A program made the position numbers and the translations under genes. The notes under the pieces were generated by a model, which saw only the letters and a list, made by a program, of their open reading frames with translations, was not told where the DNA came from and did no database searches. Below, in pieces: positions 1 to 38,186 of a DNA stretch of 38,186 bases. Where the stretch lies: assembly GCA_016929775.1 (NCBI GenBank), contig JAFGIE010000174.1:1-38186 (forward strand), given 5' to 3'. The DNA comes from Anaerolineae bacterium (GTDB lineage: Bacteria > Chloroflexota > Anaerolineae > JAFGEY01). Numbering within the stretch: the stretch's first letter is position 1; every line of letters starts with the position of its first letter.

Positions 1-888
1 AAGCCCAGGGGATACCGGCAGAAGCGCTGGATCGAGGGCCCACGCGAGTACTATGACGATCAGTGGGGCAACATCTGGGTGCGCATGCGCGACGGTTCGA
101 TCAAGGGCGAGATCCACAAGCCCGCCATCGAGGACTGGCGCCAGCTCGACGACCTGCAGCTCCCCGACTACAGCCACCCAGACTGTGCGGCACAGATGAA
201 CGCCCTGTTCAGCGCGCCGGAATCCCGGCGCAAGTTCAGGCTGGCGCGCATCGGGGGGTGGATCTTTGACAATGCCCGCTATCTCCGCAAGATGGAGGTC
301 TACTTTGCCGACATGGCCCTCTATCCGCGGGAAGTGGTGCGGCTGCACGACCTCGTCGCCAGCGTGTACGAGTCCAAGATCCACCTTGCCGGTCAGGCGG
401 GAGCGGACGGGATCATGATCGGCGAGGACATGGGCACCCAGACCGGTTTGCTCTTTAGCCCCGCCATGTTCCGCGCGTACTTCAAGGAGCTCTACACCCG
501 CCTGCTCGGCATCGCCCACGACTATGGGATGAAGGTGCTGATGCATTCCTGCGGTCAGAATTGGGCGATCGTCCCGGACCTGATCGACGCAGGAGTCGAC
601 GTCTTCCAGTTCGACCAACCGGCGCTCTATGATATGCCGCAGCTCGCCGCCCTCTTCCGTGAGCGCGGCGCCTCGCTCTGGAGCCCGGTCGACATCCAGC
701 AGATCCTGCCCACCGGGGACCGCGCCCGGATCGAGGCAGGCGCGCGCTACATGGTGGATACCTTTGGCGGCATGCTGATCTGCACCAACTATGGCGATCT
801 GCCCGGGATCGGCGTAAAGCCCGAGTGGGACATGTGGGCCTACAACGCGATCTGTGAGCGTGTAGGCCTCCCCACGCAGGAGATGTGA
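1..888 (+). CDS. URO-D-family methyltransferase-like protein, 5' truncated
   Basis: The frame is open from base 1 and stops at 886-888, so the N-terminus lies outside the window; 295 residues are visible. The fold family is uroporphyrinogen decarboxylase/MtaA-CmuA. Numbering from the first visible codon, His182-x-Cys184 (in a MHSCG stretch) and Cys261 reproduce the His-x-Cys-Xn-Cys zinc site of corrinoid-dependent methyltransferases such as MtaA, with a similar spacing of 77 between the two Cys. This suggests methyl transfer between a corrinoid protein or small thiol and a substrate, rather than haem synthesis. No corrinoid protein gene is visible, so the substrate is unknown. A second URO-D-like gene follows 86 bp downstream on the same strand. 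The family is secure; the methyltransferase reading is an inference from the motif. Confidence 0.85.
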   Translation, partial: KPRGYRQKRWIEGPREYYDDQWGNIWVRMRDGSIKGEIHKPAIEDWRQLDDLQLPDYSHPDCAAQMNALFSAPESRRKFRLARIGGWIFDNARYLRKMEVYFADMALYPREVVRLHDLVASVYESKIHLAGQAGADGIMIGEDMGTQTGLLFSPAMFRAYFKELYTRLLGIAHDYGMKVLMHSCGQNWAIVPDLIDAGVDVFQFDQPALYDMPQLAALFRERGASLWSPVDIQQILPTGDRARIEAGARYMVDTFGGMLICTNYGDLPGIGVKPEWDMWAYNAICERVGLPTQEM

Positions 889-974
889 GGGACTGCTCCG
901 CGCTGTGGGCGAGCCGGTCGGAACCGCGCACGCCGTTCTCGACTGGTACGACGCGATAGAGGAGGACGGTTCAT

Positions 975-2057
975 ATGCCACACGCGCCGTTCGGCAACCA
1001 TCCCGCCAAGATCGGGCGCTATCGAGCGTTCTGGGATCGCGCTCCCGTGCGCCGGCCCATGGTCGGCTTTTCCCTGATCGGCTGGTTCCCGCTCCTCGAG
1101 TTTGCTGCCAGCCAAGCGTGGATCACGCGCCGCTATCTGCCCCCCGAGGCGATCGACCCGCGCGCCGTCGTCGACGACCACGTGCGCATGGTCGCCGAAG
1201 GAGACGCCATCGACGACGACCTGATCCGCGGTGCAGGGCCTATGCAGGTTGCCGTCCCCTTCCTGCCCGGCATCCTGGGCTGCAAGATCAGGGTCCTACC
1301 CCAGAACGTGATGGGCGAGGAGCGCAACCTGTCGTGGGAAGACGCGCTCCAGGCCCGCCTTGACCCACACAATCCATGGTACCGCGCCTACATGGCCCTT
1401 GCAGACGCGCTCGTCGCACGCGCCGCCGGTCGCTTCCCCGTCAGCCACGGGGCCGAGATCGGGCCGACCGACATGCACGCCGTGCTCCGCGGGCATACCC
1501 AGAGCATCATCGACCTCGTCGATGAGCCCGGGAGGAGCGCGGAGTTGCTGTGGCGCCTGGGCGAGATCTTGCGCGACTTTACCGAGGCGCTCTGGCAGCG
1601 CGTCCCGCTCTTCTACGGAGGCTACTTTGATGCCCAGTACGCCCTCTGGTCTCCGGAACCGATCATTCGCATGCAAGAGGACGCGACCGCCGTCTACACG
1701 CCGCGGCTCTACCGCGAGCTGGTCCAGCCGGTGGACCGCATGCTGGCGCGCCACTTTGCGAGCGCCTTCATGCACCTCCACTCGACCTCGATGTTCCTGC
1801 TGGAGGCCTTTCTCGAGATCGAGGAGCTCCGCTGCCTCGAGGTCAACAACGACGCGAGCGGACCGCCCCTCGCCGAGATGATCCCGCACTTCCAGCGCAT
1901 CCAGCAGGCGCAGCGCGCGTTGGTGATCCGGGGGGCGTTCGAGCCCGACGAGCTGCGGCTCCTGGTGGACGCACTCGACCCGCGCGGTTTGCTGCTGCTG
2001 ATCATGGTCCGCGATATGGGCGAGGTCGAGACCCTGCGCCCGATCGTTGGGCTGTGA
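975..2057 (+). CDS. URO-D-fold family protein
   Basis: A 360-residue protein starting at an ATG behind a strong GAGGAGG ribosome site 9 bases upstream. Its overall pattern is that of diverged uroporphyrinogen-decarboxylase-like proteins of carbohydrate-catabolic clusters. It has a His267-Leu-His269 pair where the neighbouring gene has His-x-Cys, and I see no matching C-terminal Cys, so the zinc site of the MtaA group is not conserved. It is probably co-transcribed with the truncated gene before it. It is convergent with the oxidoreductase at 2085, with only 27 bp between them and no obvious terminator. The specific reaction is unknown. Confidence 0.8.
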   Translation: MPHAPFGNHPAKIGRYRAFWDRAPVRRPMVGFSLIGWFPLLEFAASQAWITRRYLPPEAIDPRAVVDDHVRMVAEGDAIDDDLIRGAGPMQVAVPFLPGILGCKIRVLPQNVMGEERNLSWEDALQARLDPHNPWYRAYMALADALVARAAGRFPVSHGAEIGPTDMHAVLRGHTQSIIDLVDEPGRSAELLWRLGEILRDFTEALWQRVPLFYGGYFDAQYALWSPEPIIRMQEDATAVYTPRLYRELVQPVDRMLARHFASAFMHLHSTSMFLLEAFLEIEELRCLEVNNDASGPPLAEMIPHFQRIQQAQRALVIRGAFEPDELRLLVDALDPRGLLLLIMVRDMGEVETLRPIVGL

Positions 2058-2084
2058 ACAGCGCGCTGAGTATGGGACGACCCG

Positions 2085-3398
2085 TCAGTCGATCTGCTCG
2101 TAGACGATGTCCACGCAGCTGTGCGACCGCATCGCCCGATCCGCGCAGAAGCCGATCAGGTGCCCGGCGACCGAGTCGTCCAGCGCGGTGGTCGAGATCG
2201 AGGGCTCCTCGCCCCGCATGACGCGCAGCCAGTCCGCCACCAACCGCATGTCGCCACCCCCGTGCCCGCCAAAGGCGCCGTGCATGTCGCCGCCGACCGC
2301 CAGGTCGACCACTTCCTCCGCATACTCGTGTCCAGGGCGTGGGTCGATGTGCCGGACCACGAAGCGCTGGTCCTCGAACACGCCCTGGATCTCGCCCTCG
2401 GTGCCCACCAGATGGATCGCCCGCGATGGTCTGGATGCTCCGCCCACCATGTTGTGCGTCGCCGTCGAACCGTCCGCGAACTCGATCACGACCGACTGGT
2501 GGTCGACGACGTCCATGTCGCACTTCCACACACAGCGCCCGTAGGGATTGTCCGTCTCGAGAGAACGGATCTTGTCCTCGATCGTCGGCTCTGCGATGTG
2601 TTCCAGGCTCTCCCACACATAGAAACTCCATCGCCGCGGGTGATCGATGTAGTGCTTGCGCGCCGAATAGAGGCACTGCGCCTCGATCGGACAGTCCACC
2701 AGGCAGCGAGTGCCGGCGCCCGGCGGCGCCTTCTCGGGACGGAACTGCATGTTGCTCCCAAAGCTGGCGACCGACGTAGGCGTGGTCTCGCCCTTGATCC
2801 ACGCGATCAGGTCCAAGTCGTGGCAGCACTTGGACATCAGCATCGTCGACTGGCAGTAGCTGGTCTGGCTCCACTTGCCACGGATAAAGGCGACCGCCAT
2901 GTGGTGGTACGACACGTGCTCGAGCGTCTGCACGTTCAGGATCTCGCCGATCGTGCCCTCCAGCACCTTCTGGCGGATCGCTCGATAGAACGGCGTGAAG
3001 CGAAGCACGTGGCAGATCACGACTTTGCGGTCGTACCGGCGCGCTGCGCGCACCAGATCCCACATCTCGCGCTCGTTCGTGGCAAAGGGCTTCTCCAGCA
3101 GGATGTCATAGCCCGCCGCCAGCAGCGGGAGCGAGGTGGGCACGTGCTGGTGATCCATTGTCCCGTTGATCGCCGCGTCGGCAAAGCGGGGCTGTGCGAC
3201 CAGGGCCTCTGCGCTCTCGTAGCACTGCGCTGGCGCCAGGCCGAACATCTGTGCAGCGTGCGCGCGGCGCAGTTCACGCGGGTCCGCGACGCCTACGATC
3301 TCGAGCTCGTCCGGATGGCTCTTGGCATACGAGGCGTATGTCAAGGCACGGTGCCCGGCGCCGACAATGATCGCACGAACGGGTCTCTTGGTGGTCAT
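2085..3398 (-). CDS. Gfo/Idh/MocA family oxidoreductase
   Basis: A 437-residue NAD(P)-dependent dehydrogenase of the glucose-fructose oxidoreductase/inositol dehydrogenase/rhizopine (MocA) family. The N-terminus has the Rossmann glycine motif (IIVGAGHRA near residue 10) followed by an acidic residue after strand 2 (GVADP). The EKP motif of the family lies near residue 100 (LLEKPFATN). The C-terminal half is the usual alpha/beta substrate domain. I chose the ATG at 3396-3398 because GAGGAG lies just upstream and the Rossmann fold begins directly after it; the frame stays open far upstream, but that part is antisense to the next gene. It is the last gene of a minus-strand operon with the URO-D-like gene (23 bp gap) and the glycosidase-like gene. 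It probably oxidises or epimerises a sugar or polyol; substrate unknown. Confidence 0.9.
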   Translation of the reverse strand: MTTKRPVRAIIVGAGHRALTYASYAKSHPDELEIVGVADPRELRRAHAAQMFGLAPAQCYESAEALVAQPRFADAAINGTMDHQHVPTSLPLLAAGYDILLEKPFATNEREMWDLVRAARRYDRKVVICHVLRFTPFYRAIRQKVLEGTIGEILNVQTLEHVSYHHMAVAFIRGKWSQTSYCQSTMLMSKCCHDLDLIAWIKGETTPTSVASFGSNMQFRPEKAPPGAGTRCLVDCPIEAQCLYSARKHYIDHPRRWSFYVWESLEHIAEPTIEDKIRSLETDNPYGRCVWKCDMDVVDHQSVVIEFADGSTATHNMVGGASRPSRAIHLVGTEGEIQGVFEDQRFVVRHIDPRPGHEYAEEVVDLAVGGDMHGAFGGHGGGDMRLVADWLRVMRGEEPSISTTALDDSVAGHLIGFCADRAMRSHSCVDIVYEQID

Positions 3399-3421
3399 GT
3401 TTGCTGCTCCTCGTGCAGTCG

Positions 3422-4567
3422 CTATGCCGCGCCGCGCCACGCCTTTGCCAGGCGCACCATGGCGCAATAGTTCGCCAGTACGTCGGGCGAGATCTGACGC
3501 CCATAGGGACATGCGGAGGGCATCAGCACGAACCCACGTCCCTCGCCCGCTGTGCCCTCCGCCAGCGCTTGCGCCACGCGCGCCTCGAACGCCGTCGGCG
3601 ACAGCATCTCCAGCTCGGAGGCTTCGATATTGCCAAACAGCACGAGCTGCTTGCCGTAGGTCCGGCGAACGTCGATCAACGCCATATCCCCCTGCGGCGG
3701 CGGCTCGACCGGATCCAGCCCATCGGCGCCCATCCCCACGATGTGCGGCAGGATGTTGCGCAGCCGCCCGTGCGAGTGAACCCGTGCATACCCTCCGTGC
3801 CTGTGGATCGCGTCCACCATCGGCTTGGTGTAACGCACGACATACTCGTCGTACAGGCGTGCTGGCAAGAAAGGCTCGGAGGCGTATTCCGAACCGACAA
3901 CCCGCCACAGGCGCCCGGGGAACTGCTGGGACACCTGCTCGGCCATAGCGTGCCGATGGCGGGCGTGCACCTCGAGCAGCTGGTGAAACAGGCGGGGCTC
4001 TGTCAGCGCAAAGACGGTATAGTCCGCCAACGAAAAGAGCGGGGCGACGGCGCAGATCGGGTCGGCGACGTCTACCATGACGATCCCCGCCTCGCCCAGC
4101 TCCTCCTCCTCGGCGAGCAGATGCGCAACGCTGTACTCGTAGGCAAAGAAGGCATCGGGCAACTGCAGGTAGGCCCGCACGTCGTCGACGTCCTTGAGCA
4201 TGTACTCCAACGCCCAGCTCGTCGCCACCGCTGGATCGCGGCGCGAGGTCGCCGTCATCGTCCTTCCTGCGACAGTCAGCGTCTGCCGGGTGTAGCGGGA
4301 CCCGCCCTGCACGTAGGTCTCGGTGCGCAAGAAGGCATCGCGGCAGTTGCCTGGCGACGGCGTGCGCCGGGGGCCCATCATCCGGATCAGGTCCGTCTCT
4401 TCCTCTGCCAGCTGCACGAGCGGCGCCCAGTCCGGCGCGTTGTAAATGTTGAACGGGTCGGGGTCCTCCGGGTCGAGCTTCCACCCCCCGATCTCGTAAA
4501 AGCTGACTGCCGGGCGATCTACCGGCTCGCCGCGTAGCGTCGCCATCAGCCTTTCCCGCCGCGTCAT
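3422..4567 (-). CDS. URO-D family protein
   Basis: A 381-residue protein whose start MTRRERLMATLRGEPVDRPA is typical of URO-D-like proteins (short helix, then G-x-x-x-DR-x-P). I chose the ATG at 4565-4567, with GGAG five bases upstream; the longer open frame beyond it does not resemble the family. Expected active-site positions read His264-Ser-His266 with Cys353 near the C-terminus, so it differs from the His-x-Cys protein at the start of the window. It sits between the glycosidase-like gene (94 bp upstream) and the Gfo/Idh gene (23 bp downstream), probably in one transcript. The context suggests sugar or methylated-compound catabolism, not tetrapyrrole synthesis, because no other haem gene is present. 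Confidence 0.85.
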   Translation of the reverse strand: MTRRERLMATLRGEPVDRPAVSFYEIGGWKLDPEDPDPFNIYNAPDWAPLVQLAEEETDLIRMMGPRRTPSPGNCRDAFLRTETYVQGGSRYTRQTLTVAGRTMTATSRRDPAVATSWALEYMLKDVDDVRAYLQLPDAFFAYEYSVAHLLAEEEELGEAGIVMVDVADPICAVAPLFSLADYTVFALTEPRLFHQLLEVHARHRHAMAEQVSQQFPGRLWRVVGSEYASEPFLPARLYDEYVVRYTKPMVDAIHRHGGYARVHSHGRLRNILPHIVGMGADGLDPVEPPPQGDMALIDVRRTYGKQLVLFGNIEASELEMLSPTAFEARVAQALAEGTAGEGRGFVLMPSACPYGRQISPDVLANYCAMVRLAKAWRGAA

Positions 4568-4661
4568 CACCGCTCCACTGCTCCCTCTTGCCGCTCGCTG
4601 ACTCACCCTGCCCCGCGCAGAGCGACAGGGCCCTGATACGGATCGCCGCCCGGTCTGGGGT

Positions 4662-6836
4662 TCAGCTCGCAGGTAGCGCGCCGCCAACCGCGGGCAGCAT
4701 CTCGGACACGAGTGCCCCGACGTCCACGCGCAGCGCACGACCGGTCGCCAGATCGAACAGGTTTTGCCCGCGTTGGCGCATCGCCAGCACAGACGCGATC
4801 CAGGTATTCGTCCATCCCGACTCGACGCACCACGCGCCCCACCCCGCGTCGGCGGAGCTTCCCCAGTACTCCCAGCGCTCGTAATCAAAGCTGCGCATCC
4901 ACGCCCCGTCCAGGTAGGGATGCGATTCGGATCGCACCTGGATCCGACCCAAGAAACGAGCCAACCGCCCCTCTGCCTCGTGGAGACGCCGTTCGCCCGT
5001 CGCGGCGGCGGCTTCATGCAGGCCCACGAGCGCATAGTTTGCCGTGTACAGCAGGTCGCACGCCGGGTCGCCGTTCGCCTGGATCAGCGGCGCTTCGGTC
5101 GTGCCATACGCCCCGTTCGACGCTGGAGGGCCATACCGCCCGCTCTCTGCCGGTCCCAGCGCTTCGCGGATCGCGCCGCAGGGCTGCATGTGGGCGAGCA
5201 GGTCCGTACTCACCTGCGCCAACCAGCCCCGGTGTTCGACCGTGTCCTCGATCCGCACTAGGAAAGCGAGTGGGAGCAGCATACGCGCCATCTCTTGCGT
5301 CAGCCCGTTGGTCCACCGCCAGCGAGGATAGATGTCCATCGTCATGCGGATTGCGGTCAGCGTCCGGTCCCTGAACCCGCCGAACCCCGTGAGCGCGTAC
5401 GCCAGCAGGTAAGCGGCCCATAGGTAGGCCTGGTAGTGTGGCGCGTACGAGAGGGTCTCCTCGTCGTAAAAGAGCGCCCAGCCGCGCTCCTGCTCCACGA
5501 GGTCGCGCAGGTCGATCCGGTTCCTGCGAAAACCGAGGCGCCCGGTCGTCCTCAAGTTAGCCAACAAGCAGCGCAGCGCGTGCACGTCCCATCGGTCGTC
5601 CGCCAGCAATTGCCCAGAGACCAGAGTCGGGATCACCACGCGCGCGTTGTCATCCCCATAGAACACGGGCCCGCGCTCGTACCAATTGCTCAGACCGTAG
5701 GCGGGACTGCCAGGGTCGCCCTGGAGATAGTCGGGCGCCGACCAGACATAGTCCAGGATCTGCGTTGCCAGGAGCCGGCTGTCCGGGTCTTTCGTCAAGG
5801 ACCAGTGATGGGCCAAGACCATGCCCGTCTCGGCGGTACAGTCGCCCCGCGACCAGGGGCGGCGCTTCTGCCGTCCCTCGTGATCGATCGCCGACTCGAA
5901 GCCCTCGATCGCGCCCTTTTTCCAGTCGATGCTGTACACGACCTGCTCGCGGAACCAACCTAGAGCGCGATCGAACGCCCTCCGCTCGTCTTGCGCCGTG
6001 AACGGCGCCTCAGGCCCAGCCTGCACGCGAACAGTCGGCGTCCATACCAACGCAGGGAGCTCCGCGCCAGGGTCGAGCCACGTCAGCAGGCGCTCCCATA
6101 TCACGCGCCACGCCAACTGGGGGCCATAGCGCGCGCGGACGAACCGGCTCAGGCTGGTCCCAGCTAGGAGGACAGGGCAGCCCGGGAGCGCAAGGAGCAC
6201 CGGTTGTGCATCGGGTGGCAGACCGTACACTGCACGGTCATAGCCGGCGACGCGCGCAATGGCGAGCAAGGGCAGCGTGCCGGTCTGCAGGACGTCGGGA
6301 GCTCTGCCTGCGACCTCCGCCTCGTCCCCAACGGCACGCGGACCGGTCATCGGCGCGTCACAGTCCCCTCCCTCCGGCGCCCAGAGAGCGTGTCCCTCCT
6401 GCGCCGCAGCAGACACACCAAGCCGCAGGAACCAGCACCCGTGTTGGGCGAGGATGGCGCCGCGCGCCAGCTCCGGTTCGAAAAAGCCCGAGGAGACGAC
6501 CAGGCGTTCCCACTGCGTGGGTTGCGGCGGGCCGAGCACGATGCCCGGCGCGGATGCCGGGTACTCGACATAGAGCCGTAGGCCCTTGGCTGCCACCCGC
6601 TGCGCAGTGCTTTCGCTCAGCCCAGGGGAGAGACGCGGGTAGTCGTCCGCAAGGGCGAGCACGCCTGCGCCCTCGGGCGCCGCAGCCACAGCATCCTCGA
6701 GGTGGTCGTAGCGCGCCTGCGGAGCGCCCAGGCGCGCGAGCAGCGCGAACAGGTCATTGTCTGGACTGCAGCAAAAGAGCACGGATCGCCCCCGCCCGCC
6801 AGCGGGAAGGCTGGCACGGCTCGAGGAATGCAGCAC
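4662..6836 (-). CDS. Six-hairpin glycosidase-like protein
   Basis: A 724-residue protein. Roughly residues 1-270 look like an alpha/beta domain of the glutamine-amidotransferase-like type that often precedes glycosidase modules. Residues about 290-700 are helical, rich in Trp, Tyr and His, with repeated aromatic and acidic clusters (DGAWMRSFDYERWEYW near the C-terminus) typical of (alpha/alpha)6 toroid glycosidases and lyases. I cannot assign a GH family or name catalytic residues. The start is a GTG, with GGAGG 12 bases upstream; the spacing is long, so the start is uncertain. A good promoter lies at 6899-6927. It is first in a probable operon with a URO-D-like gene and a Gfo/Idh oxidoreductase, which fits release and processing of a sugar derivative. 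No signal peptide is seen, so it is likely cytoplasmic. Confidence 0.75.
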   Translation of the reverse strand: MLHSSSRASLPAGGRGRSVLFCCSPDNDLFALLARLGAPQARYDHLEDAVAAAPEGAGVLALADDYPRLSPGLSESTAQRVAAKGLRLYVEYPASAPGIVLGPPQPTQWERLVVSSGFFEPELARGAILAQHGCWFLRLGVSAAAQEGHALWAPEGGDCDAPMTGPRAVGDEAEVAGRAPDVLQTGTLPLLAIARVAGYDRAVYGLPPDAQPVLLALPGCPVLLAGTSLSRFVRARYGPQLAWRVIWERLLTWLDPGAELPALVWTPTVRVQAGPEAPFTAQDERRAFDRALGWFREQVVYSIDWKKGAIEGFESAIDHEGRQKRRPWSRGDCTAETGMVLAHHWSLTKDPDSRLLATQILDYVWSAPDYLQGDPGSPAYGLSNWYERGPVFYGDDNARVVIPTLVSGQLLADDRWDVHALRCLLANLRTTGRLGFRRNRIDLRDLVEQERGWALFYDEETLSYAPHYQAYLWAAYLLAYALTGFGGFRDRTLTAIRMTMDIYPRWRWTNGLTQEMARMLLPLAFLVRIEDTVEHRGWLAQVSTDLLAHMQPCGAIREALGPAESGRYGPPASNGAYGTTEAPLIQANGDPACDLLYTANYALVGLHEAAAATGERRLHEAEGRLARFLGRIQVRSESHPYLDGAWMRSFDYERWEYWGSSADAGWGAWCVESGWTNTWIASVLAMRQRGQNLFDLATGRALRVDVGALVSEMLPAVGGALPAS

Positions 6837-6898
6837 GGACGTACACCACCTCCGCCCACCGCCCGTTCGCGGCGCCGGCGCAGGGGCGGAGTGGGCGC

Positions 6899-6927
6899 AC
6901 TATAGCACCATCCCCGGGCCATGTCAA
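6899..6927 (-). promoter_or_regulatory. Sigma-70-type promoter for the glycosidase operon
   Basis: On the minus strand TTGACA (6922-6927) and TATAGT (6899-6904) are separated by 17 bases, which is near consensus. The expected start of transcription is about 6892, giving a leader of about 55 bases before the GTG at 6836. Within that leader CTCCGCCC (6884-6891) is complementary to GGGCGGAG (6850-6857), which overlaps the ribosome site. Confidence 0.8.
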
Positions 6928-6953
6928 GGATTGTAAGAGGGCAAGACAAACGA

Positions 6954-6995
6954 GGCTCGCACCGCGCGCAACACCCCTGGCGCGCGGTGCGAGCC
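6954..6995 (-). terminator. Terminator of the mevalonate operon
   Basis: A perfect 16-bp inverted repeat (arms 6954-6969 and 6980-6995, 10-base loop) lies about 60 bases past the DUF35 stop codon. On the minus strand it is followed by a moderately T-rich stretch (TCGTTTGTCTT). It separates the mevalonate operon from the promoter of the glycosidase operon. Confidence 0.75.
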
Positions 6996-7058
6996 CCAAG
7001 CCTGCACGAGTTCAGCCAGCTGGACGCCTATCCCTCCGCTGGCGCCCTGTGAGACCCG

Positions 7059-7466
7059 TCAGCCGGCAGCTTGCTGCAGGATCGGCCTGAACTTGTATCC
7101 GTACACGATCGTCCCGTCCTCGCCGTGCTCGCGGAGCTTGCGTGTCACCATCTCGACCGGCATCCCGATCTCGACCTCGTCAGGCGACACATCCGTGAGC
7201 TGGGCAGTGACCAGCGGCCCCTCCTCCAGCCGGACGAGGGCCACTGCGTACGGGGCGTACTCTTCGTAGCCCATCGGCGCCGAGCGCACTACCGTGTGCG
7301 AGTAGACCTCGCCGCGACCGCTAAAGATGTACGGTTCGTACGCCGGTCGCGCACACTCGGGACACACGTCCCGCGGCGGAAAGATCTTGTGCCCGCACCG
7401 CGTGCACACCTCGCCCACGAGCCGGTAGTTCTGCTGATGCAACCTCCAAAACTGAGGGACACCCAT
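7059..7466 (-). CDS. DUF35 Zn-ribbon/OB-fold acyl-CoA-binding protein
   Basis: A 135-residue protein with an N-terminal zinc ribbon (Cys21, Cys24, Cys35, Cys38) followed by an OB-fold domain, the DUF35 architecture. In archaea DUF35 proteins bridge thiolase and HMG-CoA synthase and channel acetoacetyl-CoA between them. The adjacent thiolase and HMG-CoA synthase genes make the same role likely here. The ATG is preceded by AAGGAG. It is the last gene of a four-gene operon, 42 bp after the thiolase, and is followed by a strong hairpin terminator. Family and context are secure; the channelling complex is inferred by analogy. Confidence 0.92.
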   Translation of the reverse strand: MGVPQFWRLHQQNYRLVGEVCTRCGHKIFPPRDVCPECARPAYEPYIFSGRGEVYSHTVVRSAPMGYEEYAPYAVALVRLEEGPLVTAQLTDVSPDEVEIGMPVEMVTRKLREHGEDGTIVYGYKFRPILQQAAG

Positions 7467-7508
7467 GCTATTCTCCTTGTCGGGCGCACGCTGGCGCCCA
7501 CTTGTGTG

Positions 7509-8663
7509 CTAACCTGGTCTCTCCAAGATGTGCGTGATCGAGGTCGCGCCGACGCCGCCGATGTTCTGTATCATCCCCAACCGCGCATTGGGCAGCTGGT
7601 TCGGGCCACACAGCCCGCGCAGCTGCTGCACTGCCTCGACAGCCTGGTACACGCCGGTCGCACCGACCGGGTGCCCGCGTCCTTTCAACCCGCCCATCGT
7701 CGCCACCGGGATCCGTCCATCGAGTGCGAGCGCGCCCTCTCGCGCGAGACGCGTCGCCTCGCCGGGCCCCGCAAAGCCGCTCCCCTCGAGCGAGAGCGCA
7801 GCCATGATCGTGAACGCATCGTGGTACTCGAAAAAGTCGATCGCGTCGGGTCCGACCCCCGCCTGCGCGTAGGCTTTCATCGCCGACGCCTGCACCGCGT
7901 GCAAGGCAAGCGGGTCCCGGCGATCGTGGAGCGAGAGGCAGTCCGTCGCCACAGCCGAGCCCCGGATGCGGATCGCTCGCTCGGGCGCGCGCACCAGGTC
8001 ACTGGCGCACAGGACCACCGCAGCTGCGCCGTCGGCTACAGGCGATGAGTCCATCAGCCCGATCGGGTCACAGATCATCGGCGCGTCCATGTACTGCTTG
8101 GACGTGATCCGCCTGTTAAAGCGCGCGTTCGGGTTGCCCTCCGCGTTCTGGTGGGCGATCATCGCAAATGGCGCAAAGTCGCCGCGCTCCAGGTCATAGA
8201 CGTGCATGTACCGGCGCATCAACAGCGCATTGATCGCCACGAACGAGAGCCCGTGCGGCAGCTCATAGTCGCCGTCGGCTGCCATAGCCAACCCGCTGGT
8301 CACCACCTCGCCCGTCTCATCCGTCATCTTTTCCACGCCGGCGGCGATCACCACGTCCGCCAACCCCCCGGCGATCGCGACGTAGCCCATCCGGATCGCC
8401 GCCGCTCCGGACGCACACGCCGCCTCGACCTTGAGCGCCTCGATCCCCCGCAGGCCCACAAAGTCGGCAACCAACGCCCCGAGGTGCTCCTGTCCCACGA
8501 TCGCGCCGGACAGCATGTTCCCCACGTACAGCGCGTCTACTTGCTCGATCCCGGCATCCTGCATCGCCGCCAGGACCGCGCCGGCAGCCAAGTGGCGCAG
8601 CGACTTGTTCCAGTGCTCGTCCACTGGCGTCTGCCCGATGCCGATGATGCTCACGTCCCGCAT
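7509..8663 (-). CDS. Thiolase (acetyl-CoA C-acetyltransferase), archaeal/SCP2-like
   Basis: A 384-residue thiolase-fold enzyme. Cys83 in EAACASGAAA is the nucleophile position, and GHPVGATG near the C-terminus is the conserved His motif; FEYHDAF supplies another family His. It is of the SCP2/archaeal thiolase type that lacks the second catalytic Cys. The probable reaction is condensation of two acetyl-CoA to acetoacetyl-CoA, the first step of the mevalonate pathway. I chose the ATG at 8661-8663 because MRDVSIIGIGQTPV is the usual N-terminus and GGAG lies five bases upstream. It lies 14 bp after HMG-CoA synthase and 42 bp before DUF35, matching the archaeal gene trio. Confidence 0.92.
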   Translation of the reverse strand: MRDVSIIGIGQTPVDEHWNKSLRHLAAGAVLAAMQDAGIEQVDALYVGNMLSGAIVGQEHLGALVADFVGLRGIEALKVEAACASGAAAIRMGYVAIAGGLADVVIAAGVEKMTDETGEVVTSGLAMAADGDYELPHGLSFVAINALLMRRYMHVYDLERGDFAPFAMIAHQNAEGNPNARFNRRITSKQYMDAPMICDPIGLMDSSPVADGAAAVVLCASDLVRAPERAIRIRGSAVATDCLSLHDRRDPLALHAVQASAMKAYAQAGVGPDAIDFFEYHDAFTIMAALSLEGSGFAGPGEATRLAREGALALDGRIPVATMGGLKGRGHPVGATGVYQAVEAVQQLRGLCGPNQLPNARLGMIQNIGGVGATSITHILERPG

Positions 8664-8677
8664 GCCAACTCCGTGAC

Positions 8678-9742
8678 TCAATGCGTGTGCAGCTTTTTTC
8701 GATAGCGCACGTAAAGGCCATAGTCGATCGGCTGTCGGCGCGCGATGTAGGCCTCTGTCGTGGGAGCCCGCTCTCGCCGAGCGACCAACTGCTCGGTTGC
8801 CTGCCACACGAACGCATCGCTTCCTGCGCCTGAGCCATACGACACGACCAGGATCCGGTCGCCCGGTTGCGCCACGTCGAGCACGGCGCTGAGCCCCACC
8901 AGGGCAGCTCCGGCGTACGTGTTCCCGATCCGGGGGGAGAGCAGCCCGGTCTGGTACTGCTCGGCGCTGAAGCCCAGTCCGCGCGCCGCCTGGATGGGAA
9001 ACCGTGCGTTCGGCTGGTGCAGCACCACGTGCGCCACGTCAGCCGCCGAGTACCCCAGCGCGTCCATGATCGCCTGCCCTGCAGCGCCCACGTGCCGAAA
9101 GTACGCCGGCGTACCCGTGAACCGGCTGCCATGCCGCGGAAAGTGCTGGTATGGACGACGCCAAAAGTCGGGCGTATCGCTCATGAACGAGAACGAGGCT
9201 TCCAGGCACGCTAACGACTCCTCGGCAGGCCCAATGATGTATGCCGCGCCGCCCGCTGCTGCCGTATACTCGAGCGCGTCGCCGGGCCTGCCCTGCGCTG
9301 TGTCCACGCCGGCGGCGAGCGCATAGCGCGCCATGCCCGAGCCCACCAGGGCTACTGCCATCTGCAGCGCCTCGCTGCCCGCCTTGCACGCGAACTCGAG
9401 ATCGGCGCCCATCGCCGCCGGGGTGGCGCCCAATGCCTCAGCGACCACCGTGCCCGTTGGCTTGACCGCGTAGGGGTGCGACTCGCTTCCCACCCACACG
9501 GCGCGGATCTCGCGCGGGTCCAGCTCCCCACAGCGCGCCAACGCATTCCGCGCTGCCTCGATCGCCATCGTCGCCGTGTCCTCGTCTGGGCCAGGTACGC
9601 TCTTTTCCTCCACCGGATAGGGCCCGCTTTCCCCCCACACGCGCCCGATCTCTGCCGCGGCGATGCGAAAGCGCGGCACGTACGCCCCATACCCAACGAT
9701 CCCGACCGCTCGATCGGGTCGCATCATCTGCCACTCGCCCAC
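8678..9742 (-). CDS. Hydroxymethylglutaryl-CoA synthase, archaeal type
   Basis: A 354-residue HMG-CoA synthase of the thiolase superfamily, condensing acetyl-CoA with acetoacetyl-CoA. Catalytic residues are visible as Glu87 (WVGSESHP), Cys119 (EFACKAG) and His242 (VVLHQPNARF). Length and motifs match the archaeal form rather than the longer eukaryotic or short Gram-positive form. I chose the GTG at 9740-9742 because GGAGGAG lies six bases upstream; a TTG at 9760 and ATGs at 9727 and 9724 are alternatives. It sits between HMG-CoA reductase (32 bp) and thiolase (14 bp) in one operon. Confidence 0.93.
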   Translation of the reverse strand: MGEWQMMRPDRAVGIVGYGAYVPRFRIAAAEIGRVWGESGPYPVEEKSVPGPDEDTATMAIEAARNALARCGELDPREIRAVWVGSESHPYAVKPTGTVVAEALGATPAAMGADLEFACKAGSEALQMAVALVGSGMARYALAAGVDTAQGRPGDALEYTAAAGGAAYIIGPAEESLACLEASFSFMSDTPDFWRRPYQHFPRHGSRFTGTPAYFRHVGAAGQAIMDALGYSAADVAHVVLHQPNARFPIQAARGLGFSAEQYQTGLLSPRIGNTYAGAALVGLSAVLDVAQPGDRILVVSYGSGAGSDAFVWQATEQLVARRERAPTTEAYIARRQPIDYGLYVRYRKKLHTH

Positions 9743-9774
9743 CCCGCGCTCCTCCGACAACGGCGTACTCCGAT

Positions 9775-11052
9775 CTAGCGCAGCTCGCGCAGGATCGCTT
9801 CTGCGCGGTCGACCCGAATCGCCTGCTCCGCAACCATGCGCCCCACGACCTCGTCCACCTCGCCGCCGACGGCGCCCGCGGCGATCGCGACCTGCCGCGC
9901 GTGCAGCGCCATATGCCCTCGCTGGATGCCCTCCGTCGCCAGCGCGCGCAGCGCCGCCAGGTTCTGCGCCAGGCCCACCGACACGATCACGTCGCTCAAC
10001 TCGCGCGCACTCTCGACGCCCAGTATCTTGACCGCCAGTTTGGCCGTCGGGTGGACACGCGTCGCCCCTCCCACTAGCCCGATCGCCATCGGCATCTCGA
10101 GGGAGCCCACCAGATCGCCGCGCGCGTCCTTTTCCCAGCGCGACAGCGACGTGTATCGTCCCGTCCGTGCGGCGTACGCGTGTGCCCCCGCCTCGATCGC
10201 GCGCCAGTCGTTGCCGGTCGCCACGACCACCGCGTCGACGCCGTTCATGATCCCCTTGTTATGCGTAGCCGCCCGGTAGGGTGAACACGCCGCAAAGGCG
10301 TACGCCTCTACGATGCGGTCCACGACGACCTCCCCCGGGTACGCGTCCAGCGCGAGCGCCGACGCCGGCACCACGCACTGCGCCCGTCCCAGGCGCCGGT
10401 CTGCCAGGTTCGAGATGATGCGCAGGTTCACCCGCCCGCCTGCGATCTCGGCGATCGACGGCGCCAGCGCTTCAGCGATCGTGTTCAGCGTATTCGCCCC
10501 CATGGCATCCAGGCAGTCGTAGATCAGCCGCACTTCGAGCATCGTCGCCGCTGGCGTGTCGGCGAGTACGTCCACCTCCAGCTCGCGCATCCCGCCCCCC
10601 AAGCCCACGATCACGCGGTCCACCTGATCGGCCTGGCTGAACAGCCGTTCTCGAGCCGACAGCAAACGGAACCGCGCCGCCCACGGATCGACCACGTCCA
10701 GCACCTGCACCTGCGCGATCATGTGCGACGGCGTGCTGTGTGCCGTAAAGCCTCCCCCCGCACGCGCAAGACGCGCGGCAAAGCTCGCGCCGGCGACGAC
10801 TGATGGCTCCTCGATCGCCATCGGGACCAGATAATCTCGCCCGTTTACGGAAAAGTTGGTGGCGATGCCAAGCGGGAGGGCATGTGTTCCCACCACGTTC
10901 TCGACCATGCGGTCCGCCAGACCACAGTCGAGTCCCCCCTCGTGCAGCAGCAACTGCTCCTCTGCGGACAGACCCGCCCAGTCCGTCACGAGGCGGACCC
11001 GCTCCTCAGGCGAGAGGCGGTAGAAGCCAGAGATGCGAGATGTCTTTGCCAA
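9775..11052 (-). CDS. mvaA: Hydroxymethylglutaryl-CoA reductase, class II
   Basis: A 425-residue enzyme reducing HMG-CoA to mevalonate, or the reverse in catabolic users. It follows the class II (Pseudomonas mevalonii) pattern throughout: IENVIGT-like and NGRDYLVP motifs, the EEPS Glu at 81-82, Lys266 in ATHNKGIMNG, Asp282 in ATGNDWR, and the RGHMALHAR His near the C-terminus. The start appears to be a TTG at 11050-11052 giving MAKTSRISGF, with AGGGGG just upstream; the frame is open far beyond, but that part is antisense to the lipoprotein gene. It heads the operon with HMG-CoA synthase, thiolase and DUF35, so a biosynthetic role is more likely than mevalonate breakdown. A promoter and terminator-like hairpin precede it. 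Confidence 0.94.
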   Translation of the reverse strand: MAKTSRISGFYRLSPEERVRLVTDWAGLSAEEQLLLHEGGLDCGLADRMVENVVGTHALPLGIATNFSVNGRDYLVPMAIEEPSVVAGASFAARLARAGGGFTAHSTPSHMIAQVQVLDVVDPWAARFRLLSARERLFSQADQVDRVIVGLGGGMRELEVDVLADTPAATMLEVRLIYDCLDAMGANTLNTIAEALAPSIAEIAGGRVNLRIISNLADRRLGRAQCVVPASALALDAYPGEVVVDRIVEAYAFAACSPYRAATHNKGIMNGVDAVVVATGNDWRAIEAGAHAYAARTGRYTSLSRWEKDARGDLVGSLEMPMAIGLVGGATRVHPTAKLAVKILGVESARELSDVIVSVGLAQNLAALRALATEGIQRGHMALHARQVAIAAGAVGGEVDEVVGRMVAEQAIRVDRAEAILRELR

Positions 11053-11055
11053 GCA

Positions 11056-11116
11056 AGCCCCCTGTACGAAAAAAGCAGAGCCCCACTCTGTAAGGGGCTC
11101 GTACGGTGCAAGTATA
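11056..11116 (-). promoter_or_regulatory. Extended -10 promoter and terminator-like leader of the mevalonate operon
   Basis: On the minus strand TGCTATACT ends in a -10 at 11111-11116, an extended -10 with a weak -35, so transcripts should start near 11104. The first bases then form a 7-bp GAGCCCC/GGGGCTC hairpin (11094-11100 with 11078-11084), followed by TGC and six Ts (11070-11075), the form of an intrinsic terminator inside the leader. The 5' arm can alternatively pair with GGGGCT in the ribosome site (11056-11061). This looks like an attenuator or 5' stabilising element; its trigger is unknown. Confidence 0.6.
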
Positions 11117-11188
11117 GCACACCGTGTCTCCCAAAACCTATCAGATCCCTCTCTACGTGCGCCAGATCGCCGGCGCGGCCTCGCCGAC

Positions 11189-11217
11189 TTGACAAAACGC
11201 CCGATCTCAGGTATCCT
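11189..11217 (+). promoter_or_regulatory. Sigma-70-type promoter for the DUF3048 lipoprotein gene
   Basis: TTGACA (11189-11194) and TATCCT (11212-11217) are 17 bases apart. Start of transcription is expected near 11224, about 22 bases before the ATG at 11246, leaving room for the GAGGAG ribosome site. It is divergent from the mevalonate operon promoter. Confidence 0.8.
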
Positions 11218-11245
11218 GCCAACCACTTCGTAGAGGAGCGTTTGC

Positions 11246-12703
11246 ATGAGACTTGGCCCATCCCTGCCCCACCGATCGGCGCTGCTCGTCATCCTGATCC
11301 TTGCCATCTCGCTAAGCCCATTCATCGCCGGATGCGGAGCCACGCCTTCGCCCTCTCCGACGCCAACCAAGACGCCGACGACAGCTCCGACGGCAACCGC
11401 GACGCTTGCCCCACTGGCAGCGATGCGAGAGCAGCCCACGTCCACCGCCACGGCGATCGCGACTGCGACGCCGCTGCCCACCGCGACGGCGACCATGTCG
11501 CCCACCCCGCCCGCAGCTGTGGATCGAACGGCAGGTTCGGCCCTCAAAGCCACATTGTCGATCACGGCAGTGCTCGAGGCGGTGCTCCCCGGAGACGAGA
11601 TCAGCGGGCCCCTCCCGCCTGGGCCTCCGTCCATCCCCGCGCAGTGGCGCGAACCGAGCGCAGCGACCACGCCTGCCGCGTCGATCCTGGCTCCCGCCAC
11701 CGCGACACCTGCACCGGCGTACACCGGGCCAACCACGATCAATCGACTGACCGGGCTGCCTGTTCCGTCCTACAGGCTCAACCGTCGTCCGCTCGGGATC
11801 AAGGTGCCCAACTTTCCGATCGAGGCGCGCCCACAATCTGGGCTCAGCCTTGCCGACGTGGTCGTCGAGCACGAAGCCGAGGCGCGGCTCACGCGTTTCA
11901 CCGCGATCTTTTGGGGGAACGATGTGACGTCAGAGCTGGGGCCCGTGCGCAGCGTGCGCCTGGTCGATGGCGAGCTGATGTCCATCTTCAAGTCCACGCT
12001 CGTCACCTCAGGCGGGCACCCAACCGTCAAGATCCGGGCCACAGAGGGCAAGGCTTGGGCAGCCGGGTACCTGCGGATCATCTGTCCTGAAGAGCCGTTC
12101 TTGGGGGCCGGGAACACGATGCGTCGCGTGCCAAAGCCCGGGCGCCGCTACGAACTGACCCTCTACACCGACACCGCGAGCCTATGGGGCCTCTCTGCGC
12201 AGCGCGGCATCAACCAGGGCCCTGACTTTGCGGGGATGTGGGCCTTTGCCGACGCCGCGCCACCTGGCGGCGCCAGTGCGACCCACCTCAAGATCGTGTA
12301 CAAGCCATCGTGGTCCGTTACCGAGTACCGCTACGACCCCGGCACAGCCACGTACAAGCGCTCCGACCTCGGCGCGCCGACGATCGACGCGCTCACCGGG
12401 CGACAGATCGCGCCCTCCAACGTTGTCCTCCTGTATGCCAACCACGTCAACAGCGATATCGCCGCCGACACCCACGACCCCAACAACATCTACTACTCGA
12501 TCATCATCCAGCTCTGGGGACAGGGCTCCGGCAAGCTGCTCCGCGATGGACAGGTCTATGACCTCAGGTGGGTGCGAGAGGACGCTCAGGGCGCCGGGGA
12601 CCGGCTCTTGTTCCTGGATACGTCGGGGAATCCACTTCCCCTTCGACCGGGGGCGACCTGGATCCAGCTTGTCCGTCTCGACGGAGTTGTGCAGATCGAC
12701 TGA
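11246..12703 (+). CDS. DUF3048 (YerB-like) lipoprotein
   Basis: A 485-residue exported lipoprotein. The N-terminus has Arg residues, a hydrophobic stretch (about 11-27) and a lipobox ending at Cys30 (FIAGC), so it should be lipid-anchored outside the membrane. Residues about 31-165 form a Thr/Pro/Ala-rich linker, common in Chloroflexota surface proteins. From about 170 it matches the DUF3048 pattern: NRLTGLPVP, RPLGIKVPN, LGPVRSVR, then a C-terminal domain with NVVLLYANHV and a basic and aromatic core. The function of the family is poorly defined; YerB is a Bacillus homologue. The ATG follows GAGGAG and a good promoter. The aminotransferase gene follows after 43 bp and may share the transcript. 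Confidence 0.88.
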   Translation: MRLGPSLPHRSALLVILILAISLSPFIAGCGATPSPSPTPTKTPTTAPTATATLAPLAAMREQPTSTATAIATATPLPTATATMSPTPPAAVDRTAGSALKATLSITAVLEAVLPGDEISGPLPPGPPSIPAQWREPSAATTPAASILAPATATPAPAYTGPTTINRLTGLPVPSYRLNRRPLGIKVPNFPIEARPQSGLSLADVVVEHEAEARLTRFTAIFWGNDVTSELGPVRSVRLVDGELMSIFKSTLVTSGGHPTVKIRATEGKAWAAGYLRIICPEEPFLGAGNTMRRVPKPGRRYELTLYTDTASLWGLSAQRGINQGPDFAGMWAFADAAPPGGASATHLKIVYKPSWSVTEYRYDPGTATYKRSDLGAPTIDALTGRQIAPSNVVLLYANHVNSDIAADTHDPNNIYYSIIIQLWGQGSGKLLRDGQVYDLRWVREDAQGAGDRLLFLDTSGNPLPLRPGATWIQLVRLDGVVQID

Positions 12704-12746
12704 GACTCTGGACAAAGAACTGCTCAAGAACAAGGAGGTTTTTGGC

Positions 12747-13967
12747 ATGTCCGAGTTTGATGGTCAGTGTACGACCAACTGGGGCGCCGCGTTTGCCGAG
12801 CGTACCACCCGCATGCGGAGCTCGATCATCCGCGAGCTGCTCCAGCTCACCCAGCGCCCCGGCATGATCTCTTTTGCTGGTGGTCTGCCTGCCCCCGAGA
12901 TGTTTCCCGTGCGCGACCTGCGCGAGGCATGCGAGTTCGTGCTCACCGAGGTCCCAGACCGCGCCCTGCAATACGGGCCGACTCAAGGCGTCAGCGGTCT
13001 TCTCGAGTACCTCGCCGCACAGGGCCAGAAATACGGCGTGCCCAGCCAGGCGGAGAACATCCTGATCACGAATGGATCGCAGCAGGCGCTGGACCTGATC
13101 GGGCGCGTCTTTATCAATCCGGGGGACAACATCATGACCGAGCGCCCTACGTACCTGGGCGCAATCCAGGCGTGGGGCGTCTATGGGCCGAACTTTGTCA
13201 CCGTGCCTCTCGACGACCAGGGCATGCAGGTCGACATCGCGGAGCAGATCCTGCAGGAGACCAAGGTCAAGTTCATCTATGTCCTGCCCAACTTTCACAA
13301 CCCTGCCGGGACCACGATGCCGCTCGATCGGCGCGAACGGCTCGTGCGCCTCGCCGCCAAGCACAACGCCTTCATCATCGAGGACGACCCATATGGCGAG
13401 CTCCGCTTCGAGGGAGAGGACATCCCGCCCATCGTCAGCCTGCACAAGGAGAACGTGATCTATCTCTCGACCTTCTCCAAGACGCTGGCACCCGGCCTTC
13501 GCCTCGGCTGGATCAGCGGTCCCAGCGAGATCATCGGTCGGCTCAGCCAGGCCAAGCAGGGCACAGACCTACACACCAGCACCTTCACCCAATATGTGGC
13601 CTATGACATCTGCGAACGAGGCCTGATCCGCAGCCACGTCCGCAAGATCCGGGCCGAGTACCGCCTGCGGCGCGACGTGATGCTCGAGGCGATTGCCGAG
13701 CACTTTCCAGAGGGCGCGAGCTGGGCGCGTCCGCAAGGAGGGCTGTTCCTCTGGGTGCGCCTGCCAGAGTCGGTCGACGTGGAACCGCTCTTCCACATCG
13801 CGTTGGAAGAGCAGGTTGCGTTTGTGCCGGGCTATGTCTTTTACCCAGACGGTGGGGGGCGACACTCGATGCGCTTGAACTTTTCCTGCATGGGGCCGCC
13901 GCAGATCCGCGAAGGCATCGCGCGCCTAGGGCGCGCCATCCGCCGCCAGATCGCGGCGCACGAGTAG
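12747..13967 (+). CDS. PLP-dependent aminotransferase (2-aminoadipate/MocR-type, class I/II)
   Basis: A 406-residue fold-type I aminotransferase. Residues seen include the early FAGGLPAPEMFP motif, NGSQQALDLIGR (cofactor phosphate region), PNFHNPAGTT, EDDPYGELRF (Asp to pyridine N), and Lys245 in STFSKTLAPGLRLGW as the Schiff-base lysine. The C-terminal Arg in RLNFS should hold the substrate carboxylate. This is the LysN-like/aminoadipate group, often broad for aromatic, branched or aminoadipate substrates; I cannot fix the substrate. The ATG has a near-perfect AAGGAGG site, so it has strong initiation of its own even though it lies 43 bp after the lipoprotein gene. The frame is open further upstream, but that part is antisense-like shadow of the lipoprotein gene. 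Confidence 0.92.
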   Translation: MSEFDGQCTTNWGAAFAERTTRMRSSIIRELLQLTQRPGMISFAGGLPAPEMFPVRDLREACEFVLTEVPDRALQYGPTQGVSGLLEYLAAQGQKYGVPSQAENILITNGSQQALDLIGRVFINPGDNIMTERPTYLGAIQAWGVYGPNFVTVPLDDQGMQVDIAEQILQETKVKFIYVLPNFHNPAGTTMPLDRRERLVRLAAKHNAFIIEDDPYGELRFEGEDIPPIVSLHKENVIYLSTFSKTLAPGLRLGWISGPSEIIGRLSQAKQGTDLHTSTFTQYVAYDICERGLIRSHVRKIRAEYRLRRDVMLEAIAEHFPEGASWARPQGGLFLWVRLPESVDVEPLFHIALEEQVAFVPGYVFYPDGGGRHSMRLNFSCMGPPQIREGIARLGRAIRRQIAAHE

Positions 13968-13996
13968 CCCTCTCTCGCCATCCCCCGCCGCGCCTA

Positions 13997-14051
13997 GCGT
14001 AACACAGCGGGCGGCGCGCGCTCGTGGCGTGCACCGCCCGCTGTGTACGCT
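13997..14051. terminator. Bidirectional hairpin between convergent genes
   Basis: A perfect 13-bp inverted repeat (14002-14014 with 14034-14046), extended by another 4-5 pairs with one bulge to 13997-14051, lies exactly between the converging aminotransferase and mltG stops. No clear T tract follows on either strand, so it may act as a shared weak or factor-assisted terminator or as a 3' end protector. Confidence 0.65.
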
Positions 14052-15234
14052 ATTCCCCTCCCCCGCCATACAGGGCCTGGTTCGCCAGGTGCTCTTCGTA
14101 GGTCTCGGCAAAGGCGTGCGCACCCGAGCCATCCTGCTTGGCATAGAAGTACAAATAGTCAGTCTCTGCCGGGTACACGACCGCCTTGAGCGAGGAGAGG
14201 CTCGGGCTGCAGATCGGCCCGGGCGGAAGCCCCTTGTACAGGAACGTGTTGTACGGATCGTCGAGCCGCGTCACGTCCTCGACCCCGAACCCAGCCCACC
14301 ACCTGTCGCTCGCCGGGTCGTAGCCGCGCGCGTACTGGTAGGTCGGGTCCGCTCGCAGGTAGCCGTCGGCCTCCGGCAGCCGCTCCTCGAGCCGGTTCAG
14401 ATACACGCTTGCGACGATCGGCCGTTCCTCGTCCAGCAGCGCCTCGCGCTCCACGATCGACGCCAACGTCACCAGCTCGTGGATCGACATGCCCCTGGCG
14501 GCGGCGTCACGCCGCATCTCGAGCGAGACCCGCTGGTCGAACGTCTCCAGCAGACGCTCGATCAGCGCCGTGGCATCCGCGTCGACGTTGATGCGGTACG
14601 TGTCGGCGACCAGGTATCCCTCGAGCGAACTACCCGCAGGCCGGTCCCCGAGAAAGGCATAGTTGAACGTGCCCGTCCGTGCAACGAGCAGAAACTCGTC
14701 CGGATTGATCGTCGTCTCTGAAGCCAGCATCTCTGCGATCTCTTCGATCCGCCAGCCGGGCACGATCGTGATCTGCGTCTCGCGCAGCTGTGCGAACAGC
14801 AGCTCGTGTGCGACTTCTTCCATCGTCATCGTGCGGCGCAGAATGTGCTCTCCTGCCTCCAGGTTGGCATCCAGATCGTGGAACCGCACGTACGTCTTGA
14901 ACAGGTTGGCATCGCCCACCAGCCCCTCTTCTTCGAGGCGTGCGGCGATCCCGCCCGCGGTTTCCCCTGGCTCGACGACAAAACTGACCGGGCTGTCGTC
15001 CGTCCCCACCGGAGCGATCACGTCCCGGTAACGCCACCGCAGCAGCAGGCTAAAGTACAGGTCATCGGGCGACTCGAACGAGATCCCGGGTCGGCCCTCT
15101 GGCGGCGGCGGGGATGGCGTGTACTGGCTCCGGAAATACAGCACCGTCGCGCTGCCCACTAGCAGTACCGCGAGCACCGCAACCATCAGCACCAGGAACC
15201 GACCCACGTTGCGTACCTGGCTGGAAAGTCCCAT
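14050..15234 (-). CDS. mltG: Endolytic murein transglycosylase MltG
   Basis: A 394-residue inner-membrane protein that cleaves nascent peptidoglycan strands and limits their length. One transmembrane segment lies at about 12-34, followed by a Pro-rich linker and a LysM-like region near 80-150. The YceG/MltG catalytic domain has Glu262 in ASIVERE (the E. coli MltG catalytic Glu position), LRADPTYQYA, and the YNTFLYKGLPPGPI and FYAKQDGSGAHAFAETYEEH motifs near the end. It is last in the alaS operon, 2 bp after ruvX. Linkage of ruvX and mltG is common in bacteria and supports both calls. Confidence 0.95.
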   Translation of the reverse strand: MGLSSQVRNVGRFLVLMVAVLAVLLVGSATVLYFRSQYTPSPPPPEGRPGISFESPDDLYFSLLLRWRYRDVIAPVGTDDSPVSFVVEPGETAGGIAARLEEEGLVGDANLFKTYVRFHDLDANLEAGEHILRRTMTMEEVAHELLFAQLRETQITIVPGWRIEEIAEMLASETTINPDEFLLVARTGTFNYAFLGDRPAGSSLEGYLVADTYRINVDADATALIERLLETFDQRVSLEMRRDAAARGMSIHELVTLASIVEREALLDEERPIVASVYLNRLEERLPEADGYLRADPTYQYARGYDPASDRWWAGFGVEDVTRLDDPYNTFLYKGLPPGPICSPSLSSLKAVVYPAETDYLYFYAKQDGSGAHAFAETYEEHLANQALYGGGGE

Positions 15235-15236
15235 GG

Positions 15237-15662
15237 CTAGCTCTCCGTGTCTCTCATCCGGTCGAGGTAGCTCTGGAGGATCAGGGCTGCCGCCACCTGG
15301 TCGACGCGCCCCCGGACCGCGGCGCCGCTCCCTATCTCCGCCAGCGCCCGTTGCGCGGCATCGGTGGACAAGCGTTCATCCCACAGCACCACCTGGACGG
15401 ACAGACCCATCTCGTCCAGCGCCTGCTCGAGCAGCGCGGCATACCGCGCCACCTTTTGCGCCTGGAAGCCCTGGCTCCCGTCCATGTTCAGCGGCAGGCC
15501 AACCACGACCGTGTCGACGCCGTGCTGGCGCACCAGCTGACCAATCGCCTCGAAATCCTGCACCTTGGAGCGGCGGCGCAGCGTCGCGAGGGGACGCGCC
15601 AACACCTCGCCGATCGCGACGCCTGTGCGTTTCTCGCCGATGTCAAGAGCCAGGCAGTACAA
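15237..15662 (-). CDS. ruvX: Holliday junction resolvase-like RuvX/YqgF
   Basis: A 141-residue RNase H-like nuclease. Asp7 in ALDIGEKRTG is the first metal ligand, VVGLPLNMDGSQG is the central family motif, and DERLST and the Asp of VDQVAA complete the site. The role is Holliday-junction resolution and/or 16S rRNA 5'-end maturation. The start overlaps the preceding gene by 20 bases, and the stop lies 2 bp before mltG, so translation is probably coupled. The length is normal for the family. Confidence 0.95.
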   Translation of the reverse strand: MYCLALDIGEKRTGVAIGEVLARPLATLRRRSKVQDFEAIGQLVRQHGVDTVVVGLPLNMDGSQGFQAQKVARYAALLEQALDEMGLSVQVVLWDERLSTDAAQRALAEIGSGAAVRGRVDQVAAALILQSYLDRMRDTES

Positions 15663-17151
15663 GAGCGGTCTTCTCCGCGTCCTCTTTGACCACTGCGATC
15701 CGGAACGGCATCCAGGGCACGCGTTTCATCCACGTCGGCTTGACCAGGAGCGCGGGCTCGCTCTCTGCTGGCAGCGTATCGCGCAGGTACGCTGCCGCCG
15801 CCTCGATCGGCTTGCCGCGTATCGCTTCCTGGATCAGGGGGATGTCCAGATCGGCCTCCATCAGCGCGACGCCGTCCATCGTGAACCGAACGTTGCCGGT
15901 ATCCGGTTCGACCTCCCACAGACCACCCAGCGAGATCTGGACCGTGTCCGGCAGGAGATGGAATCCACTCCGCACCTGCCGGGTTAGGGCCCGGTAGGTG
16001 ATCTCTTTGGCCAACTCTTCCGACAGTGCCAGTCCCCACACCACGCCGCGCATCTCGAGCGCAAGGGTATCCGACTGCTCGTCCACGTGGCGGTCAAAGT
16101 TGGTCCGGATCGAGTACGGGTTGACCTGCATAGTCTCGATCGGCAGGAACTCGCCTTCCAGCAGCGCGCTGATCTCGGCATGCGCCTTGCGGACCAACTG
16201 CTCGGTCAGCAGGTCGGTGAGCGTCTGCTTGTCGCCATGTGTGACCCGGTGCACCTGGTCTGATGTGCCGCCATAGGTGCCCGACTCGTTCGTCACCTTG
16301 AGGCTCGCCGCCAGCCCACCCTCCACGCGATTGATCCGGTTGGCGGGCACGTTGCCGCCCGGTCCCCCCTCGAGAGCCTCGATCGGTACCCGCACGCGCC
16401 CGCGTGCGGCGACGACCGCCAGCTCCGTCGTCCGGAACCGCACCGGCGTCCCTGCGGAGGTGGAGACGATGGTATCGACCGGGATCCGCATCTCGCGAGC
16501 AGTCGCGTTCACAAAGAGCACGCTTCCCGTCGCCTTTTCTGCGGGAACGTTCGCGATCCCAGTCGTCGCGATCTCGCCCCGATCGACGACTTCGACCTGC
16601 ACCACCCGCGCAGGCATGACCATCTGGTCCCAGGCGACCGCCCGGACGCCCATGCTGGCTTCGACCCACACGGAGACGCCGATCGGCTCGCGCGCCTGCG
16701 TCACGCGCACCGTCGCGCTGGGCACGATCATCACTGCGCTCCAAGCCAGCACAGCCAGCACCAGCGTCACGACGATCGGGCCAACGACCCAGTACCACCA
16801 ACGGTGCGCACGCTGCGTCAACCGGGCGACCAGGCCCTCGAAGCCTGGCTTGTCCACCGTACGCCAACGCGCGCGCCGCCGCGCCAACCGCCGTCCGATC
16901 GCAAGCGAGGGAAGGACCACGATCCCTTCCTCTGACGCCAGGTCCGTCAGCCCGGCGCTGCCTGACACGAGCGCGATGCTCTGGCCCAGCGCCGCCGCCT
17001 GTCTGCGCAGCAGGCGCAGGTCCAGCGCACGCTCGAACGCCTTGCAGCCCGCTGGGACGACCAGCAACACGCTGCGCGACTGGGCGCGCCGCATCCGATC
17101 GCGAACCACTAGGATGTCGTCGTCTACTTCGAGATAGATGATCTGTTCCAT
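15643..17151 (-). CDS. Single-pass membrane protein, 'baseplate J/gp47-like' family
   Basis: A 502-residue protein. Residues 1-115 form a soluble alpha/beta domain (starts IIYLEVDDDILVV, with LLVVPAGCKAFER and a basic end RRLARRRARWR). A membrane segment lies at about 125-150 (WVVGPIVVTLVLAVLAWSAVMI). The rest is beta-rich and presumably external, including GTPVRFRTTE and NVPANRI, motifs that cause automatic 'baseplate J' labels. No phage genes are nearby. The start codon overlaps the stop of the actin-like gene as TGATG, which implies coupling. The pairing resembles PilM with a PilN-like partner: an actin-fold cytoplasmic protein plus a one-pass membrane protein with a short cytoplasmic N-domain. 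The function is not established; an envelope role is inferred. Confidence 0.75.
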   Translation of the reverse strand: MEQIIYLEVDDDILVVRDRMRRAQSRSVLLVVPAGCKAFERALDLRLLRRQAAALGQSIALVSGSAGLTDLASEEGIVVLPSLAIGRRLARRRARWRTVDKPGFEGLVARLTQRAHRWWYWVVGPIVVTLVLAVLAWSAVMIVPSATVRVTQAREPIGVSVWVEASMGVRAVAWDQMVMPARVVQVEVVDRGEIATTGIANVPAEKATGSVLFVNATAREMRIPVDTIVSTSAGTPVRFRTTELAVVAARGRVRVPIEALEGGPGGNVPANRINRVEGGLAASLKVTNESGTYGGTSDQVHRVTHGDKQTLTDLLTEQLVRKAHAEISALLEGEFLPIETMQVNPYSIRTNFDRHVDEQSDTLALEMRGVVWGLALSEELAKEITYRALTRQVRSGFHLLPDTVQISLGGLWEVEPDTGNVRFTMDGVALMEADLDIPLIQEAIRGKPIEAAAAYLRDTLPAESEPALLVKPTWMKRVPWMPFRIAVVKEDAEKTALVLPGS

Positions 17152-18395
17152 CACAACTCTGTCCCGATCGGCACGCTCGAACGCAGCACGCCATCGAACG
17201 TGCTCGGTCCTCGCTCGTGAAGGGGCCACGCCGCCAACGAAACCGACGCCACGCCCCCTGGCGACCATCGCTGGGCGGTCCGATCCACAACCTGACCCAG
17301 GTTCGAGCCGTCCCAGGCACGCACCGTCGGGATACGCGGCAGCGGCAGTAGGTCGAGCCAGCGCGCAGATGCCACCAATCGTTGCAGGTCCCCCAGGGCG
17401 CTCCCGCCTCCACAGAGGTAGATCTCGGGAAGCCAATCTCTGGGCGGGACATCCCACGACCGCAGCACCTCGATCACCGACGAGAACCAGCCTGTCAACG
17501 GCGTCCCAAGTGCCTTGTGCACCGCCTCGGCTTGGTCCGTACGCAGCCGCCCCGCGGCATACGCACGGAGCACCTGCTCCGCACGCGGGGGAGCGAGATC
17601 AAAGGTCGTCGCCAGCGCCTCCGACAGCAGCGCCCCGCCCGCCTGGACGCTGCCCAGCGCAAGTGGCCTACCGACGCGCAGCAGCGCCAGGCTCGTCGTC
17701 CGTGCACCAACCTCGATCAGCAGCCCGTCCCCCGCGAACGCGGCACACAGCGCCAGGGGCGCCGGGACGAGGAGGGGGGGATCGAGCTTGAGTGCGTCCA
17801 TGATCCCGCGCAGCGACGCGAGCGGCGCCGCCGGGGCTGCGAACACCGTCGCCGTAACCTCTAGGGCATGGCCCCGAAAGCCCACCGGGTCCGTGACGCG
17901 GTTCCCGTTCAGGCGGATGTCCGACACGGTCGCATCGACAAGCTCTACGCGACCGCCGATCGCATCGTGCGGCAGCAGCCGCACCGCCCGCTCACCAGCC
18001 CCGGCCAGCACGGCGGCACACTCTTCAGCGGTCAGCGGCTCCTCCAGGCGTGGTCGGCGCACAGCCATCGTCGCCGACGCGGTCTTGAGCCACGCCGGCG
18101 GTATGCCAACCAGCACCGTGTCGGGCACGACCTTGCCCCCTGCGACCGCCTCTGTCCCATCTTCAGCTGCCGTCAGGGCCCGCTCGCACGCCATTCGCAG
18201 AGCCGCGGGATCGCCGATCGACCCGTCCCGCCGCATCCCGGGGCCACACTCTGCCTGCCCACGACCGACGATCGCCGCCTGCGCCCCCTGCCGCTCTACT
18301 ACCAGGGCCTTCACCGCAGAGGCGCCCAGGTCGAGCACGCTGTAGTGCCCGGCTTGGTGTAGACGAGGTCTCCGCTTCCACCACTGGACGTGCAT
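17151..18395 (-). CDS. PilM/FtsA-like actin-fold ATPase
   Basis: A 414-residue protein of the actin/HSP70 ATPase superfamily. YSVLDLGASAVKALVV near residue 18 is the phosphate-1 loop, GLLIEVGARTTSLALL is the phosphate-2 loop, and IYLCGGGSALGDL is the adenosine motif. An SHS2-like insert (roughly 95-200) is expected for PilM/FtsA. No other type IV pilus genes are in view, so it is PilM-like only in fold. Its ATG overlaps the alaS stop as TGATG, and its stop overlaps the next start in the same way. It probably works with the downstream membrane protein at the envelope. Confidence 0.8.
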   Translation of the reverse strand: MHVQWWKRRPRLHQAGHYSVLDLGASAVKALVVERQGAQAAIVGRGQAECGPGMRRDGSIGDPAALRMACERALTAAEDGTEAVAGGKVVPDTVLVGIPPAWLKTASATMAVRRPRLEEPLTAEECAAVLAGAGERAVRLLPHDAIGGRVELVDATVSDIRLNGNRVTDPVGFRGHALEVTATVFAAPAAPLASLRGIMDALKLDPPLLVPAPLALCAAFAGDGLLIEVGARTTSLALLRVGRPLALGSVQAGGALLSEALATTFDLAPPRAEQVLRAYAAGRLRTDQAEAVHKALGTPLTGWFSSVIEVLRSWDVPPRDWLPEIYLCGGGSALGDLQRLVASARWLDLLPLPRIPTVRAWDGSNLGQVVDRTAQRWSPGGVASVSLAAWPLHERGPSTFDGVLRSSVPIGTEL

Positions 18396-21166
18396 CAGTG
18401 ACTCAGCGACTCTCGGACGAGCTCCGGGACCAGGGCCAGTGCAGCAGGCAATTGGCTCGCATCCCGTCCGCCCGCCTGCGCCATCGTGGGCCTACCCCCC
18501 CCGCCGCCGCCCACAGCCTGCGCCACCGCCCTGACCAACGTGCCGGCGTGCACGCCGCGCGTGGTCAGATCCTGCGTCACTGCGGACACGATCGACGGCT
18601 TGCCCTCGATCACCGCCCCGAGCACGACCACGCCAGAGCCCACGCGCTCGCGAAACCAATCGCACATCTCGCGCAGCGTCTCTACGTTCGGCGCGTCGAC
18701 GCGGGCTGCCAGCACAGAGACCCCTCCCACGTCCTGCGCCTCCGCCAGGAGCGTCGTGAACTGCTGCTTTGCCAACTCGCGCCGCAGCGACTCGATCTCT
18801 TTGCGCAGGCGCTGCTGCTCATCGAGCGCCGACAGCACGCGGCGAGCGACATCCTCTGGAGAGCAGCCCAGGTACGCCGCCGCCTCGTCCATGGCATTCA
18901 GACGGTCCTGCACCAGTTCCTGTGCCGCCGTGCCGGTCACCGCCTCGATCCGCCGTACGCCAGCGGCGACGCTGCTCTCCGACAGGATCCGGAAGGGCCC
19001 GATCTGGCTCGTATGCGAGACGTGTGTGCCGCCGCACAACTCCTGGCTGAAGGGGTCGTCCTGGTAGCCAACCTTGATCACGCGCACGGTGTCGCCGTAC
19101 TTTTCGCCAAACAGCGCCATCGCCCCTTCGGACACCGCGTCCGCGTAACGCTCCGAGTAGACCTCGACAGGATAGTCCGCCAAGATCGCGGCGTTGACCA
19201 AGCTCTCGACCTCGTACAGCTGGTCTTGGGTCAGCATGCCGCCATGTGAAAAGTCAAAGCGCAGTCGATCGGGCGCAACCATAGAGCCTGCCTGCTGGAC
19301 GTGCTCTCCCAGGACGTAGCGCAGCTCGCTGTGCAGCAGGTGCGTTGCTGTGTGGTTGCGCGCAATGTCCATCCGCCGGTCGCCGTCCACGACCGCCCAC
19401 ACGCGCTCTCCTGCGTGCGGGCTCCCCGACTCGACCGTGCCGGCGTGTACGATCAACCCAGCCACGGGACGGCGCACCTCCTCGACCTCGATCACCCACG
19501 CCGGGGCCTCTTCCCCCTCTTCGTCCACCCACGCCGTGATCACGCCGGTGTCGGAGACCTGCCCGCCGCTCTCCACATAGAACGGCGTCTCGACGAGCAC
19601 GACCTCCACGCGATCCCCGGCGCGCACCCGCTTGACCTGTTCGGGCTGCTTCCCCTCGTCGTCCAACTTGAGCAAGGCGACCGCCGTGCTATCCAGCGCC
19701 AGGTACTCGGCGTACTGGTGGGCGACGCCCTCTGGAGGCAGCTTGCCCGCCGCCTGCAAGCTCTCCAGCAGCTTGCCGTACACGCTCAGGGCGTCCACGT
19801 CGATCTCGCCGATCGCGCCCTTACCGCTGATCGCGCGGTGCGCCGCCATCGCAGCCTCAAAACCCTCCCGATCCACGCTCAGGCCATTCTCCTCGGCGAT
19901 GTCTCGCGTCAGGTCATAGGGAAAGCCGTCCTGCGTCCAGAGCACGAACGCCTCTTGGCCCGCGATCGTGCGCTCTCCCCTGCTCTTGGCGGCGGCGACG
20001 ATCTCGTCCATGCGCGCCAAGCCCCGGTCGAGCGTGCGCAGGAAACGTTCCTCCTCCTCCGCGATCGTGTTCAGGATAAAGCCTTCGCGCGCCCACAGCT
20101 CCCGAAAGTGCCCGCACATGATCTCGAGCACCGCCTTGGCGACCTCGCCGAGAAAGGGTTCCGTGAAACCCAGCGCGCGCCCGAACCGCGCGGCGCGGCG
20201 CAAGATCATGCGCAGCACGTACTCGCGCCCCTCGTTGCCCGGCATCACCCCATCGCCGATCAGGAACGTGATCGCCCGCCCGTGGTCCGCGATCACGCGG
20301 TACGCCACCTCGTGCTCCTGTCGCTGCGCGTCGTTGTGACCCCGCAAGGCCTGTATGCGGTCCATGATCGGCGTGAACAGGTCGGTCTCATAGTTGGACG
20401 CCACGCCCTGCAGGATGGCGACCATACGCTCAAAGCCCATCCCCGTATCCACGTGCTTCTCGGGCAGTGGCGCGAACGTGCCGTCCGGTAGGTGGTTGTA
20501 CTGGATGAACACCAGGTTCCAGAACTCGACAATCCGATCGCAGTCGCCGTTGACCTGGCAGACGTGACCCGGCACGTCCTGCTTGTCGCAGAAGGCAGGC
20601 CCGCGATCGATGCTGATCTCGCTGCACGGTCCACACGGTCCCGTGTCGCCCATCTCCCAAAAGTTCTCTGACCGACCGAAAGGCACGATGTGCGCGGGAT
20701 CGATGTCCGTCTCGCTTTGCCAGCATTCCACAGCTTCCTGATCGAGGCCCAGGTCGCCGACGTCGTCCTCGAGCACGGTCGCGTACAACCGCTCCTTGGG
20801 CAGACCCCACACCTCGGTCAACAGCTCCCACGCCCAGCGGACCGCCTCCCGCTTGTAATAGTCGCCGAACGACCAGTTGCCGAGCATCTCAAAGAAGGTG
20901 TGGTGGATCCCGTCGTGACCCACTTCTTCCAGGTCATTGTGCTTGCCCGATACGCGCATGATCTTTTGCGTGTCCACGGCGCGCTTGTACGGTCTCCTGG
21001 ACAACCCGAGGAACACGTCCTTGAACTGGTTCATGCCGGCGTTGGTGAACAGCAGCGTCGGATCGTCGATCGGGATCAGCGGCGCGCTGGGCACGACCGT
21101 ATGTCCGCGCTCCTCAAAGAACGATAGGTAGCGCGACCGGATCTCCGCACTCGTCCATTTGCTCAT
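18395..21166 (-). CDS. alaS: Alanyl-tRNA synthetase
   Basis: A 923-residue enzyme charging tRNA-Ala. The N-terminal class II catalytic core is recognisable (TSAEIRSRYLSFFEERGHTVVPSAPL in the family pattern, LLFTNAGMNQFKDVFLG). The editing domain has NHTATHLLH (HxxxH) and CGGTHVSHTSQIG, which supply zinc ligands for clearing mischarged Ser or Gly. The C-terminus ends with the DHHA1-like glycine-rich GGGGGGRPTMAQAGG. The start is the ATG at 21164-21166 with AAGGGGGTG upstream; the longer open frame passes the promoter and is not used. It is first in a five-gene operon. Confidence 0.97.
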   Translation of the reverse strand: MSKWTSAEIRSRYLSFFEERGHTVVPSAPLIPIDDPTLLFTNAGMNQFKDVFLGLSRRPYKRAVDTQKIMRVSGKHNDLEEVGHDGIHHTFFEMLGNWSFGDYYKREAVRWAWELLTEVWGLPKERLYATVLEDDVGDLGLDQEAVECWQSETDIDPAHIVPFGRSENFWEMGDTGPCGPCSEISIDRGPAFCDKQDVPGHVCQVNGDCDRIVEFWNLVFIQYNHLPDGTFAPLPEKHVDTGMGFERMVAILQGVASNYETDLFTPIMDRIQALRGHNDAQRQEHEVAYRVIADHGRAITFLIGDGVMPGNEGREYVLRMILRRAARFGRALGFTEPFLGEVAKAVLEIMCGHFRELWAREGFILNTIAEEEERFLRTLDRGLARMDEIVAAAKSRGERTIAGQEAFVLWTQDGFPYDLTRDIAEENGLSVDREGFEAAMAAHRAISGKGAIGEIDVDALSVYGKLLESLQAAGKLPPEGVAHQYAEYLALDSTAVALLKLDDEGKQPEQVKRVRAGDRVEVVLVETPFYVESGGQVSDTGVITAWVDEEGEEAPAWVIEVEEVRRPVAGLIVHAGTVESGSPHAGERVWAVVDGDRRMDIARNHTATHLLHSELRYVLGEHVQQAGSMVAPDRLRFDFSHGGMLTQDQLYEVESLVNAAILADYPVEVYSERYADAVSEGAMALFGEKYGDTVRVIKVGYQDDPFSQELCGGTHVSHTSQIGPFRILSESSVAAGVRRIEAVTGTAAQELVQDRLNAMDEAAAYLGCSPEDVARRVLSALDEQQRLRKEIESLRRELAKQQFTTLLAEAQDVGGVSVLAARVDAPNVETLREMCDWFRERVGSGVVVLGAVIEGKPSIVSAVTQDLTTRGVHAGTLVRAVAQAVGGGGGGRPTMAQAGGRDASQLPAALALVPELVRESLSH

Positions 21167-21197
21167 AGTACGCACCCCCTTGCTAGGCTGAATCGAC

Positions 21198-21226
21198 ATT
21201 CTACCACACTCCTGACGTGAGGGCAA
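21198..21226 (-). promoter_or_regulatory. Promoter of the alaS operon
   Basis: On the minus strand TTGCCC (21221-21226) and TAGAAT (21198-21203) are 17 bases apart, with TGG before the -10 (extended -10). The start is expected near 21191, about 25 bases before the alaS ATG, so the leader is short and has no room for a T-box. Confidence 0.75.
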
Positions 21227-21250
21227 AAGAAACGTGCCTTTCGCTCGCCG

Positions 21251-21279
21251 TTTTCGCTGCCTGGAAAGCGTGGTATAAT
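21251..21279 (+). promoter_or_regulatory. Extended -10 promoter of the sulfatase gene
   Basis: TGGTATAAT ends in a consensus -10 at 21274-21279; the -35 (TTTTCG, 21251-21256, spacing 17) is weak. The start near 21286 lies downstream of an in-frame ATG at 21279, supporting the ATG at 21321 as the true sulfatase start. It is divergent from the alaS promoter. Confidence 0.75.
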
Positions 21280-21320
21280 TGCCCCACACCAAGCCCGCCA
21301 GCATACGAGGAGACGGACCC

Positions 21321-22619
21321 ATGCCACGTCCCAACATCTTGTACATTCACTCACACGACACAGGTCGCTACATCCAGCCCTACGGGCACGGCGTGCCCAC
21401 ACCCCACATGCAGCAGCTTGCAGAGGAGGGAGTCCTGTTCCGCCAGAACTACTGCGCCGCTCCGACCTGCTCGCCCAGCCGGGCGGCGCTCCTGACCGGT
21501 CAATCGCCGCACAGCAGCGGCATGACGGGGCTCGCTCACCGTGGCTTCTCGCTGCACGACTACCGCCAGCACATCGTCCACATGCTGCGTCACGTTGGCT
21601 ATCGCTCCACCCTGATCGGCGTACAGCACATCGCCAGCGATGCCGCCCTGATCGGCTACGACGAGATCGTCCCGCTCGAGAGCGATCGCGTTGCCCACGT
21701 CGCCCCCGCTGCCGCCCAGTTCCTCGCCGATCGCCCGGAGCAGCCCTTCTTCCTGTCCGTAGGCTTTAGCGAAACGCATCGCGTGTTCCCCGAGGCTGGG
21801 CCGGACGACGACCCGCGCTACTGCCTGCCCCCGCATCCCCTTCCCGACACCCCCGAGACGCGCCGCGACATGGCGCAGTTCAAGACGAGCGCGCGGACGT
21901 ACGACCGCGGCGTCGGCATGGTGCTCAAGGCGCTGGATGCCGCGGGCTTGGGCGAGAACACGCTGGTGATCTGCACCACCGACCACGGGATCGCCTTCCC
22001 CGGGCTCAAGTGCAACCTGACCGACCACGGGATCGGCGTCATGCTGATCGTCCGTGGGCCTGGCGGGTTCGAGGGCGGAAAGGTCTGCGATGCCATGGTC
22101 TCTCACATCGACCTCTACCCCACGATCTGCGACCTGATCGGCGTCGAGCGCCCCTCGTGGCTCCAGGGGGCGTCGCTTCTCCCCCTGGTAGAGGGTGCAG
22201 TCGACCAGATCCACGACGAGATCTACGCCGAGGTCACCTACCACGCCGCGTACGAACCGATGCGCGCGGTACGCACCCTGCGCCACAAGTACATCCGCCG
22301 CTTCGTCGACCGGAGCAGCCCCGTGCTCCCCAACTGCGACGACAGCCCGAGCAAGGACGTGTGGATGCGCGCCGGTTGGCAGCAGCGCGCCCCAGCCTCG
22401 GAACAGCTGTATGACCTGGTCTTTGACCCTAACGAGACCTGCAACCTCGCCGCCGCGCCAGAGGCAGCTGCCGTGCTGCGCGACATGCGCGCCCGGTTGG
22501 AGCGCTGGATGCGCGAGACCGACGACCCGCTGCTGCGCGGGCACGTCCCGGCGCCCGCCGGGGCGCTCGCCAACGACCCCGACGGCATCTCGCCCCGCGA
22601 GGCGCCGCAGGTGCTGTGA
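21321..22619 (+). CDS. Cys-type sulfatase
   Basis: A 432-residue arylsulfatase-family hydrolase. Metal ligands near the N-terminus (NILYIHSHDTG; the usual Asp-Asp is partly replaced by His-Asp) are followed by Cys50-Ser-Pro-Ser-Arg54, the CxPSR motif in which the Cys is converted to formylglycine. TDHGIAFPGLKCNLTDHGIG carries the second metal and catalytic region. No signal peptide is seen, so it is probably cytoplasmic. The substrate is likely a sulfated sugar, fitting the glycosidases in the window, but it cannot be specified. A maturase (FGE or anSME) must be encoded elsewhere, since the FGE-like domain at 36.1-36.8 kb lacks its active cysteines. The start follows GAGGAG and a good promoter. 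Confidence 0.9.
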   Translation: MPRPNILYIHSHDTGRYIQPYGHGVPTPHMQQLAEEGVLFRQNYCAAPTCSPSRAALLTGQSPHSSGMTGLAHRGFSLHDYRQHIVHMLRHVGYRSTLIGVQHIASDAALIGYDEIVPLESDRVAHVAPAAAQFLADRPEQPFFLSVGFSETHRVFPEAGPDDDPRYCLPPHPLPDTPETRRDMAQFKTSARTYDRGVGMVLKALDAAGLGENTLVICTTDHGIAFPGLKCNLTDHGIGVMLIVRGPGGFEGGKVCDAMVSHIDLYPTICDLIGVERPSWLQGASLLPLVEGAVDQIHDEIYAEVTYHAAYEPMRAVRTLRHKYIRRFVDRSSPVLPNCDDSPSKDVWMRAGWQQRAPASEQLYDLVFDPNETCNLAAAPEAAAVLRDMRARLERWMRETDDPLLRGHVPAPAGALANDPDGISPREAPQVL

Positions 22620-22678
22620 GGAGCGTGTGGCGCGCAGCCACGCGTACCTCGATCGCCCTAGATCGCGCTTGACCCGCT

Positions 22679-22701
22679 GCGCCGCCGCCAAGCTGCGGCG
22701 C
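22679..22701 (+). other. Stem-loop before the C-GCAxxG-C-C gene
   Basis: GCGCCGC (22679-22685) and GCGGCGC (22695-22701) form a 7-bp stem with a 9-base loop, seven bases before the GAGGAGG ribosome site. There is no T tract, so it is a poor terminator. It might protect or separate the two messages. GC-rich hairpins of this size are common by chance. Confidence 0.35.
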
Positions 22702-22720
22702 CACATCGAGGAGGAAGACC

Positions 22721-23170
22721 ATGCACATCGAGTCGGCAGACATCGACCGCGTTGCGGCTGCAGCCCGCGCCCTGCTCGAGCGTGGGCACCATTGATCGGA
22801 AGCCATACTGCTCGCCGTGGGCGAGCACGTGCTCGATCCGTTTCCTGACGTCTGTCGCCGCATCGGGACCGGCTTCTCAGGGGGCCTGGGCGGCACGCAC
22901 CAAGAGCTGTGCGGCGCGCTCTCCGGGGGCGTGATCGTCACCAGCGCGCTGCTCGGGCGCAGCAACCTGTCCGGCGACGACCACCCGGCAATGAACGTCG
23001 CCACGCTGTACTGGGCCCGCTTTGTCGCGCGCTATGGGGATGCCAGGTGTGCGCCCGTGCGCGAGCGCGTGCACGCCGAAGGGGGCCTGGGCTCGTGCGG
23101 CGCGCTCGTCGAGGAGGCGACCAAGACCCTGCTCGAGATCCTGAACGAGATGCCCTACCCGGCGCCCTGA
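22721..23170 (+). CDS. C-GCAxxG-C-C family redox protein, probable selenoprotein (UGA = Sec25)
   Basis: Starting at the ATG with GAGGAGG eight bases upstream, the frame runs 24 codons, meets TGA (22793-22795), then continues open for 124 codons to the TGA at 23168-23170. The part after the first TGA is plainly this redox family: GTGFSGGLGG, Cys64-Gly-Ala-Leu-Ser-Gly69, Cys110 and Cys126. The residues around the TGA (RGHH-TGA-SEAILLAVGE) match the place where members have the first conserved Cys (usually G-x-N/S-C-A/S-x-A-V). The UGA therefore probably encodes selenocysteine, giving 149 residues. An 8-bp stem with a GUG loop follows at SECIS distance. I recall selenocysteine-containing members of this family, but could not check. 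Annotators would otherwise call a short fragment from the GTG at 22817. It lies between sulfatase and ABC-F genes. Confidence 0.8.
22793..22827 (+). promoter_or_regulatory. Candidate bacterial SECIS element
   Basis: TGCTCGCC (22809-22816) and GGCGAGCA (22820-22827) form a perfect 8-bp stem with the three-base loop GTG. The stem begins 13 bases, and the loop 21 bases, after the in-frame TGA at 22793-22795. As I recall, bacterial SECIS elements have a small apical loop with a G in its first two positions about 16-37 bases after the UGA, and this one fits. It lies within coding sequence, as bacterial SECIS elements do. Confidence 0.7.
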
Positions 23171-23232
23171 GCCCGCCCGTACACCCGCACCGCGAGCCCA
23201 TTTGACGCCGCAGCAGCACGTGAGGAACACCA

Positions 23233-24900
23233 GTGGCCCTGATCTACCTCGACCACGTCGTCCATAGCTACGGCAGCCAGCTCGTCCTGGATGGCGTCAC
23301 GTGGGAGATCCAGGCTGGCGCCAAGATCGGCCTGGTGGGCCCCAACGGCGCCGGCAAATCCACCCTGTTGCAGTTGATCGCGGGGACGATCGCGCCGGAG
23401 AGCGGGATCATCTCGCGCCAACGCGGAACGCGGATCGGCTACCTGGCACAGCAGCCCGACCTCGATCCTGCGCAGTCGGTGTGGGAGAGCGTGATCGGCG
23501 CCGCTTCGGGCTTGATCGAGATCGAGGCTGAGCTCCGGCGCCTGGAAGCACACATGGCGGACCCGTCGGTGTACGCCGACCCGGATGCCCTGGAGCGCGT
23601 CCTCGCAGCGCACGCCCGCGCCCAGACCACATTCGAGCGGCTGGATGGCTACCGCTACGAGAGCCGCGTCCGAGAGGTGCTCGCGGCGCTCGGCTTCTCC
23701 GAGGACGACCATGGCCTCCCCGTGAGCGCGCTCTCTGGGGGCCAGAAAAAGCTCGTCGGCTTGGCCCGGCTCCTCGTCACCGAGAACAACGTCCTCTTGC
23801 TGGACGAACCCGACAACCACCTGGACCTGGACGGCAAAGCCTACCTCGAAGGGTTCATCCGCGCCTATCCCGGCACCGTGATCCTTGTCTCCCACGACCG
23901 CTACCTGCTGGACGAGACGGTGGGCGCCATCGCCGAGGTCGAGGACCGGCGGCTCGCCCTGTACGAGGGCAGCTACTCTGCCTACGCCGTCGAAAAGCAG
24001 CTCCGCCTCCTCCGCCAGCAGCAGCAGTACGTGGCGCAGCAAAAAGAGATCGCCCGCATAGAGGAGGCGATCGCCCGCTTCGAGCACTGGGCGAGCGTGG
24101 TCGTGAACGAGCGGCACGCGCGCCAGGCGAGGAGCCGGCGCAAGATGCTCGATCGGATGGACAAGGTCGAGAGACCGACCCTTGAACGACGGCGCATGGG
24201 GCTCGAGCTCGAGGGTTGGCGCGGTTCGCAAAAGGTGCTCGACGTCAAAAGCCTGCGCACGATCTTCCCGCGCGGCGACGGATCGGGCGAGCACGCCGTC
24301 CTCGACGGGCTCGACCTCCTGATCTGGCACGGCGAGCGCGTTGGGCTGCTGGGGCCGAACGGCGCCGGCAAGAGCGTGCTCTTTCGCTGCATCCTGGGGC
24401 AGGAGCCCGTCACCGACGGCACGATTGCGGTTGGGCCGAGCGTGCGCGTGGGATACTATGCCCAGGAACACGAGACCCTCGACCCAGAGAGCACGCTGAT
24501 CGCCGAGGTGCGCCAGGTCAAGCCCATGTACGAGGCAGAAGCGGTCGCCTTCCTGGGGCAGTTCCTGTTTCCCTACCAAGTGACCCGCAACCGCGTGGGA
24601 TCCCTCTCCGGAGGCGAGCGCAGCCGACTCCAGCTCGCCAAGCTCATGCTCTGCGGCGCCAACCTGCTCATGCTCGACGAGCCGACCAACAACCTCGACC
24701 TGCCCTCGTGCGAGGTGCTCGAGAACGCACTGGACGACTTTGAGGGCACCATGCTCGTCATCTCGCACGACCGCTACTTCCTGGACCGGGTCGTCGACCG
24801 GATCGTCGAGCTGGACGAGGGCGCGGTAATCGAGTACCCCGGCAACTATAGCTACTACCGCGAGGAAAAGGCGCGCCGCGCGGGGAACACGCAGTCGTAG
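23233..24900 (+). CDS. ABC-F family ATP-binding protein
   Basis: A 555-residue protein with two ABC ATPase domains and no membrane segments, the ABC-F (Uup/EttA-like) layout. Walker A motifs lie at 36-44 (GPNGAGKST) and from 374 (GPNGAGKSV); signatures LSGGQ near 167 and LSGGE near 458; Walker B LLLDEPDNHLD and LMLDEPTNNLD. The charged, coiled interdomain linker (about 250-318, rich in Arg, Lys and Glu) should reach toward the ribosomal tRNA sites. These proteins act in translation or ribosome protection. The GTG start has GAGGA upstream and lies 62 bp after the redox protein. The subfamily is not assigned; antibiotic resistance cannot be concluded. Confidence 0.93.
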   Translation: MALIYLDHVVHSYGSQLVLDGVTWEIQAGAKIGLVGPNGAGKSTLLQLIAGTIAPESGIISRQRGTRIGYLAQQPDLDPAQSVWESVIGAASGLIEIEAELRRLEAHMADPSVYADPDALERVLAAHARAQTTFERLDGYRYESRVREVLAALGFSEDDHGLPVSALSGGQKKLVGLARLLVTENNVLLLDEPDNHLDLDGKAYLEGFIRAYPGTVILVSHDRYLLDETVGAIAEVEDRRLALYEGSYSAYAVEKQLRLLRQQQQYVAQQKEIARIEEAIARFEHWASVVVNERHARQARSRRKMLDRMDKVERPTLERRRMGLELEGWRGSQKVLDVKSLRTIFPRGDGSGEHAVLDGLDLLIWHGERVGLLGPNGAGKSVLFRCILGQEPVTDGTIAVGPSVRVGYYAQEHETLDPESTLIAEVRQVKPMYEAEAVAFLGQFLFPYQVTRNRVGSLSGGERSRLQLAKLMLCGANLLMLDEPTNNLDLPSCEVLENALDDFEGTMLVISHDRYFLDRVVDRIVELDEGAVIEYPGNYSYYREEKARRAGNTQS

Positions 24901-24921
24901 AGACACGTTCCCCGCGCGGCG
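24874..24921. terminator. 15-bp stem hairpin across the ABC-F stop codon
   Basis: A perfect 15-bp inverted repeat (24874-24888 with 24907-24921), with the TAG stop inside its 18-base loop, lies between the ABC-F gene and the convergent GH127 gene. There is no T tract on either side. It probably acts as a shared transcript end or stabiliser. Confidence 0.6.
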
Positions 24922-24960
24922 GAGGTTGGGCTGTGTATACGCCCGGGCGCGCACATCTCC

Positions 24961-26865
24961 CTACACGAATCCCCCCTGCGCCCGCACCCAGACCACCATG
25001 GCGCCCGGCTCCCGGTTGGCCCACGCATAGTAGGGCACCGCGAGGAGCGGCGCTGTCTGTGCGTCGCCGCCCGCCCCGGCGCCCGACGCCGTCCGGTACA
25101 GCCGCCCGTCCCATCCCGCCCCGGGCGGCGCCACGATCCCGTCCCCGCGCAGGACCACGATCCCGCCGAGCAGATCGGGCCTCCACTCTGGGCGCAGCGG
25201 CTGTTCAGCTGGGAGCACGACGTCGCGCAGGTCGATCCCCGGATGGTCAACCCCTTCCAGGCAGTAGACGAGTGGCCCGCGCACCAGCGCCGCGCGTCCG
25301 GCGTTGTTGGCGACCCGCGGGTGGCAGGCGACCTGGCGCACGGGCATCGGCATGTCGAGCGCCACTTGGTCGCCCGCCCGCCACGTCCGCCGCACCTCCG
25401 CATAGCTGCCCGGCGCCCACGTTCCCGCGACGCGTTCGCCGTTCACCGACAGGGATGCGTCCCCCTCGCACCATCCCGGCACGCGGGCGAACAGGCTGTA
25501 CGTCCCGCCACCGTCCACGGTCAGGGCGACCTTGCCATCCCACGGATAGCCGGTTGCCTGGCGCACCCCGATCTGGCGTCCGTCGGGAAGCGCGATCTGC
25601 GCCTCGCTTTCGACGTACAAGTGCACCCACAGCCCCGCGTCCGACACGCTGTACACGTACCCGGGCAGCGACGCCAGGGTCCGCGCGATGTTGGGCGGGC
25701 AGCAGGAGCAGCCAAACCAGGGCTGCCGGCGGTGCGTGCCGTCGTTCGCCAGCGGGTTCTGGTAAAAGTAGCGCTCGCCATCCAGCGACAGCCCGACCAG
25801 CACGCCATTGTACAGCGTCTGCTCGATCAGGTCCGCATACCGCGCGTCGCCCTCGAGCGCCAGCATGCGCCAGTTCCACATCGCGCTGCCGATCGCGGCG
25901 CACGTCTCGGCGTAGGCGCGCTCGTTGGGCAGTTCATAGTCCTCGCCAAAGGCCTCGCCGCGGTAGCGCGACCCGATCCCGCCGCTGACATACAGCTGCC
26001 GCGTGGTCATGTTGTCCCACATGCGGTCGAGGGCTGCCCGGATCGCGCCCTCGCCGCGCTCGGCGTACAGGTCCGCCGCGCCGGCGTTGAGGTAGACGGC
26101 GCGCACAGCGTGCCCGACCATGCGGTCCATGTCGCGGAAGGGTCGATCGTCCTGGTGATAGTCATCCCCTCCCGCATATCCCCGCCCGCGCATGTCGACC
26201 AGGAACTGCGCCAGGTCGGCGTACCCCTTTTCCCCTGTGGCCCGCGCCAGCTCGACCAGCGCCATCTCGATCTCTTCGTGCCCGCTCGTCCCTTCTCGCT
26301 TGCCCGGGCGAGGGCCAAACACGCCGTCGATGCAGTCCGCCAAGCGGCGCGCCACGTCGAGCAGGCGCTCGCTGCCCGTCGCCCGGTGGTGCGCCACGGC
26401 AGCTTGGATCAAGTGCCCGGCGCAGTACAGCTCGTGCATGTCGCGCAGGTTGGTCCACCGCTCCGGCGCGCGCTCGAACATGTAGTAGGTGTTCAGGTAG
26501 CCGTCGGGCTGCTGCGCAGCGGCGATCTCGGCGATCGCCGTCTCGACCATCCCGCGCAGGGCGGGGTCATCCCCGGATGCGAGGGCCCAGCACGCCGCCT
26601 CAAGCCACTTGTAGACGTCGCTGTCGTTGAAATAGATGCCGACAAACGAGCCCTCTTGCTTGCCGGCGGCGACGCGAAAGTTGTCGAGGCGTCCCGTCTC
26701 CTCGAGGTGCTGGTACTGGGCGGGCAGCGTGACCTCGCGGTTGGTGCGCAGCCGCGGCGCCCAGAAAGCGTCGGTGAGCGTGACGGCGCTGACAGGCACG
26801 GGCTTGAGCCGCGCGTGCGGGCTGTGCGTGGTATCGACGACGACGGAGCGTGGGTTGGGTGGCAT
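24961..26865 (-). CDS. GH127 beta-L-arabinofuranosidase-like glycosidase
   Basis: A 634-residue protein of the GH127 (formerly DUF1680) group. It starts with VTLTDAFWAPRLRTNREVTLP, typical of the family, then the (alpha/alpha)6 barrel and C-terminal beta domains. The zinc-thiolate site of the Bifidobacterium enzyme HypBA1 is conserved as Glu320, Cys322, Cys388 and Cys389 (FGCSCCPPN), with Glu304 (GEAFGED) at the acid/base position. It should release beta-L-arabinofuranose or a related sugar using a cysteine nucleophile. No signal peptide is seen. The ATG at 26863-26865 follows GGAGG. It is monocistronic, with its own promoter at 26897-26925. Confidence 0.9.
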   Translation of the reverse strand: MPPNPRSVVVDTTHSPHARLKPVPVSAVTLTDAFWAPRLRTNREVTLPAQYQHLEETGRLDNFRVAAGKQEGSFVGIYFNDSDVYKWLEAACWALASGDDPALRGMVETAIAEIAAAQQPDGYLNTYYMFERAPERWTNLRDMHELYCAGHLIQAAVAHHRATGSERLLDVARRLADCIDGVFGPRPGKREGTSGHEEIEMALVELARATGEKGYADLAQFLVDMRGRGYAGGDDYHQDDRPFRDMDRMVGHAVRAVYLNAGAADLYAERGEGAIRAALDRMWDNMTTRQLYVSGGIGSRYRGEAFGEDYELPNERAYAETCAAIGSAMWNWRMLALEGDARYADLIEQTLYNGVLVGLSLDGERYFYQNPLANDGTHRRQPWFGCSCCPPNIARTLASLPGYVYSVSDAGLWVHLYVESEAQIALPDGRQIGVRQATGYPWDGKVALTVDGGGTYSLFARVPGWCEGDASLSVNGERVAGTWAPGSYAEVRRTWRAGDQVALDMPMPVRQVACHPRVANNAGRAALVRGPLVYCLEGVDHPGIDLRDVVLPAEQPLRPEWRPDLLGGIVVLRGDGIVAPPGAGWDGRLYRTASGAGAGGDAQTAPLLAVPYYAWANREPGAMVVWVRAQGGFV

Positions 26866-26896
26866 CTGTTGTCCTCCTCGTGGGGTTTCTGTGAGG

Positions 26897-26925
26897 ATGA
26901 TACACCTCTCCCCCACTCTGAGCAA
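26897..26925 (-). promoter_or_regulatory. Promoter of the GH127 gene
   Basis: On the minus strand TTGCTC (26920-26925) and TATCAT (26897-26902) lie 17 bases apart, placing the start near 26890, about 25 bases before the ATG. The -35 is weak. Confidence 0.6.
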
Positions 26926-26927
26926 AC

Positions 26928-27060
26928 CGAGAGGACGGCCCTTTGGGTTCGCGGCCAGTGAACAAGCAATGGCAAGTCGAGATGACTATACGAACGCCGA
27001 ATCAGCAACGCAGCTCTGGGAATGCTGGTACCTTTCTCCCCTGCCACGCCCACCTAACCG
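26928..27060. other. Intergenic stretch with nothing recognised
   Basis: The gap 26866-27208 between the GH127 and hsdM genes holds the GH127 promoter, this featureless part, and then the hsd promoter and leader. I see no gene, repeat, attachment site or RNA here. It marks the left edge of the defence island. Confidence 0.5.
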
Positions 27061-27089
27061 TTGACAGTTCTCGGTACTCGTGGTATCCT
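27061..27089 (+). promoter_or_regulatory. Strong promoter of the hsdMSR operon
   Basis: TTGACA (27061-27066) and TATCCT (27084-27089) are 17 bases apart, and TGG precedes the -10. Transcription should begin near 27096, leaving a leader of about 113 bases before the hsdM ATG. Confidence 0.8.
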
Positions 27090-27096
27090 AAGTGCA

Positions 27097-27170
27097 GGAT
27101 GACCTCACCGGGGGCGATGATGTGGCCCGGAGACAGCCCGCCTCCGCTTGTCCGGTGAGGCGGGTCTTTG
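27097..27170 (+). promoter_or_regulatory. Attenuator-like leader of hsdM with alternative hairpins
   Basis: CCCGCCTC (27137-27144) pairs with GAGGCGGG (27157-27164), followed by the T-rich TCTTTGCTTCT, a terminator form. Alternatively CCTCACCGG (27103-27111) pairs with CCGGTGAGG (27152-27160). The two structures share 27157-27160 and exclude each other. A 19-codon frame (ATG 27099, TGA 27156-27158) runs through the element with three Pro codons (27138-27146) on the terminator's 5' arm; it lacks a clear ribosome site, but could be read leaderless. Confidence 0.5.
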
Positions 27171-27208
27171 CTTCTCCGCACCTTGATAGCCTACCGTACG
27201 AGGAACCT

Positions 27209-28840
27209 ATGCCCGCCAACAACAGCGAAATCGAGAAGAGACTCTGGGACGCCGCGGACGAGCTGCGCGCCAACTCCAGGCTCAAGGCCTCCGAATACTC
27301 TGTCCCCGTTTTGGGCCTGATCTTTCTCCGCTACGCCGATCACCGCTTCCAGGTCGCCGATGAGGCCCTCCGGGCTGAACGCGCTGAGGCATCCGGCGGC
27401 AGGCGGCAGCGACCCATCAGCAGGGCCGACTACCAGGCACGGGGCGTGCTCTATATCCCGGAGGAAGCCCGCTTTGCCAACCTAGTTGCGCTTCCCGAGG
27501 GTGAGAACATCGGGGCAAAGGTCAATGCCGCGATGCGGGCCATCGAGGACAAGAACCCCGCCCTGCGCGACGTCCTGCCCAAGACGTACAACCGGCTTGC
27601 CAACACGACGTTGGCCTCGCTCCTGCGCACGTTCAACGCGATCGAGATGGACGTCGAGGGCGACGTGTTCGGCAAGATATACGAGTACTTTCTCGGCAAG
27701 TTCGCGATGAGCGAGGGGCAGCGCGGAGGCGAGTTCTTTACCCCGACCTCCCTCGTCAGGCTGATCGTGGAGGTCATCGAGCCGTTCCACGGGCGCATCC
27801 TCGACCCAGCCTGTGGCTCGGGCGGGATGTTTGTCCAGAGCGCGGCCTTTGTCCAGCGCCATCGCGACCGAGAGGACGACGGGATCAGCATCTTTGGTCA
27901 GGAGCGCGTGGCTGAGACGGTGCGCCTGTGCAAGATGAACCTCGCCGTCCACGGGCTGGAAGGCGACATCCGGCAGGCCAATACCTACTATGAGGAGCTG
28001 TACAAGAGCGTTGGCGGCTTTGACTATGTGATGGCTAACCCACCGTTCAACGTGAACCGGATCGACAAGGACCGCATCAAGGATGACCCGCGCTTCCCCT
28101 TTGGCCTGCCCACCGTCGACAACGGCAACTATGTCTGGATACAGATCTTCTACAGTGCGCTGAACGAGACGGGGCGAGCCGGCTTCGTGATGGCCAACTC
28201 GGCGGCGGACGCCCGCGGCTCTGAGCTAGAGATTCGCAAGAAGCTGATCCAGTCGGGGGCGGTGGACGTGATGGTGTCCATCGGCTCGAACTTTTTCTAC
28301 ACCGTGACGCTGCCCTGCACGCTGTGGTTTCTCGACCGGGGAAAGGCGCAGGCCTCCGCTGCCGGAACGCCAGAGCGTGGTTCAGGCGAGCAGCTCGCCC
28401 TGCCAGGCACTGGCGCGCGGAACAGGGACACGGTGCTGTTCGTCGACGCCAGGCGCGTCTACACCCAGATCGACCGCGCACATCGCGAGTTTGCGCCCGC
28501 GCAGATCGAGTTCCTGGCCAACATCGCGCGCCTCTACCGCGGCGAACTGCCCGAGACAGTGCAGGGCAGCGAAGCGCTGATGGCAGAGCGCTTCCCGGAT
28601 GGTAGCTACCAGGACATAGCTGGGCTGTGCAAGGTCGCCACGCTGGACGACATCGAGGCCCAGGGCTGGAGCCTGAACCCTGGGCGCTACGTGGGTGTGG
28701 CGGATCGAGAGGAAGACGATTTTGACTTTGTGGAGCGCCTGACCGAGCTGCACGAGGAGCTGGAGCTGCTCAACGCGGAAGCGCACGAGCTGGAAGCGCT
28801 GATAGCTCAGAGTATTGCAGCGCTGTTGGGGGAGCGCTGA
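27209..28840 (+). CDS. hsdM: Type I restriction-modification methyltransferase subunit HsdM
   Basis: A 543-residue N6-adenine methyltransferase. The N-terminal helical domain ([38 protein letters not shown]) is followed by the Rossmann methylase domain, with the S-adenosylmethionine motif Asp199-PACGSGGMF and the catalytic Asn277-Pro-Pro-Phe. It methylates host DNA within a complex of two HsdM and one HsdS. I chose the ATG at 27209 with GAGGA seven bases upstream; the frame is open further back, but only through the leader. It is first of hsdM-hsdS-hsdR, one base before hsdS. Confidence 0.96.
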
Positions 28841-28841
28841 G

Positions 28842-30044
28842 ATGCTCCAAGTGAACGGTCAATGGCACGAGACTACCCTGGGCGAGGTGATCGAGATTCA
28901 CGATCGAAGGCGCATTCCGCTAAGCTCTAGGGAGAGGGCAGAGCGACCGGGTCGGTACCCGTACTACGGTGCCTCCGGGATCATCGACCACATTGACGAC
29001 TACATCTTCGACGGCAGATACTTGCTGATTGCCGAGGATGGGGAAAACCTCAATAGCAGGAAGACGCCGATTGCCTTTCTTGCCTCGGGGAAGTTCTGGG
29101 TGAACAACCACGCCCACATTGTGAGAGCGCGACCAGGGATTGCAGACGACTACTTTCTTATGTGCTACCTTGAGGCATCCGACGTTTCCGGGTACATCAC
29201 CGGGACAGCACAGCCAAAACTCTCACAGACCAATCTGAAGGCAATCCCGATTCGACTTCCTCCCCTCCCCATCCAACGCAAGATCGCGGCGATCCTCTCC
29301 GCCTACGACGACCTGATCGAGAACAACACGCGGCGCATCGCCATCCTGGAAGAGATGGCGCAGGCAATCTACCGTGAGTGGTTCGTACACTTTCGGTTTC
29401 CCGGACACGAGAACGTCGAGATGGTGGACTCGGAGCTGGGGCCGATTCCGGAGGGATGGAGACTGGAGAACCTGTACGATGTTAGTGAGGTGCTTACTGG
29501 CTATCCGTTCAAGTCGCGGCGGTTTACGGAAGGGCCTGAAGGAATGCCGGTCATCCGCATTCGGGACATCGCAGGGCAAGCCAGTCAGACGCACACGGGG
29601 GAGCAAGCCCCTGACAAGTATATCGTGACGAACGGCGACATACTTGTGGGCATGGATGGCGACTTTCACATGTGCGAGTGGGCCGGCGGCAAAGCGTATC
29701 TGAATCAGCGAGTGGCGAGGGTTCGCCCCAAGGCACCCATACCTTGGCACTACTTGTTCCAGGCTCTCCGAGAGCCGATCGAATACTTCAACTCGACGAT
29801 CACGGGGACCACGGTGGCTCACCTGGGCAAGAAGCACTTGGTCACGATCAACATCCTGGTCCCTGACGAGCGGATGATGGAGCGGGCAAGGCAGACGTTG
29901 GAGCCGGTGCGGGAGCTGGTGCTGGGTCTTCGGTTGCAGAGTCGTGTTCTCTCTAGGACTCGTGATCTGTTGCTGCCTCGCCTTGTCTCTGGCGAGATCG
30001 ACCTGTCAGATCCGGATATCGACCCAGGGGAACTAGAGGTGTGA
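28842..30044 (+). CDS. hsdS: Type I restriction-modification specificity subunit HsdS
   Basis: A 400-residue DNA-recognition subunit with two target-recognition domains (about 5-135 and 205-345), each ending in a conserved helical repeat (PLPIQRKIAAILSAYDDLIENNTRRIAILEEMAQAIYREWF near 140-185, and the C-terminal RTRDLLLPRLVSGEI). Each domain reads one half of a bipartite site; the target cannot be read from sequence. Its two halves differ strongly, so an asymmetric target is expected. The ATG lies one base after the hsdM stop with GGGGGAG upstream, and its stop overlaps the hsdR start as TGATG. No inverted repeats or extra partial hsdS genes for phase-variable shuffling are seen. Confidence 0.95.
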   Translation: MLQVNGQWHETTLGEVIEIHDRRRIPLSSRERAERPGRYPYYGASGIIDHIDDYIFDGRYLLIAEDGENLNSRKTPIAFLASGKFWVNNHAHIVRARPGIADDYFLMCYLEASDVSGYITGTAQPKLSQTNLKAIPIRLPPLPIQRKIAAILSAYDDLIENNTRRIAILEEMAQAIYREWFVHFRFPGHENVEMVDSELGPIPEGWRLENLYDVSEVLTGYPFKSRRFTEGPEGMPVIRIRDIAGQASQTHTGEQAPDKYIVTNGDILVGMDGDFHMCEWAGGKAYLNQRVARVRPKAPIPWHYLFQALREPIEYFNSTITGTTVAHLGKKHLVTINILVPDERMMERARQTLEPVRELVLGLRLQSRVLSRTRDLLLPRLVSGEIDLSDPDIDPGELEV

Positions 30045-33000
30045 TGCCCGCCAACCCCGACACCGAAGGCAAACTCGAAGCTGCGACCATGGCCCTGTTC
30101 TCCCAGCTAGGCTGGGAGACGGTCAACGCCTACCACGAGACATACGGGCCGAGTGGTACACTGGGCCGGGAGACGCGCAGTGACGTGGTCCTGCTCTCCC
30201 GCCTTGAGGCGGCACTCTCGCGGCTCAACCCGGACCTGCCACCCGAGACTCACGCGCAGGTAGTCGAAGAGCTGACCCGCGATCGCAGTGCGATGTCCCT
30301 CGCCGTCGCCAACCGCGAGGTGTATGCCCTCCTCAAAGACGGCGTCCGCGTCACCTATCGTGACCCGGATGGTGAGGAACGCGTCGAGACGGCGCGCCTG
30401 ATCGACTGGCGCAGTCCCGAAAAAAACGACTTTCTGATCGTCCAGCAGTTCTGGGTGACCGGCGAGGTCTACACCCGACGGGCTGACCTGGTCGGCTTTG
30501 TCAACGGCATCCCGCTCCTCTTTGGCGAACTCAAGGCCCATCACAGGCGTGTCGAGGACGCCTATCGCAAGAACCTCGCCGACTACAAGGACACCATCCC
30601 TCACCTGCTCTGGTTCAACGCCTTCATCGTCCTCTCCAACGGCAGCGACGCCCGCATCGGCACGATCACGTCTCCCTGGGCCTACTTTTCCGAGTGGAAA
30701 AAGATCGACGACGAGGGCGAGACGGGCGTGATCTCGCTGGAGACGGCGGTGCGCGGCACGTGCGAGCCGGCGCGCTTTCTGGACATCGTCGAGAACTTTG
30801 TCCTGTACCAGGAGTCGCGCGGCGGGCTGAACAAGGTCGTGTGTATGAACCACCAGTACCTGGGCGTCAACAATGCCATCGACGCCGTGCGCGAGATCCG
30901 CGAGAACCAGGGCCGGCTGGGCGTGTTCTGGCACACCCAGGGCAGCGGCAAGTCGTTCTCGATGGTCTTCTTTTCGCAAAAGGTGCTGCGCAGAGTCCCC
31001 GGCAACTGGACGTTCGTGATCATTACCGACCGCATCGACCTCGACGACCAGATCTACAAGAACTTTGCGCGGTGCGGCGCCGTGATCGAGTCGGAGAATC
31101 GCGTCCGCGCCCAGAGCGGTGAGCATCTCCAACAGCTCCTGCGCGAGGACCACCGCTATGTGTTCACCCTGATCCAAAAGTTCGGCACCAAGGGAGGCGA
31201 GCGCTATCCCCTGCTCTCGGAACGAGACGACATCATTGTCATCACCGACGAAGCGCACCGCAGCCAGTATGACGTGCTGGCGATGAATATGCGCGATGCA
31301 ATGCCCAATGCCGCCTTCCTGGCCTTCACCGCCACCCCGCTCATCGTCGGCGAGGAGCGCACGCGCCAGGTCTTTGGCGACTATGTCAGCGTTTACTCCT
31401 ACAAGCAGTCCAACGAGGATGGCTCGACCGTTCCCCTCTACTATGAGAACCGCATCCCCGAGATGGAGCTGACCAACGAGCATCTGAACGAGGATATGGA
31501 CCGCCTGCTCGAAGAGGCCGAGCTGGACGAGGATCAAGAAGACGCCCTGGCCCGCCAGTTCGCGCACGAGTATCACCTGATCACCCGCGACGACCGGCTT
31601 GAGCGGGTCGCCCAGGATATCGCCGTCCACTTTGTGAACCGGGGGTACCTGGGGAAGGGGATGGTCATCTCGATCGACAAGCTGACCACCGTGCGGATGT
31701 ACGACAAGGTGCAGCGGCACTGGCAGCGCTTGCTATCCGAGGAACGGCGCAGGTTGGCGAGTGCGCCCGACGAGGAGCGCGACGCGATCCAGGCCAAGAT
31801 CGACTTTATGGCGTCCACCGATATGGCGGTCGTCCTCTCCTCCGAGCAGGGCGAAGTAGCAAAGTTCGCGGAGAAAGGCTTGGACATCCTCCCCCATCGC
31901 AAGCGGATGAACAGCGAAGCGCTCGACGAAAAGTTCAAAGACCCCGATGACCCCTTCCGGTTGGTCTTTGTCTGTGCGATGTGGCGCACGGGCTTTGACG
32001 CGCCGGCTTGCTCGACGATCTATCTCGACCGCCCGATGCGCAACCACACCCTGATGCAGACCATCGCCCGGGCCAACCGTGTGTTTGGCCAAAAAAACAA
32101 CGGGCTGATCGCGGACTATGTCGGCATCTTTCGCGACCTGCAAAAGGCCCTGGCGATATACGGCAGCGGCGTTGCGGGCGGCTTGCAGCCTGGGGAATCG
32201 CCGGTTGCACCGAAGGAGGAGCTGATCGAGCACCTGCAGAAAGCCATCCAGGATGCGTTGGCCTTCTGCACGGAGCGTGGCGTGGACCTCGATCCCATAG
32301 TGGGGAGCGAAGGGTACCAGCGGATCGCGCTGATGGACGACGCCGTAGAGCGGATCATCGTCAACGACGAGCTGAAGGACCAGTACCTGGCGCTTGCTGC
32401 CCAGGTGGACAAGCTGTTCAAGGCCATCCTGCCCGACACACGGGCCGGCGAGTTCGGCCCGGTGCGACACGTTCTCGTGGTCCTCGCAGAAAAGATCCGC
32501 AGCCTTGCACCAGAGGTGGACATCAGCGGCGTGATGGCACAGGTCGACGACCTGCTCGACGAATCCGTCACGGCGCGCGGATATGTCATCCGTGAGACGA
32601 GCAGGCTGTACGACCTGAGCAAGATCGACTTTGACGCGCTGCACGAGCGGTTCAGGCACGGGCGCAAGCGAACAGAGCTTGAAAAGCTGCGTAGCCTGCT
32701 CACCGTCAAGCTGCGGCGAATGGTGCGCCTCAACCCAAACCGGATGGACTTCCTCGAGGCGTTCCAGCGCTTGATTGAGGAATACAACATAGGGTCGCGC
32801 AACGTTGACGAGATGTACGAGGCCCTCATCCAGTTCGCGCAGTCGTTGGACGAGGAGGAGCAGCGTGCGGTCAGCGAGGGCCTAAGCGAGGAAGAACTGG
32901 CCCTCTTTGACATCCTGACTCGACCTGGACCTAGCCTGAGCGCCTCCGAGAAGCGCGAGGTCAAGCGCATCGCCCGCGAGCTATTGACCACACTCAAGGA

Positions 33001-33214
33001 GAGGAAGCTCACGCTCGACTGGCGCAAGCGGCAGCAGGCGCGTGCCTCGGTACAAGTCGCTATCCAGGACTTTATATGGGAGCTGCCCGAGGACCGCTAC
33101 ACCGACGAGATGTGTGGAGACAAGAGTGCGGCCGTCTACCAGCACGTCTATGACAACTACTGGGGCGCCGGGCAGAGCACGTACACCACTCTGTCTACTG
33201 GTTTGGCGGCCTAG
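30044..33214 (+). CDS. hsdR: Type I restriction endonuclease subunit HsdR
   Basis: A 1056-residue translocase-nuclease. The N-terminal PD-(D/E)xK nuclease has Asp148, Glu162 and Lys164 (FGELKAH). The SF2 helicase motor has Walker A GSGKS from 300 (Lys303), DEAH at 402-405, the TATPL motif III, and the RTGFDAP and RANRVFGQ motifs of the second RecA domain. A long helical C-terminus follows. It cuts unmodified DNA after ATP-driven translocation, in complex with HsdM and HsdS. The ATG at 30044 overlaps the hsdS stop; a GTG three bases earlier is possible but has poorer spacing. It appears full length and intact. Confidence 0.96.
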   Translation: MPANPDTEGKLEAATMALFSQLGWETVNAYHETYGPSGTLGRETRSDVVLLSRLEAALSRLNPDLPPETHAQVVEELTRDRSAMSLAVANREVYALLKDGVRVTYRDPDGEERVETARLIDWRSPEKNDFLIVQQFWVTGEVYTRRADLVGFVNGIPLLFGELKAHHRRVEDAYRKNLADYKDTIPHLLWFNAFIVLSNGSDARIGTITSPWAYFSEWKKIDDEGETGVISLETAVRGTCEPARFLDIVENFVLYQESRGGLNKVVCMNHQYLGVNNAIDAVREIRENQGRLGVFWHTQGSGKSFSMVFFSQKVLRRVPGNWTFVIITDRIDLDDQIYKNFARCGAVIESENRVRAQSGEHLQQLLREDHRYVFTLIQKFGTKGGERYPLLSERDDIIVITDEAHRSQYDVLAMNMRDAMPNAAFLAFTATPLIVGEERTRQVFGDYVSVYSYKQSNEDGSTVPLYYENRIPEMELTNEHLNEDMDRLLEEAELDEDQEDALARQFAHEYHLITRDDRLERVAQDIAVHFVNRGYLGKGMVISIDKLTTVRMYDKVQRHWQRLLSEERRRLASAPDEERDAIQAKIDFMASTDMAVVLSSEQGEVAKFAEKGLDILPHRKRMNSEALDEKFKDPDDPFRLVFVCAMWRTGFDAPACSTIYLDRPMRNHTLMQTIARANRVFGQKNNGLIADYVGIFRDLQKALAIYGSGVAGGLQPGESPVAPKEELIEHLQKAIQDALAFCTERGVDLDPIVGSEGYQRIALMDDAVERIIVNDELKDQYLALAAQVDKLFKAILPDTRAGEFGPVRHVLVVLAEKIRSLAPEVDISGVMAQVDDLLDESVTARGYVIRETSRLYDLSKIDFDALHERFRHGRKRTELEKLRSLLTVKLRRMVRLNPNRMDFLEAFQRLIEEYNIGSRNVDEMYEALIQFAQSLDEEEQRAVSEGLSEEELALFDILTRPGPSLSASEKREVKRIARELLTTLKERKLTLDWRKRQQARASVQVAIQDFIWELPEDRYTDEMCGDKSAAVYQHVYDNYWGAGQSTYTTLSTGLAA

Positions 33215-33352
33215 CGTCGTGTGTTCTCACACCAGCGCTGCATATGCTGTGGCAGACTTCTATCCGCGGGACGCGACAGTCCCCAGCACTGCATCGGCTC
33301 ACGAGATGCTTTCACCATAGGCCCTATCGGCAACCAGAAGGAGGAAGCCCCG

Positions 33353-33952
33353 ATGTCCAGTGATACCCCTGAGCGCCCAACTGAGCAACCTGCTGGCATA
33401 CAGCCGATTGCCAAGTACCACTTCATTGTCGCTTTCGATTGCACTGGCCATGAGCCCATTGACGAAACACGCCTAGACAACGCAGTCATGGAGGCCATCG
33501 GATCTGGGCTCGGGAGCGACTTCGCTGTGCGAGTGCAGTCCGTCTTTGGGGAACTGGTGCAGGTCAGAGTCGAAAGGCTGGGACAGGGCAGTGTCTGGGG
33601 CGACATTCGCCTGTACGTGGCAGCCGGCGTCTCCATGCTCAGCTTCGTCGCTCAGTATAAAGACTTGCATGACAGCCTGATGCTACTCCGACAGCATCTA
33701 CGTTCTGTCATCAACGGACTGATTCGAAAGCGTTTCCCGAATAGTCCGCTACCTTACCATACAGTCACTGTCGCCTTGACGGAGGAGCATGCGGTGTCAC
33801 TCCCATCGACCAGAGTGAGTGGAGTATACCCGCCCCCGCTGTACTCCAGGGCATTCTTCTGGTATTTGTTCTCAATGAACTTGGTGCTGATGGTTGTCAT
33901 AGCGCTTCTGGTGTACCGTGCTGTCGCCATTGCCTACCTGGGCGGTCCGTAG
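33353..33952 (+). CDS. Small C-terminally membrane-anchored protein of unknown function
   Basis: A 199-residue protein I do not recognise. The start is the ATG at 33353 behind a strong AAGGAGGAAG site; an open frame exists upstream but is not needed. Residues about 1-75 are soluble with an early Pro-rich tail. About 80-110 is moderately hydrophobic (VWGDIRLYVAAGVSMLSFVAQYKDL), then a helical Leu/Arg-rich part. A clear membrane segment lies at about 165-193 (FFWYLFSMNLVLMVVIALLVYRAV), close to the C-terminus, so it is probably tail-anchored with its bulk in the cytoplasm. It sits between hsdR (138 bp gap) and the NACHT gene (257 bp), all on plus, so a defence-related role is plausible but unproven. 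Confidence 0.75.
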   Translation: MSSDTPERPTEQPAGIQPIAKYHFIVAFDCTGHEPIDETRLDNAVMEAIGSGLGSDFAVRVQSVFGELVQVRVERLGQGSVWGDIRLYVAAGVSMLSFVAQYKDLHDSLMLLRQHLRSVINGLIRKRFPNSPLPYHTVTVALTEEHAVSLPSTRVSGVYPPPLYSRAFFWYLFSMNLVLMVVIALLVYRAVAIAYLGGP

Positions 33953-34209
33953 AGCGAGGCTGGCACCCGAGTGTGGACCGGCAGTGAGTCTCATGTGCAC
34001 GCACATCCCCTACCGGGACAAGGTGCACGCGGAAACGTCGCCCTCTAGAGAGAGGAAAAGGAGCGTGTAGCCGACCCAGAGCCGACCAGCTGCGCTGCAT
34101 TGCCAAAGCGATGATCGGCTTTCGTGCTATTGCCCTTCTTCCGATTCCACGCGTGAATCGCCATCGTGAGTACTGACCCTGTGCAGATGAACCGGAGCGC
34201 ATTCGAGTG
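33953..34209 (+). other. Gap before the NACHT gene
   Basis: I find no convincing promoter, terminator or small gene in these 257 bases. A TTGCCA at 34100 with a TATTGC 22 bases later is too widely spaced. Whether the NACHT gene has its own promoter remains open. Confidence 0.4.
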
Positions 34210-36771
34210 ATGACGTGCAAACCTCTCGTGACCGGAACATCTCATACACTACCCATTGACAGGTTGTCGCCAAGAGACTTTGAGCGGCTGTGCTTGTGGT
34301 TGGTGCAGCGAGAAGGATACGAACACGCCGAGCATCTGGGCGCTTCAGGCAACGAACAGGGCCGCGACATCATTGCTTGGAAGGACGGGCGCCTCTGGGC
34401 TTTCCAGTGCAAGCGCGTGCAGAGCTTCGGCCCGAGTGAGGCGACCAAGGAAGCCGACAAGGTCCTCGCACTTCCAGACGACCAGCGACCAGCAGGACTC
34501 GTCTACCTGGTGACCTCTGATGTCTCCGCGAACGCCCGCCAAGCCGTGCGTGATCACTGCGCGGAAAGCCTTGAGTGCGACTTCTGGGTGGGGACAGAGC
34601 TGGACGAGAAGATCAAGCACTATCCTGATATTGTGGCCGAGTTCTTCCAGATCGCCATCCCGCCCGCGCAGGGAAGCCTACGCGAGCTTGAGATAGCCTA
34701 TCTGGATGACCTCATCGAGCGCTACAGGTATTGGGAGCAACACTACACCCCGCTTGCTGGGATTGCGGAGGTCCGCGCCGCAGTGAGCGACGGCCTCCAC
34801 CTGGACCTGCCGATGCCCTTTGTGCCGCGCGGCTTCGAGATGCTGGCAAAGCACGGGTTCGGCGACCAGGTGGAGACGCGTCGTGTTCGAGTGAATGACC
34901 TGCGAGAGGCAATCGCTGAACACCGTCGCATCATTCTGCTCGGCGACCCTGGTAGCGGCAAGACGACGACTCTGTGGCGACTGGCGCTTGAGTATGCCCA
35001 GACAGCGCGGGAAGACCCAGATGCTCCGCTCCCCGTCTTTGTGCCGCTGGGCGGCTACAGTGATGAGCGTCCCCTACAGATGTACCTGGCGGAGTGCTTC
35101 TGGCCGCTTGGTCCGCGCATCGGGTCCTATCTCGCGTCTGGTCGGCTTGTCCTACTCCTTGATGGCCTCAACGAGATGCCGCAGCGAGGACGTTCTGAGC
35201 GCATTGACCGTATCACCCGTCTGCTGGAGAGCCACTTGGGCCTCTCTGTCATTGTCACGTGTCGGGTTTTGGACTTCCTCGGTGGGCTGGAGGAGCTGCA
35301 AAGGGTCCTAGTCGCCCCTCTCGACCCAACCCGCGTGCGAACCTTCCTGCATGGCTACCTGGGAGAGACAGCTGGGGAGCAGCTCTTCTGGACGCTCAGT
35401 GGCGATGGTAGGGTGAGCGAGCTGTGGCAGGTCTGGAAGGATGCAGGCGGGAGTCTCGAGCAGTTCTGGACATCCCACAGGATGCCTCAGTCCATATGGG
35501 ATGGCCTCACACATACGCAGAGGCGGCTGTGGCGGCAGTTCACCACAGATCCGCACCACCTGCTCACCCTCGCCGGGAACCCCTACGTGCTGCTGATGCT
35601 CGCCCAGGTATACGCGAGTGGCGGCGTACTGCCGGCGAACCGGGTCCGGCTGCTTGAGGTGTTCGTGGCTACACTGCTGGCACGAGAGAGGGCGCATTGC
35701 CAGGGGGCGTGGATTGCGGCCGAGACACAAGTAGAGGGCCTCTCGGCGTTGGCCCTTGCGATGCAACGCGAGAGCGGGCATGGTACAGCGGTTGACCGTG
35801 ACTGGGCAGTGGAACAGCTCAGGCTGGGCGTGCCGGAGTGCGATGCGGAGCGGCTGCTGTATCTGGCCAGTGGGGCGACGCTGGTGGATGCAGTTGGACC
35901 CAGAGTGCGGTTCCACCACCAAACGCTACAGGACTTCTTCTGCGCTTCTCGTCTTCATCGGTTGATGCTCGAGGATCAGGCGACCGTGGAAGGCCCACTG
36001 CCGATCGACGAGGCGATCCAGCTCTTTCTGAACGGCCTGTTCGCGCTGAAGCCGAAAGACGAGGAAGACCCGCCGTGCAAGGCACCCGCAGACACGACAT
36101 GGGTTCCGTCTGGCGAGTATATCCTGGGAGGCCCGATGGGAGCCGCTGCCCAGGTCGCCCGGCTTGAGAGAGGCTTCTTCTCGGCTGTGACGCCAGTGAC
36201 GAATGCTCAGTACACTCAGTTCATCAAGGGGGGTGGCTATGAGGACCGATCGTGCTGGGACGATGAGGGCTGGTCGTGGGTCCAGCAGGCACGGCAGAAG
36301 CAGCCTAACCATTGGTATGGCAGTTGGCGCGGCGAGCCGACGCAGCCAGTTGTAGGCGTAAGCTGGTACGAGGCAGTAGCATACTGCCGTTGGTTGGCGG
36401 ACAGGACGGGACTGGCCTACCGCTTGCCTGAGGAGGAGGAGTGGGAGAAAGCGGCACGAGGCTACGATGGGCGGGAATACCCCTGGGGCGCGTGGGCAGA
36501 GCGCCGGTGCAACATCCTGGAAGCTGGCTTCTATGAGCCGTCGCCCGTGGGCGAGTTCTCCCCAAACGGAGACAGCCCCTACGGCCTACAGGATGCGGCG
36601 GGCAACGTCTGGGAGTGGACCTCAAGCCAGCTGGATGAGCGTCGTGCGATCCGCGGAGGCTCGTTCCTCGACTTCAGAGGCGACGCCCGTTGCTCTTGCC
36701 GCAACGTAGCTTACCCAGGCAGCCGTGTGATGGATGTAGGCTTCCGGGTTGCATTCTCGCCAGACCCTTAG
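34210..36771 (+). CDS. Mrr-type nuclease/NACHT NTPase/FGE-fold fusion, probable anti-phage protein
   Basis: An 853-residue three-part protein. Residues about 15-130 are an Mrr-like restriction nuclease: Glu25, Asp53 (EQGRDI) and Gln66-x-Lys68 (FQCKR). Residues about 225-420 are a NACHT/STAND ATPase: Walker A GDPGSGKTT at 245-253, Walker B LLLDGLN near 315-321. A helical part with RFHHQTLQDFFCASRL follows. Residues from about 628 form a formylglycine-generating-enzyme/C-type-lectin-like fold (VVGVSWYEAVAYCRWLADRTG, RLPEEEEWEKAARG, NVWEWTSS, RGGSF, DVGFRV). The two Cu-binding Cys of true FGE read as Asp and a non-Cys residue, so this domain is probably a sensor. By analogy with Avs and bNACHT systems it would bind a phage trigger, oligomerise and cut DNA. 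The start may be the GTG at 34207. Confidence 0.88.
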   Translation: MTCKPLVTGTSHTLPIDRLSPRDFERLCLWLVQREGYEHAEHLGASGNEQGRDIIAWKDGRLWAFQCKRVQSFGPSEATKEADKVLALPDDQRPAGLVYLVTSDVSANARQAVRDHCAESLECDFWVGTELDEKIKHYPDIVAEFFQIAIPPAQGSLRELEIAYLDDLIERYRYWEQHYTPLAGIAEVRAAVSDGLHLDLPMPFVPRGFEMLAKHGFGDQVETRRVRVNDLREAIAEHRRIILLGDPGSGKTTTLWRLALEYAQTAREDPDAPLPVFVPLGGYSDERPLQMYLAECFWPLGPRIGSYLASGRLVLLLDGLNEMPQRGRSERIDRITRLLESHLGLSVIVTCRVLDFLGGLEELQRVLVAPLDPTRVRTFLHGYLGETAGEQLFWTLSGDGRVSELWQVWKDAGGSLEQFWTSHRMPQSIWDGLTHTQRRLWRQFTTDPHHLLTLAGNPYVLLMLAQVYASGGVLPANRVRLLEVFVATLLARERAHCQGAWIAAETQVEGLSALALAMQRESGHGTAVDRDWAVEQLRLGVPECDAERLLYLASGATLVDAVGPRVRFHHQTLQDFFCASRLHRLMLEDQATVEGPLPIDEAIQLFLNGLFALKPKDEEDPPCKAPADTTWVPSGEYILGGPMGAAAQVARLERGFFSAVTPVTNAQYTQFIKGGGYEDRSCWDDEGWSWVQQARQKQPNHWYGSWRGEPTQPVVGVSWYEAVAYCRWLADRTGLAYRLPEEEEWEKAARGYDGREYPWGAWAERRCNILEAGFYEPSPVGEFSPNGDSPYGLQDAAGNVWEWTSSQLDERRAIRGGSFLDFRGDARCSCRNVAYPGSRVMDVGFRVAFSPDP

Positions 36772-36854
36772 CGCTGTACTCGACTACATGACACTCCCTC
36801 GCGGATCGGCGCAGGCTGTGCTGTGACTGATCTGGCTCTTGCCTTCGCCCCCTG

Positions 36855-37370
36855 CTAGCCCGTTTGTCTGCCATTCCCCCGCGCCCGGATCGTCTCTAGC
36901 CCTTCCATCCTTAGCCCTTCCACGTCGCACCCTGGCGCCAAGCTCGCGTACGTCTCTCCCAGCACCCTCTTCAGCTCCTGTAGCCCAGGCACATCCTGCG
37001 GCCCCTTCACGAACCCCGCCCCTGTCCGCCTTGGCGACGCGGTTGCCGTCGCCGTCGTAGGTGGAGGTCAGCACATGCGTCGAGGTCGGTGTCTGTACGG
37101 TCACGCCCACCAGGCGGCCGTTCGTCCCGCGAACCAGGGAGACGGGATTGCCGTTGGCGCCCCCTCGCTGCGCTACAGGGCGGCTTCGCGCTCATAGACA
37201 TACGACGATCCATCGCTCAGCGCGGTCACGGCGTGGACGTGCGCAGTCGCGCAGCAGGTGTAGCTGTAGGTCAGTCCAGCCTTGCTGGTCATGTTGCCCA
37301 CCGGGTCATAGTCATACTGCAGGTCGCGCAGCGCCCCGGTCTGCGTGCGCGTCGGGCCCAACGAGGTGCG
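36855..37370 (-). pseudogene. RHS/YD-repeat protein remnant, frameshifted
   Basis: Reading from 37370 down, one frame gives RDLQYDYDPVGNMTSKAG and HVHAVTALSDGSSYVYE, classic RHS/YD-repeat core, then stops at 37173-37175. The homology resumes in another frame as GANGNPVSLVRGTNG and TSTYDGDGNRVAKADR. Near 37020, at a G-rich run, an open frame continues in the first register as GFVKGPQDVPGLQELKRVL to a TAG at 36855-36857. At least two frameshifts are therefore needed, and no start is present. It is a decayed C-terminal part of a surface or toxin RHS protein, convergent with the NACHT gene. Confidence 0.8.
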
Positions 37371-37396
37371 CTATGTGGCGGATGCGACGGGCATCA

Positions 37397-37534
37397 TCCG
37401 TGGTCCGTCGTCCGCAGCGCTTCCTCGCATGCCGCGCCGACGGGGACCATCGGCGGAGTGGAAGGTGGCTCCTCGTCCGTGGTCGGTCGTCCGCAGCGCT
37501 TCCTTCCATCCCGCGCCGACGGAGACTATCGGCG
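37397..37534. repeat. Direct repeat, two copies of about 59 bp, 79 bp apart
   Basis: Copies at 37397-37455 and 37476-37534 agree at about 53 of 59 positions by eye. Each contains an internal near-palindrome (CGCCGA...TCGGCG, perfect outer pairs with a wobble inside) that can fold into a 9-bp stem. They resemble short dispersed palindromic repeats rather than a coding array. Two copies alone are not a CRISPR. Confidence 0.7.
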
Positions 37535-37558
37535 CGAGGAGGGGCGCCTGACTCCTCC

Positions 37559-37587
37559 TTCACAAACCCCCTCTGTCGTGGTACAAT
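37559..37587 (+). promoter_or_regulatory. Promoter upstream of the GNAT gene
   Basis: TTCACA (37559-37564) and TACAAT (37582-37587) are 17 bases apart, with TGG before the -10. Start expected near 37594. The GNAT gene begins at 37779, so the leader would be about 185 bases. Confidence 0.7.
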
Positions 37588-37593
37588 ACGGTT

Positions 37594-37778
37594 AGCCCAT
37601 AGAAAGAGGACAGAATCACTACCCAGGCAGCCCGGGATGGGCCTAGATCGCTGATCAAGCAACTCGGCTCGCAGCAGCGCGCGTGCTGCCCCCGGATCGC
37701 TGGCGTTCACCTCCTGCCAGGCGGCGAGGGACGGGTCGAGATCCGCCTTGCGGATTTGCGCGCGCAGGGAGGCGTGTG
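37594..37778 (+). other. Long leader, no gene assigned
   Basis: A frame open from 37603 ends in a TGA overlapping the GNAT ATG (TGATG at 37777-37781), but it has no ATG, GTG or TTG with a ribosome site, so I do not call it. Small hairpins are present (GCAGC/GCTGC near 37675-37690). No known riboswitch is recognised. Confidence 0.4.
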
Positions 37779-38186
37779 ATGCGCATAGAGGCGTTCCACA
37801 GCCGCGACCTCGGCGAACTGGTCGAGGTCTGGAACCGGAACCTGCCGGCTGATCCGGTCTCCCAGGCGCGATTCGAGGCCCGCGTGCTCCTCGATCCCAA
37901 CTACCGGGAGGCGTTCTCTCTCGTCGCCCGCGAGGAGGGCCGGATCGCCGGCTTTGTGCTTGGGATCTGCGGCGAGGGCTTCTGCTACCAGGCCGAGCGG
38001 GTCCCGCCGGAACGCGCGGGTTCCAGGGCCTGGATCCTGGCCCTGGCGGTGGAAGCGCCGTACAGAGAGCGAGGCGTGGGCTCGGCCCTGCTGCGCGAGC
38101 TGGAGGAACGCTTCCGGGCGGCGGGCAAGCGCGAGGTCTGGATCGCCACCTATCCCACGGCGTACCTCGTTCCTGGGGTGGACGGA
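37779..38186 (+). CDS. GNAT family N-acetyltransferase, 3' truncated
   Basis: 136 codons are visible before the window ends without a stop. The start ATG follows GGGAGG. The N-terminus (MRIEAFHSRDLGELVEVWN) and the central EAFSLVAREEGRIAGFVLG strand are typical, and motif A for acetyl-CoA is clear (WILALAVEAPYRERGVGSALLRELEE positions about 90-115, with R-x-x-G-x-G). The substrate is unknown. Its promoter lies at 37559-37587. Confidence 0.85.
   Translation, partial: MRIEAFHSRDLGELVEVWNRNLPADPVSQARFEARVLLDPNYREAFSLVAREEGRIAGFVLGICGEGFCYQAERVPPERAGSRAWILALAVEAPYRERGVGSALLRELEERFRAAGKREVWIATYPTAYLVPGVDG

What the first reader, a model, noticed from the sequence alone, without database searches (positions are those of the whole stretch)
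22721..23170. In-frame UGA at the first conserved Cys of a C-GCAxxG-C-C redox protein: likely selenoprotein
A strong ribosome site and ATG at 22721 lead through 24 codons to a TGA, and the same frame continues for 124 codons of clear family sequence. The TGA falls exactly where the family has its first conserved Cys, and the other three Cys are intact. A pseudogene would not need to keep the frame, the other Cys and an ideal start. Standard annotation would lose the first 32 residues.
Basis: partly seen in the sequence, partly recalled or inferred. Interest (0 to 1): 0.88.

Follow-up and report, generated by a model that had tools for sequence, protein, structure and literature searches.

The report
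Selenocysteine version of small redox protein
A small bacterial redox protein here almost certainly carries the rare amino acid selenocysteine at a codon that normally means stop; it is a well-supported new member of an already known selenoprotein family that gene finders often cut short.

Summary
Window 22721-23170 (+) is one PF09719/TIGR01909 (C-GCAxxG-C-C) gene with an in-frame TGA at 22793-22795 (codon 25). In 81 homologous loci read from Chloroflexota genomes the aligned codon is TGA in 47, Cys in 34, never anything else. A stem-loop with loop GUN, 21 nt after the UGA, pairs far beyond a synonymous-codon null in 40 TGA forms (z 12; 13 Cys forms z 1.2) with compensatory changes; a model built without the window finds its element at 58 bits. 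Each of 41 TGA-form genomes has at least two of selA/B/C/D; four of 12 Cys-only genomes have none. The window's own genome is not held, so its sel genes are untested. The selenoprotein reading is supported, but the kind is known: the family is catalogued as a selenoprotein family (PMC13188914, PMC9312934; NCBIfam '(seleno)protein'), and a HUGP-like relative has TGA at the same place. Added here: a Chloroflexota clade with its SECIS, repeated Sec/Cys switching, apparent database truncation, and a fold match to split-Soret cytochrome c, hinting at an iron(-sulfur) centre.

The parts
22721..23170 (+). Selenoprotein gene, C-GCAxxG-C-C (PF09719) family, 149 residues, Sec at residue 25
   Evidence: homologues
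22709..22714 (+). Shine-Dalgarno AGGAGG, 6 nt before the ATG
   Evidence: read directly from the sequence
22793..22795 (+). In-frame UGA read as selenocysteine (codon 25, first family Cys)
   Evidence: TGA in 47 and Cys in 34 of 81 homologous loci, nothing else
22809..22827 (+). Bacterial-type SECIS stem-loop: 8 bp stem, loop GUG at 22817-22819, 21 nt after the UGA
22910..22912 (+). Conserved Cys64 codon (CGALSG motif)
   Evidence: invariant column of 56 aligned sequences
23048..23050 (+). Conserved Cys110 codon
   Evidence: invariant column of 56 aligned sequences
23096..23098 (+). Conserved Cys126 codon
   Evidence: invariant column of 56 aligned sequences
22817..23170 (+). Conventional ORF (GTG start) that standard annotation would report; its start lies in the SECIS loop
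   Evidence: 111 of 119 listed homologues begin at residue 29-48

Best explanation
The gene encodes a 149-residue selenoprotein of the C-GCAxxG-C-C family in an Anaerolineae-like Chloroflexota bacterium. SelB carrying Sec-tRNA-Sec binds the stem-loop 21 nt downstream and decodes UGA-25 as selenocysteine (shown: UGA/Cys alternation, conserved hairpin, sel genes in relatives; inferred: that this happens in this very genome). The protein is modelled as an all-helical domain in which Sec25, Cys64, Cys110 and Cys126 each lie at the start of, or just before, a helix (high-confidence model). Its best fold match is the split-Soret cytochrome c. Inferred: it is a small redox or electron-transfer protein in which Cys64/110/126 form the part shared with that cytochrome's proposed non-haem iron site, and Sec25 is the extra reactive residue or fourth ligand. 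The stated confidence is for the selenoprotein part; the iron part is much less sure (see the section on the most novel reading and the last rival).
Confidence: 0.95

Rival explanations
1. Pseudogene or assembly error: the TGA is a nonsense mutation or base-calling error in a Cys (TGC/TGT) codon.
For: TGA differs from TGC/TGT by one base; own genome not available.
Against: The same TGA recurs at the same codon in 42 of 55 class-sample matches from 41 genomes, with a conserved hairpin that the Cys forms lack. TGA forms persist over long tree distances and sit in genomes with sel genes.
Confidence: 0.01
2. The real protein starts downstream (for example at GTG 22817) and the region before it is not coding.
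For: Databases list shorter versions: 111 of 119 listed homologues begin at residue 29-48.
Against: The N-terminal stretch before the site aligns with that of full-length Cys homologues such as P0045 and P0048 and forms a confident helix, residues 5-20, in the model. An AGGAGG and ATG stand at 22709-22723. The supposed start is in the hairpin loop and the truncated form loses an invariant residue.
Confidence: 0.02
3. UGA is read through as another amino acid (Trp, Cys or Gly) by a reassigned code or leaky suppression.
For: An open frame alone cannot distinguish the inserted residue.
Against: TGA ends 7 of the 12 window genes looked at; the alternation is with Cys alone; hairpin and sel genes are present in relatives.
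Confidence: 0.02
4. The selenoprotein reading is right, but the four residues work as a plain thiol/selenol-disulfide relay without any metal.
For: Four invariant residues at helix starts; the family is named only 'putative redox-active'; in 1h21 the position of residue 25 is not Cys.
Against: The best structural relative is titled for a novel iron centre and keeps Cys at the places of C64 and C126 and, by spacing, C110.
Confidence: 0.5

Closest known systems
C-GCAxxG-C-C family (seleno)protein, PF09719 / TIGR01909
   Same: Window protein above both curated cut-offs; all 56 members of A3 match TIGR01909 at E 1e-3; already catalogued as a selenoprotein family, forms 1 and 2 (PMC13188914 table passages; PMC9312934 table passage).
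   Different: The catalogued examples are one accession each and the passages do not say which residue is Sec. Chloroflexi has 0 hits in the main text of both papers and Chloroflexota 0 in PMC13188914.
HUGP/GUXX-star fusion selenoprotein, NF045501
   Same: A distant Chloroflexota paralogue, L042, matches positions 3-162 of this 236-position model at 284.3 bits, with its TGA in an H-TGA-G-P context at the codon aligned with window codon 25. So Sec at this position is probably already known.
   Different: The window protein scores 26.6 bits against a cut-off of 325 and has one TGA. L042 is itself below that cut-off; I stopped its translation at the next stop, so whether the second domain follows was not looked at.
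Split-Soret cytochrome c, 1h21
   Different: No Cys in 1h21 residues 46-50, opposite Sec25, and an extra Cys147. 1h21 is a c-type cytochrome; the window protein has no CXXCH. No residue-level structural alignment was available.
DVU_1555 family C-GCAxxG-C-C protein, NF045669
   Same: Near full-length match, E 9e-11.
   Different: 41.6 bits against a cut-off of 103; not a member by that test.

Membership tests
C-GCAxxG-C-C (PF09719/TIGR01909) | Score above curated cut-off | tested here: met
   57.6 bits against 27; 50.8 against 47.4
C-GCAxxG-C-C (PF09719/TIGR01909) | Four conserved Cys positions with the CGAxxG motif | tested here: met
   U/C25, C64, C110, C126 are invariant columns of 56 aligned sequences; CGALSG at 64-69
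Bacterial selenoprotein gene | In-frame UGA aligning with Cys of homologues | tested here: met
   47 TGA, 34 Cys, 0 other in 81 loci
Bacterial selenoprotein gene | bSECIS: loop 3-9 nt, stem 4-16 bp, G in the first two loop positions, 16-37 nt after UGA, MFE at most -7.5 (rule as given in PMC13188914 section 5, read) | tested here: met
   window: loop GUG, 8 bp, 21 nt, -13.2 for the stem alone and -15.6 for the extended hairpin; conservation
Bacterial selenoprotein gene | selA, selB, selC, selD in the same genome | not testable with these tools
   own genome not held; tested only in relatives
Bacterial selenoprotein gene | Selenium in the protein | not testable with these tools
   needs mass spectrometry or 75Se labelling
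HUGP/GUXX-star fusion selenoprotein (NF045501) | Score above cut-off, fusion with second Sec domain | tested here: not met
   26.6 bits against 325, only residues 9-81 match
Split-Soret cytochrome c | Haem-binding CXXCH motifs | tested here: not met
   no CXXCH in the translation
Split-Soret cytochrome c | Shared fold of the domain | tested here: inconclusive

The most novel reading that the evidence does not exclude
Sec25 is a selenolate ligand of an iron(-sulfur) centre whose other ligands are Cys64, Cys110 and Cys126, making this a naturally selenium-ligated iron centre in a free-standing homologue of the split-Soret cytochrome's iron domain, with lineages that swap Sec for Cys at the ligand position.
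Probability: 0.13. Interest if true: 0.75.

Novelty: new member of a known kind. Interest (0 to 1): 0.33.

Why it matters
The gene seems to be mis-annotated as a rule: 111 of the 119 listed homologues other than the window's own entry begin after the Sec site, so an invariant, probably reactive residue is missing from those entries. The clade gives a natural experiment in Sec/Cys exchange: at least four switches on the tree, hairpin pairing kept in Sec forms and near the synonymous null in Cys forms, and sel genes absent from four of 12 Cys-only genomes. The fold link to the split-Soret cytochrome offers a testable chemistry for a family whose function is unknown.

Tried and rejected
Rfam scans found no SECIS family: nothing in the whole window at gathering scores, and only two unrelated chance matches (E 8.6 and 9.2) in 22700-23200. 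Viral contigs gave no relative. The single genome-contig scan gave 5 loci, so samples of whole genomes of the phylum (400) and class (396) followed. The first hairpin script had a faulty constraint and returned nothing; one search replaces it. My coding of the bSECIS rule did not enforce its stem-length term.

Gene neighbourhoods of 20 of the TGA-form loci showed no gene family shared by more than three or four entries. That script kept the longest ORFs and for the window picked antisense ones, so it did not test the window's real neighbours; one search did, with seven window proteins (alaS, sulfatase, ABC-F, GH127, YceG-like, Baseplate_J-like, FtsA-like) against the same 20 loci: only one locus was hit, a 27-34% ABC ATPase match in L096, so no shared neighbourhood there. 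Small groups share a MobB-like or an MBL-fold protein (my reading of the sequences; no family search was made for them). Function was therefore not inferred from context. In near metagenome relatives the alaS and C-GCAxxG entries have the same longest-contig length for four contigs (27105, 17014, 13840, 5641), suggesting a shared neighbourhood, but I could not open those contigs.

No promoter or terminator consensus was found near the gene. Foldseek against PDB and viral models gave nothing with E at or below 0.001. L091 and L092 (distant TGA paralogues) were dropped before the counts and from A4 and A6 because their hairpins lie elsewhere; one sequence identical over 60 nt (43 to 42) was also dropped. 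Of the ten class-sample genomes nearest by AlaRS (63-66% identity) none is among the 53 with a match, while selB is listed for 9 of these 10: the gene's distribution is patchy. A PDB search with L037 found only chance matches.

Full report
What is there. Window 22721-23170 (+) reads ATG, 24 codons, TGA (22793-22795), 124 codons, TGA stop. AGGAGG lies 6 nt before the ATG. The read-through protein belongs to the C-GCAxxG-C-C family: PF09719 57.6 bits (cut-off 27), TIGR01909 50.8 bits (cut-off 47.4). The TGA stands where the first family Cys is; C64, C110 and C126 are present. The conventional ORF begins at GTG 22817 and drops 32 residues. TGA is a working stop here: it ends 7 of the 12 window genes looked at, this one included; the other 11 lack internal TGA by construction, being listed ORFs.

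Homologues by protein. The protein search gave 253 homologues, of which the best 120 are listed, one being the window's own truncated entry. Of the other 119, 111 begin at residue 29-48 of the window protein, that is after the site, and 8 reach over it with Cys there.

Homologues by DNA. The genome-contig scan gave 5 Chloroflexota loci, 5 of 5 with TGA at this codon. A sample of 396 genomes of the class of one of them gave 55 matches in 53 genomes at E up to 1e-8. I read all 55: the aligned codon is TGA in 42 and TGT/TGC in 13. A phylum sample of 400 genomes gave 27 matches in 24 genomes at E up to 1e-3; the 25 not already counted are distant paralogues with TGA in 4 and Cys in 21. Four of the first 5 loci are the same places as matches; with the one extra locus, L005, that makes 81 loci: 47 TGA, 34 Cys, 0 other.

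SECIS. The published bSECIS rule (section 5 of PMC13188914, read), coded without its stem-length term, is met by 42 of 42 distinct TGA-form sequences, window included, but also by 9 of 13 Cys forms at some position; and the lowest-energy hairpin it allows is the 21-nt one in 29 of the 42 TGA forms and in 0 of 13 Cys forms. So the rule alone proves little. The specific evidence is positional. For 40 TGA-form sequences (window included; the distant paralogues L091 and L092 left out), a stem closing a three-base loop exactly 21 nt after UGA has 8.2 of 9 pairs, against 6.21 (sd 0.16; largest of 2000 shuffles 6.8) when synonymous codons are redrawn. 30 of 40 have a perfect 7-bp stem against 1.6 expected. 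The loop is GTG 30, GTC 7, GTT 2, GTA 1. For the 13 Cys forms the figures are 4.85 against 4.52 (z 1.2) and 0 perfect stems. Pair counting on A4 gives 96.3% paired cells, four of eight pairs with changes on both sides (reached by 1 of 500 shuffles), and covariation 0.235 against 0.143 (0 of 500). The six slid controls are lower on every measure (paired cells 27.5-50.6%, covariation 0.022-0.086), although the +3 slide still has three pairs with changes on both sides. These sequences are related, so the shuffle counts are not probabilities. A covariance model built from the 39 other sequences, run on the window, the 13 Cys loci and six distant TGA paralogues, finds the window element at 58.1 bits, E 5.5e-17. 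The best Cys form is L068 at 25.2 bits, whose tree neighbours include TGA forms; the distant TGA paralogues score 23.1 (L031) or less, two not at all. Part of these scores is shared coding sequence.

Machinery. In the 53 genomes with a match, 41 have a TGA form and 12 only Cys forms; G509 has both and counts as TGA. selA at E up to 1e-40: 40 of 41 against 7 of 12 (Fisher p 0.0015). selB at E up to 1e-60: 37 of 41 against 6 of 12 (p 0.005). selC at E up to 1e-9, with stricter filters: 33 of 41 against 6 of 12 (p 0.06). selD at E up to 1e-30: 38 of 41 against 8 of 12 (p 0.04) (the lists were copied by hand into). Of the TGA genomes 26 have all four, 14 three and 1 two; the Cys-only genomes G551, G627, G655 and G742 have none. 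These tests ignore kinship and genome completeness. selB is common in the class sample (313 of 396), so the contrast, not mere presence, carries the weight. SelD, a selenoprotein in many bacteria (recalled), has a match with one in-frame TGA in 45 of the 46 genomes where it was found, Cys-only genomes included; the place of that TGA was not checked.

Evolution. In a tree of 56 sequences the Cys forms fall among the Sec forms: 5 changes of state are needed, 4 forced by well-supported branches, and 0 of 500 shuffles are as low. The window's own place is weakly supported. The Cys forms of three genomes without any of the four sel genes (L047, L051, L072) sit near the window, again weakly.

Organism. 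The best named hit of the neighbouring alaS product is from Anaerolineae (P0124, 79% identity); the nearest genomes in the class sample by that protein are 66% or less. So the window comes from a Chloroflexota lineage not in the genomes sampled.

Relation to the literature. PMC9312934 (one table passage) and PMC13188914 (outline, passages, section 5 and part of the reference list) list the C-GCAxxG-C-C family as a selenoprotein family; the latter gives forms 1 and 2 with references to Zhang and Gladyshev 2007 and 2008. The 2007 paper is not held; in the 2008 paper (find only) the family name was not found in the main text. L042 shows TGA at the same aligned codon in a HUGP-like protein. Searches for selenoprotein with Anaerolineae, Chloroflexota, or Chloroflexi and UGA listed 6, 8 and 7 papers; by titles and abstract openings none treats this clade, and PMC1794560 gives 3 selenoproteins for Chloroflexi (passage). 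That is absence from an open-access library only.

Verdict. The interest is moderate because the family is already catalogued; the less ordinary parts are the apparent database truncation, the tidy Sec/Cys switching, and the split-Soret link.

Noticed in passing
window 27092-33214 (+): Type I restriction-modification operon hsdM, hsdS, hsdR.
   Followed up: no
window 34207-36771 (+): 854-aa protein with Mrr-like nuclease, NACHT and FGE-sulfatase domains just after the restriction operon; weak PADLOC matches only. Possibly a defence NTPase.
   Followed up: partly
window 15643-17457 (-): ORF with a weak Baseplate_J-like match (39 bits) beside an ORF with a sub-threshold FtsA match and a YceG-like gene; nature unclear.
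   Followed up: no
L031, L035, L041, L042 (TGA at the codon aligned with window codon 25): Four further, distant C-GCAxxG-C-C paralogues in Chloroflexota genomes with TGA at the same site; L042 matches positions 3-162 of the 236-position HUGP/GUXX-star model, below its cut-off.
   Followed up: partly
G509 (L062 and L093): One genome carries both a TGA form and a Cys form of the family.
   Followed up: no
G004 C1:135772-135897: No SelB over the cut-off in a single-contig 5.35 Mb chromosome that has selA, selC and selD; this place matches only the first 43 positions of the SelB model, so selB may be broken in the assembly.
   Followed up: no
L068 1546-1584: A Cys-form gene whose hairpin region still scores 25 bits to the SECIS model: candidate relic of a recent Sec-to-Cys change, or just shared coding sequence.
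   Followed up: no
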